Shown here: positions 1 through 64,000 of the stretch, one piece after another
Layout of the letters: the number at the start of each line of letters is the position of its first letter
How positions within the stretch are numbered: position 1 is the stretch's first letter
DNA from: Candidatus Binataceae bacterium
GTDB lineage: Bacteria > Desulfobacterota > Binatia > Binatales > Binataceae
NCBI GenBank assembly: GCA_036495685.1
Contig: DASXMJ010000191.1
Coordinates: 1-64,000, forward strand
DNA: 64,000 nucleotides
Reading direction: 5' to 3'
Translations under genes and position numbers: made by a program
The notes under the pieces: model-generated
Databases searched by the model: none
Seen by the model: only the letters and a program-made list of their open reading frames with translations
Told to the model about the DNA's origin: nothing

Positions 1-168
1 AGCCACCGGCGCGGACTCGCAACCATCACCGATTTGATTGGCGCAGAGCGCGACCTGATGGCGGCGCGATATACGCTCATCCAAACTAAGGCAGGCCTGT
101 TGATCTCGTCGTCCGCCGTGGTTCACGCGGTCGGGGGCGCGTCGGCCTCGAGTGCGCCTGTACCGTGA
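1..168 (+). CDS. Outer-membrane efflux factor (TolC/MdtP-like), C-terminal end
   Basis: Reading frame 1 is open from the window edge to TGA at 166-168 and gives 55 residues. The stretch LIGAERDLMAARYTLIQTK resembles the last helices of RND/EmrA-partner outer-membrane factors of the NodT/TolC type. The gene order that follows (small YtcA lipoprotein, HlyD-like adaptor, FUSC pump) is that of the E. coli mdtNOP-ytcA group, so this is probably the MdtP-like channel. Its stop overlaps the GTG start of the next gene (GTGA), which suggests translational coupling. Only the tail is visible, so the assignment leans on context. Confidence 0.65.
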   Translation, partial: SHRRGLATITDLIGAERDLMAARYTLIQTKAGLLISSSAVVHAVGGASASSAPVP

Positions 169-440
169 ATACTCAACCCCGAATTGAACTGTCGTTCGGT
201 CTGCTAGGCCCGCCTATCTTGGCAGGGTGCAGTCCAGTCATTAGTCCCGTCATTAGCGTGGCCGGGGCGAATTTCCCCTTGTGGACATTGTGTCTTCTGG
301 TGTGAGCTACGATCGCGCTATCTTTGCGGCCATTGTTTGTTGCCATTGGACTCGACCAATGGATGGCGCCCCGAACCCTCGTCTACTGCTGTCTTGCGCT
401 GGTGGTCGCCTTCCTTTGCTGGCTGCTCGTTGGGAGGTGA
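165..440 (+). pseudogene. ytcA: YtcA-family small lipoprotein gene interrupted by an in-frame TGA
   Basis: From GTG at 165 the frame encodes a hydrophobic start ending in the lipobox LAGC, then SPVISPVISVAGANFPLW. This matches the pattern of YtcA (GCS, two short conserved stretches, then a membrane segment). The frame meets TGA at 303-305 in the first membrane segment, then continues without another stop to TGA at 438-440 with a typical YtcA ending (ALVVAFLCWLLVGR). Reading through, the protein would be about 91 residues, the usual size. YtcA accompanies MdtN/MdtO/MdtP pumps; its role is unknown. This is a nonsense mutation unless the TGA is read through, for which there is no evidence. Confidence 0.7.
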
Positions 441-457
441 ACCGGTAAAAGGTTCCT

Positions 458-1492
458 ATGGCGCAGCCAAGCAAAACGGCATCGAGACGGCCCCCGTGGA
501 CGCGAGCGCTCGGGCGAACGTTGAGCGGTGTTCTGGTCCTGGCGGCCTTGGTGCTGGGGTGGGTCGTTTACCGAGCGTATTTTGCAAATCCGCGGACTGA
601 TGACGCCTACGTTCGCGCGGACACGGCGTCGGTGGCGGCCCATGTCAGTGGTCAAATCCTTCAACTACCCATAAAGGACAACCAGCGAGTAAAGAAGGGC
701 GACCTTTTGTTCGTGGTCGATCCACGTCCCTACAAACTTGCGCTGGATACCGCGTGGACCAAACTGCACTTGACCCAGATCGAGATCAAAACGCTGCAAG
801 ACACGATCAAGGCGGCGGATGCCCAGTTGTCCCTGCGCAAGGCTGACGCGGCAAATATCAAACAGTATCTGGACCGTATCGTCCCGTTGCGCGAGCGCGA
901 TTTCGTTACCGATAACGAGGTGGTTGAGGCGCGCAACAAGCTTAAGGCCGCGCAGGCGGGCGTCGCTGCCGCGACTTCTGATCTGCAGAAGGCGCAAGAT
1001 GCGTTGGGTGTTTTGGGCGATGTCAACCAGCGAATCCGTGCGGCTCAGGAAGCGATTGACGACGCGCAGCTCAACTACGATTACTGCTTCGTGCGTGCGC
1101 CTTTTGATGGCTACGTAACCAACCTGAACATTGCCGAGGGGCAGTACGCCAATGTCGGGCAGCCCGTGCTTACTCTGATTGACGACAGCAATTGGTACGT
1201 GCTCGCGTATTTCAGAGAAGACCTGCTGGATCGAATCCGGCCTGGAATGGGCGCTGACGTCTCGCTGCTGAGCTACCCGGGAAGGCTTTTCCACGGAGAG
1301 GTGGAGGGGATCGGGTGGGGACTCTTTCAATCCAATGGTGCTACGGTCGGCGGCCTGCCGAATGTCGAAGAGACGCTCAACTGGGTGCGACTTAATCAAC
1401 GCTTTCCCGTTCGAATCAGCCTTAAGCATGCTGACGCCAACCATCCGTTTCGTATGGGCCAAACGGCAGTAGTCACGGTAAGGGGCAGATAG
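458..1492 (+). CDS. HlyD/EmrA-type membrane fusion protein (MdtN-like)
   Basis: 344 residues, the usual size for an MdtN/EmrA adaptor. It has a cytoplasmic basic N-terminus, one membrane anchor at about residues 20-40, the family hallmark NPRTDDAYVRAD, a first lipoyl half (about 52-90), a long coiled-coil hairpin (about 95-200), a second lipoyl half beginning VRAPFDGYV, and a beta-barrel C-terminus. It should bridge the inner-membrane FUSC pump to the outer-membrane channel. ATG 458 follows AAAAGG at a suitable distance. The stop TAG shares its G with the GTG start of the next gene, so the pair is probably translationally coupled. Confidence 0.9.
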   Translation: MAQPSKTASRRPPWTRALGRTLSGVLVLAALVLGWVVYRAYFANPRTDDAYVRADTASVAAHVSGQILQLPIKDNQRVKKGDLLFVVDPRPYKLALDTAWTKLHLTQIEIKTLQDTIKAADAQLSLRKADAANIKQYLDRIVPLRERDFVTDNEVVEARNKLKAAQAGVAAATSDLQKAQDALGVLGDVNQRIRAAQEAIDDAQLNYDYCFVRAPFDGYVTNLNIAEGQYANVGQPVLTLIDDSNWYVLAYFREDLLDRIRPGMGADVSLLSYPGRLFHGEVEGIGWGLFQSNGATVGGLPNVEETLNWVRLNQRFPVRISLKHADANHPFRMGQTAVVTVRGR

Positions 1493-3657
1493 TGGCCTCG
1501 TCGGCCATCGAATTCCTGACAAAGGAGCTGGCCCCGACTCGCCGGCGGTTCATCGAGGCAGCGCGGACCGCAGTCAAAGCCACTGTTACTACGGGGTGCG
1601 CTGCCACACTACAGATACTTGGCCCGTTCGGAGCCCTGTTCGCCTTCCGACTTGGACAACCTGGAATTTCTTTCGGACTGTTCGAAGGAGGCCTAACCAT
1701 TGTCTCCGCCGCGATAATGCAGGCAGCCATCGTGCCGATAACCGGCAAACTGTTGGACTATCCGGGGCTCATTATCGCCTTCCTGTTTGTGGTGTTCGCG
1801 ACCGTGGCCTACCTGCTGTCCAACACCCGATTGTTTCTGATCCTGGCGCTGGTGGCAGTGGGAACCATCACGACCGTGTATGTCGGAATTTTTGAGCCGG
1901 GTCAGATCGGCTGGGGCTCGACCTACACTTTCGACGGGATTTTGGCCGCGACCTTGGTGATGGTCGCAGTCGACAGCTGGATTTGGCCGTCTCCGGCGGA
2001 GCCAAAGCTGCTGGAGTCCGTAGCCGCCGACTTCGAACGATCTAGAATGCGCCTCCAAATGGTCGAGCAACGCTATCTCGATCCGCTTTCCGCGCCACTG
2101 CCGACTCCACTACTTGCATCGCAGCTGGCATCACACTTGGCACTGTTGGAGTCGATCAAGGAACACGAGAAGCCGACACCCGAGCATCTTGCTCGTTTAC
2201 TCGACGCAGTGGTTACCGCCGAGCGGGTCTTTCTGGAAGTGGAGCGTCTCGCGGTGCTCGCCGATGAACCGGTATCAGATGAAATCAGACGAACCTATCG
2301 ATACCAGCTCAGGGTGGTTTTGAGCGATCTCGACGCGGTTCTCGCGAGACGGGCCGAGGACGTGCTCGCCGGAATCCAGGGTGTTGAGAATCCCGCAGAG
2401 GAAGTCTCACCTCATTTGCGCGGGTTGATCCGGCAGCTGAAAGACGCGAGCGCGCAAATTCTGACGGGCCGCGAGACCGCGACGGCGGGTGGGGTGTCGA
2501 ATTTTGCTGGATTTGTGGACGCTCTGGATGTGATCGAAAATCTACTGGCCACGCCGCTTTTCGGAAGGGTCGCTAGCGAGGCAACCGGAGAGGAAAAGAC
2601 TGTCGGGCATGAATTTTTTAATTCGGACAGATTTCGCTTCAGTGTAAAGCTCGGAGCCACAATGGTATTGGGGCTCCAGGTCGGACTGACGACGCAACGC
2701 GCCGACCTTCAGACCATCCTTTGGAGCATCGCGGTCGCGGGCCAACCCAACCAATATGGCGCAGTCTTGCGCAAGACTATCCTGCGCCTAGTCGGATGCA
2801 TGATGGGCGGGCTTGCCGCGCTCGGGGCAATGCTCCTTGTGTCACAGAACTTCGACTCGCTGCCAGCATATCTGGTCGCGATATTCGCGGTGACCTTTTT
2901 CTCTACTTACCTGTCGCAGAGCAGCGACTGGTTGAACTATGCGGGCATTCAAACCGGCATCACGTTTCTGATCTGCTATGTCGGACTGGGGCCATCCTCG
3001 GACATTTACCGGCCCCTGTGGCGCTTTTGGGGCATCGTGCTGGGCGTTCTCACGACCGGCTTCGTGTTTTTGTTTCTATGGCCGGAATATGCCAGTGACA
3101 AGCTGGTTGAGAGTCTTAGTAAATTGATCCGCACTACGGTAGCTTTCGCAAAGGAAGTTGCCGACGGGACCGTCACCGAGACACAGAGCGCCGCCCTAGA
3201 GCAACGCCTGAGCATAGACCTGTTTGAAGTCCTCAACCTCGCGGATCAGGCGAAACTTGAAGGCCGACGCGGGTTGGTGAATTCAACCAATGGAGTTAAT
3301 GCCGCGGCTACCCTCATCCGAATCGCGTATCGTTTTCAGGTCATAGCGCGTGCGCGGGGGTCGGGAGCGGAAGCAACTCTACCCCACGAGGTGCTCGCAC
3401 GCCGCTTTACGCAGGAAAGGGAATATTGCGATGCCCTCGAATCGAAAATTAATATGCTTGAGTCCGTCCGTTCGCCGGACCGATCCCCCGCACCCCTAAA
3501 GCAATCAGTTAATGAATTCATCCACATGAGCGACGATTTAACGACCCGCGCTGCGTCGGAAAGTGGTGACCTGGCTGCACAGCTGGAGTCCTATCGTCGA
3601 CTTCCCGTACTTCTCGAGCATCTTGACGCTGCGCTCTCAAAGATTGTGGTATCGTAA
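1492..3657 (+). CDS. FUSC-family inner-membrane efflux transporter (MdtO-like)
   Basis: 721 residues in the FUSC/aromatic-acid exporter architecture: an N-terminal hydrophobic bundle (about residues 30-170), a soluble helical middle (about 175-390), a second hydrophobic bundle (about 400-540), and a soluble C-terminal helical domain. With the adaptor and outer-membrane factor it would form a tripartite exporter; MdtO relatives export toxic aromatic or sulfa-like compounds. The substrate here cannot be read from sequence. The start is GTG at 1492, overlapping the adaptor stop. It is the last gene of the efflux operon: a 240-bp gap follows. Confidence 0.88.
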   Translation: MASSAIEFLTKELAPTRRRFIEAARTAVKATVTTGCAATLQILGPFGALFAFRLGQPGISFGLFEGGLTIVSAAIMQAAIVPITGKLLDYPGLIIAFLFVVFATVAYLLSNTRLFLILALVAVGTITTVYVGIFEPGQIGWGSTYTFDGILAATLVMVAVDSWIWPSPAEPKLLESVAADFERSRMRLQMVEQRYLDPLSAPLPTPLLASQLASHLALLESIKEHEKPTPEHLARLLDAVVTAERVFLEVERLAVLADEPVSDEIRRTYRYQLRVVLSDLDAVLARRAEDVLAGIQGVENPAEEVSPHLRGLIRQLKDASAQILTGRETATAGGVSNFAGFVDALDVIENLLATPLFGRVASEATGEEKTVGHEFFNSDRFRFSVKLGATMVLGLQVGLTTQRADLQTILWSIAVAGQPNQYGAVLRKTILRLVGCMMGGLAALGAMLLVSQNFDSLPAYLVAIFAVTFFSTYLSQSSDWLNYAGIQTGITFLICYVGLGPSSDIYRPLWRFWGIVLGVLTTGFVFLFLWPEYASDKLVESLSKLIRTTVAFAKEVADGTVTETQSAALEQRLSIDLFEVLNLADQAKLEGRRGLVNSTNGVNAAATLIRIAYRFQVIARARGSGAEATLPHEVLARRFTQEREYCDALESKINMLESVRSPDRSPAPLKQSVNEFIHMSDDLTTRAASESGDLAAQLESYRRLPVLLEHLDAALSKIVVS

Positions 3658-3901
3658 ACTTGCAGTGGTTCATTTTTGAAAACGTTCGGATTTGAATCAG
3701 CGCCTGCGATCGGGAGCCAGAAATGACACGGCTCCGTCTGCCCCGTTCTTTCGCAGAAAATCTAATGATTTTTCACTCGCGGACACCGAGGCTTCTCGCG
3801 ATGAGGAAAGGATTTCTCGACGGCGCACTCCCAGGTTTGTTGCACGGGCTGGCCTTAGGAGACTCTGGTCATCTTGAAGGGGCGAGCCGGGGAGGTGAGT
3901 C

Positions 3902-4900
3902 ATGGGACTGCTAATAAATGGTGAATGGCAAGATAGCTGGTACGACACGAGTAAGACCGAAGGTCGTTTCGTGCGTGCCGACGCCGCGTTTCGGAACTGG
4001 GTAACCCCGACGGGCGAACCTGGCCCGAGTGGCTCAGGCGGGTTCAAAGCCGAGCCGGGGCGCTATCATCTATATGTATCTCTAGCCTGCCCGTGGGCAC
4101 ATCGAACGTTGATTTTCCGCAAGCTCAAGCGACTCGAGCAGGTGATATCGACGTCGGTGGTTGATCCCATCATGGGTAGCAATGGGTGGGCGTTCACGGC
4201 TCCCGACGGGTCCCTTTATCCGGGATCAACAGCCGATAGTGCGAACGGGGTTCGGTATCTTTACGAGGTCTATCGATTGGCTCGCCCCGACTTCACGGGC
4301 CGCGTGACGGTTCCGGTATTGTGGGATAAACACCGTAACACGGTCGTCAATAACGAATCCGCCGAGATTATCAGGATGCTGAACAGCGCCTTCGACGAGT
4401 GGGGAAGTCGGGAGATCAATTTTCTTCCCGCTCACCTGCGTACCCGGGTCGACGAGATCAACGCCTATGTCTATGACAACGTGAACAATGGAGTTTACAA
4501 GTGCGGCTTTGCCACCGCCCAGACAGCCTATGAGACCGCCTTCGACGCGCTGTTCGCCGCTCTTGATCGAATCGAGACACAGCTCGCAAGCCAGCGCTAT
4601 GTCGCGGGTAACGAACTGACAGAAGCCGACTGGCGCCTGTTCACCACCTTGGTGCGGTTCGATTCAGTTTACTATGGCCATTTCAAATGCAATCTGCGTC
4701 GGCTGGTCGACTATCCAAATCTCTGGAACTACACGCGCGAACTCTATCAGAAGCCCGGTGTAGCGGAGACCGTCAATCTCGTACATATCAAGCGCCACTA
4801 TTACATGAGTCACACGACCATTAACCCCACCGGCATCGTTCCCAAAGGACCCCTGCTCGATTTCGGGGCAGCACACGATCGCGCGCGCCTGAAAATATGA
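3902..4900 (+). CDS. yqjG: Glutathionyl-hydroquinone reductase (Xi-class GST, YqjG/ECM4 family)
   Basis: 332 residues, as expected for YqjG/PcpF/ECM4. The catalytic cysteine motif CPWAHRT lies at residues 63-69, after the family's characteristic N-terminal extension (GRFVRADAAFRNWV). The C-terminal helical domain with YVDNVNNGVYKCGFA-like and HFKCNLRRLVDYPNLW motifs follows. The enzyme reduces glutathionyl-hydroquinones to hydroquinones with glutathione and acts in the cytoplasm. ATG 3902 has GGGGAGG upstream. It stands alone, with no visible operon partner. Confidence 0.92.
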   Translation: MGLLINGEWQDSWYDTSKTEGRFVRADAAFRNWVTPTGEPGPSGSGGFKAEPGRYHLYVSLACPWAHRTLIFRKLKRLEQVISTSVVDPIMGSNGWAFTAPDGSLYPGSTADSANGVRYLYEVYRLARPDFTGRVTVPVLWDKHRNTVVNNESAEIIRMLNSAFDEWGSREINFLPAHLRTRVDEINAYVYDNVNNGVYKCGFATAQTAYETAFDALFAALDRIETQLASQRYVAGNELTEADWRLFTTLVRFDSVYYGHFKCNLRRLVDYPNLWNYTRELYQKPGVAETVNLVHIKRHYYMSHTTINPTGIVPKGPLLDFGAAHDRARLKI

Positions 4901-4930
4901 TGTTAGCAAGTCTGGGTGGGGCGTGAGCGC

Positions 4931-5375
4931 ATGAAGATTCTACATACGCGCAACACGATTGTGGCTTTGGTCGGCCTGTGGTTCAGGTTGATGGGCAGTT
5001 TGCGCTGCGGAGAATCTCGCTCCCGGATGGAACCCAAACGCATTTCGGGATCTGAGCACCCTAGAGATAATGACAGTCGGAGCGAAAGAAGGTGAACGCT
5101 GGTCGAGGCTGTGGCCGGTCGTTATCGACGGGAAGCTTTACGTGCGGCTGGGCGATCGGGCCTTCGAGCGAGTTCAGAAGAACGTTGCAAGCCCATATGT
5201 GCAGGTGAAGATTGGCGGCCAGAGGTTCGACAGGGTCCGAATCGGGGCCGCTCCTGAGATGGCTGAGAAGGTCGCGGCCACGATGGCTTACAAGTACTTC
5301 TTGGATATTCTGGTTCGGCATGAGTCGCATCCAATGACGGCGCGTCTCGTTCCTGAATCGATCTCACCGCCATGA
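4931..5375 (+). pseudogene. Small secreted protein gene, apparently frameshifted after the signal peptide
   Basis: ATG 4931 opens a signal-peptide-like start (MKILHTRNTIVALVGLW) that soon runs into charged, unlikely sequence and stops. Another frame, open from about 4989 to TGA 5373-5375, carries a conserved-looking domain (APGWNPNAFRDLSTLEIM, then GERWSRLWPVVIDGKLYVRL and a basic/aromatic C-terminus). Joined, the two would make a secreted protein of about 145 residues. Alternatively a 101-residue cytosolic protein starts at ATG 5070, which lacks a good ribosome site. I do not recognise the function with certainty; the LYVR-type motif resembles small split-barrel (PNPOx-like) proteins. Confidence 0.45.
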
Positions 5376-5397
5376 GGTAGAGGATAAGGTGGTCGAG

Positions 5398-5429
5398 CTT
5401 GAGCTGAGCTTTTGAGACGGGCGCTCAAG
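5398..5429. terminator. Possible hairpin between convergent genes
   Basis: CTTGAGC at 5398-5404 and GCTCAAG at 5423-5429 form a 7-bp inverted repeat with an 18-nt loop, between the convergent genes ending at 5375 and 5547. No T-tract is obvious, so this is only a weak terminator candidate. Confidence 0.2.
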
Positions 5430-5546
5430 CCGAGGCCACGTGCCGCTTTCGGCATTCACCAGGCCGACGCTCTGTTTCAAGATCTGCTGGGCGAAACGGA
5501 GCGCACCTCGCAGATCCGTGGCGCCTCGCTTGGTTTGGCCCCAGCC

Positions 5547-5843
5547 TTACATCTCTGCGACTGTCTTGCTGAGTGTCGTCCAATCGACGATAGGACTAAG
5601 TTTTCGCTTGCTTACCAACCCGCGCGCAATCGCGTCGCTGAACGGACGGAACGTGAGCTCATGGTCCTGGATGTCAAGTACCAACACTATCTTAGCCTCT
5701 TCGTTCGAGGCCCACGGACCAGCCTTCAGCGTGACACCCGGCGGAAAGCCATTCTTCATAGCAGCCTCAATGAGTTGGTAGGCGCTTTTGAAACTTTCTT
5801 TGCTGGTGACGTTTAAGAAGATTTCGTCGAGATAGAGAGACAT
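5547..5843 (-). CDS. Unrecognised 98-residue protein, second gene of a two-gene operon
   Basis: The frame could start further upstream, but ATG 5843 is preceded by a near-perfect ribosome site (GAGGAGGAG), giving a 98-residue protein beginning MSLYLDEIFLNVTSKESF. It has alternating beta/alpha pattern with AKIVLVLDIQDHELTF in the middle and no signal peptide, suggesting a small cytosolic alpha/beta (perhaps ferredoxin-like) fold. It follows the ~70-residue gene at 5908-6117 by 64 bp on the same strand. I do not recognise the family. Confidence 0.6.
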   Translation of the reverse strand: MSLYLDEIFLNVTSKESFKSAYQLIEAAMKNGFPPGVTLKAGPWASNEEAKIVLVLDIQDHELTFRPFSDAIARGLVSKRKLSPIVDWTTLSKTVAEM

Positions 5844-5907
5844 CGAACTCCTCCTCACTAATTTCGGTCGGAAGGCGAACGAATTTGGCCCGTGGTACGG
5901 AAGGCGA

Positions 5908-6117
5908 TTATCGCTCCACAGAAGCGGGAATATTCCCCGCACGCAGATGCTCAACGACCTTCACGGGGTCTTCCACAACTATGACCGCATATTTTGAGAC
6001 TAGCTTGGTACCTGACTGCGGCTTGATGCCACTCTCGCTGAGCAACTTCAGCGCCTTCACGAAACTGTCGGACAGGTCGTTACCACTTGCCGCGGGTTCA
6101 ACGATGATTCTGGCCAT
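5908..6117 (-). CDS. Unrecognised 69-residue protein, paralogue of the gene at 10948-11157
   Basis: 69 residues starting MARIIVEPAASGNDLSDSFV, with a GGGAG ribosome site. Its paralogue about 5 kb away shares most residues, including the core SGTKLVSKYAVIV and the EDP-x-KV-x-EHLR motif. Substitutions are mostly conservative, so both copies appear to have been kept as coding genes. Small, soluble, alpha/beta, with no metal or catalytic motif visible. It probably forms an operon with the 98-residue gene downstream. Function unknown. Confidence 0.65.
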   Translation of the reverse strand: MARIIVEPAASGNDLSDSFVKALKLLSESGIKPQSGTKLVSKYAVIVVEDPVKVVEHLRAGNIPASVER

Positions 6118-6925
6118 CAGTTTTCTCCCAACGATAAAGGATCCTCGCCTTGCTCATCGTGTACAAAATTGCCTCGGAAGATGCCACCCTGTGAATATGG
6201 CGGGGTTTCTATTCCGGCTAGCCTTCTTCTCCCGCGGGAGTTCGCGACCAGCTGGAGGCGAACTTTTCCTGACCGCCCCTGGGCAGTTTTTGGGTTCGCC
6301 CAAAAGCTCGGGCATTTGTGACCATGCGGGACAACATGAAACCTTCTTCGCGTTGTGGAAAGACGCATATGCGGATCGCCTCGAAATGTTGGCTGTAAAG
6401 CAATTCCTTACGTCGACCAGGCCAAACCGAAGTGGCTGAGCCGCCTGTGAACCGAACAAAACTGCACCGGTACTAGCATCCCTGCTTTAAGAGCGACATC
6501 CAGGCGATCTGAAGGAGAGCGCTCCCGGAGGTGCAAGTCGCGTGAGGCCCGTTAGGTCGGGACTTGCCGCATCGCACATCACGGTCGAGGTGTTTTAAGC
6601 CTAAAGACTCGCAGACTTAAGCACGTCGTTAACCCGCCAATCTCATCCGTGGTGCCGCAGCAATCTCGGCTCTTCTTTCCCCGCTGTGCAAAAGATCGGT
6701 AGCTAAGCGTTCCTAGAAGACGATGGCCGTTCGCTCAAATTTAACCAGAGTGGAATCGTTTAATTCAGGTCAGCCCCGATCAACTCTGGCGATTGCGCGT
6801 GAAGCGGCAGCTTTCCGAACCTGCGATTCTTACGCGACAAGATTGAGTGAACAATGTCGACGGTGACGGTACCTGCAGGCGGCGAGAAACCGAAGGCGCG
6901 GCCAAACTTGATTGTAGCTATGAGG
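6118..6925. other. Stretch without recognisable genes
   Basis: About 800 bp between the divergent small-protein operon and the phospholipase-like gene. No frame here has convincing protein character. GCAAGTC near 6534 and GACTTGC near 6561 form a widely spaced inverted repeat of unknown meaning. It may include the promoter of the small-protein operon. Confidence 0.4.
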
Positions 6926-6962
6926 AAGGGAACCTGCACTCTGGCCAGAGGCAGGCTCCCTT
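6926..6962 (-). terminator. Strong hairpin just downstream of the phospholipase-like gene
   Basis: On the minus strand AAGGGAGCCTGC pairs with GCAGGTTCCCTT, with one mismatch, around an inner palindrome CTCTGGCCAGAG. The result is a stem of about 18 bp that begins 11 bp after the stop of the gene at 6973. The following bases are pyrimidine-rich rather than a clean T-run. Position and strength suggest a terminator or 3' stabiliser. Confidence 0.6.
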
Positions 6963-6972
6963 CCCCGCAATT

Positions 6973-9078
6973 TCAAGGAGCCGATGAGAAGTTGAACAAA
7001 TCGGTCAGATCTCCGATGGCGGGGCGATTGTTCGGGACATAGGGGTTGCCCGCACTGGTCACCGGATTCTTCAGATTGTCTCGGCTCCGACTCGTGATAG
7101 GCGCGACGCTCCAGTTGAACTCGATGAACTTTAGGATGGACACGTGGTCGCTATAGACGTGGGAAATGTGGCCGCCAGTTGAAAAGGGCGAAACCACCAT
7201 CATCGGGATACGGGTACCATCGCCGAAGAAATCGAGCGCCTGGATGTAACCGGAGTCGTAGTAGCCACCGCCCTCGTCAAAGGTGATGAAGATTGCAGTG
7301 CTCGCCCACAAGCTTGGGTTGGCCTGCACTGCATCGACGATCTTCTTGACGAAGCCCTCGAACAGGATGAGCTTCGATGAAGCCGGATGGCCATCAACCC
7401 AGCCGCTGGGCTTGACGAAGGATACCGCCGGCAGCGTACCATTAGCGATATCGCTGTAAAGGTCAGTCGTGTCTTTCAGGTGCGTAGTGCGAACCGCCGC
7501 GTTGGTCATGATGGAGGTGGAATACTGGAAGAAGTTGCAGATGTTGCAGTACTGATCGCTGGTCGGCCCGATTGCCCCAAAATTCAGCTGGTACTTGTCG
7601 GTAAGATAGGCGTTAAACTGATCGCCGTAGTATTTAAAGGAAACATTTTTATCAATTAACGCGTCACCGACATTGCGTACAGTCGACGGTGGAATCGTAA
7701 AGGGAGTGTTGTTCACATTTGTATCGGTGGAGGCGTTCGACCCATCGCCGAAATAACCCGGGTTGTAATTGTTGAGCAGATAGTAGTGGTCAGGAGCGCA
7801 GTTGGGGTTGATAGATACTGAACCGAGGTACGTAGTGACTGCGGTCACCCCCGGTTGTGTGGTATCGGCGCAGTCGCTGTACGAGCCGCCGCCGAATGCG
7901 GCGGAGCCAAACGCCCCACCGCCGTAGCCGTCCTCAGTGTACCAGTTGTTTGTGCCCCCAGCCGGATTTGGGTCTTCCACCTCATCGACAACGCCGGCAT
8001 TGGGCGTCCCTTTCAGGACCAACCGGTTATGAGGTGGAATGGCTGGATTTCCCGCCGCATCACTGAAAAAGAGCGCATCGCCATATCCCATCATGATGTG
8101 ATTCGCGCCGGTGCCGCCCATAACCGCCTGGTGATAGTTGTCGCTCATCGAGTAAGTGTCAGCGAGGAACTCTAGATAGGGGGCGTCGCCTTGCTGAACG
8201 TTATAGAAGCCGAGCGCCGTCGACCCTTCGCCAGTGGTCTTCGCCGAGGGAGAAAACTCAGTGCTAAAATTGCGCGGCTGCGCCAGGCCGTTAGTACCAG
8301 CACCAACCGTCACTTCGACCCACGCAAACAAGTCTTGTAGACAGCCGCCCGGGTTCATAAGGGAGGCGAAAGTCAGGTTACAGTCGGCTTGCTGCCACAT
8401 CTGGTAAAACCTGTGTACGGGACTAGCGGCGTAAGCGTCATAAGGGAACGTGGCGGAAGTTAGCTGGAAGGGTCCCGGGGAAAGACTGTTGACGTTCTGG
8501 ATCCTGGTGTCCGGAGTCTTCGACTTCAGGCCGGTGCCGCCAGTCAATAGGAACTGATAATAGTTGGGCGCCAGGCCGTTCTCCGAGGTGGTCGCGTCTC
8601 GCGGAGTACACATACCGTTGTCTGTACAGACGTTGGTGGGACCTCCGGCCAACGGGTCTGGAAGAAATGGGTAGAGCGCCTTGTCGCCCGGGCTGGTCTC
8701 GTACAGCTGACCGGTTGCAGAAGTGTCTCCTGTGTTAGGACAAAGGCCCCCCTTCCCGACATCGCAAGCCGAGTTCTGGTTGGCCATAGAAAAGTTCGGC
8801 CCTGGTGATCCGTCGGCGTTGATGATCTTTTCGGACAGAAGATTGTTCACCGTCTGCCCAGTCTTTGGCTGATAGGTGGCGAAAATGTGGTCGAACGTGC
8901 GGTTTTCGCCGATGATCACAATTACATGTTTAATGGGAGTACTAGTGTTGTTGTCGTTGCTGGGTGGAACTGCAGCGCCGACGAGAGGAATCCCAATCAC
9001 AAAATTCATCGCTGCGACAAAACTTAGCGTAACCGCAGAGTTGTGGATGATACTTTGAACACCGGATCTGATCTTCAT
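6973..9078 (-). CDS. Secreted phospholipase C / acid phosphatase-family phosphoesterase
   Basis: 701 residues with an N-terminal signal peptide (hydrophobic run about residues 14-36, ending near GAAVPPSN). It carries the hallmarks of the phosphoesterase family that includes bacterial phospholipase C and AcpA: VIVIIGENRTFDHIF near residue 55, a central YHQAVMGGTGANHIMMGYG, then FITFDEGGGYYD and a C-terminal SDHVSILKFIEFNW. The E, N, D-E and D-H residues in these motifs are the expected metal and catalytic positions. It should hydrolyse phosphate esters outside the cytoplasm. Single gene, followed by a strong hairpin. Confidence 0.88.
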   Translation of the reverse strand: MKIRSGVQSIIHNSAVTLSFVAAMNFVIGIPLVGAAVPPSNDNNTSTPIKHVIVIIGENRTFDHIFATYQPKTGQTVNNLLSEKIINADGSPGPNFSMANQNSACDVGKGGLCPNTGDTSATGQLYETSPGDKALYPFLPDPLAGGPTNVCTDNGMCTPRDATTSENGLAPNYYQFLLTGGTGLKSKTPDTRIQNVNSLSPGPFQLTSATFPYDAYAASPVHRFYQMWQQADCNLTFASLMNPGGCLQDLFAWVEVTVGAGTNGLAQPRNFSTEFSPSAKTTGEGSTALGFYNVQQGDAPYLEFLADTYSMSDNYHQAVMGGTGANHIMMGYGDALFFSDAAGNPAIPPHNRLVLKGTPNAGVVDEVEDPNPAGGTNNWYTEDGYGGGAFGSAAFGGGSYSDCADTTQPGVTAVTTYLGSVSINPNCAPDHYYLLNNYNPGYFGDGSNASTDTNVNNTPFTIPPSTVRNVGDALIDKNVSFKYYGDQFNAYLTDKYQLNFGAIGPTSDQYCNICNFFQYSTSIMTNAAVRTTHLKDTTDLYSDIANGTLPAVSFVKPSGWVDGHPASSKLILFEGFVKKIVDAVQANPSLWASTAIFITFDEGGGYYDSGYIQALDFFGDGTRIPMMVVSPFSTGGHISHVYSDHVSILKFIEFNWSVAPITSRSRDNLKNPVTSAGNPYVPNNRPAIGDLTDLFNFSSAP

Positions 9079-9632
9079 CGTGGTAGTCCCCCAGCGAGGT
9101 TGGCGAGCGATCGGAATAACCGCTTGGGAACTACTACAGCATTCCCATTAACCAGGTCTTACCAATCGATTAAAAGCGTCCGGGATTTTAAAAAAATGTT
9201 GGATGCGCCGTCGGTTGGATTGTTGGACGAGGTTCATCAGTTATCCGATTGGAGTCTTCAAAACTTGAGTTTTAGAGAAACGCGGTAACAACGCACCACA
9301 CCTTTGTAAACAAGACCCCCCTGCCGTTTTTGAACTCGAGAGATGACCGGTGTTGTTTCACGAGGTTTTGTCTGACACGGACCAGTGAGGTCCTGCTATT
9401 TGGCACTTAACACCGAATTCAGCGATGCATACCTGATCACCTTAGCCGCCGAAGCTCATGCGAAGCCTGCATTTGGTGGGCGCTAGGGGTATGCGCTCGT
9501 CAAGTTCGGAACATGGTTGACGATAAGGGGGGAGCGAGCCATGGCCACCCACCCGAGGCGAAGAAACCGTACTGGGGCTAGATGTGCGCAGTCGCGTCTG
9601 CGACGGCTGAGTACTCTCCTTTGTCGTCGCGC
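9079..9632. other. Intergenic stretch, promoter side of the phospholipase-like gene
   Basis: About 550 bp with no convincing gene. It contains an AT-rich segment (about 9150-9200) suitable for the promoter of the minus-strand phosphoesterase. GGACC/GGTCC forms an inverted repeat at 9379-9393. Confidence 0.4.
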
Positions 9633-10028
9633 CTACTCCGCGATCATGGACGCTAGAGTTTCGATGATCGCGATATTTTGGAGCAGTTCCTGTGGCAGGC
9701 CATGCCGCTCCTTCAGGTAACTCGGGCTGTTGTACGAAACCCAAACCTTTCCGTTCTCATCCTCGCCGACCAGGATCTTGAGGGGTAGATCGATCGCGCT
9801 GCTGGGGGCAGCCAACATAAGCGGCGTGCCGGCCTTGGGACTCCCAAAGATCAACAGCTTGGTAGGACGCATTTTCAAACCCGCCCTTTGGGCTTCGCCG
9901 CTGTGGTCGACCATCGCGAACAATTGGACTCCCTTCGCCTTGAGTATGTCCTCAAGCTTTTGCACGGTTTGGTCTACCGAATGATTGCTAGGTATTTCGA
10001 CGATTCCCGTAACTTCACTGGGGGCCAT
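9633..10028 (-). CDS. DUF302-domain protein
   Basis: 131 residues. The pattern IVEIPSNHSVDQTVQKLEDILKAKGVQLFAMVDHSGEA, then LLIFGSPKAGTPLM and LPLKILVGEDENGKVWVSYN is the DUF302 fold, in this order and length. The molecular role of DUF302 proteins is not established; they recur in redox and stress loci. No signal peptide, so cytoplasmic. ATG 10028 has AGACGCTCC upstream rather than a clear ribosome site. Isolated on both sides by about 550 bp. Confidence 0.88.
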   Translation of the reverse strand: MAPSEVTGIVEIPSNHSVDQTVQKLEDILKAKGVQLFAMVDHSGEAQRAGLKMRPTKLLIFGSPKAGTPLMLAAPSSAIDLPLKILVGEDENGKVWVSYNSPSYLKERHGLPQELLQNIAIIETLASMIAE

Positions 10029-10584
10029 GGAGCGTCTCCGTTTTTCTTACCGTAGACGGGTTGAGCCCGGAACGGAAGTTGGACTGGCAAAGGTCTTGTG
10101 CACCGAGTCGCGATCCGGTTCGGACCTCACTTAGACTTCGCGGAACGCGGAGATCATTTTTGAGGCGAAGAGCTCAAGATGGGGTTGGACCCAGCGCGGT
10201 GGCAAGGTCCGGGAATAGTAGTGGGTCAGCGGAACTGTGTTGATGTAGTCGCGGATTGACGATGAATTCTCGGGATCGATGGTGGCGCCGGATTCTACCT
10301 ACCTCCGCACTCGACGTAAGCGATCCAGACGCCGCGGCCAAAATTATGTAAAACTGCGAGTTTCGCTCGCTTTATATCGACGACCTGGACGCGGGTACAT
10401 CGAGGCAGTAAGCGATCGGCGAGGGGTCGTGAGGTTCGAGGTTCGCGGATCCGCTGATCTCCGAGGTGAACGCAGAATGATGACGAGGCCCACGTAATGT
10501 TCGTAACCCTCGTCGAATCTCCTCTTCGCGGAAGCTCCCCAACTTGGAGTTGAGCATCTCGGAGGGAGACATCCTCTTAGATCA
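10029..10584. other. Stretch without recognisable genes
   Basis: About 550 bp. Short open frames exist on both strands but none shows a ribosome site together with plausible protein composition. Confidence 0.4.
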
Positions 10585-10803
10585 TCAGACGGGAGTCGCG
10601 CGGATGCGGGTATGTAGCCATTTTTCAATAAGGTCGCGACTGAACCGCCAATCACTGCCGACCCGGAATGCGGGGAGTTGGCCGTTTCTGAGCAACCTGT
10701 AGACCGTCGAGCGATGGACCCGCAGAAAGTCCGCCAACTCATCGGCGGTCAGCAATTCGTCATGTCCAACTCTGAGTGCTTTCACTTCCAAGTCGGGTTT
10801 CAC
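10585..10803 (-). CDS. Excisionase/MerR-type helix-turn-helix DNA-binding protein
   Basis: About 72 residues from GTG 10803; GTG 10785 is equally possible, and the frame is open up to TTG 10893. The core LLTADELADFLRVHRSTVYR, then LPAFRVGSDWRFSRDLIEKWL is the classic winged-HTH of the excisionase (xis)/BldC class: HTH, R-V-G wing, W-R-F anchor. Such stand-alone proteins bind DNA and are often regulators rather than recombinases; no integrase is present. An 18-bp palindrome sits 74 bp upstream of the start. A frameshifted relative lies at 15861-16060. Confidence 0.8.
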   Translation of the reverse strand: MKPDLEVKALRVGHDELLTADELADFLRVHRSTVYRLLRNGQLPAFRVGSDWRFSRDLIEKWLHTRIRATPV

Positions 10804-10876
10804 CTTCGAGCTGAGGGTTACTACTCGAGCGGACCAACTAGTGATTTGTTCGTACCAGAAGCGTGAGCCTTGTGAA

Positions 10877-10894
10877 ATTGGACTTTGGTCCAAT
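10877..10894. promoter_or_regulatory. 18-bp palindrome, operator candidate (copy 1)
   Basis: Read toward the HTH gene this is ATTGGACCAAAGTCCAAT: 7-bp perfect arms (ATTGGAC/GTCCAAT) around four bases. It lies between the ~70-residue gene (whose stop is at 10948) and the HTH gene, 74 bp upstream of the latter's likely start. It differs by one base from the copy at 13269-13286. The GGAC-N4-GTCC core resembles operators of LuxR/NarL-class response regulators such as DosR. Binding protein unknown. Confidence 0.6.
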
Positions 10895-10947
10895 GGGCAC
10901 TCGAGGGGGTGGGCGCGCGCTCATCACGGCGAGCGCGGACTGTGGGT

Positions 10948-11157
10948 CTATCGCTCGACGAACGCGTCGATATCCGCGATTCGCAGATGCTCGAGAACCT
11001 TCAATGGGTCTTCGGTGACGATAACTGCATATTTTGAGACCAGCTTCGTGCCCGAGCGGGGTTTGATGCCGTTCTCATTGAGAATATTCAGCGCCTTTAT
11101 GAAGCTGCCTGGGAGGTCATGACCAGGGGCTGCAGGCTCTACAAAAATTCGGACCAT
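10948..11157 (-). CDS. Unrecognised 69-residue protein, paralogue of 5908-6117
   Basis: 69 residues from ATG 11157 (MVRIFVEPAAPGHDLPGSF), with GAGAG upstream; an in-frame GTG lies at 11169. It shares the core SGTKLVSKYAVIV and EDPLKVLEHLR with the copy at 5908-6117. Small and soluble. Unlike its paralogue it has no 98-residue partner downstream; the next gene is the HTH regulator. Function unknown. Confidence 0.65.
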   Translation of the reverse strand: MVRIFVEPAAPGHDLPGSFIKALNILNENGIKPRSGTKLVSKYAVIVTEDPLKVLEHLRIADIDAFVER

Positions 11158-11785
11158 TTTATCTCTCACTTTGGAATCGACTATCTGCTCGATCTATTGA
11201 TGGTCAGACACAGGAGGAGGGCTATCAGCGATGAAACTCCGAAAGCCGAAACAAAACCAAGCCAAAACAAGGTCACCTCTCTGTCACCCTCTGAAATTGG
11301 TCTTTACGAAGGAGGAAACGGATCTACCGCCTTCAACTAGCAGCTCGCGGCAGTCACGAAGATCGTTCTAGTAGCACCTTGCTAGTTGGACGCGCTCGCG
11401 GTCCTGCGTATTCAGGCGGGAAAAGACCAGCTGTCGACTGCAATAAATGGGTTCCGGAATTGAGGCCAGGCTTTTTGGTTCCTCTCGGAGGAACTTCGCA
11501 CTGCGGATGCGTTTGACGGCCGAAATCGTAACGCGGTCCGAGCAGCGCATCCGGTCTCTTGAGGGAGGATGTCTTTCTCTGAAGGGTCCGGCGCCAACAC
11601 ACACGCTGGCCGCAGCCAGCAAGGGACGGCCGCGCGATCTTTCGGACTCACGTCGCTAAAAAGAACCAGCGGGACGGTAGCGGCGCGCTTGGCCCTTTCC
11701 CGCGTCGGTCGATCAGACATATAAGAACGAGACGGGAACTGCCCGTTCGCCAAGCTCATGGCGATGCTCAGACGGGCAGCGAAGC
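11158..11785. other. Stretch without recognisable genes
   Basis: About 630 bp upstream of the histidine kinase. Open frames on both strands lack plausible composition. It presumably contains promoters for the kinase and for the 69-residue gene. Confidence 0.4.
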
Positions 11786-13126
11786 TTGTACGTGGCTGCG
11801 CGTTTGAAAGAAACCAAAAAAACCTCCGGTGCGGGCGCTCATCGTGCACAAAAGGGTGCTGGAGCTACAGGGGTAGATTTCGAAGCGCTGCTCAGCGATT
11901 TATCGGCCGCTTTCGTCCGTGTGGCGGTTGACGAGATCGACCGTGAAATGGAGCACGGGCTTGAGCGGATCGTGCTGGCGATGAAGGTCGATCGCAGTAC
12001 CGTCGTGCAAGTAGTTCCCCAAGACGGATTTCTCTACGTAACCCATCAGTGGGCGCGAGCGGGTGTTGGGACCCCGCAGCGGGGCATACCGATTGATCGG
12101 ACACCTGAAACCCCTTGGCTCGATGACCAGATAGCATCGGGCCACGTGGTAGTGTTCTCGCGCCTGGACGACGTTCCGCCGGAGGCCTCAACTGATCGGG
12201 AGGTCTTCCGTGACGCCGGGAGCAAATCTAACGTTACGATCCCATTGCGGGTCGGCGGAGTCGTGGTCGGTGCCCTCTTGTTTGGCGCGGTCCGTTTCGA
12301 GAAACATTGGTCGGAGCAGGAAGTGCAGCGCCTCAAACTGGTGGCTGAGATCTTCGGAAACGCCTTTGAACGAAAGCGTGCCGAAACGGAGATCCGCCGG
12401 CTCGCGGAGGAATTGCGTCAGGCTTCACAGGTAATGACGATGGGAGAGCTGACCGCTTCGCTGGCGCACGAGCTCAACCAGCCGCTCGGAGCAATCTTGA
12501 ACAATGCGAAAGCTGCTCGACGCCTGCTTACCGCCAAGACCCCGGATCTAATCGAAATTGACGCCGCGCTGGACGATATTATTCGCGATGATGCACGGGC
12601 AGTAGATATCGTCAAGAATGTTCGCGCCATGTTCCAACGCGGCGCGGCCAAGATGGCACCGATCGATGTCAGGCAACTCATAGTTGAGGTAGCTCGCATA
12701 GTGAACAGCGATGCGAGGATGAAGGAAATCTCGTGGTCCTTGGAGTTGTCCGATTCGCTGCCACGCGTGCGAGGCGACAAGACACATTTGACGCAAGCCA
12801 TCCTGAGCCTGGTCGTAAATGCATTTGACTCGGTTTGCGACGGCGACGGACCGCGCGAGGTTGTTCTGCGCGCGGATCAGGTGGAGCCCAATCACGTACA
12901 CGTATCCGTGCGCGATTCCGGCAAGGGTATCGACGCCAAGGTGATACCGAATCTGTTCGAGGCTTTTTACACGACCAAACCGCGTGGCATGGGCATGGGC
13001 CTCACCATCGTTCGTTCAATCATCGAGAATCATGGAGGCCGGATCTGGGCCACTCGCAATCCAGTGCGTGGCGCTACCCTGGAGTTTATTCTGCCAGTCG
13101 AACCGAATAACCAGCCGACCAGCTGA
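11786..13126 (+). CDS. Cytoplasmic GAF-domain sensor histidine kinase
   Basis: 446 residues from TTG 11786; GTG 11792 is an alternative and no good ribosome site decides. Residues about 30-195 form a GAF sensor domain, followed by a short coiled coil and a FixL/NtrB-type HisKA with SLAHELNQPLG (His228). The HATPase domain has the N box (LVVNAFDS, Asn345), G1 (VRDSGKGID, Asp377), F (FEAFYTTK) and G2 (GMGMGLTI). There is no membrane segment, so it senses an internal signal. No response regulator is encoded in this window. It lies between the two copies of the 18-bp palindrome. Confidence 0.9.
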   Translation: MYVAARLKETKKTSGAGAHRAQKGAGATGVDFEALLSDLSAAFVRVAVDEIDREMEHGLERIVLAMKVDRSTVVQVVPQDGFLYVTHQWARAGVGTPQRGIPIDRTPETPWLDDQIASGHVVVFSRLDDVPPEASTDREVFRDAGSKSNVTIPLRVGGVVVGALLFGAVRFEKHWSEQEVQRLKLVAEIFGNAFERKRAETEIRRLAEELRQASQVMTMGELTASLAHELNQPLGAILNNAKAARRLLTAKTPDLIEIDAALDDIIRDDARAVDIVKNVRAMFQRGAAKMAPIDVRQLIVEVARIVNSDARMKEISWSLELSDSLPRVRGDKTHLTQAILSLVVNAFDSVCDGDGPREVVLRADQVEPNHVHVSVRDSGKGIDAKVIPNLFEAFYTTKPRGMGMGLTIVRSIIENHGGRIWATRNPVRGATLEFILPVEPNNQPTS

Positions 13127-13268
13127 GCCGAACGCCAGGAAGCTTACCCATCGTCCGACGCGTTTGCGCCGAAAGCGGTATGCGACCGCGACGACCAAAA
13201 ATGAAGGCCTTTCGACGGCCGTTGTGGTGGGGGGATGCGGGGAACTAGCGCCTAGGGCAGCCGCCTTC

Positions 13269-13286
13269 ATTGGACCAATGTCCAAT
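13269..13286. promoter_or_regulatory. 18-bp palindrome, operator candidate (copy 2)
   Basis: ATTGGACCAATGTCCAAT: 7-bp perfect arms around CAAT, 100 bp upstream of the YceI start. It matches copy 1 at 17 of 18 positions when both are read toward the downstream gene. The shared orientation and distance support a common operator. Confidence 0.6.
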
Positions 13287-13385
13287 TGCGCGATTCAACA
13301 GGATGTAAGAAAAGAACCTCAACCATAAAGCGGTGGCCAGGAAGCGTCGGCTGCAGGGTCACGGACGAATCAGCGGTTAATAACA

Positions 13386-14000
13386 ATGAATAAAGAATTT
13401 TTACAGGGCAGGCGATGGGTAGCTAGCGCTCTCTTCGTCGTGGCGTCAGCCGTACTCCCGTCATTAAGCTCTGCGCAAGAGGTTCCAGTTTTTCAAATTA
13501 CGCCGCTCGAAAGCACGATCAAGTTCGGCGTGAAAGCGTCCGTGCCGATCGAAGGTCGGTTCGACCAGTGGAGCGCCACTCTAACCTTCACGTCCCCGGA
13601 GGTGACGACTGCAGTCTTTGACGTTGAGATACAGGCTGCCAGCGTGGATACGGGGAGCAGCCTGAAGAATAGCAAGCTCAAAAGCTCGGATTTCTTCGAC
13701 GTCAACAACAATCCGTTGATTACGTTTAAGTCAACCAAGGTCGTACAGACCGCTCCTGACACCTTTGAGCTGGACGGCAACTTTACAATTCGGGGTGTTA
13801 CTAAGGCCGAGAAGCTGGCACTCACGGTGTCTGGCAGAGGAACCGGCACGGGGCAGATTAACGGGACCATGGCCTTCGACCGCAAAGATTACGGGATGAA
13901 CAGCGGCATTCCCTTTATTAAGATCGCCGACCGTGTATCGGTGACGGTCTCCCTGAAGGCGACGCGAGTCGCCGGGCCTCCGGTAGTGTTTAAGCAGTAG
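13386..14000 (+). CDS. YceI-family periplasmic protein
   Basis: 204 residues. A signal peptide (about residues 1-27, ending LSSAQE) is followed by the YceI lipocalin-like beta-barrel: STIKFGVKASVPIEGRF, SLKNSKLKSSDFFDVNNNPLITF, then FTIRGVTKAEKLAL and FDRKDYGMNSG, all in family order. YceI proteins bind isoprenoid-type lipids such as polyprenoids; several are induced by stress. The operator-like palindrome 100 bp upstream suggests control together with the HTH gene. Confidence 0.92.
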   Translation: MNKEFLQGRRWVASALFVVASAVLPSLSSAQEVPVFQITPLESTIKFGVKASVPIEGRFDQWSATLTFTSPEVTTAVFDVEIQAASVDTGSSLKNSKLKSSDFFDVNNNPLITFKSTKVVQTAPDTFELDGNFTIRGVTKAEKLALTVSGRGTGTGQINGTMAFDRKDYGMNSGIPFIKIADRVSVTVSLKATRVAGPPVVFKQ

Positions 14001-14145
14001 TCAGCGGAGCCAATGCGCCAGCGGACCCCAATCCCGCTTGGGATACCAGCCACCCTGAACCTAGCGGAGGCCAGGCAGGGTCATACGGCGCGGACCCCGA
14101 GCTCCGACACCTCCCGGGAACTGGGCAATTTTTAGAGGGTGGCAG

Positions 14146-14163
14146 ATGTCACCAAGGTGTCAT
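14146..14163. promoter_or_regulatory. Imperfect inverted repeat upstream of the sulfatase gene
   Basis: ATGTCACCAAGGTGTCAT has matching half-sites (ATGnCACC/GGTGnCAT) and lies inside a longer partial symmetry (GTGGC...GCCAC), 130 bp before the sulfatase start. It may be an operator, unrelated in sequence to the 18-bp palindromes. Confidence 0.3.
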
Positions 14164-14292
14164 TTACAGCGCCACGCCAAAGGCCACAATCGGATCATGG
14201 TTTAGCAGCCGACGGAATTGCGGGCCGGAGGGAAGCGGGACTTCTGCCGCTTATAGGCCCGAGTTCCGTCGATTCATCGAGGAGAGGTTTCA

Positions 14293-15792
14293 ATGGCGAA
14301 GGCGAAGCCAAACATTCTAGTCATCTGGGGTGACGACATCGGCACCTCCAACCTCAGTATCTTTACCAAGGGGATGATGGGTTACCGGACACCTCATATC
14401 GATCGAATTGCCGAGGAGGGAATTCTGTTCACTGACAGCTACGGGGAGCAGAGTTGCACTGCGGGACGATCGGCATTCATTACGGGTCAGAGCGTATTTC
14501 GTACGGGTTTGAGCAAGGTCGGATTGCCGGGAGCCGATCTGGGCCTGCGTGGTGAAGATCCCACCATCGCGGAGCTGCTAAAGCCGCTGGGCTATGCCAC
14601 CGGCCAGTTCGGCAAGAACCATTTCGGCGACAAGGATGAATTTCTGCCAACCAACCACGGATTCGACGAGTTTTTTGGCTTCCTCTACCACTTGAACGCG
14701 ATGGAAGAGCCAGAGTTGCCGGATTATCCTTTGTCCTCCGACTATCCCAACTTCAAGAAGAATTAAGGCCCCCGCGGTGTGCTCGAGTGCAAGGTAAATC
14801 CAGACGGCACCCAATCAATTCACGATACCGGTCCACTGAGCAAGAAGCGTATGGAGACCATCGATGATGAGGTCGTGGCCAAAACGAATGACTTCCTAGA
14901 GCGTCAAGTCGGGGCCAGCAAACCGTTCTTCGTATGGTTCAACACCTCACACATGCATTTCCGCACACACGCCAAGCCCCAGATCCGGGGCCAGGCCGGG
15001 CGCTGGCAGTCGGAATATCACGACGTGATGATTGAACACGACCTGGTAGTCGGCAAACTGCTACAAAAACTGGACGACCTGGGCATCGCCGAAGATACGA
15101 TCGTCATGTACAGCACCGATAACGGCCCGCACATGAACTCGTGGCCTGACGCTGGTATGACACCCTTTCGCAACGAGAAGGACTCGAACTGGGAAGGGGC
15201 CTTCCGCGTCCCGTGCATGGTCCGTTGGCCGGGCGTTGTCAAACCTGGCAGTGTCTCCAATGAAATCATCAGCCACCTGGATTGGCTGCCAACCTTCTTG
15301 GCCGCCGCTGGCGAGGGCGACATCAAAGAAAAACTTCTCAAGGGCCATCAGGCGGGCAAGAAAACCTTCAAGGTTCACCTCGACGGATACAATTTCCTGC
15401 CTCACTTGAGCGGCCCGGCGAAGGCGCCGCGGGTGGAATACTTTTACTTCTCCGACGACGGCGATATGATGGCCATGCGATACGACAATTGGAAAGTGAC
15501 GTTCATGGAACAGCGGATGCCCGGCACCCTGCGAATCTGGCAGGAACCACTCGTCTCGTTGCGGTTTCCTAAGCTATTTAACCTCCGCACCGATCCCTAC
15601 GAGCGCGCCGATATTACCTCGAACACCTATTGGGACTGGGTGTTAGATCACATCTTTCTGTTCCTTCCCGCGCAGGCAATCGTGGCAGATTTTCTAAAAA
15701 CTTTCGGGGAATATCCGCCACGCCAAAAAGCAGCGTCCTTCACCATTGACCAGGTGCTGGAAAAGCTTCAGCGGCAAGGCGGAAGCCATTAG
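14293..15792 (+). pseudogene. Arylsulfatase gene split by an in-frame TAA
   Basis: ATG 14293 (GGAGAGG upstream) starts a type I sulfatase: [11 protein letters not shown] (metal-binding Asp pair), SCTAGRS with Cys55 in the C-x-A-G-R formylglycine site, then [13 protein letters not shown] at 14764-14766 follows residue 157. The same frame then continues for 342 codons to 15792 with the rest of the enzyme (FFVWFNTSHMHF, VMYSTDNGPHMNSWPD, and a C-terminal RTDPYERADIT). Rejoined, the length (about 499) and motif order fit an intact arylsulfatase. One base change to a Tyr or other sense codon would restore it. No sulfatase-maturating enzyme is visible nearby. Confidence 0.85.
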
Positions 15793-15860
15793 ATGCAAAT
15801 GCGCTGGGATCGACCGTCGGCCGCGAAGAACATTAGATACTGCCGGATACGGCCCAACCT

Positions 15861-16060
15861 TCAGTCATTTTGCCTGCGGGATTCCAACCATTGCTCAAAT
15901 GAAACGCGACTGAAGCGCCAATCACCCCAACCCCAACTGGGAAAGCCCACAGATCACCGCTCTTCGCCAGCCCGTAGATGGTCGACGGATGGATCGGGAG
16001 AAAGTTCGCCACTTCCTTCGCAGTAAGGATTTCGTCGCTTAACGGTTTACGCGCCTTCAT
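15861..16060 (-). pseudogene. Frameshifted excisionase-type HTH gene
   Basis: ATG 16060 follows GGAGA and encodes MKARKPLSDEILTAKEVANF, then the HTH (HPSTIYGLAKSGDLWAFPVG). At about 15930 a GTTGGGGTTGGGG run shifts the frame. The expected wing and anchor (GDWRFSRVSFEQWLESRRQND, then TGA at 15861-15863) sit in another frame, while the direct frame runs on meaninglessly to 15833. Restored length would be about 66 residues. It is clearly related to the intact protein at 10585-10803. Confidence 0.75.
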
Positions 16061-16650
16061 TTTTTCTCCATCAAGTTTGGGCTCCCCGCTGAGCCTAAAA
16101 TCGGAACACCAGAATTCCGCGCTTCTCCGCTCGCTTGAGGACAGAGCGCGCATGAGCCTCGCAGTAATCGCGTTTCCAAAAGGACTGACCTATTCGGTCC
16201 GCGCATTCGATCTGGACTCTCGCGTATCGGGCGCAGTGGCTCTGGCTCCTGCATCTGGTGACTTAGTAGATGCGCCTCGCGAAAATAAATGAAGTTGTGC
16301 CCTCGAATCGCCAGAGGATTCTACTGAGGTTGGCCACCTCCGGGCCTCGCTTGAGGCGGGGGTAGTAGCTCGCGATACATTTGGCGTCGCTGACCCGTTC
16401 GCGTAGATGTTGAGACTGAGCGGATGCCAACTTCATAAGTCGTCCGAGTCCCCCAGGATCAGTGCTTGGGCGAAGGCGAGGATGTGTGGTTTGTGGGGCA
16501 TAACCGCGTGCTTGCAAATTGTCGGCGTGGTCAAATTCCGCGACAGGTTGCGATGTGGGACGGAAGTTGCTGGATCCTACCAGCGCACAGCGAGCTGAGG
16601 CTTTGCCACTAGGGTCGGTCTCGTCGAGTCGGTTTCCACGCGGCCCTCAT
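16061..16650. other. Stretch without recognisable genes
   Basis: About 590 bp. No open frame on either strand looks like a protein. Confidence 0.4.
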
Positions 16651-17648
16651 CTAGCTGTAGGAACGCTGCTTCAGCAGCTTCCGATTCATACGACCGGAAA
16701 GCCGCTCGAATACGTCTAGCGAATCCGCCGACAACTCAGTTTGCCAGGACCGATCTTCGACCAGGCTCAAGTCAGGCTTCAGGCGCACATCATTGCCGCC
16801 GATAAGATGGTAAGGCTCCGCGGGACTCGCAAACATTGAAGGAAGGTATTGAATACCGATAAACCGGCAAAGTTTGCGAATGGTCTGCTGCGGGGGCGCG
16901 GCAGAGTTCTTCGTAAGCCAGACGGATCTGACGCTCAGGCGGGACACGACGAAGCATCCACTTTGTATACAGGTTCGCGCGCCACCATCTCTTGGCGGCC
17001 TCGTGAGCTGTGTAGCCGGTCTTCATGAGCGAGTTCATTACCGCGCGGCCGTCCCTGGTGAGGTAAACGGCGAGGACCTCACACGGCCGCATGAAATGGA
17101 TGTGTAGAAAACGGTAGATACTCTTCGAAGAGTCGACCACAATAGGCCGTCCGCTAACCTCACATGCAGCGCATAAAACTCAACGGCATTGCGAGTTCGC
17201 TCGAGTAGCGCCGACCAAGCCGACAAGCGAGCCATTTGAAGCCATATGGGCTTCGGGAAGGTCCGCACGGCGATGATTGATACTAGATGCGCCAGGCGTT
17301 GCGGGGGAGGGTTCGCTCGAAGATCCTGGACAGATCAATTGCAAACTCGTTGGCGAAATCGGTTGGGCTGAAGGCCCGCTTCGCGCTCAGCCGATCTACC
17401 ACCTTCGACCATAGGGGACAGGACCTGACTGGTACTCCGCAGTTGCAAAGTTGGTTGAGCCCTATCCAGCGGTCGAAGAAAGCGATCTCGCTCAGCGCAA
17501 GAATCTCCGCATGGGCGCCGAGGATCATCGCCAGCACCGTCGAACCGCTATGTCCAGATCCGACTATGAAAACGAACCGGCGTGGGAATCTGCTGGCAGT
17601 GGAGGGGGATTTCTCGATTGCGCAACTTGAGCGGTGCATAGAAACCAC
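16651..17648 (-). pseudogene. Sulfotransferase gene with several frameshifts
   Basis: Minus-strand pieces in different frames line up as one PAPS-dependent sulfotransferase. The first (17648-17283) has the 5'-phosphosulfate loop FIVGSGHSGSTVLAMILGAH. The second (about 17268-17150) has a helical region. The third (about 17140-16870) has the 3'-phosphate site VYLTRDGRAVMNS and the WWRAN region. The last (about 16900-16651) has the C-terminal end. At least three frame changes are needed, so the gene is dead. Restored length would be about 330 residues, usual for the family. Confidence 0.8.
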
Positions 17649-18210
17649 GACCCTACCGGCATTCCTTCCGGCTCGCTGAGAACACGAGACGCTTCGAGCC
17701 AGCGAGGCCGCTGCTCGCTGGGCAGGCTTCGTGCCAAGTCAAAAGCGCCGGCCTGCCGACTCCGAATCCCGTCAGGTGAGGCAAATTGCTTCGCGTTTGG
17801 TCATCGTCGCGTAGAAAATTGCCGCGATCGTCCGACCTGGTCAGCGCAGGTCGGTGCGCGTTACCTGCCTTGACGACTGTCGAAAGCGAAGCCGCTGGCA
17901 CCTGTTTCAGTGAAGATCTGGATCCGGACAGGATTTAGGGAATAGCCGCGCCGTTGGCCAGAGAAAGCGTTCCCCACAGTTGCTGACAGGAGAGGCTGCC
18001 TGTTTTTCACTATTGCGGCGAAGCGGCGCTGCCGCCTCACGCTAGAGACTTCGGTGAACGCAACGCTTATCGGGCGAATGCTCAGGGGCCATCGGCGTCC
18101 TCCTGGGAGCCGGGGCTCAAGCGAAGAGGGCCGACCGGGCAAAAGGGTAAAGCCCAGCGGTGACGATTGGAGCGTCACCGCCGGTGCGTTGAGTCCGTGA
18201 AGGTCTTTGA
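17649..18210. other. Stretch without recognisable genes
   Basis: About 560 bp between the dead sulfotransferase and a secreted-protein gene. Nothing identified. Confidence 0.4.
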
Positions 18211-19329
18211 TCAGTCAGGCCAATTGACAGAGGGCCACCGGGTCTTCCAGGGTTTCTGCGCGGCTGTTTGTTGGAGAGCGTTGATATACCAGACTGCGCC
18301 TGATGTCGAGTCGCCATCGTACCAACTGCCGGAATAGTGCAGCCCGATGCATCCCCATAAGATCGTGTTGAGATTTCCGCTGGCGATATCACCAGCATAG
18401 GTGTGCCCATTGTAGGCAGGCTTGCCGGCAAAGTATGGCGCCAAGTCACCGTCCATGCAGGCTCTTTGGTCAGCGAAACGGTAGTCCGCCGAAAACGCAG
18501 TAGAGGTCTGCATCATCGGCCAGGTTTGCCAGTCGTAATAGACTTTGGTCTGGAAGTCGCCCCATGAGTCATAACAGCAATCGGAGCATTCGTAGTTCCA
18601 AAGACTAGTGAAATCCCCGTTAACGCACTGGGATTCGACGGTGTGTTTGTCCCCGCCGCTGTTCAGCTGGTCCCAGCTCCAATGTTCGTCGGTCGCCTGA
18701 GCGCGGACCACATCCTCGTCGATACCCCATTTGCATGCGGCCCAGCGAAAAATCATATCGGTGGTGCCGGTGTATTGCCCGTCCACCCGAGCATAGGCCC
18801 AAGTTCCGTTGTAGGGACTCCACGCATAACCATTGTTAGCGTATGCTTGGAGCTGTGCAGAGGTTGGTTTGGTATTGTTCGGCCCTTGATTATCAGGAAC
18901 CATTTCCTGTTCCCAGGGGATCTCCGCCGCACAGGTCTCGTCGTTGGGTAGCGAAGCGCTCGCCGGAAGCGTATAGAAATGCCCCACGGGTGAAGTACCG
19001 CTGTTGTTCACGTTGACTTTGATCGTCTCGGCGGCATTGGCCGGCTTGCCGCTCGGGTACGCGTCGACCTGCAGGGTGTGGGTGCCGTTTGCAAAGGAAT
19101 TGGTTTTCCAGGTGAAGCTGACGTTGCCGATTCCTGAAACCGCGATCCCCTTTCCGTCAACCCAGAGTTTAGACCACCACGCCGAAGTGATTTGCGCACT
19201 GACAGTGATGGTGCCGTTCACCGTCGCTCCATTGGTAGGATTGGTTATTATAACCTCCGCACATGCCGCTCGAGCCGTGGCCAGCACGAGCGATCCAAAT
19301 AGCAACCCGATTAGTTTTCCAAATCTCAT
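18211..19329 (-). CDS. Secreted protein with an Ig-like domain and a cysteine-rich, transglycosylase-like C-terminal domain
   Basis: 372 residues from ATG 19329 (AGAAGGGC upstream). Signal peptide to about ARAACAEV. Residues about 25-115 look like a bacterial Ig-like module (ITNPTNGATVNGTITVSAQI, GTHTLQVDAYPSGKPANAAET). The rest is W- and C-rich with WAACKWGIDEDVVRAQATDE and a closing WGCIGLHYSGSWYDGDS. The spacing recalls lysozyme/lytic transglycosylase-like secreted proteins, with Glu in ATDEHWSW as a possible catalytic residue, but that is inference. Exported and probably disulfide-bonded. Confidence 0.75.
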   Translation of the reverse strand: MRFGKLIGLLFGSLVLATARAACAEVIITNPTNGATVNGTITVSAQITSAWWSKLWVDGKGIAVSGIGNVSFTWKTNSFANGTHTLQVDAYPSGKPANAAETIKVNVNNSGTSPVGHFYTLPASASLPNDETCAAEIPWEQEMVPDNQGPNNTKPTSAQLQAYANNGYAWSPYNGTWAYARVDGQYTGTTDMIFRWAACKWGIDEDVVRAQATDEHWSWDQLNSGGDKHTVESQCVNGDFTSLWNYECSDCCYDSWGDFQTKVYYDWQTWPMMQTSTAFSADYRFADQRACMDGDLAPYFAGKPAYNGHTYAGDIASGNLNTILWGCIGLHYSGSWYDGDSTSGAVWYINALQQTAAQKPWKTRWPSVNWPD

Positions 19330-20316
19330 CTTTAGCCCTTCTTCCATTCCATCGACCGCCAGTAACTGGCGAACTCGGGCACACCGCTGCGTCGCACTGG
19401 GCACTGCTTTTTTCGCTTTCGGCGCGCGCGTCGAGGGTACCGCTGTCGTCGCCGCAGGCAGGGAGCCCTCGGGAGAACGAGGGACTCAAGAGCTGCGACG
19501 AGACCGGTTGCTCTTTGAGCGCGGAAATTCACCGCGCATCAAGGCGACTCAAAAATGTCCGCTTTCAGAAAATCAGGCAGTGGGCGAGCCGCGTCCGCCA
19601 AAGGTGTGAATGGTAAGGAGTTAGGTGATAGAATTCAGGCGTGGGTTCAGGACTATTGCGAACGGGCCGGACTTCTGATTTCTTCCGATACCTCCAGTCA
19701 TGGTTCCCCCAACTCAACGGAAAAATCAGGGTCGCAAATGGATACATTTAGCATCACAAAAAGTCAAGTAAAGTTTTGTGTCAACGCTCCTTACAGACGT
19801 TAGTTGACCCGGTTGCCAGCATCAGGGGTGATGCTAAGCACGTCTGCATTGAAATAGCGACTTTAGCTCTAGCGTTGTTAAACGTATTTTCGTGGAACCG
19901 TGCAGAAGTCGCCCCCGCGAGAGGCTGTGGATAACCGAGATTTCCTTTGACGTGTCTCGGGGTCAGGTACCTCAGGTGAATGAAAAACGTTTACTTCACC
20001 TCTCGCTCTACCTCCTCCCGCCCTGGTGGTTCTTGGCATCCTCAGGAGACCTGGCAACCGATCCAACAGGCGCGTTTAGAGGTGCCGAGGAGTTGGGAAG
20101 AATTGATTAAAAGTTACCAACAGCCTGCTTTCCCGCAGCCCTCTTGGCTTCAAAACCAACCTTTGACAACCGCGCCCTGATCGGTTGTTCTTGGTCCAAT
20201 AGTGCTATGCGAGCGTATTTCGCCAGGTTAAAATCTGCCGCGCTTGTGGATAACCTGTGGATAGACTCCCGATTTTTTATCTGGCGCCGGGGCGTCTTTG
20301 CATTGCGATGGGAACG
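19330..20316. other. Long stretch without recognisable genes
   Basis: Nearly 1 kb with no convincing gene. A small hairpin GCATCA-GGGG-TGATGC lies near 19821-19836. A half-site like the 18-bp palindrome (TTGGTCCAAT) occurs at about 20191-20200, roughly 120 bp before the oxidoreductase gene, but without the other arm. Confidence 0.35.
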
Positions 20317-21285
20317 ATGAGAGCCATTCAGTTTGACCGGCTAGGCGGGGCTGAGGTGATGGAATTGAGGGAGGTTCCCGTGCCGGAACTTCGTCCCGGT
20401 ACGGTGCTGGTGAAGAATCACGTCATTGCGATCAACTACGGCGATACGTTCTTCCTTCGCGGTACCTATCTGGTCAAACCCCGATTTCCCGATACGCCGG
20501 GCATGGAGGCTTCGGGAGTGATTGCGGCGGTCGCCTCCGATGTGAAAGCCCTGAAGACCGGAATGCGGGTTGCCTACATCGGGATGGGTGCCTATGCCGA
20601 CTACACCCTCATTCGTGCCTCGCGGGTCATGCCGATTCCTGAGGAAATGAACTTCGAGCAGGCCGCTGCGTTTCCCATCGCAGTCTTGACCGCCTGGCAC
20701 ATGCTCCACACCTGTAACGACACCAAGCCGGGCGAATTTGTAATCGTGCACTCGGCCGCCGGGGGCGTCGGGATAGCCGCGGTGCAAATCGCCAAGGCCG
20801 CGGGTGCGCGCGTGATCGGGACGGTCTCGAGCGATGAAAAGCTCGCGCTAGTTACGCAGTTTGGTGCCGATTGGGTGATCAACTACGAAACTCAGGACTT
20901 CGCCGAGCAAGCGCTGAATCTTAGCGAAGGACGCGGAGTGAACCTGATTCTCGATGCGGTCGGCAAGCCAACCTTCGAGAAGGGACTACGATGTCTAGCC
21001 CCGCTCGGACACCTGATAGTCTATGGCCGTGCGGGCGGCGCACCGGGTCCGGTTAATCCGCTCGAATTGTTCGGCAAGTCGGTGAAGGTCAGCGGATTCG
21101 CCGTGACGATGATGTATGCGCTGGCCGACCATCACAAACGAGCCCTCGACGAGGTGTTTCGCCTCGAGCGCGAGGAGAAATTGACCGTGCCGATCGGAGG
21201 CAGGTTTCCACTGGCCGAAGCAGCGCAGGCCCATCGTTTTCTCGAATCGCGCCGCTCTACCGGAAAGTTGCTGCTCATTCCTTAG
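20317..21285 (+). CDS. Zinc-independent MDR-superfamily quinone oxidoreductase
   Basis: 322 residues from ATG 20317 (MRAIQFDRLGG); ATG 20308 is also possible. This is the medium-chain dehydrogenase fold without zinc ligands: PGMEASGVIAAV, then the NADPH site HSAAGGVGIAAVQIAKAAGA, GADWVINYE, and the C-terminal RSTGKLLLIP. Closest in pattern to quinone reductases of the Qor/zeta-crystallin group, which reduce quinones or enones with NADPH. Same strand as the hydrolase 170 bp downstream. Confidence 0.88.
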   Translation: MRAIQFDRLGGAEVMELREVPVPELRPGTVLVKNHVIAINYGDTFFLRGTYLVKPRFPDTPGMEASGVIAAVASDVKALKTGMRVAYIGMGAYADYTLIRASRVMPIPEEMNFEQAAAFPIAVLTAWHMLHTCNDTKPGEFVIVHSAAGGVGIAAVQIAKAAGARVIGTVSSDEKLALVTQFGADWVINYETQDFAEQALNLSEGRGVNLILDAVGKPTFEKGLRCLAPLGHLIVYGRAGGAPGPVNPLELFGKSVKVSGFAVTMMYALADHHKRALDEVFRLEREEKLTVPIGGRFPLAEAAQAHRFLESRRSTGKLLLIP

Positions 21286-21364
21286 GATCGCCGTCGTCTC
21301 AGTCCCACCGCAGCAACGCGTCACTTCGGACCTAAGCCCGGAAGCCACAGTTGTAGGAATAAGG

Positions 21365-21448
21365 ATGCTCGCGTCAATGATTGCAATCGCCACCGCGGCT
21401 CTACTTTCTCTGCCGTTTGCCTTACCCTCATCTGTGACTCCGGAATAA
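21365..21448 (+). CDS. Tiny hydrophobic ORF (27 residues), uncertain
   Basis: ATG 21365 to TAA 21448 encodes MLASMIAIATAALLSLPF and a short tail, which resembles a bare signal peptide. It ends 9 bp before the alpha/beta-hydrolase start. There is no strong ribosome site. It could be the remnant of a lost secreted-protein gene, a leader peptide or chance. Confidence 0.25.
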   Translation: MLASMIAIATAALLSLPFALPSSVTPE

Positions 21449-21457
21449 GGAAGAAAA

Positions 21458-22267
21458 ATGGAACACGCACAGATAAACGGAATTAATATTGCTCACGAAG
21501 TTGGCGGCGCAGGCACCCCGATGGTGATGATTCACGGCGCCCAAGGCGACCAGACGATGTTCGCTGGCGTCGCAGCCACATTCAGGCCAAGGTTCAAGGT
21601 CCTGACTTTCGACCAACGCGGCTCGGGTCTGAGTGATAAACCGGACATGCCTTACTCGGTGGCGATGCTAGCCGACGACACGGCGGCACTGATGGACCAT
21701 GTCGGATTTGCGGATGCTCACATCATCGGCGTCTCGATGGGAGGGATGATCGCCCAGGAGTTTGCACTGCGGCATGCACCCAAAGTACGTTCTCTCGTGC
21801 TTGGCTGCACAACGCCCGGCGGCCCGAAGTCGATTCGCGCGACGGGGCTGGCCACCAACGCCTATTCAACGAAAGAAATGTCGGCTGAAGAGCGGGGCAG
21901 GGCGCTGACGGAAGCTGCATTTACCAAGGGCTACCTCGCAAGCCATCCGGAGTTGATTTCCCTGATGGTCGAGCAGCGCCGGCAGCGGCCAATCGATCCG
22001 GTCGGCTTTGCCCGGCGCCTGGAAGCGTTACAAACCTTCGATACCTACGATCGCCTGCCGCAAATCAAATGCCCGACCTTGGTGATCACGGGCAAAGACG
22101 ACGCGCTCATTCCTTGGGAGAATTCCCGCCTGATTGCAGGTCGTATCGCCGGCGCGCAGCTCAGGATCCTCGAGCCCGCCGGCCACTGCTTTTGGCTCGA
22201 GCAGCCCGAGCAGTCGCACGAGGCGATCGAACACTTTCTCGAAACGATTGCGAACCCGTCCGTCTAG
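21458..22267 (+). CDS. Alpha/beta-fold hydrolase
   Basis: 269 residues. The motifs are those of the PcaD/MhpC-like group: MIHGAQGDQTMF (oxyanion HG), FDQRGSGLSDKP, nucleophile elbow GVSMGGMIAQ (Ser), the acid in VITGKDDALIPW, and the catalytic His in GHCFWLEQP. A soluble cytoplasmic serine hydrolase of unknown substrate (enol-lactones and esters are typical). Start ATG 21458 follows AAGGAAGAAAA. Confidence 0.88.
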   Translation: MEHAQINGINIAHEVGGAGTPMVMIHGAQGDQTMFAGVAATFRPRFKVLTFDQRGSGLSDKPDMPYSVAMLADDTAALMDHVGFADAHIIGVSMGGMIAQEFALRHAPKVRSLVLGCTTPGGPKSIRATGLATNAYSTKEMSAEERGRALTEAAFTKGYLASHPELISLMVEQRRQRPIDPVGFARRLEALQTFDTYDRLPQIKCPTLVITGKDDALIPWENSRLIAGRIAGAQLRILEPAGHCFWLEQPEQSHEAIEHFLETIANPSV

Positions 22268-22898
22268 CATCGGTCTCGGCTGTTGTGAGAGACGGCGTTG
22301 TCCAATCTGGAACGGGCGACGGACAGTCCCGAACAGCGATCGACGACCGAAGTCGCTCGCTCTGTGGCTCGTTGAAGTCCGAATAGCGTCAGATTCGGAC
22401 CCGAGGTTTTCTGCCGCTATCCGGGTAACCTGTCGTCTAGAGAACCGTCAGTGCAGGTTGCCAGAATCCGTCTCGGCTCCCTGGGCACATCGCCGGGACA
22501 GGTCCCAAGGTGCTGCTGCTCTCGTGAAGCGCTGCTACATTTGTGCGACGCACCTGAGCGTCGAGCGCACTACTTCCAGTGTGACTGGGAGTCCAAACGC
22601 CCAACCCATGGTGAGACCCACCAGAAAAATCGTGCCGATCATAGCCCTCACCTAACAACCCGACCGAAGTCAGTGTTTCTTTCGGAGCCGTCCCCAGTTC
22701 AGTACGTTTCGATGGCCAAATTATTAAGCAAAGAGCGCGCCAATCATGAGATCGAACCAATGCCGACCTCCGCTCCGTGCCTACGCACCAAGGATGGCAC
22801 CTTTACCTTGTCGGGGAGGGGCTGCTCTCCTTAAAGAAGGAAGAACTCTTCATCGCGGTACCTTTACGCTCCCCGTTGCCGCGGCAGCTCATCGTTTT
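22268..22898. other. Stretch without recognisable genes
   Basis: About 630 bp between convergent genes. Several short open frames, none credible. Confidence 0.4.
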
Positions 22899-23777
22899 CT
22901 ACTTGTCGGGACGCGCCTTGGCATCGGCACTTGAAAGGCAGTACCCACGGCCGTGGAGCAAGCACGAGGAGTCAGCCTCGTGGGCGTCTCGGCGGAGGCA
23001 CCGAATTTCTGCTAGCCGGCCGCCATCGAAAGCCTGGGCCAGCGCCCGGTCGGCCTCCTCATCGAGTGCGCCCACGCACGGAAAGACCGCGAAATAGGAA
23101 AGAAACCTCGCTGCAAAGCCGTGCTCTTCCCGATCGATTCGGAACATCGCACCAATTCCGGCAATCCCAGATCCAAATCGGCTTCCCTTTGGCCATCGGA
23201 CCAGAGGTAGGATCAGTGTTCCAAGTGGCTTGAGGCTGTCGAGCCAGCGCGGGCAAGGGAAGCTCGCACCGGCATTAACGAAGATCGCGTCGACCTTGCC
23301 GGCATCGTAGGTCGTCGCATCGGCGCAAAGGATCTTGACTTGAGGAAACCGCTTCAGATTCTCGCGCGCTCTCGTCGCCAACTGAGGATCGAGTTCGAGC
23401 CCGACCACGCGGCCAGTTTCGCCGACGCAATGGGCGATGAGCGCCGTGTAGTACCCCGTCCCGGTTCCGGCGTGCAGGACTGTCTGGCCCTCTTTCAATT
23501 CCAGGGCCTCGATTAACGCCGTCAGGGCGCTGGGCAGCCCGTTATTCAGATTGCGCTCGGGATCGAGCGCTACTACTACGTCGTCGTAGATTTGAGCAAG
23601 GTCGCTGGTAAATTCCCGGTTCCAGAGGTTCGGTAGCCTTATGATTCCCCACGGGGGCGGTCCAAGGAAATCTTCACGGGCGACCGTTCCAAGCGCCTCG
23701 ATTAGGCGCTCCGACCGCAAGCCTGCCTTGTGGCGAACCTGGCTAGCGTACCGCTTGCGCGCTTCCGATGAATCCAC
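22899..23777 (-). CDS. Protein-L-isoaspartate O-methyltransferase-like enzyme
   Basis: About 292 residues from GTG 23777; the frame is open to 23900 but would then overlap the upstream gene. It has the Pcm signature: VLHAGTGTGYYTALIAHCVG (SAM motif I), VVGLELDPQLA, and the post-motif GTLILPLVRW. Pcm proteins repair isoaspartyl residues with SAM; this one has an extended C-terminus, so the substrate may differ. It is the last gene of the sigma factor operon. Confidence 0.8.
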   Translation of the reverse strand: MDSSEARKRYASQVRHKAGLRSERLIEALGTVAREDFLGPPPWGIIRLPNLWNREFTSDLAQIYDDVVVALDPERNLNNGLPSALTALIEALELKEGQTVLHAGTGTGYYTALIAHCVGETGRVVGLELDPQLATRARENLKRFPQVKILCADATTYDAGKVDAIFVNAGASFPCPRWLDSLKPLGTLILPLVRWPKGSRFGSGIAGIGAMFRIDREEHGFAARFLSYFAVFPCVGALDEEADRALAQAFDGGRLAEIRCLRRDAHEADSSCLLHGRGYCLSSADAKARPDK

Positions 23778-23832
23778 CGCTCGTTTTAAGAGTGTCGATA
23801 TTCGAGGTCGGCGGCCTCGTCCCGCGTATTCT

Positions 23833-24090
23833 TTAGTTGAGCTTGTTGGTGAGGTCCACGTCCACGCGCCAATGGATTCGTGCCCGCGCCGCATCCGCAT
23901 GCTCGCGAAGGATGCGCTCTCTGATCGACCTCAGCGCCATTTGCTCCAACCTTCCGGCTGCCGCCGAAGGGTCTACTAGGAACGCTCGCAATTCCTCTCG
24001 AGCTTCATCGATCTCATCGGGTGCAACCTGGTCAAACAGCTCCGCGAGCGTTGCGATCGAGCGCCGCCGATTCCTGCGTTTTTTACTCAT
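23833..24090 (-). CDS. Small charged protein translationally coupled to a sigma factor
   Basis: 85 residues from ATG 24090, whose ATGA overlaps the stop of the sigma gene. Very basic N-terminus (KKRRNRRRS), then an acidic helix (LFDQVAPDEIDEAREELRAF) and a charged helical C-terminus. No membrane segment and no zinc motif, so it is not a canonical membrane anti-sigma. The tight coupling suggests a partner, perhaps a cytosolic sigma regulator, but this is inference. Not recognised otherwise. Confidence 0.65.
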   Translation of the reverse strand: MSKKRRNRRRSIATLAELFDQVAPDEIDEAREELRAFLVDPSAAAGRLEQMALRSIRERILREHADAARARIHWRVDVDLTNKLN

Positions 24091-24737
24091 GGGTGGATTG
24101 CTCCGCGTGACGCAGCGAGTCCTTCCGCGTCCGCCGAAATCTTCAGGGCCAGTCGTCGCAGTCGCTTGAGGCAATTGTTTACGTGGTTCACCGGTCTTCC
24201 GATTCGAATCGCGATGAGCCGCGGCCTCGTCTCGTTAAACTCGAGTATTGCATTAAGTACTTCAGCCAACTCCGGTGTCCCCTTGGCCGCTTCTGCCAGC
24301 TGGTCAATCCTCTCATCAGCGTCGCATTCGGACTCAGAAGGGTCGGCGGCATCGAAATCTGCGGGGCGCCGCGGCCACGGACCTTCGTCGCCATCCTGAA
24401 AAGCGATTCGCTCGGCGCCATACGGCGACGTATCGTCCTGAAAAAAGCGTTCAATCCGCCGGTTGTCAGCGGACAGGGCCAGGTGATTGAGCAGACTGTC
24501 GACGACGCGTTTGAGAAACGGCAGCAACGGTCCCCGTTCCGGTTCCCATTTCCGTTCGCCTCCGATGACACTGACGATCGCCTGTGCCGCGATGTCGTCG
24601 GGCATCAGGCCTTTGGCCAATGCAACGTCACTTCCGGTGCGCCAGAGAAGGTTGCGGGAGCGGAAGGCCGCGTAGGCAGCCAGCTTCATGCCTGTTTCCC
24701 CCCAATCTACCCGCAGAAGCTCTTTTACTACATCCAA
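24087..24737 (-). CDS. Sigma-70-family (ECF-like) RNA polymerase sigma factor
   Basis: 216 residues from TTG 24737, with GGAGG nine bases upstream; ATG at codon 17 is an alternative. Region 2-like segment: MPDDIAAQAIVSVIGGERKW, then ERGPLLPFLKRVVDSLLNHL. After an acidic linker comes a region-4-like HTH (AILEFNETRPRLIAIRIG, then VNNCLKRLRRLAL). This arrangement is seen in divergent ECF-like sigma factors. It heads a three-gene operon. Its target promoters are unknown. Confidence 0.7.
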   Translation of the reverse strand: MDVVKELLRVDWGETGMKLAAYAAFRSRNLLWRTGSDVALAKGLMPDDIAAQAIVSVIGGERKWEPERGPLLPFLKRVVDSLLNHLALSADNRRIERFFQDDTSPYGAERIAFQDGDEGPWPRRPADFDAADPSESECDADERIDQLAEAAKGTPELAEVLNAILEFNETRPRLIAIRIGRPVNHVNNCLKRLRRLALKISADAEGLAASRGAIHP

Positions 24738-24902
24738 GGCGGGCGGCCTCCACCCTCGCTCATAACACCAATACCGGTAAGTGTTCGATTCTTGCCACGA
24801 ACAAAATTCGCGATCTTGCCGATATTAATTTTTGGGAGGGCGTTGATAAAGCACCTCCCTTGGAAAGCCAAGGCGGTTAATCTAGCCCTTCAAGGATACG
24901 CC

Positions 24903-25133
24903 ATGTCCGTACCTACCATCACTATTCCCGAGTCTTGGGAACTGGCCGTCGATGCTCTGGTCGAAGCGACCACGCATATTCGGGATTGTTTCCGTTGCAG
25001 GAGAGTCTTCGCTGTCGCTTACGAGGCGGTCGACGTGGGTCCGACCTTCTTCGATGAGTTCCGCCCCTGGGGACTGGTGAATCTGATCCTGTCCGAGCTC
25101 CGGCGGTGCGATGCGTGGCCGAAAGAAATCTGA
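24903..25133 (+). CDS. Unrecognised 76-residue protein divergent from the sigma operon
   Basis: ATG 24903 has AAGGA seven bases upstream and encodes MSVPTITIPESWELAVDAL followed by helices and two close cysteines (IRDCFRCRRVF). 76 residues, cytosolic. It is divergently transcribed about 165 bp from the sigma factor start, so both promoters may share the gap. The CxxC suggests a possible metal or redox role only. Confidence 0.45.
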   Translation: MSVPTITIPESWELAVDALVEATTHIRDCFRCRRVFAVAYEAVDVGPTFFDEFRPWGLVNLILSELRRCDAWPKEI

Positions 25134-25162
25134 TCCGCGGACGCGTCGGTCCTTGGAGACTG

Positions 25163-25504
25163 CTATGCCGCGTAAGCCTGTTTGCTCCAGTTTTCGACGT
25201 CGACACCCATTACGAGGAGCCATAAGGATAGCGCTAGTTCACCAACAGCGGAGGGTATCAGAATGTATGGCAACAGGTGGGCAGCGAACCGAGGGGATAG
25301 AAAGCTTGCCAAGCTACTGGCCAAGTAACACAAACCCGCGACCGCCATCAGGACGCCCAGTATGCGCGTGGTCGCCCTCGTCCCCGCGTCGCCGCGTGTG
25401 ATCGTGGTGGATCGAACGAACCCATAGGTGAAGGCACCCGCTGCTATGTTGAGCAGGTAGAGTAAACCGGCCAGTCTGGCCTCAAGTCCTGGTATGCTTC
25501 GGCG
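25163..25504 (-). pseudogene. DUF4386 membrane protein remnant with a large internal deletion
   Basis: The open frame (about 113 codons, no good start codon after the stop at 25505-25507) begins with the DUF4386 N-terminal signature EARLAGLLYLLNIAAGAFTY and GFVRSTTITRGDA. It then jumps directly to the C-terminal signature RILGVLMAVAGLCYLASS, and GELALSLWLLVMGV. Intact DUF4386 proteins are about 220-240 residues with six to seven membrane segments; roughly half is missing from the middle. The start also appears lost. Confidence 0.7.
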
Positions 25505-25727
25505 CTATGGCCTGTCATAGGGACTTCATCTCATTATCCAATATGGCGCCGGGTTGCGTAGAGCGCGACGGGCGGAGCTGATCGGACTGACGGATCCCGC
25601 GAAATTTAGTGACTTTGTCTTTTGGGAACCCGAAAGGAGAAAGCGAGCGAGAGAGACCTGTCTACCCATCCGATTGCAACTCGTTAGCCTGCCCGTCTGG
25701 GATTTCAGAGGACCTTCCCGAACCGAG

Positions 25728-26165
25728 ATGCGAAACAAACGCGGCGGATTCCTGACGGTGATGGCTCTACTTCTCGCCTTGGCTATGGTCGTGGACGTGC
25801 TCAAGGCTCTATCGAAACCGCTGCCTCCCGGGTCGAAGGTAGCGGGGCTCCAGATGCCGCCCAGCGGTATCGTGGTTCTTGGCGTGCGCCACACCGGGGC
25901 GGGCGCGACAATCTTGGCCCTGCTGGTGGCAGGTGTCCTTTTTTTCTATGCAGTGGGAATCTGGTGTATGAAGCGCTACGCGCTCACGGTAGCCTGGCTG
26001 TACGCCGCATACGCGATAATCAACGTCACGCTCTTTAGCATTCGAAATCCGGCGCCGCCAACACCAGGCACAACGATCTTCGCGATCGTATATTTGGTCG
26101 GGGCGATCATCCTTACGCTTGCCACCGCGATCGTACTTACCCGACGCCGTGGAGACCTGAGCTAA
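25728..26165 (+). CDS. Small integral membrane protein, unrecognised
   Basis: 145 residues from ATG 25728 (MRNKRGGFLTVMALLLAL); the frame is open further upstream, but with soluble, implausible sequence. Four hydrophobic segments: about 8-25, 58-78, 85-103 and 112-135. The C-terminus is basic (LTRRRGDLS). No family recognised. Upstream of an aldo/keto reductase, about 210 bp apart. Confidence 0.65.
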   Translation: MRNKRGGFLTVMALLLALAMVVDVLKALSKPLPPGSKVAGLQMPPSGIVVLGVRHTGAGATILALLVAGVLFFYAVGIWCMKRYALTVAWLYAAYAIINVTLFSIRNPAPPTPGTTIFAIVYLVGAIILTLATAIVLTRRRGDLS

Positions 26166-26373
26166 CGTCCACGTCGCGTCCTAGGTAGGCAAAAGGGTGC
26201 TCGAGGTTTGCCCCCTACGAGGTGGAGTGGAGAAGCGTCTGGGGATAGAGCTTTCCCGGCGAATGCACCGGTACCGGGACCCCAGGAAGGGCCTCGTGGA
26301 ATCGCTTTCAGTAAACGCGGTAGTGCTAAACCAAATCTCCACAACCAAAACATCACGAATGGAGGCGGATCTA

Positions 26374-27357
26374 ATGAATTATCGGCAACTTGGGCGCAGC
26401 AATCTCCGGGTCGCGACCATCGGCCTGGGATGCATGGGGATGTCCGATTTTTACGGTCCGCGTGACGACGCCCAGTCTGTCGCGACCATCCAGCGGGCGC
26501 TCGACCTGGGGGTCAACTTTCTGGACACCTCAGACGCGTACGGTCCCCACAAGAACGAGGAACTCGTCGGACGTGCAATTCACGGTCGTCGGGATCAGGT
26601 GCTGTTGGCCACCAAGTTTGGAATCGTGCGAGGATCGGACGGCTCGCGAAGTATCAACAGCAAACCCGAGTATGTTCGCCGTGCATGCGAGGCGAGTCTG
26701 AAGCGTTTGGGAGTCGAAACCATCGACCTCTACTATCAGCATCGTGTCGATCCCGACACTCCAATTGAGGAAACCGTCGGCGCGATGGCGCGCCTGGTTG
26801 AAGCAGGGAAGATCAGAACCCTCGGCCTGTCGGAGGCCTCGCCACAGACCATCCGGCGCGCGTGCAAGGTTCATCCGATCACGGCGCTGCAGACAGAATA
26901 TTCTCTTTGGAGTCGTGATCCCGAGGACGAACTACTGGGCCTCTGCGCAGAACAGGGAATTGCCTTCGTAGCGTACAGCCCGCTGGGCCGCGGGTTCCTT
27001 ACCGGACAAATCAAAAAAATCGAAGATCTGGCTGCTGACGATTTCCGCCGCATGTCGCCACGCTTCCAGGGCGACAATTTTCAGAAGAATCTGCAGCTGG
27101 TCGACCGAATCGCTAAGATCGCGAGTGAGAAAGGCTGCACTCCGTCCCAGCTAGCCCTGGCCTGGGTAACCGCGCAGGCGCCCCATATCGTCACGATTCC
27201 CGGCACCAGACGAATCAAGTATCTCGAGGAAAACGTCGACGCAGACAAAATTCGCTTGACGCCGGAAGAACTGAAACGAATCGATGAGGTCGCGCCACGC
27301 GGAGTGGCGGCGGGGGAGCGTTATCCCGCGGTCCTGATGGGTTCGATCAATCTCTAA
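26374..27357 (+). CDS. Aldo/keto reductase
   Basis: 327 residues from ATG 26374 (GGAGG nine bases upstream). TIM-barrel AKR with the catalytic tetrad visible: Asp and Tyr in [18 protein letters not shown], Lys in LLATKFG, His in LYYQHRVD. The NADPH site [14 protein letters not shown] follows. Pattern and length match the YajO/AKR13-like group that reduces aldehydes and ketones with NADPH. Cytoplasmic. Confidence 0.92.
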
Positions 27358-27665
27358 TTTAGGATGGCCTCGCTGCTTAGGTCAGATCGCACAATTCCAT
27401 TCTTATTGAGCCTGGCGGTGCAAAAAGAGGTCCCGCGTAGTCTGGGTTACCGGTCATCGCAACGGGGCATCGTCGCGCGGTAACGCGACCGTTGGAGCAA
27501 TCGGTGGATGGGTTACCGGTTAGCCCGTTCACACGCTTGCCCCTCCAATCCGGGGCAGAAAAATTTTTTGCTTTGGGACGCGAGCTGATGTACCAGACTC
27601 TGCCGAGCCTTTCCGCCGGAAAAATATTCCAAAGCCGTGCTGATTCCGCGACGCCTCGACGCCTC
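27358..27665. other. Intergenic stretch between convergent genes
   Basis: About 310 bp after the reductase and before the 3' end of the respiratory cluster. GGGTTACCGGT occurs twice (about 27443 and 27511), the second within a partly palindromic run that could act as a terminator. No gene. Confidence 0.35.
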
Positions 27666-28556
27666 CTACCAATGCGTCGTTGATGGAACTTCGCCAGCGA
27701 TGGGGCGCTGAAGATGCTCTTGCCCGGTAAATTGGCGGAACAGGTTTTGCGGCCCAAGCATCGTTAGCATGATCTGCGCCGCGGGCACGAGATAGAAGAT
27801 CGAGCCGGGTACCCACATGATGGCGCCAGCGACGATTTGATCGCCCATAGGCGTGAAACCGGCGACTGACGGCACGCTCGCATAGTAGGGGTAAAGGAGG
27901 CGGCCAGAGAAAATGAACAGCGCCGAGAGGATCGTGTTCTGGCCGTCGGCGAGGAACAGGTAGGGCAACAACGCCCATCGCGGCCATCGCGCGACGCTGG
28001 GCCACGGCTGGATGACGGGAAACCAGAACATCAGGGCTGTCGTGAAGAAGCATGCGTGCTCGACCACGTGCCAAGGGTCCGAGCGCAGGGCGAGCTGGAA
28101 GGTTGCGGGGAGGTGCCAGATCCAAGTGGCGAGCACAAAGGCGAACCAGCATACCAGCGGCTGTGTGAGCCATCGGTAGGCGCTCCTGGTTAGCCTCGGG
28201 CGGAGCGCGCGGCCAACCAGCTTGGCGGCGCGGGGGGGTAAGCCCCGGAGCAGAGGTATCGCCGGCGCTCCAGCGAGCAGGAGCGTCGGCGATACCAGCA
28301 TCAGCAGCAGGTGCTGGGTCATGTGCACCTGCAGCAGAAGGTCGTCGAGCGCCTCGAGCGGCGACGCCACAGCGAGGGCGAGGGCGGCGATGCCGCCGAG
28401 GAAGGCGCCCAGATGCCAGCGCGTAAAGCGCGCCGGCATCTGACGGTGGACACGGCGGTAGCCGCGGACGTAGAGCGTGGCGATCGCGATCAAGGTCGCG
28501 AGCGTAGTGACCGGAGGCCGCCACGACGCGAGCGCAGTTTGCAGCGAGGGGTCCAT
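27666..28556 (-). CDS. ctaG: Cytochrome c oxidase assembly factor CtaG (caa3-type)
   Basis: 296 residues with seven or so membrane segments. The signature of the caa3_CtaG family is present: LQVHMTQHLLLMLVSPTLLLAGAP, ATWIWHLP and VVEHACFFTTALMFWFPV, with conserved histidines (HMTQH, WH, EH) thought to handle copper. It assists copper delivery to heme-copper oxidase. Its ATG directly abuts the stop of the cytochrome b gene (TAG-ATG). Last gene of the respiratory cluster, as befits an assembly factor. Confidence 0.9.
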   Translation of the reverse strand: MDPSLQTALASWRPPVTTLATLIAIATLYVRGYRRVHRQMPARFTRWHLGAFLGGIAALALAVASPLEALDDLLLQVHMTQHLLLMLVSPTLLLAGAPAIPLLRGLPPRAAKLVGRALRPRLTRSAYRWLTQPLVCWFAFVLATWIWHLPATFQLALRSDPWHVVEHACFFTTALMFWFPVIQPWPSVARWPRWALLPYLFLADGQNTILSALFIFSGRLLYPYYASVPSVAGFTPMGDQIVAGAIMWVPGSIFYLVPAAQIMLTMLGPQNLFRQFTGQEHLQRPIAGEVPSTTHW

Positions 28557-30023
28557 CTAGTTGCTCGAAACGGGAACCGCCGGTTGCGCCGAATTGCGCG
28601 CCGGTGGTTCGCTGCGCGGATGCATCGTCGCGAGGAATGCGACGATCGCGTTGACTTCGGCGGGTGAAAGATTCTTTCCGTAGGCCGGCATGTTGCCACC
28701 GCCCTGAAGAATCTGGCGGACGATCTGGCTGCGGGTCAGGCGTGTGGCAGTGGCGTCGAGCGCAGGCCCACGCATTCCGCCCTGGCCCCCGAGGGAGTGA
28801 CAATTGCGACACTGCTTGCTTTGCACGAGCAGCGCGCCCCGGAGCTCGAGCGGAGTGCGGCCTTTCACGTAGTCGACGGGCGTCGGCGCCGCGCTCCACG
28901 CTTCCATGTCGGGAGACCACGGCGAGAACGTGCCGAGCCAGGTGAGGCTGCCGATCGTCGTGACGATCAGGATGACGATTACCACCGAGATGGGACGGCG
29001 GCGCCAGCTCTTCTCGCCGGTGCCAGACAGGAAGGGCAGGGCGAACAGCAGTCCGATTGCGATGGGCGGACCCGTGAGCATCAGAACGGTTTCGGTCCAC
29101 GGCGGCAGCAACGCGAACACCGAAAACAGCCACAAGAAGAAGAAATCTGGCCGCGGCACGGTCTGGATGATGGTCGGATCGGGCTGGCCGTTGGGACCGA
29201 TTGGGCCGGCGAGCGCCGCCACGGCGAGGAGGGCCAGGATGATCAGTCCGGCGAAGACGAGATCCTTCTGCGCAGCGTACGGCATGAACGGCTCGCCGTC
29301 GCGATGCACCATCTCCTGGTACTGCTGGAGGTAGGTGGAGCGCCGCACGATCCGACCCGGCATCGGCCATTCGTTGATGCCGAGTCTCAGCACGAGAAAC
29401 AGATGCAACCCAACGAAGCCGATCAGCGCGCCGGGGATGACGAAAACGTGCAGCGCGAAGAAGCGCGACAGCGTCCCGCCGGCGATGATCGGTCCTCCGA
29501 GTATCAGAGCGACGATCTTAGAGCCGACGATCGGAGTGCGGCCAGCGATCGATGCGCCGATGCCTAGCCCCCAGTATGCGTTCTGATCGAAACGGAGCAC
29601 CTGGCCGGTGAACGCCATGCCGAGGGTGCATAGCAACAGGAAGCAGCCCGCGACCCAGGTCAGTTCGCGCGGATATTTGTACGCGCCAAACAAAAAGACC
29701 TGAATCATGTGGATCAGCATCAGGGCGACCATGAAGTTGGAGCCCCATCCGTGCAGGGCGCGCAGATACCAACCGAGCGGCTGCTTGTAGTTGAGGAAAA
29801 TCAGACTGTCCCAGGCGCGATCAGCGGCGGGCGTGTAGACCGTGGCGAGGCAGATGCCGGTGACGACCTGCAGAATGAAGACGACCAGGGTGGCGCTGCC
29901 GAAGACGTACCACCAGCTGGCCGAGCTGCGCGGCACGGGGTGCTCGGCAACCCCGACGATCGCATCGGCCACCTGGAGGCGCTCGTCGAACCATCGGCCG
30001 ATCGATTTGAGCAGGTCGTTCAT
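28557..30023 (-). CDS. Cytochrome b fused to a C-terminal cytochrome c domain (bc-type quinol oxidoreductase)
   Basis: 488 residues. The N-terminal part is a cytochrome b/b6 with heme ligands H91/H105 and H192/H207; the 14/15 spacing is that of b6-type proteins. Then comes a subunit-IV-like part with RPDFFFLWLF at 291-300 in place of the usual PEWY motif of the quinol-oxidising site. After about residue 390 a heme-c domain follows (CRNCH at 405-409, likely Met ligand in GGGNMPAYG). Electrons from quinol could thus pass to its own heme c. ATG 30023 overlaps the Rieske stop (ATGA), so the two are coupled. The frame is open upstream to 30212, but that part is antisense of Rieske. Confidence 0.9.
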   Translation of the reverse strand: MNDLLKSIGRWFDERLQVADAIVGVAEHPVPRSSASWWYVFGSATLVVFILQVVTGICLATVYTPAADRAWDSLIFLNYKQPLGWYLRALHGWGSNFMVALMLIHMIQVFLFGAYKYPRELTWVAGCFLLLCTLGMAFTGQVLRFDQNAYWGLGIGASIAGRTPIVGSKIVALILGGPIIAGGTLSRFFALHVFVIPGALIGFVGLHLFLVLRLGINEWPMPGRIVRRSTYLQQYQEMVHRDGEPFMPYAAQKDLVFAGLIILALLAVAALAGPIGPNGQPDPTIIQTVPRPDFFFLWLFSVFALLPPWTETVLMLTGPPIAIGLLFALPFLSGTGEKSWRRRPISVVIVILIVTTIGSLTWLGTFSPWSPDMEAWSAAPTPVDYVKGRTPLELRGALLVQSKQCRNCHSLGGQGGMRGPALDATATRLTRSQIVRQILQGGGNMPAYGKNLSPAEVNAIVAFLATMHPRSEPPARNSAQPAVPVSSN

Positions 30024-30520
30024 GCTTCCGGCTTGCCGAGAGTCGGCAGCTCGCCGGCGTAGATCCACAGCTGGCCCGCTTCGATCTTGTATCTGTATTG
30101 ATACAGCGGGCGCGGCGGCGGCCCCGAGGCGTGCCTGCCGTCGGCGTAGAAAACGCCACCATGACACGGACACATGAACAGCTCGGACTCGGCGAACCAT
30201 CGGACGGGGCATCCGAGGTGCGTGCAGTTGATGGCGAAGACCCGGAAGTCATTACCGGTCATATGGCGCACCCAGCATGGAATCTTTGCGGTTTCGCCGT
30301 CCCATTGTTTCTTAAACGGATTTACATATTCGGCCAGACGAGTCTGATTTTGCGGATAGTCAGTCAGCGGGCCGAGCGATATCCAGTTAAGCCAGATGAA
30401 ACGTCGCGCAGGCGAGAGTATATATCCGACAATCGGTATTGCGAACACTGCAATAGCGATCGCGTTGATAGCTATTCCGAGACTGAACAGGAAATGACGA
30501 CGAGTAGTCTGGTCTGCCAC
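30020..30520 (-). CDS. Rieske [2Fe-2S] protein of a bc-type complex
   Basis: 166 residues. Twin-arginine-type N-terminus (TTRRHFLFSLG) with one membrane anchor (about 14-36), then a Rieske fold with both cluster loops: CTHLGC at 99-104 and CPCHGG at 117-122 (ligands C99, H101, C117, H120; disulfide C104-C119). It accepts electrons from quinol and passes them to the heme c partner. Located between the diheme cytochrome c gene (1-bp gap) and cytochrome b (ATGA overlap). Confidence 0.94.
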   Translation of the reverse strand: MADQTTRRHFLFSLGIAINAIAIAVFAIPIVGYILSPARRFIWLNWISLGPLTDYPQNQTRLAEYVNPFKKQWDGETAKIPCWVRHMTGNDFRVFAINCTHLGCPVRWFAESELFMCPCHGGVFYADGRHASGPPPRPLYQYRYKIEAGQLWIYAGELPTLGKPEA

Positions 30521-30521
30521 T

Positions 30522-31229
30522 TCATTTCCTCGAACTCAGAGTCGCAGGACGTTTCGAAACGAGCCAGGCGACCACATCCGCGACCTGCTGAACGGTGAGG
30601 GGTTGGCCGGAGGCAGCGTGCTTCCAGTCGGGATGGCCGAGGTCCGGCCGTCCCGCGATCACAATCGTGCGCAGGTACTGATTGCTGACCAGCGAAAGAA
30701 ACGAGGGATCGACGACTGAGCCGGCAGCGATAGGTCCGCTCGCGTCGGGGCCGTGGCAGGACTGGCAGTTCGAGGCGTACACCTGCGCGCCATTCTCCAG
30801 GTTGCCTGCTGTCCCGAGCGAGTACGACGGAGCGCCGTCGGCCGCTCCAGGAGCACCCGCCCATTTGTCGCGGATACCGGCAATCAGCAAGTCGATCTGA
30901 TGGCCGGTCAGACTGCCGCCGGCTTCTTGCGCGAATGGCGGCATTGGGGTGCCGGGAACTCCTTGGGCGATCACGTGGCGCAACGAAGTATCGTCAACGA
31001 TGCCCAGATACACGGGATTGTTGAGGTCGATCGCCGCGCCGAAGCGGCCGTCGGCGCCGTGGCATCCGGCGCAGTTCCCCAGGTAGAGCGTGCGGAAATC
31101 AGTCACGTCAGTCGGCCGCAGCGGAAAATCGGCGAGCGTAGGACGCCCGGGAGCGGAACGGCAGCCGGTGATGAGGAGCGCGGTCAACGACACGCCCACA
31201 AAAAGCGATCTTACGACGTGCGGGGTCAA
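30522..31229 (-). CDS. Diheme c-type cytochrome lipoprotein
   Basis: 235 residues from TTG 31229, three bases after the preceding gene's stop; the frame is open further, but through the upstream gene. Lipoprotein signal (VSLTALLITGC) followed by two cytochrome c domains: NCAGCHG at about residue 55 and NCQSCHG at about residue 155, with candidate Met ligands in GTPMPPF and later. It likely carries electrons from the bc-type complex to the CoxB heme c. The TTG start is the only suitable one before the signal peptide. Confidence 0.85.
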   Translation of the reverse strand: MTPHVVRSLFVGVSLTALLITGCRSAPGRPTLADFPLRPTDVTDFRTLYLGNCAGCHGADGRFGAAIDLNNPVYLGIVDDTSLRHVIAQGVPGTPMPPFAQEAGGSLTGHQIDLLIAGIRDKWAGAPGAADGAPSYSLGTAGNLENGAQVYASNCQSCHGPDASGPIAAGSVVDPSFLSLVSNQYLRTIVIAGRPDLGHPDWKHAASGQPLTVQQVADVVAWLVSKRPATLSSRK

Positions 31230-31230
31230 A

Positions 31231-32067
31231 TCAGTTCTGACCTTCGCGGTCACCCCCGAGTCCCGGAGCCTCGATGCCGGTGCGCACCGCGAACGGAAGG
31301 TGCTGCATAGTGGTGACGCGTTCGGTTTGATTGACCACGAAGCCCGCGACCGCGCCAAAGGCGATCTGGCACAAAATGAACCAGCGCCACTCGATACGCG
31401 CATCGAGGACCGGGTTGATCACGCTAAGCGACGACCACAATAGGCCGGTCCACAGAAGGGGCGCGACGATCGCAGCCCAAAACGCCGGGTAGCGGGGGAA
31501 CATCGGCAGCATGACGCCGTACAGCAGGCCGACCAGGATAGACGCAGAGGCGTGAATGATCAGGGCAACGACAAAGGCCTCCGGAATAAACGACGAAAGC
31601 GTCGCAGTGCTGGCGTTGGCGAGATTGGCAAGCACGGTCGCCGCAAGGACGTTGGCTGTGTACCAAAGGCTGTGATGAACCACCACGCTTTGCAGGACCG
31701 CGAGCCCCGCCATGGCAATTCCGCCAGCGATGCCCCCCTTTATACCCGCGGAGTACGAGTAAATTTCCAGCGGCAGGATCGCGCGATTGCCAAGCTCGCC
31801 GACGTGCAGGTAATCAACGCCGATCGTCGCAGGCACGATGGCTGCAGGGGCGGCCTCGACCCGCAGCGGCTCACGATGCTCGACCGGCAACACTTCCCCG
31901 AACCATCCGACGGCGCCCGAAATGAACAGCACGCCCCCGACCAGCGTAACTGCGACGTTGGTCACCAGGCCGGCAAACACGAGGGTTAGGCCGAGCGCCA
32001 TCAGCATCGGCCATGGAGTCGGCGCGGGAGCTTCGATTGGATTGTCGGGGTTCCCCTCTACAGGCAT
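31231..32067 (-). CDS. Integral membrane protein of the respiratory cluster, unassigned
   Basis: 278 residues, mostly hydrophobic. Residues about 20-62 form two tight membrane segments with a C-terminal WFGEVLPVEHRE, reminiscent of small oxidase subunit IV. A periplasmic or cytosolic loop follows, then five or so membrane segments (from about 108 to 250). No heme or metal motif is evident. Its fixed place between CoxC and the cytochrome c gene, ten bases after CoxC, argues for a structural subunit of the oxidase or supercomplex. Confidence 0.8.
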   Translation of the reverse strand: MPVEGNPDNPIEAPAPTPWPMLMALGLTLVFAGLVTNVAVTLVGGVLFISGAVGWFGEVLPVEHREPLRVEAAPAAIVPATIGVDYLHVGELGNRAILPLEIYSYSAGIKGGIAGGIAMAGLAVLQSVVVHHSLWYTANVLAATVLANLANASTATLSSFIPEAFVVALIIHASASILVGLLYGVMLPMFPRYPAFWAAIVAPLLWTGLLWSSLSVINPVLDARIEWRWFILCQIAFGAVAGFVVNQTERVTTMQHLPFAVRTGIEAPGLGGDREGQN

Positions 32068-32076
32068 TGCATTAGC

Positions 32077-32679
32077 TCATCGTCCAATCACGTAGACGGT
32101 AAGGAATACCACAACCCACACTGAATCCACGAAGTGCCAATACCAGGAGAGAACGTCGGCGCGCTCGACGTGACGCTCGCTCATATAGCCGAGCACTGTC
32201 AGGATCAGCACGAGCAAAATTAAAACCAGTCCTATTGTCACGTGCAATGCATGCAGTCCGACGAGTGAGTAATAGGTGGTTCCGAAAAGATTTGTTCGAA
32301 GGGTCAGTCCCTCGTGATAGATGAGGCGGTGCCATTCGATGGCGGTGCCGATCAGAAACTCAGCGCCCAGTACAAAAGTCACGAACCACCACGCGCTGAA
32401 ATTGCGAATAGAGCCGGCGCGCAGCGATCGGATCGCGATAACGATCGTGATGCTGCTTGAGAGCAGGCAGATCGTATTCACGATCGGCACGGAGAGGACC
32501 TCTCTAGGTGAAGGACCGCTCAAGCTCTTCCCGATATAGAAGATGTAGGCGACCACGAAGATCAGGAAGAACGACGATTCGGTGAGAATGAGGGCGAGAA
32601 TCCCGACACGACCGCGATAGGGGAGTGTCTCGCTCCACGGTGTTGACGACGCGCGCATGGTGGTCGATGCGGCGGCCAT
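32077..32679 (-). CDS. coxC: Cytochrome c oxidase subunit III
   Basis: 200 residues with five membrane segments, the short CyoC/CoxC form. Family motifs: LTESSFFLIFVVAYIFY at the start, GAEFLIGTAIEWHRLI in the middle, and LVGLHALHVTIGLVLI and DSVWVVVFLTVYVIG at the end. It is a core structural subunit of the heme-copper oxidase and contains no metals. 16 bp downstream of coxA. Confidence 0.93.
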   Translation of the reverse strand: MAAASTTMRASSTPWSETLPYRGRVGILALILTESSFFLIFVVAYIFYIGKSLSGPSPREVLSVPIVNTICLLSSSITIVIAIRSLRAGSIRNFSAWWFVTFVLGAEFLIGTAIEWHRLIYHEGLTLRTNLFGTTYYSLVGLHALHVTIGLVLILLVLILTVLGYMSERHVERADVLSWYWHFVDSVWVVVFLTVYVIGR

Positions 32680-32695
32680 CAGACAGCGCTCCGGT

Positions 32696-34381
32696 TCATT
32701 CGTATCTCCAGTCCGGGTCGTCGGGATGCTTCAGGTCCCACAGCGGGCGGCGACTGCGAACCACCGGCAGAGTCGCGAAGTTGTACTCGGGCGGAGGCGA
32801 GGTCGTCGACCATTCGAGCGTCCATGCGTCCCAGGGATCGTCGCCGGCCGGCTCTCCTGATCGCAACGACCGAACGACATTGATCACGAATATGAGCACC
32901 GCGATGCCCTGTACGAGCGCGCCGATCGACGCGACAAAATTGAGGGTCTCGAGTCCGCGCCCAGGTTGATAGGTATAAATACGACGCGGCATTCCTTGCA
33001 TGCCGGCGAAGTGCTCAGTATCGAATGTCAAATGGAAGCCAATCACGAAAAGCCAGAAATGCCAACGGCCAAGACGCTCACTGAGCATTCTGCCGGTAGC
33101 CTTTGGAAACCAATAATAGATGGCGGCGAATATCATGAAGACAATCGCGCCGACCAGTACATAGTGAAAATGCGCTACGACGAAGTACGTATCGGTAAGC
33201 TGCCAATCGAAGGGTGCAACCGCGAGCATGATGCCGGTCAGACCCGCGACCAGAAACTGGAACAGGAAGGCGATACTGAACAGCATAGGAACCTTGAAGC
33301 GCAATTTTCCACGCCACATGGTTCCGAGCCAGTTGAATATTTTGATGCCAGTGGGAACGCCGACCAGCATGCTCGAGGCTGCAAAGAAGGAATTGCCCGC
33401 CGGCGTCATGCCGACCGAGAACATATGATGCGCCCATACGCTCATGCTGATGAATCCGATCGCGCAGCTGGCGGCCACCATCACGCTGTAGCCGAAGATA
33501 ACCTTGCGGGAGAAAACCGGAATGATTTCAGACGCGAACGCGAAGGCCGGAATCACCAGTATGTAGACCTCGGGATGGCCGAAGATCCAGAAAAAGTGCT
33601 GCCACAGGACTGCCGAGCCTCCCGCCTGAGTGTCGAAGAAATGTGCACCCAGAAAACGATCGAGCAGCAGCATCACTTGCGCAGCCGACAGCGGCGGCAG
33701 CGCCACCAGAATCATGAACGACACGACGGTAGCCAGCCACACGAGCACCGGCATCTTGGTGAGCGTCATTCCTTCGCATCGCATGCAGAACACGGAGCTG
33801 ACAATGTTGGCCGCAGTCGCAGTCGAGCCCACGGTCGTGAGCAGAATACTGAGTATCCAATAGTCGGTACTGTTGCCGCGCGAGAACGGCAGTTCCGTGA
33901 GCGGTGCATATGCGAACCATCCGACATCGGGCGCGCTGCCGGCGCCATACAAGCCATCGCCGCCGATATAGCTGAAGTAGAGGAGCAGGGCACCGAAGAA
34001 CCATAGCCAGAAGCCGAAGGCGTTGAGCCGCGGAAAGGCGAGATCGCGCGCACCGATCATGAGCGGCACCAGGTAGTTGAACAAACCGGTGAGGATCGGC
34101 ATCCCGACCAGGAACACCATCGCCGTGCCATGCATCGTCAGCAGGCGGTTGAAGACCTGCGGCGGCACGATGCCGGAATTAGGTACCGCGAGCTGAAGCC
34201 GAATGGTGGCGGCCTGGAGGCCTGCGACCAGGAAGAAGAAAAGGCCGCCGGTGATGTACATCAGTCCCAGCCGCTTGTGATCGACCGTGATGACCCATTC
34301 GTGCAGCCGGCCGAGGATCGGAAGCTGCTCGAGGTCGTCTACGGCGTCCAGTCCCATTTCGCGATCGATAGTTCCCGCCAA
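32696..34381 (-). CDS. coxA: Cytochrome c oxidase subunit I (heme-copper, A-type)
   Basis: 561 residues, 12 membrane segments. VDHKRLGLMYI near the start. The CuB/K-channel segment HFFWIFGHPEVYILVIPAF has the Tyr that is cross-linked to His in A-type enzymes. YFVVAHFHYVLVG holds the CuB and heme ligands in helix X. It reduces O2 and pumps protons in the inner membrane. The start is TTG 34381, with an excellent AGGAGGGG nine bases upstream; ATG at codon 9 has none. Confidence 0.95.
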   Translation of the reverse strand: MAGTIDREMGLDAVDDLEQLPILGRLHEWVITVDHKRLGLMYITGGLFFFLVAGLQAATIRLQLAVPNSGIVPPQVFNRLLTMHGTAMVFLVGMPILTGLFNYLVPLMIGARDLAFPRLNAFGFWLWFFGALLLYFSYIGGDGLYGAGSAPDVGWFAYAPLTELPFSRGNSTDYWILSILLTTVGSTATAANIVSSVFCMRCEGMTLTKMPVLVWLATVVSFMILVALPPLSAAQVMLLLDRFLGAHFFDTQAGGSAVLWQHFFWIFGHPEVYILVIPAFAFASEIIPVFSRKVIFGYSVMVAASCAIGFISMSVWAHHMFSVGMTPAGNSFFAASSMLVGVPTGIKIFNWLGTMWRGKLRFKVPMLFSIAFLFQFLVAGLTGIMLAVAPFDWQLTDTYFVVAHFHYVLVGAIVFMIFAAIYYWFPKATGRMLSERLGRWHFWLFVIGFHLTFDTEHFAGMQGMPRRIYTYQPGRGLETLNFVASIGALVQGIAVLIFVINVVRSLRSGEPAGDDPWDAWTLEWSTTSPPPEYNFATLPVVRSRRPLWDLKHPDDPDWRYE

Positions 34382-34396
34382 GCGCGTTCCCCTCCT

Positions 34397-35452
34397 TCAG
34401 CGCAGAGTCGCCAGGTAAGCCACGAGGTCGTCGAGGTCCTTGTCGTCGAGATTCATCGCCGGCATTAACGCCCCAGGCTTCATCACGCTTGGATCGCGCA
34501 CCCACACACGCAGATGATCGAGATTATTCATGGCGACACCGGCGCCGATGGTCTCGCGCGCCATCAGATGCGTCAAGTCGGGGCCGAAGCGGCCGTTCGC
34601 ACCGGTGCCCTGAATCGCATGGCAGTTGACGCATGCGGTGGATTCGAAGATCTGCTGGCCGTGCGCGACTGACGCATCGACAGCCGCCGGCTGCTTTTGC
34701 GCCGCGACCCAATTATCGAAATCCGCGCGCGGCTCGACGATCACGCGCAGAAGCATCATCGCGTGCTCGGTGCCGCAGAACTCGGCGCATTGTCCCAGAT
34801 AGGTGCCCGCGACGTGCGGATCGATCCACATCGTGTTTTTCTTGTTCGGGATCACATCAGTCTTGCCGGCCAGACGCGGAACCCAGAAGCTGTGCGCTAC
34901 GTCCACCGACTCGAGATCGAGAAAGGTTGGTGTGGGATTTTTCGGATCGCTCAGCGGGACGTGAAGCTCGTTGGCGGTCACGATGCCGAGCTCAGGGTAG
35001 TGAAACTCCCACCACCATTGATGCCCGATCACGTGGACGCTAATGGCGCCCGGCGGGCGCCTCGGCGCCTGGACCGAATAGATGGTGCGCGCGGTGGTGA
35101 GGAAGAGGACCAGCACGATAAGGACGGGGACGGTCGTCCACGCAAACTCGATCGGATTGCTGCCGTAGACCTGCGGCGGTTCGCGACCGTTGTCACCCTG
35201 GCGGGCGCGATCTCTGATGAGGCTGATGACCAGGAGGCCGGCGACGATCAGGAAAATCACAGCGGTGATCGAACACGTGAAGAACGCCAGCGTCCTGATC
35301 TCGTGCGCCGGAGTCGAGACCGTGTCGAAGATGCTGCTTGGGGGAATCTTCGAGTTCGACTCGCCCATGCCCCAGTCGTTCGCAAACGCGGCGACGGGCA
35401 TAGTGGCAACGATGACAATAGTGAAGAACCAGCGGTGCACACGTCCGAGCAA
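34397..35452 (-). CDS. coxB: Cytochrome c oxidase subunit II with fused heme-c domain (caa3-type)
   Basis: 351 residues from TTG 35452; GTG at codon 5 is an alternative. Signal peptide to about residue 25, two membrane helices (about 53-80 and 105-125), then the cupredoxin domain with the CuA site GQCAEFCGTEHAMM and WWWEFHYPELG. The C-terminal cytochrome c domain has ACVNCHAIQG and likely Met in GALMPAMN. This makes the oxidase caa3-type: it accepts electrons through its own heme c. First gene of the cluster. Confidence 0.94.
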   Translation of the reverse strand: MLGRVHRWFFTIVIVATMPVAAFANDWGMGESNSKIPPSSIFDTVSTPAHEIRTLAFFTCSITAVIFLIVAGLLVISLIRDRARQGDNGREPPQVYGSNPIEFAWTTVPVLIVLVLFLTTARTIYSVQAPRRPPGAISVHVIGHQWWWEFHYPELGIVTANELHVPLSDPKNPTPTFLDLESVDVAHSFWVPRLAGKTDVIPNKKNTMWIDPHVAGTYLGQCAEFCGTEHAMMLLRVIVEPRADFDNWVAAQKQPAAVDASVAHGQQIFESTACVNCHAIQGTGANGRFGPDLTHLMARETIGAGVAMNNLDHLRVWVRDPSVMKPGALMPAMNLDDKDLDDLVAYLATLR

Positions 35453-36127
35453 GATTTTCTCAGCCTCCCGAAACTTCCCAAGTCAGGGTCAGGGCATCAG
35501 CAGTTCCTCCACCTTCCGATGCCAAGGTGTGCTTTTTGAACGCAGTGTAGCTTACACCGGGACCCTTCCCGGTGTCACGATACCTAACGCCGCGAGTGTT
35601 CGTGAACGCTTCGAACTCCCGCTTTTAATTAGTCGAACCCGCTCCGAAACGAGCCTAAGACGCTTCGGGAACTGACCTCGATTCGTCGCCGCTCCAACGA
35701 CAAATCAGTTCGGGGACGGCGGCTTTGGATACCCGCAGTGTGCCCTTCTTCAGGGGCGATGGACAAATGGATCCCGGACTATCCGGGAACCTCGCAGCGA
35801 ATTTAACCTGGGAGTAACCGAGAAGTACATTCCGAAACTGGGCGAGGAAGATGGTACCAAACAAACACCAGGCGGTCGCACACTGGTCACTGACATACCT
35901 AAGTTGGCCCTGAAACGCTTCTGTCGTTTCTGGCCGGAACCCCCGACAGATTCCCGGAATTCTCATGGAGCCCGGCGAAACCCGGTCTGTATCCGAAGAG
36001 CCTGACAGCCTTCAGCGTCGAATTGGCAGTAGGCTATGCTTGTGTGGAACCTTACCTTGCCTGGGTTGGTGACGCCCAGGGAGTTTTCTGTGCCCTCTGG
36101 GGCGCAACGAGTCCTGAGTTCAGGTTT
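35453..36127. other. Intergenic stretch, promoter region of the respiratory cluster
   Basis: About 675 bp between the end of the deacetylase-like gene and coxB. It must contain the promoter of the eight-gene respiratory cluster near its 35453 side, but no promoter motif can be singled out. No gene seen. Confidence 0.4.
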
Positions 36128-37220
36128 CTACCCGATGCGGGACAGGAGCTCGCGCGCTCGCTCGATGGCAGTCTCCTGATGGGGCTGCAATTCCTGGTGG
36201 GCGCGACTTTGCACCCATTCCAGATACGGATCGCAGACTTCAGTGCGTAGTCCCGCGAGCTCTTCAACAATGGCCAGTCCACAAAACGGTACGTACGTCC
36301 TCTGCGTATCCGCCTTCGTGTGCAAGCACCAAGCGGCCTGCGCAGAGATCTGAGGCGGCCTGCACCATCATGTTCGTCATTCGTCGATAACATTCGCTGT
36401 GCAGCATCATGCGGCCCAGCGGATCGTACGCGTTCGCATCGAGACCGCTGGCCACCACGATCAATTCGGGCTTGAAGTTGTACAGGGCCGGCACGACTAC
36501 ACGCTCAAAGGCCGCAAGGTAAGAACCCACCCCAGATCCCGGTGGCATCGGGATGTTCAGATTTAGTCCCGCACCCGGACCCAAACCGTTGTCGGAGATA
36601 GAGCCGCTTCCCAGCGGGTACAGGTTGTCCTGATGAATCGAAATAGTGAGCACCTCGGGATTCTCGTAAAAGGCCAGTTGAGTGCCATTCCCATGATGAA
36701 CGTCCCAGTCCACCACGGCAATTCGATTGACGGCTAACCTGGCCCTGGCATACATCACCGCGACAGCAATGTTGGCGAATATGCAAAAGCCGCGGCCGCG
36801 ATTCGGTTCGGCATGGTGACCAGGTGGGCGCACCAGCGCATACGCGTTGTCGGCCGCTCCTTTCACAACTTCTTCAACGGCCGTCATTACGCCACCAACG
36901 GATAGCATCGCAATTTCAAAGGCGCCCGCACCGAACGGAGTCAGCTCGCCCGCATCGCCGCCGCGCTGCGCCGAAAGCTGGCGAATCAATTCGATGTACT
37001 CGTGGGTGTGGAACCGTACGAGGTCGACTTCTGAGGCCGGTCTTGGCCTGATGGATTGCAGGTTATCGAGGAGCCTCGTGGCGGCCAGAAGATTGTAAAA
37101 CCGTCGCTTGGTTTCCGGGTTCTCGAAGCCCGCACTGGGTTGGGTCGGGAACGAGCCGCCGCCGGAATCGTGCCACATGTAGAGCTCATCGAACACGAAC
37201 CCTGTCTTTCTTTTCGGCAT
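36128..37220 (-). pseudogene. Histone deacetylase/acetylpolyamine amidohydrolase-family gene with a one-base frameshift near its 3' end
   Basis: ATG 37220 starts a class II HDAC-like protein with VRPPGHHAEPNRGRGFC, VVDWDVHHGNGTQLAFYENP (Zn and catalytic His-Asp residues), SIHQDNLYP and VASGLDANAYDPLGRMML. Within LVLAHEGGYAE the frame shifts and ends at 36264. The expected last part (TYVPFCGLAIVEELAGL, RTEVCDPYLEW, ELQPHQETAIERARE) continues in another frame to 36128. An extra G in GAGGACG at about 36299 explains it. All catalytic residues precede the shift, but the core strand GGYxxxYVPFCG is disrupted. Confidence 0.85.
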
Positions 37221-37336
37221 CACATTCCGGATTTGCGCCCAGCCGGGGCGATTAAACCAGCTCCGCTTCCCGCCTGAAAAATTCCTCGCAGAGAAAGCCT
37301 GTGCCGGTACGTTTTCACGTTGGGCAGCGGATCAGG

Positions 37337-38119
37337 CTATTTGTCCCTCGATCCATAAGATACAGCTAGCCCCGCTCGCGCGTCGGACTGGATGCCGTAT
37401 TGTGGAATCGGATAACGCAATCCGTTCGATGCAAGCCGCTTCATTCCTTCGATCGTCTTGGGCAGAAAATGGGGCGGAATCGCCATCAGCAGCTCTTCAT
37501 CCAACACACCACCATAGCGCCGCTCCGCGTAGCACGGGATCGAAAGACTCGGCTCTCCAGTTTTGAGCGCCCGACCCCATGAGTCCGCGCAAGCCGATTC
37601 TCCGACCACACCCCATTGAAATTTGCGATAGCCCGACCACTGAAGGCCATTGATGAAAATGATCATCTGGCCCGGCGTTGCGTAGATCAGACAAATATCG
37701 GGGGGATTGAGTCGTCCAGAAACCAGCGGCGATACCGCCATCGCGGTGTAGCGGCCGTGTGGCACGGTGTCCATCGCGTGCTGATGCGCCGATGAATCCT
37801 CGAGCGTGGAGTACCAGACTCCCGCCATCGCCTTGCCCGAGAGCCATTCCTCGTCTTGTGGATGTAACCCAATCACGGCCCCGCACTGCGCGCCAACCAG
37901 ATCTTTCATAGTGATACCAACCGTCCATCCTAGGCGCGCCGCCTGAGCGACGATCTGATCGGTGGTGTGAGTCGACTTGGGTCGCCGGATTTTTGGGATG
38001 GCTTCCATCTCCTCAGCCGCGCGGAACAACTTCATGCCGATAGGCGTGGTGCGCAGCCGCAACAGCTTGTTCAAATCGTCGACAATCGCATTCCAGTCGT
38101 AAGTGACTTGATCGGACAT
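37337..38119 (-). CDS. DUF169-family protein
   Basis: 260 residues from ATG 38119 (the frame is open to 38194, but that part is implausible). DUF169 pattern: LLRLRTTPIGMKLFRAAEEM, then VGITMKDLVGAQCGAVIGL with cysteine, MIIFINGLQWSGYRKFQWG and ESACADSWGRALKTGEPSLSIPCYAERRYG. DUF169 proteins are widespread, mostly in anaerobes and deltaproteobacteria, with undefined function; the conserved cysteines suggest a metal or cofactor. Cytoplasmic. Confidence 0.88.
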   Translation of the reverse strand: MSDQVTYDWNAIVDDLNKLLRLRTTPIGMKLFRAAEEMEAIPKIRRPKSTHTTDQIVAQAARLGWTVGITMKDLVGAQCGAVIGLHPQDEEWLSGKAMAGVWYSTLEDSSAHQHAMDTVPHGRYTAMAVSPLVSGRLNPPDICLIYATPGQMIIFINGLQWSGYRKFQWGVVGESACADSWGRALKTGEPSLSIPCYAERRYGGVLDEELLMAIPPHFLPKTIEGMKRLASNGLRYPIPQYGIQSDARAGLAVSYGSRDK

Positions 38120-38527
38120 CCGGCCATACCTCTCTGACAAAATACGGCAGAAACCTCCCAAAGCTCCATGGCCCCCTGACTTTCGCCCTCCCACTCAAAC
38201 CGCAGGGAGAACATGCCTTCTCGTTCACCTAGGAACCGAATCCGCCCAAACCGACGAGTGCTCTCCAACAGAGCGAGCGCATAGCATTATGGCCATACGG
38301 ATCCCCCACCTAGTGCCGCGCGAAGCCTGCGCGACGGCCCATGCGCGGCGTTTAACAGACTGCCTTCTAAATGGAAAATGTCGTAGCAGAGCACCCCAGC
38401 TCTTACCTTCTCGCGGCTCGCAGCCCAGCCAAAAATCCCGCTTGGCAACGCCGATTATTCCACTTCAATTGAAGCATCCTTGCGCGCATGATAGATGATG
38501 GCGGTTCTAAGCGGCCAGACTCGGCGG
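38120..38527. other. Intergenic stretch
   Basis: About 400 bp between the DUF169 gene and tRNA-Cys. No gene seen; it should contain both promoters. Confidence 0.35.
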
Positions 38528-38602
38528 GGCGGCGTACCCAAGTGGTAAGGGAGAGGTCTGCAAAACCTCGATGCATCGGTTCGAATCCGATCGCCGCCTC
38601 CA
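38528..38602 (+). tRNA. tRNA-Cys (anticodon GCA)
   Basis: Cloverleaf readable by eye: acceptor GGCGGCG (38528-38534) pairs with CGCCGCC (38592-38598). The anticodon stem GAGGT/ACCTC encloses CTGCAAA with anticodon GCA. The T-arm is ATCGG-TTCGAAT-CCGAT. Discriminator T and an encoded CCA (38600-38602) follow. The sequence has the features of bacterial tRNA-Cys. Confidence 0.96.
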
Positions 38603-38701
38603 ATTCCCCAACAAAGACAAGGGCTTTTCTAATCCTTCGAAATGGCGCTTCTGCTGGTCTTGTGTGAGTGTGCGACGCTTTTCCCAGTCGGGGAATGGGA
38701 C

Positions 38702-39055
38702 TTACTTTTGCTGTGAGCAGCGTCTTTCCAATATGCGGGTCTCGCGCGTCTTGGTCATTTTTAGATTCACGATAGTCAAGTCCCTGGTCGCCCACCTAAA
38801 AACTTCGCCCCCACGGTCCCCCGTAAAGGTTTGGTTGGATGATATGTTCGTACCCCTCCCCAGCACCATCTTGGGAATCACCCATGTGCCGTCTGCCGTT
38901 TTCTGAAACATGTCGCAGGGCGCATAGTTTATCGCGTCTGCCCAGTTGTTTGCCCTGTACTCGGTGGGCTGAGCGGAGGTTGTCGACCAAACAAACAAGG
39001 CAGCGACAACGACCAGCACGTAAGGGTATTTTCTAATATTTCGGTTTTCTTTCAT
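38702..39055 (-). CDS. Small secreted protein, unrecognised
   Basis: 117 residues from ATG 39055 with AGGGAA upstream. Signal peptide (YPYVLVVVAALFVWSTTSAQ) followed by a short domain: CDMFQKTADGTWVIPKMVLG, then NQTFTGDRGGEVFRWATRDL and a basic C-terminus. One cysteine in the mature part near the start and one near the end. It directly follows a CxxC mini-ORF (8 bp). No family recognised. Confidence 0.6.
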   Translation of the reverse strand: MKENRNIRKYPYVLVVVAALFVWSTTSAQPTEYRANNWADAINYAPCDMFQKTADGTWVIPKMVLGRGTNISSNQTFTGDRGGEVFRWATRDLTIVNLKMTKTRETRILERRCSQQK

Positions 39056-39063
39056 TTGGTTCC

Positions 39064-39213
39064 CTAGTCGACTCGCTTGAGGTTCTGCTCAGTAACCCGC
39101 GCCATCAGCCGCAAGACGCAGTCCCTAAAATGGTCACGCTTGAAGGGGTTGCCACCGCAGAAGCCGCACTTCTCAAACGCCGAGCGTCTCGGCGTCGGCG
39201 CTTTCCTCGGTCC
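39064..39213 (-). pseudogene. CxxC mini-protein, copy A (no start codon visible)
   Basis: The frame ending at TAG 39064-39066 encodes FEKCGFCGGNPFKRDHFRDC followed by a helical tail (VLRLMARVTEQNLKRVD). It is clearly related at DNA and protein level to copy B at 42363-42474. It is open upstream only to a TAG at about 39214, without ATG, GTG or TTG, so it may be a remnant or a gene whose start has been lost. The CxxC suggests metal binding. Confidence 0.45.
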
Positions 39214-39511
39214 CTAACAAGGGACGAAACGAGCCTGATAGTTGTCGCAGTGAACCTCCACATCGTGAACGGCGTTTTTCACCACGGGTACGACCGAAGA
39301 GGGCTCGGTGAACGCGCGCCCGCCAGGTGAGTAAAGGCCCGGCAGACGTCGGTCCGACTAAAATCCACTCAAAGTATCGCTGCACGGCCAGAGCTCCGAT
39401 TGTAGGTAGTGGCGGTGGCTCAGGGAAAACGCAAACAGGAGGATCCAGCTGACCTAAAGCCGGACGCGAAAGAAAGCTCGCTTTTGGACAATCTGTAAGA
39501 ATTTTAATACT

Positions 39512-40582
39512 TCACTCCGAGAAAGCAAAAATGCGTTTCCAGTCGTTCCGCATGCTAATAACCGCCCAGCCCCTCTTCTTTGCTTCCGCCATAAGCGTAT
39601 CGGGAAAAGAGCCAACTTTGGTATCCGGCAGACCGTCAGCGGGACCGTATGCGTACTCGCGCTCCGGATCGTCGTGCAAAACCAGCATCATGAGCCTTGC
39701 ACCACCGGCCCCTTGGGTCCATTCGAGCATCTGTTGATCACCGCCCGAATTTCCGAAAGCGGCGCAAGGCCGCTTGCCAATGAACAAGTTAATCCCAATG
39801 GCCTTGCCCGTGAAGTCGTCAACGAAAAACACCTTCGGTTCGCGCAACAGTATTGGCTTGCCCTCTCGATACGCATACTGGGTTAGGACACTGGATCCGA
39901 TTACCTGTTCCGGCGGAATCCCATATACGCGGTCACTGTATACGCGGACGAACTGCTGACCGCCCCTCGTTACGATATAGGTCTTGAACTCGTTGGCGCG
40001 CAGAAATTCCAGGACTTCGAGCATCGGTTGATACACGAGATCGGTGTAGCGCCGATGAAACCTGGGGTGTTTTGCCCTTGCCAGCCACTGCTTCACGATC
40101 TCCCCGAAGGCTTCAGTGCTCATCCCGGTGTGAGTGGCGGCGACAATTGTTTCCCAATCCGATTCGGAAAATCCAGCCAGGGCGGAAGGGTCGTTGGCGA
40201 GAACTGCCTTGAATGGTTCCTGTTGATTCCATTCCCGACGCCGGGGCGCTAGCTCGTGGACCCGGTCGAGCTCAAACACGGCCTTTGTATAGAGAGGATG
40301 TTCGACCCAAAGGGTGCCATCTTGATCGAACGTGGCAATGCGGTCTGCAGGATGGACGTACCTGGGGCTCGATTTGTCGGTTACCTCGCTGACGAAAGCC
40401 ATGATGGCTCGCTTCGCCAGGCCTTCGTTCCAGGAGGCAAGTGAAGGTGCTTGGGCGCGAGCGCGAACTGCCAGCAGCAATCCGCAAAGCAGCGCGATAA
40501 CGGCGAATGCACAGACTCGTCCTCTGAACCTTCGAAGAATGCTCATTTGGTCAGCTACTAGCGCATCGTGCAGCTCACGCAC
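39512..40582 (-). CDS. Secreted HAD-superfamily phosphatase-like protein
   Basis: 356 residues from GTG 40582, which has GGAGG at ideal spacing; ATG 40546 lacks a ribosome site. After a signal peptide (about residues 25-45, ending RARAQA) comes a HAD fold: motif I ATFDQDGTLWVEHP (DxD), motif II VTRGG, Lys region, and motif IV FFVDDFTGKAIGINL, with AFGNSGGDQQM. It probably removes phosphate from a periplasmic substrate; the identity is unknown. Single gene. Confidence 0.85.
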   Translation of the reverse strand: MRELHDALVADQMSILRRFRGRVCAFAVIALLCGLLLAVRARAQAPSLASWNEGLAKRAIMAFVSEVTDKSSPRYVHPADRIATFDQDGTLWVEHPLYTKAVFELDRVHELAPRRREWNQQEPFKAVLANDPSALAGFSESDWETIVAATHTGMSTEAFGEIVKQWLARAKHPRFHRRYTDLVYQPMLEVLEFLRANEFKTYIVTRGGQQFVRVYSDRVYGIPPEQVIGSSVLTQYAYREGKPILLREPKVFFVDDFTGKAIGINLFIGKRPCAAFGNSGGDQQMLEWTQGAGGARLMMLVLHDDPEREYAYGPADGLPDTKVGSFPDTLMAEAKKRGWAVISMRNDWKRIFAFSE

Positions 40583-40741
40583 AAAGGACCTCCGGCGGTC
40601 AACTCCGCGGTCCGCTGCTATTCCTAAGAGGCGACCAGCAGAAGCGTAGGGTCGTTTTGTTTGGGAATCCTCCCGCCTGTGGACGGCAGACTTCCATAGG
40701 CGCTTAACTAAGCGCTGATGCTTGTCAAAGGAGAAAACTCC

Positions 40742-41047
40742 ATGATCAAACGTTTTGTCCTGATCGCGTTAGCAGCCGCGCCCGTGTGTTTTCTCGACGC
40801 CGGGGTCCTTTGCGCGCAACCGTTCCCGATGATTGACAAACTTGCACAGAGAGTGGTGGAGAAGTACCAGAACTCTTCCTGTCAACAGTTGGCCGAGGAG
40901 AGAATGCAACCGAGGGCACCAAAGGGAGAGATGGAGCAACGGGCGATCACGGTGCTGCGCTCCGATCCACAGATGCGAACGGAATTCATCAATCGCGTGG
41001 CAGCCCCAGTTGCCAATAAGCTCTTCGAGTGCGGTCTGATTCCCTAG
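40742..41047 (+). CDS. Small secreted protein, unrecognised
   Basis: 101 residues from ATG 40742 (AAGGAG eight bases upstream). Signal peptide to about CAQPFPM; the mature part is helical, with SSCQQLAEERMQPRAPKGE and a closing NKLFECGLIP, thus two cysteines able to form a disulfide. The spacing of Cys and the helical layout recur in small periplasmic proteins of unknown function. Divergent from the HAD gene. Confidence 0.7.
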   Translation: MIKRFVLIALAAAPVCFLDAGVLCAQPFPMIDKLAQRVVEKYQNSSCQQLAEERMQPRAPKGEMEQRAITVLRSDPQMRTEFINRVAAPVANKLFECGLIP

Positions 41048-41574
41048 CGTCGGTGCCGCGGTACTTTCGAATTGGTCGCTTAGACGAATCCGAGAAGACG
41101 CGCTCCCTCGGGACGTCAGGGGCGACGGCGCGTAGGCGATCATCAAGGGTCCATTGACCTCCCATGTTTCCCCGAGAGAGGTGCTGGTGGGCAGCTGAGC
41201 GAGGCATTGTGGAAGTGCTCGTAGTCCGAATCAGCTGAGGGATCTTAGTAGCGCTGCCACCCAACGTCATTTTCCTTCGACATAGCCAGGGATAGCCGTC
41301 GCAGCGCCTGGCTCGGACTTTTTAGCGGACTCAGCGATTTGGACGCTGCGCTAATCCGAACATGCCAAGATGTCTAGTGCGTGAGCCTGAACCGTGCCAC
41401 GCGGGGCGTTGGTCGTACGCTCAAGAGAGTGACGGGTGCTGGAACCCGCCGGAGGGGGACGGTTGATTCGTTCCTCCGGTCAGTCCGTTCTCCTCCTCTC
41501 TTCTTTTCCCTCCGAGTTGCGGAACGATTCAGGCCTTCAGACTCCGTCGCCGTTGACCAGGAGAGCACGAAGGA
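41048..41574. other. Stretch without recognisable genes
   Basis: About 530 bp between a secreted-protein gene and a mini-ORF. Overlapping frames exist on both strands (about 41374-41820) but none looks coding. Confidence 0.35.
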
Positions 41575-41670
41575 ATGACATTTTTCTGGCTTGGTGTAGT
41601 TGCGGCGTTCGGGTTTTCATCGCTGCTGACGCTGCTGCTGTTCGTCATTACATATTGGTCGAAAAAATAG
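41575..41670 (+). CDS. 31-residue single-span membrane protein candidate
   Basis: ATG 41575 to TAG 41670 encodes MTFFWLGVVAAFGFSSLLTL, then LLFVITYWSKK: a perfect single membrane helix with a basic cytoplasmic end. AGGAG lies about 11 bases upstream and AAGGA abuts the start. This is typical of small bacterial membrane proteins, but translation is not shown. Confidence 0.4.
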   Translation: MTFFWLGVVAAFGFSSLLTLLLFVITYWSKK

Positions 41671-41881
41671 AGACACAGGACCCGGCTGCGGCTGCGCGAT
41701 TCCGCAGCCTGAATTCGGGGGCTCGGTGCCCGAGCGCGGATCCTGACGTCGAAATGTGGCCCTCCGCCAAAAACAGCGCTTGCTCAGGAAGGGCTTGTTT
41801 ACGCCGCGCTGTGACCTGACCGGCACTCTCGTGGGGATAATGCCAGCGTGCTTGAAAGCCGCGGGTATCGGCTCTGAAGGG

Positions 41882-42313
41882 CTACTTTTGTCCCAGCTCC
41901 AATAGAGGGAGCGCGCCAAGCTGCCGCATTACTCCCAGCGTATCCCAGTTTTCCCACTCCTCCTGAAGTTGGCCGTTCCCAACACGATAGATGTGAATGC
42001 CGGTGAAGCTGATCTGCTTGCCAGTCGCGGCAATCCCCATAAAGGCATTTTGGTGGGTGCCGCGTACAGTGTAGCGGTAGACCACCTTGTCGCCTTCAGC
42101 CACCATGTCCTCGATGGTGAAATGAAGGTCGGGAAAGCTGGCGTGGACAATCGCGACTAAGCGTTTGACGCCTGCGGGACCTTTTGCCTCGGGCATCGAC
42201 GAATCATGGTCGATGAAGGTCGGCGCGAAGAGCTCGTCTATCAAAGTCAGATTCCTGTTGTTCAAGACCTCTTCAACGTACCGCCGCACGAGAGCCTTGT
42301 TCTCTGCTGCCAT
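41882..42313 (-). CDS. SnoaL-like ester cyclase/polyketide cyclase-family protein
   Basis: 143 residues. NTF2-like fold of the SnoaL type: NKALVRRYVEEVLNNRNLTL, FIDHDSSMPEAKGPAG, SFPDLHFTIEDMVAEGDKVV and a closing EEWENWDTLGVMRQLGAL. Members bind or cyclise small molecules; most bacterial versions have unknown substrates. ATG 42313 with AGGAGG upstream. It lies 49 bp after the CxxC mini-ORF copy B on the same strand. Confidence 0.9.
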   Translation of the reverse strand: MAAENKALVRRYVEEVLNNRNLTLIDELFAPTFIDHDSSMPEAKGPAGVKRLVAIVHASFPDLHFTIEDMVAEGDKVVYRYTVRGTHQNAFMGIAATGKQISFTGIHIYRVGNGQLQEEWENWDTLGVMRQLGALPLLELGQK

Positions 42314-42362
42314 TGATACCTCCTGTGCTGCTCGACGTTCGCGGCTCGGGTAAAAGCGTGGC

Positions 42363-42474
42363 CTATTGGCCTTTGATGTTCCGCGCAGTTACCCGCGGAA
42401 TCAGGCGCAGCACCGAGTCCCGTGAAAATGTCCGGCTTGGTGGGGTCCCCCCCGCAGATCCCACACTTCTCCAC
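42363..42474 (-). pseudogene. CxxC mini-protein, copy B (frameshifted)
   Basis: GTG 42474 (AAAGGA upstream) encodes VEKCGICGGDPTKPDIF; at about 42425 one extra base shifts the frame. The remaining part homologous to copy A (RDSVLRLIPRVTARNIKGQ) lies in another frame and stops at TAG 42363-42365. Continuing in the original frame would run to 42262 with implausible sequence. Probably a decayed copy. Confidence 0.45.
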
Positions 42475-42806
42475 GTCCTTTGTCCGCGAGTCGCATTATC
42501 ATCACCATACCAGGCAGAAAGCGCGCGGAGCAGTTTCCACGCCGAACCTCCGGGGTGCGTTCTTTATTAGGTTGCCGTGCGAATGGCAGATCAGTTTGCG
42601 ATTCTATGCGTCTTCGTCTCACGGCTCTGGCTCGCGTTCGGCATCCGCACGAACACAGCAGATTGGTCAGTTGAGCAACCTCGGGAAAACCAGCAGCGCT
42701 GGGCTCCTCCATACCGCGGCTCGAAAGATGGGATGGCTACTTATGAGAACGGAGCGACGGACGGCGCTGTGCAGGACGCCGCGGGGAAAGTGCTTGACAC
42801 GCAGCG
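42475..42806. other. Intergenic stretch
   Basis: About 330 bp. No gene seen. Confidence 0.3.
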
Positions 42807-43340
42807 TCAATCGTCAAGTGACGAGCGCGCCTCAAGTGTGGCCTCGAGATTCTCGACAATCGCCTTGATCAGACCATTGATTGCAACGAACTCTGCCGCG
42901 TAATTGTAGCTATCCGCATCTGCCTTTCGATCAACGGCGTGCGTAACCCGCTTGCTGAACGCGTCGAAAACCGTGTTACCGTTTACTGGGTCTCTAAAAA
43001 AAGCTTTTTCTAGCAGCGTAATTAGCTTCTCGCGGCCAGCATCACGCTTCCATCTGATCGTCAACTGGCGAAGCAGAATGTCATCGTCGGCGCGCGACGG
43101 GACCGAGAGAAAGATGCAACAAAGATTTCGTGCGTGGATGATTGCGCTTTCGATAACGGCGTTCTTGAGGACCTGGTTCCCTTCGACGACTGGGCTTCGG
43201 TTCTTTAGAAGGGCGAGAGTCGAGAAGAACATGTCACGCTCGTAGCCGACGACCTTCCATTTCCGTTCGTTGCTTTTGTCATTCGCCGAGCCCGACGATT
43301 GTAATCTGTTATGCCGACGTGGCGTCCTAGCGTTGCCCAT
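42807..43340 (-). CDS. Hypothetical helical protein
   Basis: 177 residues from ATG 43340 (longer open frame to 43406). Basic N-terminus, then mostly helices: ERDMFFSTLALLKNRSPVV, NAVIESAIIHARNLCCIFLS, LEKAFFRDPVNGN, and a helical end. The ESAIIHARNL segment recalls HEPN-like helical-bundle proteins, but a defining catalytic motif is not seen. Isolated gene. Confidence 0.6.
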   Translation of the reverse strand: MGNARTPRRHNRLQSSGSANDKSNERKWKVVGYERDMFFSTLALLKNRSPVVEGNQVLKNAVIESAIIHARNLCCIFLSVPSRADDDILLRQLTIRWKRDAGREKLITLLEKAFFRDPVNGNTVFDAFSKRVTHAVDRKADADSYNYAAEFVAINGLIKAIVENLEATLEARSSLDD

Positions 43341-43840
43341 GGCGGTGGTCCCTTCGCTGCAGAGGTCGCGATTGCTACAGAGTACCGAAGTCCGAGCACT
43401 CGCCAAGCGCAGAAGGCGGAGTTAACTGGGCCGTTTTTGAATCCGAGCCTGGGCGTCCAGCGGCTACCGGGTAGGGCCTTTGACCGCTTTCGATTTTTTG
43501 GAGGCGCTCGCAGGAACCCTCCCGAATGAATCGGGCGCTGTTCCGGGCACAGGCTCGATGAAACAGTCTTCAATAGTCGTCTGTGCGTCAGATCCGGAAT
43601 CAACAGGCGCAGCGTCCTCTTGTCTTTGGTGGTGGACCCTGCTGGAGCCGTTCCGAGCTCCCTCGCCACGAGGGTTTTTCGCTTTGGTGCCCGTCTTGTC
43701 CTGGTCTGAAGCTCGTGTCGGGGACAGGCACTGGAATAGCTTTGGACGACTTGGGAAATCGGTGGAAATGGGGCGGTCGGCGTCATCGTGCCAGGAATCC
43801 TGGTGCCCTGGCGACAAAAGATTCTTTGGTGGCCGAAAAC
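43341..43840. other. Stretch without confident genes
   Basis: About 500 bp with open frames on both strands (for example minus 43464-43840), none with a start site and convincing composition. Treated as non-coding. Confidence 0.35.
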
Positions 43841-44320
43841 TCAGCGCGCGCTCGACTTCACCCTTAGGGTTGCCGGACAGCTTGGGTCGTCTTCGGGGCC
43901 GTAGCACAGGTTCTTGATGTCACCGGGAGCGCGCGATGAATCCTCGCCGTAGCTGCAGATCCACGCGCCGCCCTTCTCATAGAGCGCGACCGCGTAGTAC
44001 TGGCCGGAGGGCAGGGTCCCTGACTGTGGAGTTCTGGTCAGTTCGCGTGACTCCCGGATCGAGAATCCGTCGTGCGCAGCATTGATCTGAAACTGCATGA
44101 AGAATATTTGCCATACGCCGCGCTTGGCAGAAACCTCGTATTGCATCGGATGGTTGTCGGAGAAAACCGGCTTGTCGCGGCAGAGCCACGGACGCGGCTC
44201 GCCGGCCCATGACGATCGGGTCAAGACCAGGAAAGTTGACGTGATCAGCGCGAGCGATCCTGCCAATATCTTAAGTTTGGTCACCGGTTTTGGCTCCTGA
44301 TCCTCCGCGTAACCCTGCAT
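43841..44320 (-). CDS. Small secreted protein downstream of the acyl-CoA mutase
   Basis: 159 residues from ATG 44320, which overlaps the mutase stop (TGATG); GTG 44284 with GGAG upstream is an equal candidate and gives a cleaner signal peptide (KLKILAGSLALITSTFLVLT). The mature part has WLCRDKPVFSDNHPMQYEV, the YYAVALYEKGGAWICSYGE region and a C-terminal pair of cysteines. No function recognised. The coupling to the mutase seems accidental, as the protein is exported. Confidence 0.65.
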   Translation of the reverse strand: MQGYAEDQEPKPVTKLKILAGSLALITSTFLVLTRSSWAGEPRPWLCRDKPVFSDNHPMQYEVSAKRGVWQIFFMQFQINAAHDGFSIRESRELTRTPQSGTLPSGQYYAVALYEKGGAWICSYGEDSSRAPGDIKNLCYGPEDDPSCPATLRVKSSAR

Positions 44321-46254
44321 CAGATGTGGTCGCGCGGCCCTAGCGCCGCGATTTGCGTCACTATTGCGCTGAGATTCGAGTCCTTGGGTGTGAACACGGC
44401 GCGCACGCCCATCGCGAGGAGCCGCTTTTGATCGACCTCGGGAATAATTCCGCCCATTACCACTCGTACGTCTGCCGCGCCGCGCTCCTCCAAGAGCGCG
44501 AGCGTGTCGCGCGCGATTGTCAGATGCGCCCCCGCCAGGCTCGAGATTGCCAGTACATCCACGTCTTCCTGGAGCGCGGTCTCGACCATCTGCGCCGAGG
44601 TCTGCTTGAATCCGGCCAGGACTACTTCCATGCCGGCTTCCATGCATGCGCGTGCGAGCAGTTTGACCGCGTTGATGTGTCCGTCGAGACCCGCCTTACC
44701 CAGCGCCACCTTGAGCCTCTTGCCATTGGCCCTTACCGCGGAGCCCGACACCGCAGCACGTGCGTCGAGAATCTGTGGTGTGTAGCGCCCCTGGCTGACC
44801 CGTTCGAGTGATTCGGTCCATTCTCCGACAGTCCCGCCGGCACGCGCGAGTGCTATGGTTCCCTCCATCATCGGGCCGCCCTCGGCCGCGGCTCGCTCCA
44901 GCATCTCGCGGGCGCGTGCCACCGCAGAACTGTCACGCCGCTGGCGCCATCGCGCAAGCGTGCTTATTCGTTCCTGTTCCGCGCTCCGCTGCGCGGAGTC
45001 GTTGTCGGTCGTCGCGGGCGCTCCCGAGAGACCGATCTCGCCCTGGAACGCGTTGACTCCCACCTGCAGAATTTGGCCCGACTCGATGCGGAACTGTCGC
45101 TCCATCAGCAGACGCGTAAGCTCGGTGCCCACGATCTCGAGGGCTCGCCTATAGCCCGCCGCGCGGAGTTGCATGGCGAGTTCCCGTGCCCGCGCCGCAG
45201 TCTCCTCGGTAAGTTTTTCGATAAGCGTGCTGCCCTCGAAAATATCGCCATATTTGGTGATTTCCGTCTCGTACATCAGCACCTGCTGCGTGCGCAGCGA
45301 GAGCGTTTGTTCGGCCTGGTCGGGTAGCGAAAGCGCCTCGCGAAAGCCGGGAAGCTGAAGCGCGTTAACGCGTGCCTGTGCGGAAAGCGTGACCGGGAGC
45401 GCCTCATAGGCGATGCGAATGATATTAACCTCAGGCTGCTGCTCGGTGAGTGAGAGCGACCGCACCTGGCAACCGGCACGAAATGCGACGTCGTTGATGC
45501 CGTACTCGGATTCGCACAGTTCGCGCCACAATTTGAAGTAGGCGCGGACCTTGCAAATTTCAGGCACCAGCTCAATGCCGCTGTTGATGAAAAATGAGAT
45601 CCGCCGCACGGTCTGTTCCAGCGCCGTCGGGGTCAGAGTCTTGCGCAGCGCATCGAGCAGGAGCAGTGCATTGCCGAAGGTGAAGCCAATCTCTTCGGCC
45701 GGTCCGGCGCCGCTCTCCATGTAGTGATAACCACAGCAATTGATCGGATTCCAGTTGGGCACGTGCTCGACCGCAAACTTGATCAATTCAGTCGAGAGCC
45801 GAAACGACATCTCGGGCTGGAAGATTGAAGTCCCGCGCGCAACGTACTCCTTCATCAGGTCGTTTTGCGTGGTCCCGCGCAGCTCAGTCCAGGGAACTCT
45901 GTGCCTCTCGGCCACGACCAGGTACAGCGCGAGCAAGAAGGGCGCCGTCGCGTTGATCGTCATCGAGGTGTTGATTTCGTCGAGCGCGATGCCCTCGAAC
46001 AGCGCGTCCATGTCCTGCCAATGGCAGATCGAGACCCCCGCCTTGCCGACTTCGCCCGCCGCGACCGGGGCATCCGGGTCGTAGCCGTTCTGGGTCGGGA
46101 GATCGAACGCGATCGAAAGACCACGTTGGCCGGATTTTAGATTATGATGAAAGCGCGTGTTCGCCTGGCGCGCGTCACCGAAGCCGGCGTAAGTGCGAAT
46201 AATCCACGGCTCCCGGCCACGCCGGGGTTTCTCGCTTCGCTCGGGTTCACTCAT
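44320..46254 (-). CDS. Coenzyme B12-dependent acyl-CoA mutase (methylmalonyl-CoA mutase family)
   Basis: 644 residues. The N-terminal TIM-barrel has RTYAGFGDARQANTRFH, GLSIAFDLPTQNGYDPD, then NTSMTINATAPFLLALY and LRGTTQNDLMKEYVARGT, and PNWNPINCCGYHYMESGA: all mutase hallmarks. The C-terminal B12-binding domain (about 515-640) reads GLDGHINA where D-x-H-x-x-G is usual, then ISSLAGAHLT and MGGIIPEVD. It rearranges the carbon skeleton of an acyl-CoA (methylmalonyl-, ethylmalonyl- or isobutyryl-type; not decidable here). It is shorter than full-length MCM and near the Ecm size. No MeaB chaperone is adjacent. Confidence 0.88.
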   Translation of the reverse strand: MSEPERSEKPRRGREPWIIRTYAGFGDARQANTRFHHNLKSGQRGLSIAFDLPTQNGYDPDAPVAAGEVGKAGVSICHWQDMDALFEGIALDEINTSMTINATAPFLLALYLVVAERHRVPWTELRGTTQNDLMKEYVARGTSIFQPEMSFRLSTELIKFAVEHVPNWNPINCCGYHYMESGAGPAEEIGFTFGNALLLLDALRKTLTPTALEQTVRRISFFINSGIELVPEICKVRAYFKLWRELCESEYGINDVAFRAGCQVRSLSLTEQQPEVNIIRIAYEALPVTLSAQARVNALQLPGFREALSLPDQAEQTLSLRTQQVLMYETEITKYGDIFEGSTLIEKLTEETAARARELAMQLRAAGYRRALEIVGTELTRLLMERQFRIESGQILQVGVNAFQGEIGLSGAPATTDNDSAQRSAEQERISTLARWRQRRDSSAVARAREMLERAAAEGGPMMEGTIALARAGGTVGEWTESLERVSQGRYTPQILDARAAVSGSAVRANGKRLKVALGKAGLDGHINAVKLLARACMEAGMEVVLAGFKQTSAQMVETALQEDVDVLAISSLAGAHLTIARDTLALLEERGAADVRVVMGGIIPEVDQKRLLAMGVRAVFTPKDSNLSAIVTQIAALGPRDHI

Positions 46255-46336
46255 CGCTTCGCCCGGGGCACGACCGCGCGGGTCGCTCCCAGCCTAGTTG
46301 CGACGGCGAGCCAATTCCAGCAGGCGCCTTTCCGCG

Positions 46337-46639
46337 CTAGTCGCTGGAATCTGTGGTAGGCGCGCCGACGTTCACGCAGCGCGAAGCCCACAGTGGAACT
46401 ACCAGCACCATCGAGTCGTCTCTGATGAACTGGTCGGCGTTCGCGTTATCCTCGACCAGGGCGCGCGCCGCACGGGCCCGAAACGATTCGCATTGCGATT
46501 TGTTTCGGAACATCGGCGAGTGACTGCTCCATTTCATCATGGGAGCGGTCGGATCGAATTTGCCAAGGGATTCTGGCGCGGGTGCGATCATCATGAACCA
46601 CCCCGCGAGGGCGAGCATCGCCCACATATGTGCTCTCAT
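46337..46639 (-). CDS. Small exported protein, unrecognised
   Basis: 100 residues from ATG 46639 (GGAG five bases upstream). Signal peptide (MWAMLALAGWFMMIAPAPE), then a short mature part with SMFRNKSQCESFRA-type motif and a terminal cysteine (WASRCVNVG). Such small proteins with two Cys and an N-terminal signal are common in deltaproteobacterial-grade genomes; function unknown. Same strand as the mutase, 82 bp upstream of it. Confidence 0.55.
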   Translation of the reverse strand: MRAHMWAMLALAGWFMMIAPAPESLGKFDPTAPMMKWSSHSPMFRNKSQCESFRARAARALVEDNANADQFIRDDSMVLVVPLWASRCVNVGAPTTDSSD

Positions 46640-46687
46640 ACAACTCCATTTCCGTCCGGGATGTCGCGGCTGCTTGCGGCAGTCCGC

Positions 46688-47644
46688 TCATCCCTTGGCG
46701 GCGTCGTGCCGCACTCCACCGCTATTCAGCCTTGATGCGAAAAACGAGGCAAGATGGGTGACCAGCGTTTCTGCGTTGCGACCGGGCAAGTCCGGAAGCT
46801 CCATAATCGAAGCGCGTGACAAGCGCGCGAGCTTCGCATGAGCTCTGGGAGTCTGGGCTGCCCGCGCCAGTTCTGCGCGCGCGGCTTCTGTCAGTTGTTC
46901 GAGATGACGGAGCCCGTGGGTCGCCTCGGCCCGGCGTGCGAACTGCATGACGTCGCCCGCGCTGAAGTCAGTAGTTGCCGCTCGGTTCAGAAAAATCGCC
47001 GCCGGCGGAAAATCCATCGCCGCCAGCGCCTTCTGCGTCTCCAGCAGCTCCGAGACTGCCAGCGTTTCTGGAGTGGTCACTTCTACGATCGCGCAGAGCT
47101 TTCGATCGTGGAGCGTACGTTCAATATTTTCGGCTTCCTGTCCGACGACGCTGGCGCCGAAGGTTGCACGCGCCGCGGTCGGCATCTTGAGCAAGCTAAG
47201 CGCCTGTCCGCTCGCGGGCGCGTCAACGACTACCAGGTCCCACCGCGCGCGGTGATCTTTGGGTGAGAGCTCGTAGCAGACCTTCCCCAGCATCATCAGT
47301 TCACGCAGCCCCGGCGCGGCCTGCACGAAGAATTGATAAAGGCGGCTCGCAAACACCGCTTTGAGCACCGCGCGCGCGGGCAGGACCAACGCCAGGTACT
47401 CGTCGAGGGCATGACCACCTTCGAGGACCATCGTCGAGAATCCTGCGCGCACCGGGACGGGCTTAAACGAGCGCTCCACGCCCAGCGTCCCGGCAACCGG
47501 TGCGCGCGAATCCGTTTCCATCAGCAGCGTCCGGATTCCCTGGCGCGCGGCGCACGTCGCCAGTGCGGCACTGGTGGTGGACTTTCCGACACCGCCCTTG
47601 CCGAGCACGACGATCAACCGCCGCTCGAAAAGTTGGGTGAGCAT
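46688..47644 (-). CDS. ArsA/Get3-family P-loop ATPase
   Basis: 318 residues. Deviant Walker A GKGGVGKSTTSAAL at about 15-28, switch I-like METDSRAPVAGTLGV, and VVVDAPASGQALSLLKMP (switch II, DAPASG) define the ArsA/Get3 class; a single-domain form. Bacterial single ArsA proteins outside arsenic operons often have unclear roles; no arsR, arsB or arsD is present. 45 bp downstream of fabH. Confidence 0.87.
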   Translation of the reverse strand: MLTQLFERRLIVVLGKGGVGKSTTSAALATCAARQGIRTLLMETDSRAPVAGTLGVERSFKPVPVRAGFSTMVLEGGHALDEYLALVLPARAVLKAVFASRLYQFFVQAAPGLRELMMLGKVCYELSPKDHRARWDLVVVDAPASGQALSLLKMPTAARATFGASVVGQEAENIERTLHDRKLCAIVEVTTPETLAVSELLETQKALAAMDFPPAAIFLNRAATTDFSAGDVMQFARRAEATHGLRHLEQLTEAARAELARAAQTPRAHAKLARLSRASIMELPDLPGRNAETLVTHLASFFASRLNSGGVRHDAAKG

Positions 47645-47689
47645 CGCAGCGTCAGGTGCCGAAAGCGGTGGGCGCGGCCGGCGGTTCGC

Positions 47690-48667
47690 TTACCAGCGCA
47701 GGAGATTTGCGCCCCAGGTCAGGCCGCCGCCGCACGCGTTCAGCATCACCAGATCGCCATCGTGGACCCGGCCCTGCTCGATCGCTTCATCGAGCGCGAT
47801 CGGGACCGAAGCGGCCGAGGTGTTACCGTAACGGTCCACGTTGATGAAGACTTTCTCGACTGCCACTCCGAGGCGCTCGGCGACTGCATTGATGATTCGG
47901 CGATTGGCCTGATGACCCACGACCAGGTTGACGTCATCGAGCTCGATGCCGGCGCGGTCCGCCACCTGGCGGCAAACTTCTTCCATGCTCTTCACGGCGA
48001 TCTTGAAAAGCTCGGGCCCCTTCATCTTGATCGCATCCTCTGACTCGCGCCGGACTTCGGAGTCCAGCGGGCCGCGCACGCCAGTGGCGCGGCACGAGAG
48101 CAGCTCCCAGTGTTTCCCCGACGATCTGAGCAGGCTTGCGAGCACGCCGCGATTGCCCGGCTCCGAGACCAGCACCGCGGCCCCGGCTCCGTCGCCAAAC
48201 AACACGGCAGTGCGGCGATCGGTCCAATCAACGAAGGTCGACAACGCATCGGTGCCGACCACCAGCACGCGTCGGAAATCGCCCGCCCGCATGGAAGTAT
48301 CCGCCACGCTCAGCGCGTACACGAAGCCCGAGCATGCCGCGGCTACGTCGAATGCGGGGATCGAATCGACTCCCAGCCGGGTCTGAATCTGGCAGGCAAA
48401 GGAAGGAAACGCGTACTCGGAAGAGACCGTGCCCACGATGATAGCGTCGAGGTCGCTGGCCTTGATTCCGGCGCGATCGATCGCCGTGCGGCTGGCGGTG
48501 GTGGCGATCTCCGCGAGCGATTCGCCGGACCGCAGCGTATAGCGGGTACCAATTCCGGTCCGCGACTTTATCCACTCATCGGAGGTGTCCATGAACCGCT
48601 GGAGCTCCTGGTTGGAGACCGCAGTGCGGGGCAGGGCACGGCCGGTTGCAACAATTCTGGAACCCAT
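47690..48667 (-). CDS. fabH: 3-oxoacyl-ACP synthase III
   Basis: 325 residues from ATG 48667 (the frame is open to 48727). Catalytic triad visible: Cys112 in AACSGF, His in VVGHQANRRI, Asn in YGNTSAAS; EWIKSRTGIG near the N-terminus and GGGLTWGANLLRW at the end. It condenses acyl-CoA with malonyl-ACP to start fatty acid synthesis. 13 bp downstream of fabF. No acpP, fabD or fabG in this window. Confidence 0.94.
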   Translation of the reverse strand: MGSRIVATGRALPRTAVSNQELQRFMDTSDEWIKSRTGIGTRYTLRSGESLAEIATTASRTAIDRAGIKASDLDAIIVGTVSSEYAFPSFACQIQTRLGVDSIPAFDVAAACSGFVYALSVADTSMRAGDFRRVLVVGTDALSTFVDWTDRRTAVLFGDGAGAAVLVSEPGNRGVLASLLRSSGKHWELLSCRATGVRGPLDSEVRRESEDAIKMKGPELFKIAVKSMEEVCRQVADRAGIELDDVNLVVGHQANRRIINAVAERLGVAVEKVFINVDRYGNTSAASVPIALDEAIEQGRVHDGDLVMLNACGGGLTWGANLLRW

Positions 48668-48680
48668 CGAAACGCCCTGT

Positions 48681-49928
48681 TCACGCAGCTCGGAAGGCCA
48701 GCGTGGTGTTGGTGCCGCCGAACCCAAATGAGTTATTGAGCGCGATGCGAATCTTGGCGGGCCGCGCCCGGTTGGGAACGTAGTCGAGATCGCACTCCGG
48801 ATCGGGATGTTCCTGGTTGATGGTGGGTGGAATGATTCCGCGTTCGATCGCCAATACCGTGAACACCGACTCGATGGCGCCAGCGGCGCCCAGCGTATGT
48901 CCGGTCATCGACTTGGTCGAACTGACCGCGATCTTGGCCGCGCGCTCGCCGAACACGCGTTTGATGCCCTGGGTTTCTGCGACGTCACCCTGCGCAGTCG
49001 AGGTGCCGTGCGCGTTGATGTAGTCGACCTCGTTAGGATCGAGATCGTTCCCTTCCAGGCACATGCCCATGCATTTCGCGATGACGCGCCCCTCGGGCGC
49101 CGGTGCGGTAATGTGATGCGCGTCGGAGTTGGTCCCGTAGCCGCAGACTTCCCCGAGGATTTTAGCGCCGCGGGCGATAGCGGCTTCGCGCTCCTCGATC
49201 ACCATCGCCGCGCCCCCTTCGGCCATCAGGAAACCATCGCGATCCTTGTCGAACGGTCGGCTCGCGCGCTCCGGCTCCTCATTGCGCGTGGAGAGCGCGC
49301 GCATTGCGATGAAGCCGCCTACCCCCAGCGCGGTGACCGCGGCCTCGGTCCCGCCGACTATTCCGGCGTCAAGGATGCCGAGCTTGATCATCCGGTAGGT
49401 CTCCCCAATCGCGTGACTGCCAGATGCGCACGCGCTGGTGGTGGCGAAGGTGGGTCCGCGCGCACCATAGCGGATCGAAATGTGCCCCGGTCCGAGATTG
49501 GAAATCAGTTTGGGAATAAAGAACGGGCTCATGTGCTTGATCCCGGACCTGAGAACTTCCTTGTGCGTCTCTTCTACCGTGGTCAGGCCGCCAATCCCCA
49601 CCCCGACCAGCACGCCGAAGGAGTCGGCGTTCTCCTCGGTGACCTGGTAGCCCGACTGTTCCATGGCCTGCGCGGCTGCGGCGTAGACGTACTGGATGAA
49701 CGGGTCCATCTTCTTGATGTCGCGCTTCTCGATCCAGTCCTCCGGCTTGAAGTCCTTCACTTCCGCGGCGATTCGGACCGGAAACTGAGATGCATCGAAT
49801 TTGGTGATAGGGCCTGCGGCCGACCGTCCCGCGACGAGCGCCTCCCAATTCTTTTCAATTCCGGTCCCGAGCGGTGTCACCAGGCCAAGCCCGGTCACGA
49901 CCACGCGGCGATCCAACATTCTTCTCAT
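48681..49928 (-). CDS. fabF: 3-oxoacyl-ACP synthase II
   Basis: 415 residues from ATG 49928 (GAGG six bases upstream; ATG 49919 also in frame). KAS II fold with the Cys-His-His triad: SACASGSHAIG, NAHGTSTAQGD and KSMTGHTLGAAGA; closing NNSFGFGGTNTTL. It elongates acyl-ACP with malonyl-ACP. First gene of the fabF-fabH-ArsA run on the minus strand. Confidence 0.95.
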   Translation of the reverse strand: MRRMLDRRVVVTGLGLVTPLGTGIEKNWEALVAGRSAAGPITKFDASQFPVRIAAEVKDFKPEDWIEKRDIKKMDPFIQYVYAAAAQAMEQSGYQVTEENADSFGVLVGVGIGGLTTVEETHKEVLRSGIKHMSPFFIPKLISNLGPGHISIRYGARGPTFATTSACASGSHAIGETYRMIKLGILDAGIVGGTEAAVTALGVGGFIAMRALSTRNEEPERASRPFDKDRDGFLMAEGGAAMVIEEREAAIARGAKILGEVCGYGTNSDAHHITAPAPEGRVIAKCMGMCLEGNDLDPNEVDYINAHGTSTAQGDVAETQGIKRVFGERAAKIAVSSTKSMTGHTLGAAGAIESVFTVLAIERGIIPPTINQEHPDPECDLDYVPNRARPAKIRIALNNSFGFGGTNTTLAFRAA

Positions 49929-50066
49929 CGAAGCCCTCGTCTCCCCGCTGGGAGTTAGCCTCAATCATCCAACAAATCACGATCAGGGAAAAGTACGTGC
50001 GCCCAAATTGCTCACCTGTGGAAAACCCGCTTGAAAGCAAGCGCACTCTTTTGAAACAATCTCGTT

Positions 50067-50438
50067 GTGCCCGCGAGTGTTCCTCAAGCAGATCCCTTTC
50101 TGAAGCTGGCCGAAAATCTGGGCGAACTTGAAGTAGTAATCGGCCCCAAGGCCCGCCCGGTGGTGGCGGAGGTGAGAGCGGGACTGCGCGACGCGATGGC
50201 ATGCCGGGAACGGGGCGATCTGCCCGGCGCGCTCGCCACAATCGAGCGAGCGATGGAACGGCTCGCCGCGCTCGCCACCCAGTTGGATCCCGCGGAGGGT
50301 GCCATGATGCGCACCTTGGCGCAGCATTTCAGCCGGGCACTCGGCGCGGGCCTCAAGAGTGAAGCAAAAGTTGCCGTCAACGCGATGAAGAGCAAAGCCG
50401 GCGATCCCCAGGGCGGCGACGACGGCAACCAATGGTAG
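50067..50438 (+). CDS. Small helical protein, unrecognised
   Basis: 123 residues from GTG 50067; the ribosome site is unclear. Alpha-helical throughout: DPFLKLAENLGELEVVIGPK, GDLPGALATIERAMERLAAL and MMRTLAQHFSRALGAGLK. No signal peptide or metal motif. Divergent from fabF. Function unknown. Confidence 0.6.
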   Translation: MPASVPQADPFLKLAENLGELEVVIGPKARPVVAEVRAGLRDAMACRERGDLPGALATIERAMERLAALATQLDPAEGAMMRTLAQHFSRALGAGLKSEAKVAVNAMKSKAGDPQGGDDGNQW

Positions 50439-50523
50439 TACCTCGGGACGTTGGCACGCGTCTGGCGTCTCAAAACGGTAGCACCCGGTTTAGGCGGTTA
50501 GATAGTTTGTTGGGGAGACCAGC

Positions 50524-50781
50524 GTGGCCACCGCAGCGGAAGTGAAGATCGAGCGCTCGAAGCTCGACCAGTTGTGCATCAATTCGATACGCATGCTTGC
50601 CGCGGATGCCGTGCAGAAGGCCAACAGCGGACATCCCGGCTTGCCTATGGGCATGGCGGCGGTGGTGGGGATGACCACGTTCGGTACTTCAGCGCCATAC
50701 CAGGATGCGATGCGGAATTTCGGTTTTATCGTGGAAAACGTGGTGGAGCGCGCGCTGAAGTTGATCGGCTGGGCCGGGTGA
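50524..50781 (+). pseudogene. Transketolase reduced to its two ends by an internal deletion
   Basis: 85 codons from GTG 50524 (GGGGAG upstream). Residues about 15-45 are the transketolase start ([29 protein letters not shown]). Residues about 48-80 are its extreme C-terminus ([20 protein letters not shown]). About 580 residues, including the thiamine-diphosphate site, are gone, and the frame is kept. It cannot be catalytic. It directly precedes the 6-phosphogluconolactonase gene (15 bp), so the original locus was a pentose-phosphate operon. Confidence 0.85.
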
Positions 50782-50796
50782 GGAAATTCTTACTCT

Positions 50797-51543
50797 ATGG
50801 GCGAACCGAAAATAACCATCCTCGACGATCCGCAGTCGGTCTATGTCCACGCCGCGGAGGAGATCACGCACTTCTCCGGCGAGGACATCTGCACGCACGC
50901 TCAATTCACGATCGCGCTGTCCGGCGGCTCCACTCCCGCGGCGATCTATGACCTGCTGGCAACGCGGTTCAGGTTGAGTGTCGACTGGAAGGAAGTTCAG
51001 TTCTGGTGGGGCGACGAGCGTTGCGTTCCCCCGAACGACCAGCAGTCAAACTACGCGATGGCGGATCGAACCCTCCTAAGCCATCTGGAGTTGCAGCCGG
51101 AGCAGGTCCATCGGATACGCGGCGAGCTGACGCCCGCGGAAGCAGCGCAGGCCTACGAGCAGGAATTGAGAAGCGCGTTTTCGTTGGCAGACGGAGAATT
51201 TCCGCGTTTCGGTCTAGTGATGCTCGGGCTAGGCGGCAACCGCCACACGCTGTCGCTTTTTCCCGGCCACAAAGCAGCCATCCAGGAGACACGAAGGCTG
51301 GTGGTGGCCGACGAGGTCGAGGCGACGCCCCGTCCGCGGGTTACTTTCACGCCCCCGGTTGCCAACCATGCGCAGCGCGCGATGTTCGTCGCAACCGGAA
51401 AGGAAAAAGCCGAAGCGGTGCGCGATGTGATTGTGGGCCCGCACGACCCGCTGAAATTTCCGGCCCAAATAATCGAGCCGTCGGATGGCGAGCTAATCTG
51501 GCTGCTGGATAAAGCCGCGGCCAGCTTGCTGCCGAAAGGCTGA
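50797..51543 (+). CDS. pgl: 6-phosphogluconolactonase
   Basis: 248 residues. DevB/Pgl-type glucosamine-6-phosphate-isomerase-like fold: IALSGGSTPAAIYDLL, VQFWWGDERCVPPNDQQSNY, LVMLGLGGNRHTLSLFPGH and RVTFTPPVANHAQR. The usual GxDGHTASLFPG reads GGNRHTLSLFPG here: the Asp-Gly before His is changed to Asn-Arg. It hydrolyses 6-phosphogluconolactone. It follows the transketolase remnant. Confidence 0.88.
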   Translation: MGEPKITILDDPQSVYVHAAEEITHFSGEDICTHAQFTIALSGGSTPAAIYDLLATRFRLSVDWKEVQFWWGDERCVPPNDQQSNYAMADRTLLSHLELQPEQVHRIRGELTPAEAAQAYEQELRSAFSLADGEFPRFGLVMLGLGGNRHTLSLFPGHKAAIQETRRLVVADEVEATPRPRVTFTPPVANHAQRAMFVATGKEKAEAVRDVIVGPHDPLKFPAQIIEPSDGELIWLLDKAAASLLPKG

Positions 51544-51576
51544 AGCAAGGCCCTGTTTGGTTCGTTTCCAGGTCAG

Positions 51577-52125
51577 ATGCCGCGTTTCATCGTAAGACAT
51601 ATTACCGCCATCCTAATCACGCTGGTGGTCGCGTGGTGGGCAATCTTCTACCTGCCTCAGAGTCCAACCTGGGCCGTTTTGTGGCTCAGGAATGCGGTGC
51701 AAAATCGCGATGGAGACGCCGCGGTCCAATACATCGATTTCCAGAGCGTGGTACAGCACGCCGCCAAGGAGGTGGTCGCTCAGAACGCGGGGAACAATCC
51801 TCTGGGCTCGTTCGTCGGACAGGCTGCAGTGCAGCTGCTGGCAGGACCGCTCTCCCAGGTCGCCGAATCCTGGGCAAAACAGAAAGTCAACGACGGCGAT
51901 CCCAATCTGCAAATTCCCGCTGCCGCCGTCGCCGGGTCCCTTGTAGCGCTCCATCGCCAGGGCGATTCGGCATGGACCAAGTTCACCGATCGCAAGGGCC
52001 AGACCTGGGAAATTCACCTGCTGCGGGAAAATGGCCGCTGGCAAATCACCGAAGTCAAAGACGCGAAAGTGCTGCTCCAGAAGCTGCAAGAGCACGAAGC
52101 CAAGCAGCTGAACCCGGGGCCGTGA
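51577..52125 (+). CDS. DUF2939-like membrane-anchored protein
   Basis: 182 residues. One N-terminal membrane helix (about 9-27), then SPTWAVLWLRNAVQNRDGDA and VQYIDFQSVVQHAAKEVV, the hallmark of DUF2939 (a core that counts residues along a conserved ...DF..V... strip), and a C-terminal beta part (WEIHLLRENGRWQITEV). Periplasmic, function unknown. Start ATG 51577 with AGGTCAG upstream. Confidence 0.8.
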   Translation: MPRFIVRHITAILITLVVAWWAIFYLPQSPTWAVLWLRNAVQNRDGDAAVQYIDFQSVVQHAAKEVVAQNAGNNPLGSFVGQAAVQLLAGPLSQVAESWAKQKVNDGDPNLQIPAAAVAGSLVALHRQGDSAWTKFTDRKGQTWEIHLLRENGRWQITEVKDAKVLLQKLQEHEAKQLNPGP

Positions 52126-52269
52126 ATGCCCCGGGAAAGGGTTACCCGTGGATGAATCGCTAGTTCAGCCGCCTGCGTTTACAGTGTTTCCGGCTCTCGG
52201 TACACTGGAGAATTAACGCGGGCGAACCGGCCGCTCGGCTCGCTCGTGTTTTACTGTTTGCCTCTCAAT

Positions 52270-54120
52270 ATGCGCCGCCAGGACATCCGCAATTTGGCGA
52301 TCGTTGCCCACGTCGACCACGGCAAGACCACCCTGGTCGACGCGATGCTTCAACAGTCGGGAGTATTTCGCGCCAACGAGAACGTGCAGGAACGGGTGAT
52401 GGATTCGTTTGCGCTCGAACGCGAGCGTGGCATCACCATCATGGCGAAAAACACTTCGATCACCTGGGGTGAAACGCGAATCAACATCGTCGACACTCCC
52501 GGGCATTCCGATTTTGGCGGTGAAGTGGAGCGCACCATCTCGATGGTCGACGGCATTCTTCTGCTGGTCGACGCTTGCGAGGGCCCGCTGCCGCAAACCC
52601 GCTTCGTGCTGAAAAAGGCGCTCGAGGCAGGACTGCCCGCGATCGTCTGCATCAACAAGATCGACCGGTCCGACGCGCGCACGCCGGAGGTGTTGGATGA
52701 GATCTACGACCTGTTCATCGACCTCGAAGCGCGCGAAGACCAGCTCGATTTCCCGGTCTTCTATACCAACGCCCGGGCCGGGACGGCGACCGCGAAGCGC
52801 GACGTCTCGGGCACCGATCTCGCGCCGCTCTTCGATGCGATTGTGGCGCATCTACCCGGTCCGGAGGTGCAGACCGGTGGGGTCGTGCAGTTTCAAGCCA
52901 ACAACCTCGACTACGATGACTACGTCGGACGATTGGCAATCGGACGACTGATCGGTGGTTCTCTCGTCGCGGGCGGCACCTATTCCCTGTGCCGTCTCGA
53001 TGACTCGCGCGTGACCGTGAAGGTAAGCCGGTTGTATTGCTGGCGCGGGCTCAAGCGTATAGAGGTGCCGCGCTCGGACGCAGGCGATATCGTCATCGTA
53101 GCCGGGGTGGAGGACATGGCGATCGGTGAGACGATATCGGATTTAGAAAACCCGCAGCCGCTGCCGCGGATTCGCATCGATGAGCCGACCGTCGCGATAA
53201 CGTTTTCGGTAAACAACTCGCCATGGGCGGGACGCGAGGGCGACTACGTCACCTCCCGCAAGCTAGGCGAACGCCTCGAGCTCGAGGCGCGTCGCAACGT
53301 CAGTGTCAAAATTGATCAATTGACTCCGGACTCCTGGCGCATGCTGGGTCGCGGCGAATTGCAGCTCGCGGTAATCGTGGAAACCATGCGCCGCGAGGGT
53401 TACGAGTTGCAGGTATCTCGCCCCACCGTGGTCACCCGGGAAGTCGGCGGCGAGAAGCATGAACCGATGGAGCTGCTGGTTGTGGATATCCCCGAAGAGC
53501 ACATCGGGACTGTCACCCAAATGCTCTCCACGCGCAAAGCCAAAATGCGCACCATGGTGACCCACGCAGGGGGTCGTGCGCGGCTTGAGTATGATATTCC
53601 GGCGCGCGGCCTGATCGGGTTTCGCGGCCGCTTCTTGGAGAGCACACGTGGTAGCGGCGTGATGCATTCGATCTTTAACGGCTACGGCCCGTGGTGCGGA
53701 ACCATCATGTCGCGCGCGAACGGTGCGATGGTCTCCGATCGAGAGGGAGTTGCGACCCCATACGCCATCTTCCATCTGCAAGAACGAGGCCGCTTCTTTG
53801 TCGCGCCCGGCCAGCCAGTCTACGAAGGCATGATTGTCGGCGAATACTCGCGAGAGATAAATCTGCCGGTCAACGTCTGCCGGGAAAAGAAACTCAGCAA
53901 CATGCGGGCCGTAGGCCACGACGAGGCTGTTCGCGTCAGCCCCCCTCGCGTCATGAGCCTAGATCTGGCTTTGGAATGGATCGACGAGGAGGAGTTAGTC
54001 GAGGTCACGCCCAAGTCGGTCCGTATGAGGAACCGGGTGCTTAAGACCGCCCTACGCAACAAACATCGCGTGGGCTTTGCTGAGTCAGCGGCCGTGGAAA
54101 TGGCCGAGAGTAACTCCTGA
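52270..54120 (+). CDS. typA: Ribosome-associated translational GTPase TypA/BipA
   Basis: 616 residues from ATG 52270; the frame is open to GTG 52246 but adds nothing typical. G-domain: [52 protein letters not shown]-like domains III and V follow, then the TypA-specific C-terminal domain ([29 protein letters not shown]-type end). It acts in ribosome assembly and stress translation. Opens the dense housekeeping run. Confidence 0.96.
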
Positions 54121-54164
54121 CCTCAGGCCTGGCCTGCGCCTGCGCGAACCTGCGCGGTCAGAAA

Positions 54165-57100
54165 ATGAAAATCCTGCGGCTCGCCGCCATCCTCCTGCTG
54201 GTTTTGGTCACGCTGCTAAGCGGCGCGGTGCTCGCGTTGCTCGCCAATAAGGACCGGCTCATCCAGGCAGTCCTGCGGGGCGTTGAGGAGCGTACCGGCT
54301 ACCGAATCACGACGGGCCCCACGCATATCCGGGTAAGCGGCCATCTGATTCTCGAATTCGACCATCCCCAGATCTCCCGCGAAGGGCGCAAAATTCTGAA
54401 GATCGACACGCTGCGGGCCGTGCTCAGTTATCATTCGATACTGTTTTCCCGGGGTATGCCGCTCTACTCGCTGGTGCTGGTACGGCCCGAGATTCAACTG
54501 CCCCAAGGGGTCGCGTCCGCGGTGACTATACCGCTGCCGCGCATTGGCACCGAATTTGCCGAGACCATCATCAAGCTCTTGGACAGCTTGGAGCGCGCTG
54601 CATGGAAGATCGAAACCGTTGACGCCAGGATTTACGCCAGCGACGGCAAGGTCGTGTTTGACGAGCTCGGAATTCTCGCTTTTCGCAGGCATCGAGAGCC
54701 ACATTTGTGGCGCGCGGAATTCGGGGTTCGCTTCATGCAGCCTCCATTTGAAGGATTTCGTTCTAACGGCCGCATCAGATTCGCGGCGCGCCCCAGCTCA
54801 CAGGACGATCAGATTGCCCGCGTTTACTTCTACTTCTGGAACGATCGAACGACCGAGCTCGCGCTCAGCACCGCCCGGCTCCAGGGACGGGTTTCTGGGC
54901 GAGCTACCCTCGCCCTTGCGCACGACGGCACCGCGACCGGTTCGGTGAACCTCGCCCTGGCCGGCATGCTGCTAAAGGCCGAAGATTCATCTGCCACCGA
55001 GAAGCTCGGCGACTACACCTTCCAGGTCAAGTATTCCGAATCTGCGCAATCGATAAAAATCGTGCGCTTCAGGGTGGTGCATGATCAGGTCGCGCTGGCC
55101 TCGGGTGATGCTGAACTAAGCGGGCTGGCGGACCAGAAGCCGGTGCTCACGGTTCATCTGGGTTCCAGTGTTCCGCTCAAGATCGAAACCATTAGGTCGC
55201 AGCTGCGGTTTTTTCGCGATGTCCCGGCGAACGTGACGGACGCGCTGAAGCAGGTTCGTTCCGGACGTCTGCTGGTTTCGACCGTGTCACTGGCCACCAC
55301 CCCGCAAAAACTGTTGGAAGCTCCCGACGCTGCCATCCGCGACGGCATTGATATTTCCGCAGCGCTGGAAGATCTCAGTTTCCCCCTGCCGGAGGACCTG
55401 AAGCTCCCAGTGGTCCAGAAGTTGACCGCGCAGCTCCGCTACGCGCACAACACGATGTCCGCGACCAGGGGCTCGGCCACTCTCGACCAATCCTCGTTCA
55501 GCGAAGTCTCGGCGCGGCTCGACTTTGCAAAGAAATTCGATGCCCTCGCTTATCAGCTGTCATTCAACTTCGACGCGAACCTGGCTCAGCTATACCCCGC
55601 GGTGATGCAGGCGTTGGAGCGGCTCAAGGTCGAAGCGAGAAAAGAGGTCCAGTCCATCGCAGGACGTGTCACTATCCGGAGCTCTGCGTCCGGGTCCTTC
55701 AAGCTTGCCGCGCCGGTCCTGCCGACGGCTTACCGCGCGTCATTCGAGGCCAACCGCGCTACCCTGGTCGCGACCGGAGCACCGGGGCCGATAGAGTTCG
55801 CCTCGGGCGTAGTGACTCTGGAACCGGGAAGGCTCCGCCTGAGCAGGTTGGCTGTCAAGACCACCGGCGGCTATGGCTTGGTGGATGGTACCCTGGGGTT
55901 GGATCATTCGGGAGCCCACGTGCGCGACGTGACGGTGGAACTGCACGACATGCCGGCGGGGTTGTGGCTGGCGCTCGCGGTCGATCCGGACGCGATCAAA
56001 GTCTCTGGACCGGTGGGCGGCAAAGTCAGAATCGAGGCTGACTCTTCGCGCCCGGGAAAGCTGCTCGTAAACGGAAGACTAGTTATCAGCACTGGCTCGG
56101 TGCAATTTGGATTTCTTCGCGCGCCGATGAAAATCCAGGGCGCCACGGTCAGGTTCACGGGACGATCGCTGGCTGTCAATCTGCCGTCGTCGGTGCTGGA
56201 AGGCTCGCCGATTGATTTTCGGATGACCATTGCGGACCTGGGCAATCCGACGATGAGAATCGAAGCGAATGTCGCACGGCTGGATTTCGAAGTAATGAGG
56301 TTCATCCGCTTGCCATGGTCGCCAGCAGCCCCACCCGCCGTGTTTCCTATCCCGGTCAACGGTCATATCGAGGCGCAAGACGGCAATCTCAGCAAGCTGC
56401 AGATGTCATCGATAAAGACCGACTTCTGGCGCGTCAACGGCGACTGGAAGGTTTACAATTTCACCGCCAATGCGTTCAACGGCAGCGCCGAGCTGGAGAT
56501 AAGCGGTCGAGCCAAGGACAACTGGATTCACATCCAGGCCAAGATGAGCAACATGGATATCAGCGCGATGTTCCTACTGCCGGGAGATCGCACCGAGTCA
56601 CCGATCGTCGGCAAGACCTGGGTGGCAGCGGACCTGCGGGCGGATACCAATGGCAACTTCTTCCAGACCATGGAGGGGCGCGCCTCGTTGACCATTCGCG
56701 ATGGTGTCCTCAATCGCTTCCAGCTGCTCTCCCGACTGCTTGCTCTGATTGATCTGAAGAGTTGGCTGACCGCAAGATTTCCTGATCCAACGCTGAACGG
56801 ACTTCCGTTCGACACCATCTTCTTCGATCTCAAGGGTGATCACGGAGCTTTCTCCACCGAGAAGTTTCTGCTCCAGGGACCGGTGATGGACATCACCGCC
56901 ACCGGCGATCTCGACCTTGCGCAAAGCACGATGGACATGAAGGTGGCCGCGTTTCCTCTCAGCACTTTCAATTGGGCGCTGAAGATGATTCCGATCATCG
57001 GCACCAACATGGCTGATTCGGCAGGTACCGTGGTGGCCGCATACGTTCATGCGTACGGCCCGGTCAGCGATCCGAGTGTGACCCCAATGCCGATAACCTC

Positions 57101-57170
57101 GGTCACCGAGATCATCAAAAAGATGCTGTTCCTGCCGATCAACGTGATCAAACCCAACACCGTCCAGTGA
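54165..57170 (+). CDS. AsmA/YhdP-like large membrane-anchored periplasmic protein
   Basis: 1001 residues. One N-terminal membrane helix (about 4-25), then long beta-rich periplasmic repeats (GYRITTGPTHIRVSGHLIL and others) typical of AsmA-like/TamB/YhdP bridge proteins, and the AsmA C-terminal region (RASLTIRDGVLNRFQLLSRL, GPVMDITATGDLDLAQ). Such proteins carry phospholipid between inner and outer membrane. The stop TGA overlaps the next start (GTGA). Confidence 0.88.
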   Translation: MKILRLAAILLLVLVTLLSGAVLALLANKDRLIQAVLRGVEERTGYRITTGPTHIRVSGHLILEFDHPQISREGRKILKIDTLRAVLSYHSILFSRGMPLYSLVLVRPEIQLPQGVASAVTIPLPRIGTEFAETIIKLLDSLERAAWKIETVDARIYASDGKVVFDELGILAFRRHREPHLWRAEFGVRFMQPPFEGFRSNGRIRFAARPSSQDDQIARVYFYFWNDRTTELALSTARLQGRVSGRATLALAHDGTATGSVNLALAGMLLKAEDSSATEKLGDYTFQVKYSESAQSIKIVRFRVVHDQVALASGDAELSGLADQKPVLTVHLGSSVPLKIETIRSQLRFFRDVPANVTDALKQVRSGRLLVSTVSLATTPQKLLEAPDAAIRDGIDISAALEDLSFPLPEDLKLPVVQKLTAQLRYAHNTMSATRGSATLDQSSFSEVSARLDFAKKFDALAYQLSFNFDANLAQLYPAVMQALERLKVEARKEVQSIAGRVTIRSSASGSFKLAAPVLPTAYRASFEANRATLVATGAPGPIEFASGVVTLEPGRLRLSRLAVKTTGGYGLVDGTLGLDHSGAHVRDVTVELHDMPAGLWLALAVDPDAIKVSGPVGGKVRIEADSSRPGKLLVNGRLVISTGSVQFGFLRAPMKIQGATVRFTGRSLAVNLPSSVLEGSPIDFRMTIADLGNPTMRIEANVARLDFEVMRFIRLPWSPAAPPAVFPIPVNGHIEAQDGNLSKLQMSSIKTDFWRVNGDWKVYNFTANAFNGSAELEISGRAKDNWIHIQAKMSNMDISAMFLLPGDRTESPIVGKTWVAADLRADTNGNFFQTMEGRASLTIRDGVLNRFQLLSRLLALIDLKSWLTARFPDPTLNGLPFDTIFFDLKGDHGAFSTEKFLLQGPVMDITATGDLDLAQSTMDMKVAAFPLSTFNWALKMIPIIGTNMADSAGTVVAAYVHAYGPVSDPSVTPMPITSVTEIIKKMLFLPINVIKPNTVQ

Positions 57171-57877
57171 CCCGGCGCCCGGCGCTGATCGTCTTCTGCC
57201 GTGAGCCACTTGCGGGCCGGACCAAAACGCGTTTGCTCTCCCATCTTCCACCGCAGGATGCAGCCGCGCTGGCCGATGCATTCATAGTCGACACGCTCGC
57301 GAAGGCTGCGAAAATGCGGCCCGCGCGACTGGTGATCGCGGGGACCTCGGAGTCTTGCGTCGCTGAGTCTCCATATTTTCGCATGCTCAAGCGCCGGTTT
57401 GATGCTGAGCTGCTAGATCAGGGAAGGGGCTCGCTCGGAGCAAGGATGGCGCGCGTGCTCGGATCCGTCGCGCGCGACCGCGGAGCCTTGCTCGTCGGTA
57501 CGGACCTGCCGTCGTTGCCGCATGCGGCCCTGTCGCGGCTGTATGCGCTGCTGCAACGGCATCCGCTGGTCCTGGGGCCGTCGCTAGACGGAGGCTACTA
57601 CGCGGTCGGAGTGCGCGGCGAAGTGCCGCCGATCTTCACGGGTATCCGGTGGGGCTCCGCGCGCGTATTTACCGAGACCGTCAAGCGTATCAAATTCGCA
57701 AAGCGGCGACTGGCGATCGGTCCGGTCTGGCACGATGTCGACCGCTGGCCTGATCTAGTACTCCTGTGCGGATATCTTCGGAGTTTTGAGGCAAGTGCAA
57801 GCCGTCCCCGCTATCATCCCTGTCCCGCGACCGCCCGCGTTCTGAAGCGTCTTGGACTGCTACCCCGGCGCCGGTAG
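57167..57877 (+). CDS. DUF2064/TIGR04282-type glycosyltransferase-like protein
   Basis: 236 residues from GTG 57167, overlapping the AsmA stop. The pattern LIVFCREPLAGRTKTRLL, VGTDLPSLPHAALSRLY, GPSLDGGYYAVGVRG and GSARVFTETVKR is that of the TIGR04282 nucleotide-diphospho-sugar transferase-like family (MobA-like fold), which includes members assigned to arsenosugar biosynthesis. Here no other sugar or arsenic gene is near except a distant ArsA-type ATPase, so the role is open. Confidence 0.85.
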   Translation: MTRRPALIVFCREPLAGRTKTRLLSHLPPQDAAALADAFIVDTLAKAAKMRPARLVIAGTSESCVAESPYFRMLKRRFDAELLDQGRGSLGARMARVLGSVARDRGALLVGTDLPSLPHAALSRLYALLQRHPLVLGPSLDGGYYAVGVRGEVPPIFTGIRWGSARVFTETVKRIKFAKRRLAIGPVWHDVDRWPDLVLLCGYLRSFEASASRPRYHPCPATARVLKRLGLLPRRR

Positions 57878-57904
57878 AGTACGCCAGAGACCGCGTTTTT
57901 ATCG

Positions 57905-58153
57905 ATGATCGAACTTACCCTTTACACGCGCCGCGACTGCGAGTTGTGCCGCGAAATGGAAGACCAATTGGAAAAGGAACTACCGCGATTTGTCGCGGAA
58001 CTCCGGCGCATCGAGATCGACGGCGACGCTGCTCTGGAAGCGAGCTACGGACAGGAAGTACCGGTGCTTTTTGTTAACGGTCGCAAGGCGTTCAAATTTC
58101 GATGCAGCACGCGCGATCTACGCAAACGTCTGTCCCGGGAGGTCTCTCGCTGA
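57905..58153 (+). CDS. Glutaredoxin-like thiol protein (CxxC)
   Basis: 82 residues. IELTLYTRRDCELCREMEDQ carries the active CELC, then the cis-Pro region EVPVLFVNGRKAF. Short DUF836/glutaredoxin-like fold that shuttles disulfides. Stop TGA overlaps the CutA start (TGATG). Confidence 0.85.
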   Translation: MIELTLYTRRDCELCREMEDQLEKELPRFVAELRRIEIDGDAALEASYGQEVPVLFVNGRKAFKFRCSTRDLRKRLSREVSR

Positions 58154-58512
58154 TGGCGCGGCGAGTGAACAACGTGCTGGTGGTGCTGGTGACGTGCGCG
58201 AACGAAGAGCAAGGCGCGTCGATTGCGCGTTCACTGGTTGGTGAGCGCCTGGCAGCTTGCGTCAACCTGGTCGGTGGCATTCGCTCCATCTATCGGTGGC
58301 GCGACAAGCTCGAAGATGATCGGGAGACTCTTCTGCTGGTCAAGACGCGAACTCAGTTGCTGGCCCGGGTGGAACGGCGAGTGCGGGAACTGCACACCTA
58401 CCAAGTTCCCGAGGTTGTGGCCCTGCCCCTGTCCGCAGGCTCCAAGCCATATTTGGATTGGCTGTTCGAGGCGACCGCGGCCCGCGGTCGCAGCAAGGCA
58501 CGGAAACCATGA
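58153..58512 (+). CDS. cutA: Divalent-cation tolerance protein CutA
   Basis: 119 residues from ATG 58153. CutA pattern: VLVVLVTCANEEQGASIARS, ERLAACVNLVGGIRSIYRW (the conserved ACVN and YRW), LLLVKTRTQLL, HTYQVPEVVALPLSAGS. A small trimeric protein linked to copper tolerance. Stop overlaps the next start (ATGA). Confidence 0.95.
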   Translation: MARRVNNVLVVLVTCANEEQGASIARSLVGERLAACVNLVGGIRSIYRWRDKLEDDRETLLLVKTRTQLLARVERRVRELHTYQVPEVVALPLSAGSKPYLDWLFEATAARGRSKARKP

Positions 58513-59555
58513 TCCGAATGGCTATTTCCGGCACCGGCGCGATCGCCGAACGCGCGCATATTCCTGCGTTGCAGAGCGTCGCCGGCATCCAGATTGTGGC
58601 CTTGCAAAGCCGGACTGCGGAGAAAGCACAACGGGTCGCAGCACGCCTGTGGCGCAGCGGGGCGACCCCTCCGGCGATCTACACGGACTTCGCGCAAATG
58701 CTAGGGCGCGAACGGCCCGATGCGGTAGGTATCTTCACCCCAAACTACCTGCACTGTGATTACGCCCTGCAGGCCTTCGCCCGCGGCGCCCACGTGCTGT
58801 GCGAGAAGCCAATGGCGCCTACCGCCCCCGCCGCGCACCGCATGGTCGATGCCGCCACACGCGCGAGCCGGGTTCTGATGGTCACGATGCAGCGGCGCTA
58901 CGGCGGATTCGAAGCGGCCGTGCAACGCGCCCTGCGCATGGGCGCGATCGGAACACCCAACTTTATTCGGGCACGGCTGTCACATGGCGGCCCTGAAGGC
59001 TGGGCTCCAGGCCAGGGATGGTTCGTAGATCCAAAACAGGCGGGGGGTGGCGCCGCTCTGGACCTTGGGGTTCACGTGGTGGACCTCGCGCTCTGGTACC
59101 TGGGTGAAATAGCGGCGGTAAGTGGATACACCGCAACGATAAGCAAGCCGATCGATGTCGACGACACGGCGGTAATGCTGCTGCGCTTCCGCAGCGGCGC
59201 ACTCGGGGTAATCGAGGCGAGCTGGGCAAGCCAGCCCGGTCTTTCCGGACTTGAGATCTACGCAAGCGCGGGGCGGGTGATAATGGGTTACCCGCGCAAC
59301 GAGCTTTCCGTAGTTCGCGCTGACGGAACCGCGGTGCCCGGTTACTCTCGCGAGGAGCTCGCTGCGCAATTCGATGCGCACGACCCGCTGGCGCCGTTTC
59401 GCGCGCTCGCGCAAAATTTCGCCGATGCGATCGACGGCCGCGCTGTACCCACCCCCAACGGGCTCGACGGGCTTCGGGCGGTTGAAGTGATCGATGCGTG
59501 TTATCGGTCGTCGCGGAGCGGACGGCACATCGACCTTCCGCTGGAAGGAACCTGA
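58509..59555 (+). CDS. Gfo/Idh/MocA-family oxidoreductase
   Basis: 348 residues from ATG 58509. Rossmann start MAISGTGAIAERAHIPALQ, then the signature HVLCEKPMAPTAPAAHRMV with the catalytic Lys of EKP, and GGGAALDLGVHVVDLALWYLG with the C-terminal (D-x-G-x-H) motif. NAD(P)-dependent oxidation or reduction of a sugar or similar; the substrate is unknown. Sits between cutA and hisC in an apparent operon. Confidence 0.92.
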   Translation: MIRMAISGTGAIAERAHIPALQSVAGIQIVALQSRTAEKAQRVAARLWRSGATPPAIYTDFAQMLGRERPDAVGIFTPNYLHCDYALQAFARGAHVLCEKPMAPTAPAAHRMVDAATRASRVLMVTMQRRYGGFEAAVQRALRMGAIGTPNFIRARLSHGGPEGWAPGQGWFVDPKQAGGGAALDLGVHVVDLALWYLGEIAAVSGYTATISKPIDVDDTAVMLLRFRSGALGVIEASWASQPGLSGLEIYASAGRVIMGYPRNELSVVRADGTAVPGYSREELAAQFDAHDPLAPFRALAQNFADAIDGRAVPTPNGLDGLRAVEVIDACYRSSRSGRHIDLPLEGT

Positions 59556-59576
59556 TCGTGCAGAGAGCCAGCTGAA

Positions 59577-60656
59577 ATGTTTCGACCGTCGATCAAGAAG
59601 ATGGACCCCTACACTCCGGGCGAGCAGCCGGGTCCCCGCGAACGCCTCATCAAGCTCAATACCAACGAGAATCCGTATCCACCGTCGCCCCGGGTCCGGC
59701 GGGCGGTCGGTCAAGCCGCCAACGCCACGCTACGGCTCTATCCGGCGCCGCGCGCCGATGAGTTCATCGCTTGCGCCGCAAAGCTCTACAAGGTGCCGAG
59801 CGAAATGATCCTAGCCGGTAACGGGTCGGACGAACTGCTGGCGATGCTCTTCCGTGCCACCCTTGACCGCGGCGATACGGTTGCCTACCCAACGCCGACC
59901 TATTCCCTGTACGACACGCTGGCCGCGGTCCAGGAAGCCAAGGTCCTGCACTTCCCCTTCGGGCGCGACTTCAGAGTCCCGATTGAGGCACTCGGCCGCG
60001 CGCGGGCCCAGCTTACCATTATCTGTAACCCCAACTCGCCCTCTGGGACCATGACCCCGGTGCGCGGATTGGCGATTCTGGCCCGAAAACTTCGTGGACG
60101 GCTGCTGGTAATCGATGAAGCGTACGTCGACTTTGCCAGCGACAACGCGCTGCGCCTCCTCAAGAATCATCGCAACGTAGTCGTACTGCGCACGCTGTCC
60201 AAGGCTTACTCGCTGGCCGGAATGCGTCTGGGACTTGCATTCGCGCACCGCGCGACCATCCAGGCGCTGCTCAAGGTGAAAGATTCCTACAATCTGGGCC
60301 GCATCGCACTGGCGGGGGGTGCGGCGGCGCTCTCCGATTCGGCTTGGATGCGGCGTAACGTGGAACGGGTGAAGAAGACTCGCGCGACAGTCGAGGTGCG
60401 ACTACGCAAGATGGGCTTCGAGGTGCCGCCGTCGGAGTCGAATTTCATATTAGCTCGAATGCCGGGCCACGACCTAAGCGGCGTGACGCGCGGACTGCGC
60501 CGTGCGGGAATTCTGGTTAGATATTTTTCGATACCTTCGCTGCGTGATGCGATGCGCATTTCGATTGGCACCCCCGCGGAGATGGCCGCCTTGCTCCGCG
60601 CGCTCGGTCCTCTGGTTCGTGCGGAATTTGGCGAGGCTTGCCGTCGGAGTGCGTGA
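59577..60656 (+). CDS. hisC: Histidinol-phosphate aminotransferase
   Basis: 359 residues. Class II aminotransferase of HisC type: KLNTNENPYPPSPRVRRAV, ILAGNGSDELLAMLFRA, NPNSPSGT, VIDEAYVDFA, and the PLP-lysine loop LRTLSKAYSLAGMRLGLAF. It transaminates imidazole-acetol phosphate in histidine biosynthesis (or aromatic acids). Stop TGA overlaps the pth start. Confidence 0.93.
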   Translation: MFRPSIKKMDPYTPGEQPGPRERLIKLNTNENPYPPSPRVRRAVGQAANATLRLYPAPRADEFIACAAKLYKVPSEMILAGNGSDELLAMLFRATLDRGDTVAYPTPTYSLYDTLAAVQEAKVLHFPFGRDFRVPIEALGRARAQLTIICNPNSPSGTMTPVRGLAILARKLRGRLLVIDEAYVDFASDNALRLLKNHRNVVVLRTLSKAYSLAGMRLGLAFAHRATIQALLKVKDSYNLGRIALAGGAAALSDSAWMRRNVERVKKTRATVEVRLRKMGFEVPPSESNFILARMPGHDLSGVTRGLRRAGILVRYFSIPSLRDAMRISIGTPAEMAALLRALGPLVRAEFGEACRRSA

Positions 60657-61315
60657 TGGGTCGGATAGCCAGTCTGTTCAGCGGCTTTCGGCGGCCGCGA
60701 AAATCGCCGCCCAGCGAACCGGAGGAAGCGCGCGCCGCGGTGTCGTGGGTGGTTGCCGGACTCGGCAATCCGGGAAAGGAATACGCCGGCTCGCGGCACA
60801 ACACCGGGTACTTGGTCCTTGATCGGATCGCACAGGCACAGCACGTTCAATTGGGTCGCCGTCGCTTTCAGGGGGCTACCGGCGAGGCGGAAATCTCGGG
60901 CCAGCGCGTGCTGCTGGTGAAGCCTGAGACCTACTACAACCGATCCGGTGACTGTATTTCGTCACTGCTTGGCTATTTCAAAGTCCCGCCCGAGCGTCTC
61001 ATCGTAGTTCACGATGAACTCGACCTTAAGCCCGGAGATATCCGGATCAAGTCAGGCGGGGGAGACGCTGGAAACAACGGGGTCCGTTCAGTAGTGGAGT
61101 CGCTCGGGACCCCCGATTTCATCCGGGTGCGGATAGGAATCGGCAAGCCGCCTCCCGGCGACGCGGACCATCGCCACATCTTGGAGCCGGTTCGTCGTGC
61201 GGGCGCGGGCGATTCCGATTCAGTCCTCGACCGCGCGGCGCAGGCGGTGGAGGCGATAGTTACGCAGGGACTCGCGCGCGCGATGGGACAGTACAATCAG
61301 CGCGCCGAACCCTAG
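60656..61315 (+). CDS. pth: Peptidyl-tRNA hydrolase
   Basis: 219 residues from ATG 60656. After a short N-terminal extension (to about residue 30) comes GLGNPGKEYAGSRHNTGYLV with the essential Asn and His, KPETYYNRSG, and VVHDELDLKPGDIRIKSGGG with the catalytic Asp. Recycles tRNA from peptidyl-tRNA. The extension of about 30 residues, rich in Arg, Pro and Ser, is unusual. Confidence 0.95.
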   Translation: MGRIASLFSGFRRPRKSPPSEPEEARAAVSWVVAGLGNPGKEYAGSRHNTGYLVLDRIAQAQHVQLGRRRFQGATGEAEISGQRVLLVKPETYYNRSGDCISSLLGYFKVPPERLIVVHDELDLKPGDIRIKSGGGDAGNNGVRSVVESLGTPDFIRVRIGIGKPPPGDADHRHILEPVRRAGAGDSDSVLDRAAQAVEAIVTQGLARAMGQYNQRAEP

Positions 61316-61393
61316 CGGAACGGCGACTGGTGAGGTGAGGACTTTCCCGGACACCCTAGGTTTCCGCTACGCTTGGGATTTGTGAGGTGAACG

Positions 61394-62596
61394 GTGAGCG
61401 CACGGGGAGAGCAGCAGGGTATGAGCGTGGAGGAAAGAGCGGCGGTGCTCGCGCGGGGCAGCGTCGAAGTCATTTCGCAGAGCGAGTTGGAGGCAAAACT
61501 GAAGCTAGGGCACCCGCTGAGAATCAAGCTGGGGATGGACCCAACCGCGCCCGACCTGCATCTTGGCCATTCGGTAGTCCTCAAAAAGCTCCGCGATTTC
61601 CAGCGCGACGGCCACACGGTCGTATTTCTGGTCGGTGACTTTACGGCAATGATCGGCGATCCGACCGGTCGCTCCGAGACCCGCAAGCCGCTGACGCGCG
61701 AGCAGATTTCCGCGAACGCTGAAACCTACCGCGGGCAGGTCTTCAAGATCCTCGATCCGAAAGGGACCGAAGTCCGCTTCAACAGCGAGTGGATGGATGC
61801 CCTGGGGGTTCGCGATCTGATCAAGATTGCGGCGCGGCTCAGCGTGGCGCGCATGCTGGAGCGCGACGATTTCGAAAAACGTATGGCGGCTGGGGACCCG
61901 CTGTTTCTCCACGAGCTGCTGTACCCGTTGATCCAAGGTTACGATTCGGTAGCTCTGGAAGCCGACGTCGAACTGGGAGGCACCGATCAAAAGTTCAATC
62001 TGCTCGTGGGCCGCGACCTGCAGCGTGCGATGGGACAGGCCCCGCAGGTCGTCATGACGATGCCCTTGCTGGAAGGACTCGACGGCACACGCAAAATGTC
62101 CAAGTCCTATGGCAACTTCGTCGGGCTTACCGACGCGCCGGAAGAGATGTACGGCAAGCTGATGTCGGTACCCGATCCGCTGATGATCAAGTATTACGAG
62201 TTGCTGACCGACCAGGCGCCCGCGGAGCTGGCGCGCATTCGCTCCGGCGCGATTCACCCGATGGAAGCGAAGAAGCGACTCGCCTCACGCATCGTCAGCG
62301 AATATTACGAGGCGCAGGCGGCGGGGGCCGCGCAACGGTACTTCGAGTCCAAGCATCAGCGCCGCGAGGTTCCCGACAACGCGCCGGTGTTCCGACTCGA
62401 ACGCGACATGTGGATCTGCGAATTGATGAAACAGATCCGCTTTGCGCCTTCCACCAACGAGGCGCGCCGCCTGATTGGGCAGGGTGCGGTGCGCGTCGAC
62501 GGCGAGGTGGTCAACGACGTCAACTTCCGGATTCTTCCCGGCACTCACAAAGTGCTCGAGGTAGGCAAACGCCGGGTAGCGCGGATCGCGAAGTAG
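61394..62596 (+). CDS. tyrS: Tyrosyl-tRNA synthetase
   Basis: 400 residues from GTG 61394 (AGGTGA upstream); a second in-frame ATG lies 13 codons on. Class I synthetase: [18 protein letters not shown] (HIGH motif), [21 protein letters not shown] (Tyr-binding), [14 protein letters not shown] (KMSKS), and a C-terminal S4 RNA-binding domain ([15 protein letters not shown]). TyrZ-like form. Convergent with the next gene. Confidence 0.96.
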
Positions 62597-62628
62597 CGTC
62601 GCTACCCGCGAACAGCCCGTCTGCAAAC

Positions 62629-62889
62629 CTAGGAGTCCTTTTTTTCTGCCTCGGCGACCGCCTCGCGGAGTTTTTTCATGGTGCGGTCGAGCGCCTTTAG
62701 ATAGCGTTGCTTCGTCCAGGTTTCCTTGGTGCGCATTTTGAGCCATCCCAGCTTGACTGCGTCGGGCTTGTTTCCCATTTCACCAGTCGAAACCTCGATA
62801 ACGGCGCGTTCCTCGGGACCAAGGGTAGCGAGCACTTCACGTTTGAGGCCTTGCAGGAATCCGGCTTTGAGGTCGATGTCGATCTTCAT
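62629..62889 (-). CDS. Small charged protein, unrecognised
   Basis: 86 residues from ATG 62889: MKIDIDLKAGFLQGLKREVL, then VIEVSTGEMGNKPDAVKLGW and a basic helical C-terminus (ALDRTMKKLREAVAEAEKKD). Two beta strands plus helices. Convergent with tyrS, whose 3' end is 32 bp away. No family recognised. Confidence 0.6.
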   Translation of the reverse strand: MKIDIDLKAGFLQGLKREVLATLGPEERAVIEVSTGEMGNKPDAVKLGWLKMRTKETWTKQRYLKALDRTMKKLREAVAEAEKKDS

Positions 62890-63395
62890 GGCTTGATATC
62901 ACCAGCGTAGATCACTCCTGCATCACCGCTCAACTAACTTGTACCAGGCCGGGCGCGGGCCACTCGGCGCCGGCAGGAAGAATGCCGATGGAATATTTCA
63001 GGAAGCCGACCGGGATCTTGAGTCCTGTGTACACGTGGAACGGTGCGCAAATGCGCGAGGTGATGTGCTCGGAGGAGGCCGGGGCTTTCATGGGTGCTTA
63101 CAATCAGGCGCAGTGGCCCAAGACTCGATGGCGGTGCGTAGTCAGTTTCTGACCGGCGTGGGCATATCTGAGGCGAAGGGACGCTAGCCCGCTTGAAATA
63201 ATGCGCCGGTGATTGCGTACACTGCAAGGATGTGTTAACCGACAATAGGTTAGCGGCCGGAACGATCGAACGAGAGCGAGTGTGCGCTCGGCCGCTCCCA
63301 ATTGGGCGAAGCTGAAGAGGGGCCTTCGCCCATTTTCTTCTGGGCGTCAAGCCCGGAGGCGTTTTTAGTCCGCCATCGAAGTCGCACGGCGTAGG
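62890..63395. other. Intergenic stretch
   Basis: About 500 bp. No convincing gene or RNA seen. Confidence 0.35.
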
Positions 63396-63857
63396 CTAGC
63401 TATGCGAGGGGTCGGGCAGCTTCGGCTTCTGGCAGCCGCCGCCCGCGGCGCAATTCAGTCCGGCGCCGATGTAGATGAGTGCAGCCTTGATGGGAAAGAA
63501 CGTGTAGTTGAGAGGCGTCTCAATCGGGTCGAACGTCGAGGGCGGTTGATTACGAGCCTGAACTTCGGCCTGGGCTTTCTCGGGTGCCTCTATCTGCTGG
63601 ATCGAAGCTACCCGATCATTGGAGCCGAATACCGCTACCTTTCCCGAGTCCAGCCAGACGTAGCGAAGCACGGTGGCACCCGAGTGGTCTGGATCCGGGA
63701 CGGAATCCTTGAGATCCGGCGGTCCCATGGCCTGCACTGTCTCGTCGGCGGTCATACCGGCGGTTAGCGACGCATGGTTGCTCGCTGTGGAGCAGGACGC
63801 GATCGCAAGCGCCAGCAACAGGGCCGAGGCGCTCGCGGCGAAACGACGTGCAGACAT
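63396..63857 (-). CDS. BamE/SmpA-like lipoprotein
   Basis: 153 residues. Lipoprotein signal ending LALAIASC (lipobox), then SLTAGMTADETVQAMGPPD, a SmpA/OmlA-type motif (small beta-alpha domain that assists outer-membrane assembly), RYVWLDSGKVAVFGS, and a C-terminal tail with Cys pairs (GAGLNCAAGGGC). Probably an outer-membrane lipoprotein. Confidence 0.75.
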   Translation of the reverse strand: MSARRFAASASALLLALAIASCSTASNHASLTAGMTADETVQAMGPPDLKDSVPDPDHSGATVLRYVWLDSGKVAVFGSNDRVASIQQIEAPEKAQAEVQARNQPPSTFDPIETPLNYTFFPIKAALIYIGAGLNCAAGGGCQKPKLPDPSHS

Positions 63858-63929
63858 AGCAAGATTCTCCCGAGCGGTCCCAAATCACGTAACATACCCC
63901 CTCGATCACGGCAATCGCGCGATTTGGGA

Positions 63930-64000
63930 ATGACATCGCGCGATGTGGAAACGGTGGACCGAGACCTCGACAGGCTGTTCGTGTACGGCGCCTTGCTCGA
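63930..64000 (+). CDS. Gamma-glutamylcyclotransferase-like protein, N-terminal end (cut by the window)
   Basis: ATG 63930 gives MTSRDVETVDRDLDRLFVYG followed by ALL before the window ends. RLFVYGALL matches the opening strand and YGxL loop of the GGCT/AIG2-like family. Only 23 residues are visible, so this is tentative. Divergent from the lipoprotein gene. Confidence 0.5.
   Translation, partial: MTSRDVETVDRDLDRLFVYGALL

Follow-up and report, generated by a model that had tools for sequence, protein, structure and literature searches.

A palindromic box and a predicted FixJ-type regulon with GAF histidine kinases in two families of one bacterial class

Introduction

The DosR motif is GGAC-N4-GTCC, and the StyR/TodT box is a palindrome with an AC-N4-GT geometry. 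For OsdR, the box AGGGCCGATCGGCCCT has been reported (PMC5069765). Among the gene families that appear in this work, DUF2950 has been described as part of a DUF3300/DUF2950 pair in root nodule bacteria; in the part of that report available to us, gene neighbourhood gave no functional clue, and neither a regulator nor a motif is named (PMC4653623).

We analysed a stretch of 64,000 nucleotides from a Candidatus Binataceae bacterium, called the window hereafter. A preliminary description had pointed out an 18-bp palindrome on either side of a GAF histidine kinase gene and had likened it to the operators of DosR-type regulators, suggesting a small regulon that senses redox state or oxygen.

Results

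The two palindromes of the window and their surroundings

Both palindromes lie where they had been described (Table 1). They are exact 18-mers of the type that we call A, whereas only about 0.09 sites per window are expected by chance at up to three mismatches. The first is oriented toward a gene for a small HTH_17 protein. The second is located 142 nt past the stop codon of the kinase gene and 99 nt ahead of the YceI ATG, in agreement with the spacing given earlier. For the HTH_17 gene, the earlier figure of 74 bp corresponds to the GTG at 10803, one of two GTG candidates, and because no ATG is found in the right place, this start codon is uncertain. Genes and their start codons were called with a custom-made program, and some proteins encoded next to boxes were named by eye from sequence alone.

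Table 1. Coordinates of the boxes and neighbouring genes in the window
Feature	Position	Strand	Remarks
Type-A box ATTGGACCAAAGTCCAAT	10877..10894	-	Candidate extended -10 TGgTACGAA, hexamer offset 22
Type-A box ATTGGACCAATGTCCAAT	13269..13286	+	-10 weak, off-register: TAAGAA at offset 19
HTH_17 (excisionase-like) small protein	10585..10803	-	Putative target of the first box; start GTG 10803 or 10785
YceI-family secreted protein	13386..14000	+	Putative target of the second box
GAF-HisKA-HATPase sensor histidine kinase	11792..13126	+	Start 11786 or 11792
Arylsulfatase reading frame, downstream of YceI	14293..15792	+	In-frame TAA at 14764-14766

The kinase between the palindromes has GAF, HisKA and HATPase domains and no PAS match, and as described it has no adjoining response regulator. 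The arylsulfatase frame is full-length apart from its in-frame stop, and relatives have an uninterrupted gene at ~62% identity. Sulfatases are frequent box neighbours in relatives. In this genome, several small excisionase-like HTH_17 genes or look-alikes are found near boxes at 10585-10803 and 15833-16060 of the window and at 8770-9006 of locus L068; one HTH_17-like gene comes after a phosphoketolase gene in L310.

Distribution of the box in the genome

The preliminary description had recommended a whole-genome scan. In the window's genome assembly (4.69 Mb, 245 contigs, 96% complete), the 18-mer at up to three mismatches gave 12 matches, as opposed to two for the reversed pattern. The nine best sites are all intergenic and HTYGGACCAAWGTC-like, with the consensus ATTGGACCAARGTCYNAT, which is slightly asymmetric and usually directed at the next gene. 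A weaker match on contig C114 is located within a gene and is probably a chance match. The flanks of the sites are not repeats, the exception being the leaders on C14 and C152, which are those of near-identical paralogues.

Reading each site in the CCAA direction leads to the YceI and HTH_17 genes of the window, a gene for a zinc-ribbon/cyclase protein on each of C14, C152 and C131, a gene for a secreted protein ~380 nt away on C129, and a PDZ protein gene whose called start is ~410 nt away on C182. The C187 site has a degraded sulfatase-like stretch on one side and the start of an intact sulfatase on the other. A further site is located on C66. The C14 box, like the second box of the window, comes directly after a GAF-kinase gene, and a DUF2950 gene is found near a box on C131. 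A shared operator precedes several transcription units, and the idea of a multi-gene regulon is supported; that of a small and local one is not.

Association of the box with FixJ-type regulators and GAF kinases

We extended the analysis to the 41 genomes of family f1, which contain 31 type-A boxes (ATTG..CAAT) and 18 type-B boxes (ATCS..SGAT), as opposed to two and none, respectively, in the controls. None of 52 sites lies inside a called gene. Taking a type-A or type-B site with at most one mismatch as presence of the box and an E value below 1e-80 as membership of the regulator clade, the box is found in 11/11 genomes with the regulator and in 4/30 without it, i.e. the window's genome, G011, G021 and G022. 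The Fisher p value of this co-occurrence is ~4e-7, with related genomes treated as independent, and because of this relatedness the p values overstate independence.

In relatives, boxes adjoin operons in which a GAF histidine kinase related to that of the window has a FixJ-type response regulator (REC + GerE) after it or on its flank, often together with a stand-alone REC protein. Such operons, with boxes around them, are found in G004 (L072/L073), G015 (L078), G001 C67 (L131), G019 (L136) and G008 (L137), so that the system probably regulates itself in relatives, judging from the placement of the boxes. The closest regulator-linked kinase, on G020 C134, is 62% identical to that of the window and has a FixJ-type regulator gene 27 nt downstream, with V at the key residue discussed below; the same contig has a cyclase gene with box-like sites. 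Divergent pairs of boxes ~33-35 bp apart occur between opposed genes, at 15699/15732 and 19358/19391 of L072 and in L226. In another phylum, one cluster of Holophagae bacterium FeB_10 (L151) encodes a kinase, a FixJ-type regulator, a REC protein and, at 63% identity to that of the window, a sulfatase; this cluster has no box, and the recognition residue of its regulator is L.

A link of the regulon to GAF histidine kinases of the kind encoded between the two palindromes, as suggested earlier, is supported. We consider it likely that the two 18-mers of the window are operators of a FixJ-type response regulator belonging to a GAF-kinase two-component system. The support is computational: box enrichment, intergenic placement, orientation bias, co-occurrence with the regulator, covariation between regulator residue and box, and spacing to the -10 element.

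Search for the regulator in the window's genome

A cognate FixJ-type regulator was not found in the 245-contig, 96% complete assembly. Neither the region past the C182 kinase nor the gap that follows the window kinase contains a reading frame for the regulator. A GerE search of this genome gave only two strong matches, on C43 and C97, both NarL-type and not near boxes. We rejected these two as box regulators: they form pairs with kinases of their own, the stretches fetched around them are devoid of boxes, and their helices read TVKTHLNN. The only FixJ-type REC of the genome, on C174, is truncated where the contig ends and lies beside a different kind of kinase. In this region (L130 1-3909), a large protein with a GAF-HisKA-HATPase C-terminus precedes the truncated REC gene. 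As no regulator of the right kind is present in the assembly, the acting regulator of the window's species is a predicted one, and its link with the box there rests on relatives.

An alternative that we regard as rather unlikely is that the regulator has been lost in the window's species and that the regulon is decaying, its kinases and boxes being remnants or read by another protein. Besides the missing clade regulator, it would account for the stop codon in the sulfatase frame of the window, for the C187 sulfatase-like fragment in another frame, and for the slot past the window kinase, which is the regulator's place in relatives and holds only a box. However, the boxes are very well conserved, and of two further kinase paralogues in the genome, one is intact and 70% identical, the other being cut by a contig end. 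Moreover, four contigs (C14, C152, C131 and C187) begin or end inside regulon members, which makes an assembly gap easy to believe.

Affiliation of the regulators

The regulators of relatives have PF00072 (Response_reg) and PF00196 (GerE) domains, and the earlier proposal of a LuxR-type operator is supported. Among solved structures they match StyR (4e-67) and FixJ (4e-58) over their full length, as opposed to 1e-22 for DevR/DosR; with the NCBIfam FixJ model they score 183 and 230 bits, below the cut-off of 255. The relationship to DosR that had been suggested is therefore not upheld. It is very unlikely that the boxes are operators of a DosR/DevR-like hypoxia regulator: they have the GGAC-N4-GTCC arrangement of DosR and some targets in relatives are fermentative or anaerobic (phosphoketolase, with NrfA and formate dehydrogenase as further neighbours), but StyR and FixJ are much closer matches to the box-linked regulators than DevR is, the spacer of the box is CAAR, and both NarL-type regulators of the window's genome are away from boxes.

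Correspondence between recognition helix and box type

The key residue of the regulators is the position after TIK in the recognition helix, which we take to align with Val189 of NarL. Regulators with V or A at this position go with type-A boxes and those with Q with type-B boxes. Thus, the genomes with Q regulators (G001, G008, G019, G052 and G053) are exactly those with clear type-B sites; the window's genome has one intermediate, type-B-like site. Two kinds of regulator occur in each of G001 and G053, together with boxes of both types. A regulator on G053 C374 has Y at the key residue, and the type-A-like site near the V-type regulator of G052 has two mismatches. The Q regulators form one modestly supported group on the tree, so that the switch from V/A to Q may be a single event.

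In a class-wide scan of 148 genomes, the box recurs in one further family, f2, with 19 exact sites and none in the control, and hardly anywhere else. Many of the f2 copies are letter-for-letter identical to the window's box, and ATTGGACCAAAGTCCAAT is often followed there by ATACAG, extending the box on one side (L308-L327). For V/A-type regulators of f2, the box is found ~95-155 nt past the regulator stop codon (G125, G128, G129, G135 and G143). G142 has boxes and no detected regulator, and in the G127 regulator the key residue is N. The f1 and f2 regulators form separate groups on the tree, and the shared box is thus ancestral or convergent. No box was found in the 1.5-kb flanks of those f6, f7 and f9 regulators that have F at the key residue, and neither the motif nor its control pattern was found in 80 loci with distant relatives of the kinase (1.03 Mb, several phyla).

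Promoter geometry and orientation

A TA...T hexamer is present 22-25 nt past the end of the box at 16/51 f1 sites, with a background of ~0.3 per offset, and at offsets 22-23 at 9/22 sites in f2. With this hexamer as the -10 element (-12 to -7), the box would extend from about -52 to -35 and be centred at -43.5, the position of a class-II activator. The first box of the window fits this geometry, and the second fits it poorly. Forward-only sites, directed at the gene, outnumber reverse-only ones (17 vs 5, p 0.017, subject to the same relatedness of genomes). It is highly improbable that we are dealing with a repeat element, a terminator or chance occurrences of the palindrome: the C14 and C152 sites do lie in near-identical paralogous leaders, but the remaining flanks differ, the reversed-pattern controls are near zero, the -10 spacing is fixed, and the box sequence switches with a regulator residue.

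Discussion

In the proposed system, the GAF kinase would transfer a phosphoryl group to a FixJ-type response regulator, which in its phosphorylated form would bind the box as a dimer, with one recognition helix per half-site of the core GAC-CAAR-GTC. Bound at about -43.5, the dimer would overlap the -35 region and replace the -35 element, and the regulator would act as a class-II activator of sigma-70-type promoters. In the window's species, the predicted targets comprise YceI with the sulfatase that follows it, the gene for the HTH_17 protein, three genes for zinc-ribbon cyclases, a sulfatase locus and genes for secreted proteins.

Among regulon members, proteins that are secreted or located in the envelope predominate, along with sulfatases, efflux pumps and cyclases. 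Recurrent box neighbours across genomes are sulfatases, DUF3313 lipoproteins, DUF1254/1214 proteins, phosphoketolase, DUF2950 and REC proteins, as well as RND or HlyD/ABC efflux systems, a bestrophin-like protein and EipA-like proteins. In other genomes acetate kinase is a member, and NrfA (nitrite reductase) and formate dehydrogenase are found at single sites. The regulon looks like a stress programme of envelope, efflux and redirected metabolism, and oxygen or redox state, the signal suggested earlier, is a hypothetical one.

A little-known bacterial lineage thereby gains a predicted two-component regulon with its operator, promoter geometry, regulator clade and targets, and domains of unknown function (DUF3313, DUF1254/1214 and DUF2950) would be tied to one control system. 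The pairing of box and residue is a small natural test of the specificity of response regulators for DNA. In literature searches, none of the papers listed for the motif strings was relevant, and those combining DUF1254, sulfatase and response regulator, or using StyR/TodT/FixJ, gave no matching one. The arguments seem to us evenly poised for the wider reading, namely that two families of the class share an apparently undescribed FixJ-type regulon. In this reading, the paralogous regulators of G001 and G053 keep separate target sets by the V/A-to-Q change matched by a two-sided operator change from ATTG..CAAT to ATCS..SGAT, and a box of this kind is missing from the vicinity of regulators with F.

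Compared with described systems, the regulators have the same REC + GerE architecture over their full length as StyR, TodT and FixJ (StyR 1yio, FixJ 5xso), and the box has the AC-N4-GT geometry of StyR/TodT. The system differs from these in its partner, a GAF kinase, and in its targets, which include sulfatases, YceI, cyclases, DUF3313 and DUF1254. It also differs from FixL/FixJ in that the window kinase has a GAF domain instead of the PAS-haem sensor of FixL, and its match to the FixL model, at 177 bits, is far below the cut-off of 850. The DUF2950 gene on C131 and the similar proteins encoded near boxes of relatives recall the DUF3300/DUF2950 pair, which the available part of its report presents without a regulator or motif (PMC4653623). 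DosR/DevR and OsdR (PMC5069765) are likewise LuxR-type response regulators with palindromic operators whose arms are GGAC/GTCC-like, but nothing in our analysis points to a dormancy regulon or a haem sensor here, and they belong to another subgroup and their operators have another spacer.

Follow-up and report, generated by a model that had tools for sequence, protein, structure and literature searches.

How could a respiratory chain carry electrons from quinol to oxygen without the usual cytochrome c1? This question is raised by a cluster of eight genes in the window, the whole stretch of 64,000 nucleotides of DNA analysed here from an uncultured soil bacterium of the Binatota, whose parts suggest how such a chain might work. 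We consider it likely that the cluster is a bc-caa3 superoperon orthologous to one known from Acidobacteria, with the electron path and the membrane-protein role proposed below, and it is plausible, judging from the encoded proteins, that the eight genes give rise to a bc-caa3 supercomplex.

An eight-gene cluster encoding a quinol-to-oxygen chain

The first-pass annotation of this DNA had placed eight genes on one strand, and all eight were confirmed there, lying on the minus strand at 27666–35452 in the order coxB to ctaG and encoding a complete quinol-to-oxygen chain (Table 1). With the starts chosen here, the intergenic gaps from coxB to ctaG are 39, 16, 9, 1, 1, −4 and 0 nucleotides, the first shrinking to 15 if coxA begins at its alternative TTG rather than at the ATG; gaps of −4 to 39 nucleotides would fit an operon.

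Table 1 Genes of the cluster, in order of transcription; the starts of the cytochrome b-c and diheme cytochrome genes were corrected.
Gene or product	Position	Strand	Features
coxB	34397–35452	−	Subunit II, CuA domain and C-terminal heme c; 351 aa, TTG start at 35452
coxA	32696–34357	−	Oxidase subunit I, 553 aa from ATG 34357; alternative start TTG 34381
coxC	32077–32679	−	Short subunit III without the N-terminal part of COX3
Membrane protein	31231–32067	−	278 aa; residues ~4–66 resemble COX3 helices I–II, ~97–250 a further four-helix membrane domain
Diheme cytochrome c, lipoprotein-like	30522–31229	−	235 aa, TTG start, lipobox-like LITGC, two CxxCH
Rieske iron-sulfur protein	30020–30520	−	166 aa, GTG start, RR near N-terminus
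Cytochrome b (b6 and subunit IV parts) fused to C-terminal monoheme cytochrome c	28557–30023	−	488 aa
ctaG	27666–28556	−	caa3 assembly factor, PF09678

Profile searches assigned the oxidase genes to their families. CoxB matched COX2 (7.6e-17) and Cytochrom_C (7.6e-15) in Pfam and exceeded the NCBIfam cut-off for TIGR02866 (CoxB), CoxA matched COX1 (2.5e-154) and lay above the cut-off of TIGR02891, and CtaG matched Caa3_CtaG (1.9e-56). The CoxC match to COX3 (PF00510, 1.3e-17) covers only profile positions 117–257 of 258. On the bc side, the Rieske protein matched PF00355 (1.3e-7), and the single cytochrome b-c chain combines Cytochrome_B (2.1e-42) with Cytochrome_CBB3 (7.2e-13), matching PF00033, PF13631, PF13442 and, weakly, PF00032; it carries the Qo-loop motif PDFF, and its PDB matches are cytochrome b and c6.

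Conservation of the cluster in related loci

A search for this gene order in other genomes recovered all eight genes, identically arranged, in 46 of 80 related loci, and contig ends account for most of the misses. Such conservation across phyla rules out chance or artefact as the origin of the cluster. A ctaG match was absent from six of the 80 loci despite 1.5–10 kb of following sequence, and coxA/coxB matches were absent from three within about 6.4 kb upstream, so the eight genes are not inseparable.

The heme motifs are also conserved. With incomplete proteins at contig ends excluded from motif counts and alignments (the alignments A1, A2, A3 and A4 hold 67, 38, 52 and 56 of the 80 loci), a single CxxCH is present in cytochrome b in each of the 78 complete rows. 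CoxB has one in all 51 true rows (52 with locus L044, a cross-match to the cytochrome b heme domain), and the diheme protein carries two in 71 of 72 rows; a short reading of 169 residues, L015, is the exception. Relatives that lack the b-c fusion, which the first-pass annotation had named as a counterexample to look for, did not appear: the fusion is kept in all 78 complete rows, a retention that is partly by design since relatives were picked by their match to the fused protein.

The two halves of the cluster also appear to be inherited together. In a Mantel test that took in 48 of the 80 loci (49 sequences), coxA and cytochrome b distances correlated with r 0.904, a value reached in 0 of 2000 permutations, although such a correlation also arises from shared ancestry; the two proteins agree on the nearest neighbour for only 29 of the 49 sequences.

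Heme c on cytochrome b as the likely substitute for cytochrome c1

The annotation had stated that no separate cytochrome c1 gene is present, and had pointed to a separate bc1 operon with cytochrome c1 in the same genome as evidence that would count against its reading. We found neither: the Pfam cytochrome c1 model (PF02167) had no match in the 96%-complete genome, a test that is valid only for c1 of the type the model detects, since it matched just one of 14 control genomes (Caulobacter).

A compact sister cluster, read at five loci, bears on which heme takes the place of c1. It has no diheme gene, its cytochrome b and CoxB carry a single heme each, and in a genome of the same genus it occupies the site between the same flanking genes as the eight-gene cluster. 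In a tree built from 30 of the 80 loci, ten fetched regions and the window, the eight-gene and compact types separate with support of 100/100 and 99/97, and they adjoin when the tree is midpoint-rooted with long outgroup rows. Because the compact type keeps the fused heme without the diheme protein, the b-fused heme c is likely to be the c1 substitute and the diheme cytochrome an add-on. The suggestion that both could take on the task of c1 is thereby narrowed to, most probably, the b-fused heme by itself, and the compact clusters lead us to reject a need for the diheme protein as c1. With and without the diheme cytochrome, the two types provide a natural deletion series in which to ask which heme stands in for cytochrome c1.

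A different assignment would make the diheme protein the direct acceptor from the Rieske protein, as with actinobacterial QcrC, and leave the b-fused heme as a side carrier. The QcrC model does match most of the diheme protein (1e-9), and cytochrome c subunits of bc1 complexes in the PDB are matched at best at 9e-10. However, the PDB entries that it matches best are CcoP subunits (1.5e-19), and the QcrC score of 38 bits compares with a curated cut-off of 200, so the likeness to QcrC may be generic; in Pfam, the protein contains two CBB3 stretches. Together with the retention of the b-fused heme in all five diheme-less clusters, this leads us to regard direct reduction of the diheme protein as unlikely.

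A membrane protein whose N-terminus resembles the part missing from CoxC

The protein encoded between coxC and the diheme cytochrome gene had no Pfam match at 0.001; at a loose cut-off, its N-terminal helices matched DUF7541 (0.0058) and its C-terminal domain DUF5693 (7.8). A profile search aligned positions 10–66 with COX3 in the PDB at an E-value of 0.0017. Its AF2 model (pLDDT 86.3) scored Z 5.1–6.0 against COX3 helices with VIA, where an unrelated row came first at Z 6.2, and Foldseek alone returned nothing at 0.001. The modelled N-terminus thus resembles, weakly in absolute terms, COX3 helices I–II, which are the part missing from CoxC.

The C-terminal domain, modelled alone at pLDDT 89.9, returned nothing with Foldseek at E ≤ 0.001, and its best VIA row, WbaP, was weak (Z 6.1, rmsd 4.3, 124 aligned); weak fold matches of this kind do not show a new fold. 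Of 148 genomes, 26 have this domain, and the same 26 have the close orthologue of the diheme protein. A bolder and rather doubtful reading is that the membrane protein acts as a staple, donating COX3 helices I–II while its four-helix domain secures either the diheme cytochrome or the dimeric bc complex, so that complexes III and IV would be soldered into one supercomplex, and that lineages swap the eight-gene and diheme-less forms as complete units, including at one shared position in the chromosome. This conserved subunit, which falls outside Pfam families, may link complex III to complex IV in many soil bacteria.

Proposed electron path and its place in the cell

From the gene content and order, the fusion, the heme motifs, their conservation and the co-occurrence of the parts, we infer the following path and assembly. 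Quinol oxidation would take place at the cytochrome b Qo site, from which one electron would pass through the Rieske protein to the heme c fused at the cytochrome b C-terminus. Its onward route to the CoxB heme c would lead via the diheme cytochrome with its lipid anchor, or alongside it, and then through CuA to the a/a3-CuB centre, with CtaG presumably serving CuB insertion. The membrane protein would provide the two COX3 helices absent from CoxC, and its extra membrane domain would be a probable dock for either the bc part or the diheme cytochrome.

The view that this chain includes no soluble cytochrome c was not borne out for the cell as a whole. At least four more small proteins with a CxxCH motif are encoded in the genome; they match cytochrome c families in Pfam, have leader sequences recognised by eye, and might likewise serve as electron carriers. 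It also holds a split b6/subunit IV pair and other COX1 genes, together with a cluster on C136 that joins molybdopterin/FeS and NrfD proteins to a heme-bearing subunit II and a COX1-COX3 fusion. We read the latter as an ACIII-like caa3 cluster, a name that is our own interpretation, and it rules out the eight-gene cluster as the cell's sole route from quinol to oxygen. These additional cytochromes and oxidases leave some room for a separate bc complex and caa3 oxidase linked by a small, mobile cytochrome c whose gene lies elsewhere, with the shared operon serving regulation only. Such an arrangement would accommodate the three of 80 loci in which the bc half has no upstream coxA/coxB matches, and for Acidobacterium capsulatum, electron flow by way of a cytochrome c to caa3 or cbb3 was described in 2024 (PMC11636273). 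Against it, heme c is built into both complexes with a diheme protein encoded between them in one gene unit, and the two halves are strongly co-inherited. We regard separate complexes as possible but improbable, and favour the directly wired bc-caa3 chain.

Comparison with known systems

Several known systems share features with the cluster. Canonical bc1 complexes have a separate cytochrome c1 of the PF02167 type, which has no match in the window's genome. In Bacillus, heme c is likewise fused to the subunit IV part, and a caa3 oxidase with heme on subunit II and CtaG are present; there, however, cytochrome b is split into two chains, whereas in the window b6, subunit IV and heme c form one chain and the bc and caa3 genes are joined (PMC3475470, PMC9145763). 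The b-c1 fusions of Bradyrhizobium and Planctomycetes also combine cytochrome b with a c-type cytochrome in a single chain, but their fused partner is called c1, whereas the window's domain is CBB3/c6-like (PMC4013037). Actinobacterial bcc-aa3, an obligate III2IV2 supercomplex, resembles the cluster in using a diheme cytochrome c as a wire and, in C. glutamicum, in that the bc genes share an operon with those of the oxidase; it differs in that the window's CoxB and cytochrome b each carry their own heme c and its diheme protein is lipoprotein-like, and actinobacteria with bcc-aa3 are described as having no other cytochromes c, unlike the window's genome (PMC8361435, PMC9145763).

The closest counterpart is the "bc1-A1 caa3 superoperon" of Acidobacteria described by Trojan et al. 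in 2021, who suggested a supercomplex that bypasses soluble carriers (PMC8407424). As in the window, A1 caa3 genes there precede bc1 genes within a single operon. Strain KBS 83 is reported to have more than one superoperon of this kind (PMC8407424), and one of our loci (L065), from Acidobacteriaceae bacterium KBS 83, has all eight genes and falls in the window's eight-gene clade. Neither "fused" nor "diheme" appears in the main text of that paper, and in the open-licence PMC literature we found no text naming the cluster's fused b-c, diheme or membrane protein. This kind of cluster is thus already known from Acidobacteria, and the window holds a member from Binatota, a group for which a 2021 survey names complex III as alternative complex III (PMC8262859); the published respiratory superoperon of soil bacteria is thereby extended to Binatota.

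Gene cluster and host genome

We confirmed by gene content, order and heme motifs that the window carries an eight-gene quinol-to-oxygen cluster, as reported in the first-pass annotation; it lies on the minus strand. The cytochrome b-c gene starts at ATG 30023, overlapping the Rieske gene by 4 nt, and the diheme protein starts at TTG 31229 with a lipobox-like LITGC motif, while coxA starts at ATG 34357 or, alternatively, at TTG 34381. In complete relatives, CxxCH motifs number one in CoxB, one in cytochrome b and, with one exception, two in the diheme protein. The host genome comprises 4.69 Mb in 245 contigs and is 96% complete.

Coordinates of the cluster, its neighbours and further respiratory genes of the host genome
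Feature	Location	Strand	Remark
coxB, coxA, coxC, membrane protein, diheme cytochrome c, Rieske, cytochrome b-heme c fusion, ctaG	27666-35452	minus	
Cytochrome b	28557-30023		PDFF at the Qo-loop motif
Aldo/keto reductase gene	26197-27357	plus	adjoins ctaG
Histone-deacetylase-domain gene	36264-37223		beyond coxB
DUF169 gene	37337-38194		beyond coxB, after the deacetylase gene
Split cytochrome b6 and subunit IV	host genome G000, C67:48256-50315 (locus L083)		contig end
916-residue protein, eight CxxCH	G000, C9:446-3196 (locus L104)		near contig start

Occurrence among relatives

The best 80 loci were taken from 278 confirmed stretches, and 46 of them hold all eight genes in the same order. Because these loci were picked by their match to the fused cytochrome b-c, the presence of that gene follows from the selection; the presence of the other seven does not. 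Individually, cytochrome b-c and Rieske were found in all 80, the diheme gene in 77, the membrane protein and ctaG in 71 each, coxC in 66, coxA in 62 and coxB in 55, with the L044 hit among these last a cross-match to the cytochrome b heme domain. Contig ends explain most missing genes; ctaG had no match in six loci (L011, L022, L025, L057, L075, L078) despite 1.5-10 kb remaining, nor had coxA or coxB within ~6.4 kb upstream in L029, L030 and L039.

By record label the loci are mostly from Acidobacteria, with Binatota, Rokubacteria, Verrucomicrobia, Myxococcales and others. The nearest named records by cytochrome b-c identity are two 'Deltaproteobacteria' peat MAGs (87 and 81%) and a Candidatus Binataceae MAG (80%). 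L006 (1729-3192), labelled Candidatus Binataceae, is probably the same contig as a same-family genome match of nearly equal coordinates (G247:C298:1732-3189). The labels of L071 (Klebsiella pneumoniae) and L038 (Betaproteobacteria) are at odds with the tree, and that of L030 (Chloroflexi) with its near-twin L029, labelled Rokubacteria; either the MAGs were mislabelled or the contigs misbinned, in all probability.

Among the 198 genomes sampled from the phylum, 67 had some cytochrome b match (1e-20), most to the b part alone. At class level, cytochrome b-c had matches (1e-60) in 40 of 148 genomes, 25 with a close type (at least 62% identity) and 15 with distant types only (36-47%); no genome of the window's own family held both (1e-60).

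The cytochrome c1 function

Cytochrome c1 (PF02167) had no Pfam match anywhere in the 96% complete host genome, in line with the claim that no separate c1 gene is present, as far as c1 of that family goes. The first-pass annotation had suggested that the c1 task could fall to the heme on cytochrome b and the diheme protein, an interpretation that holds only in part. In five loci (L153, L154, L155, L158, L159) we read a compact sister cluster with a 41-47% identical cytochrome b-c together with coxB, coxA, coxC, ctaG and Rieske; none of the five matched the diheme cytochrome. Four of them hold a short piece matching only within residues 9-85 of the membrane protein, which had no match in L159, where ~2.4 kb lie between cytochrome b-c and Rieske. 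On the coding strand of these loci, CxxCH occurs in the frames of CoxB and cytochrome b, and in a single 64-residue frame of L154 that is taken as spurious. Because the compact type lacks the diheme gene and keeps the fusion, the c1 role likely rests on the b-fused heme common to both types, with the diheme protein an addition, as far as gene content indicates.

L156:8063-9715 and L161:6807-8525 encode yet another distant form of cytochrome b, the third type, whose fused region carries two CxxCH; it lies beside Rieske, and coxA had no match within the 16-17 kb that were read.

Two cluster types at one site

The compact cluster L153, which belongs to a genome of the same genus as the window, shares two of the window cluster's neighbours: the aldo/keto reductase gene (82% over 343 aa) on one side and the DUF169 gene (94% over 257 aa) on the other. 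Its orientation is reversed, and the deacetylase gene is missing. DUF169 also neighbours L158; of the 14 loci compared, the remaining 12, L001-L005 among them, lack all three flanking genes. Eight-gene and compact rows fall on opposite sides of a branch in the tree (support 100/100 and 99/97) and, since the types are thus well separated clades, the simplest reading of these sequences is that one replaced the other at this site.

A proposed split COX3 and a putative accessory module

CoxC covers only positions 117-257 of the Pfam COX3 profile, and the membrane protein has no Pfam match at 0.001. Positions 10-67 of a profile built from 68 membrane protein sequences matched subunit III chains in the PDB (best E 0.0017), all nine chains up to E 1 being named subunit 3 or III. 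With the AF2 model (pLDDT 86.3), 19 of the top 20 VIA rows were cytochrome c oxidase or supercomplex, model residues 3-69 aligning within residues 1-78 of 254-273-residue chains, several of which the profile search had listed as subunit 3; their Z was only 5.1-6.0, a size reached by chance among helical bundles, and the top row was an unrelated transhydrogenase (Z 6.2). From the CoxC coverage and the N-terminal match to subunit III, we infer that COX3 is split, with helices III-VII in CoxC and I-II in the membrane protein.

The four-helix remainder, modelled alone (pLDDT 89.9), gave no convincing match in structure searches. This domain is present in 26 of 148 class genomes. The diheme query matched 45 of the 148 at 1e-12 but reached 1.4e-55 or better in only 26, after which the best remaining genome drops to 6.6e-27. 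These 26 genomes are exactly those that carry the domain: all 25 with a close cytochrome b, and G246, in which the copy lies close to the start of its contig. The 15 genomes with distant types only are missing from both sets. The domain may have a docking role.

Qo motif

The usual Qo motif is PEWY. Across 78 rows we found PDFF in 45, PDYF in 21, PDFY in 8 (74 together) and other forms in 4. The difference may be related to the type of quinone or to redox tuning.

Other respiratory genes of the host

The cluster is not the host's only respiratory chain. COX1 matches lie at three further places, one partial; C136 holds an ACIII-like cluster with caa3 genes, and a Binatota survey describes alternative complex III as encoded in all Binatota genomes (PMC8262859). 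An aa3 oxidase lies further along C9 and may form, with the b6/subunit IV pair of C67 and the eight-CxxCH protein of C9, one cluster broken by assembly. On C143, C38, C188 and C241 lie small CxxCH proteins that match cytochrome c families in Pfam; these proteins and further matches on C73 and C84 leave the proposal of no soluble cytochrome c unsupported, although they may serve other enzymes. Rieske-domain matches number 21 in the genome, and the majority fall in open frames of ~300-650 codons that, to our reading, look like ring-hydroxylating oxygenases.

Comparison with known systems

This kind of cluster is already published: the core idea appears, for Acidobacteria, in Trojan et al. 2021 (PMC8407424), and L065, by record label the strain KBS 83 studied there, holds all eight genes. 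The literature searched yielded no description of a compact sister cluster, of its exchange at one site, of a split COX3 or of the diheme-plus-domain module. In other lineages the c1 job falls to a subunit IV-fused heme domain (Bacillus) or to the diheme QcrC (Actinobacteria) (PMC3475470, PMC9145763), much as it would fall here to the b-fused heme.
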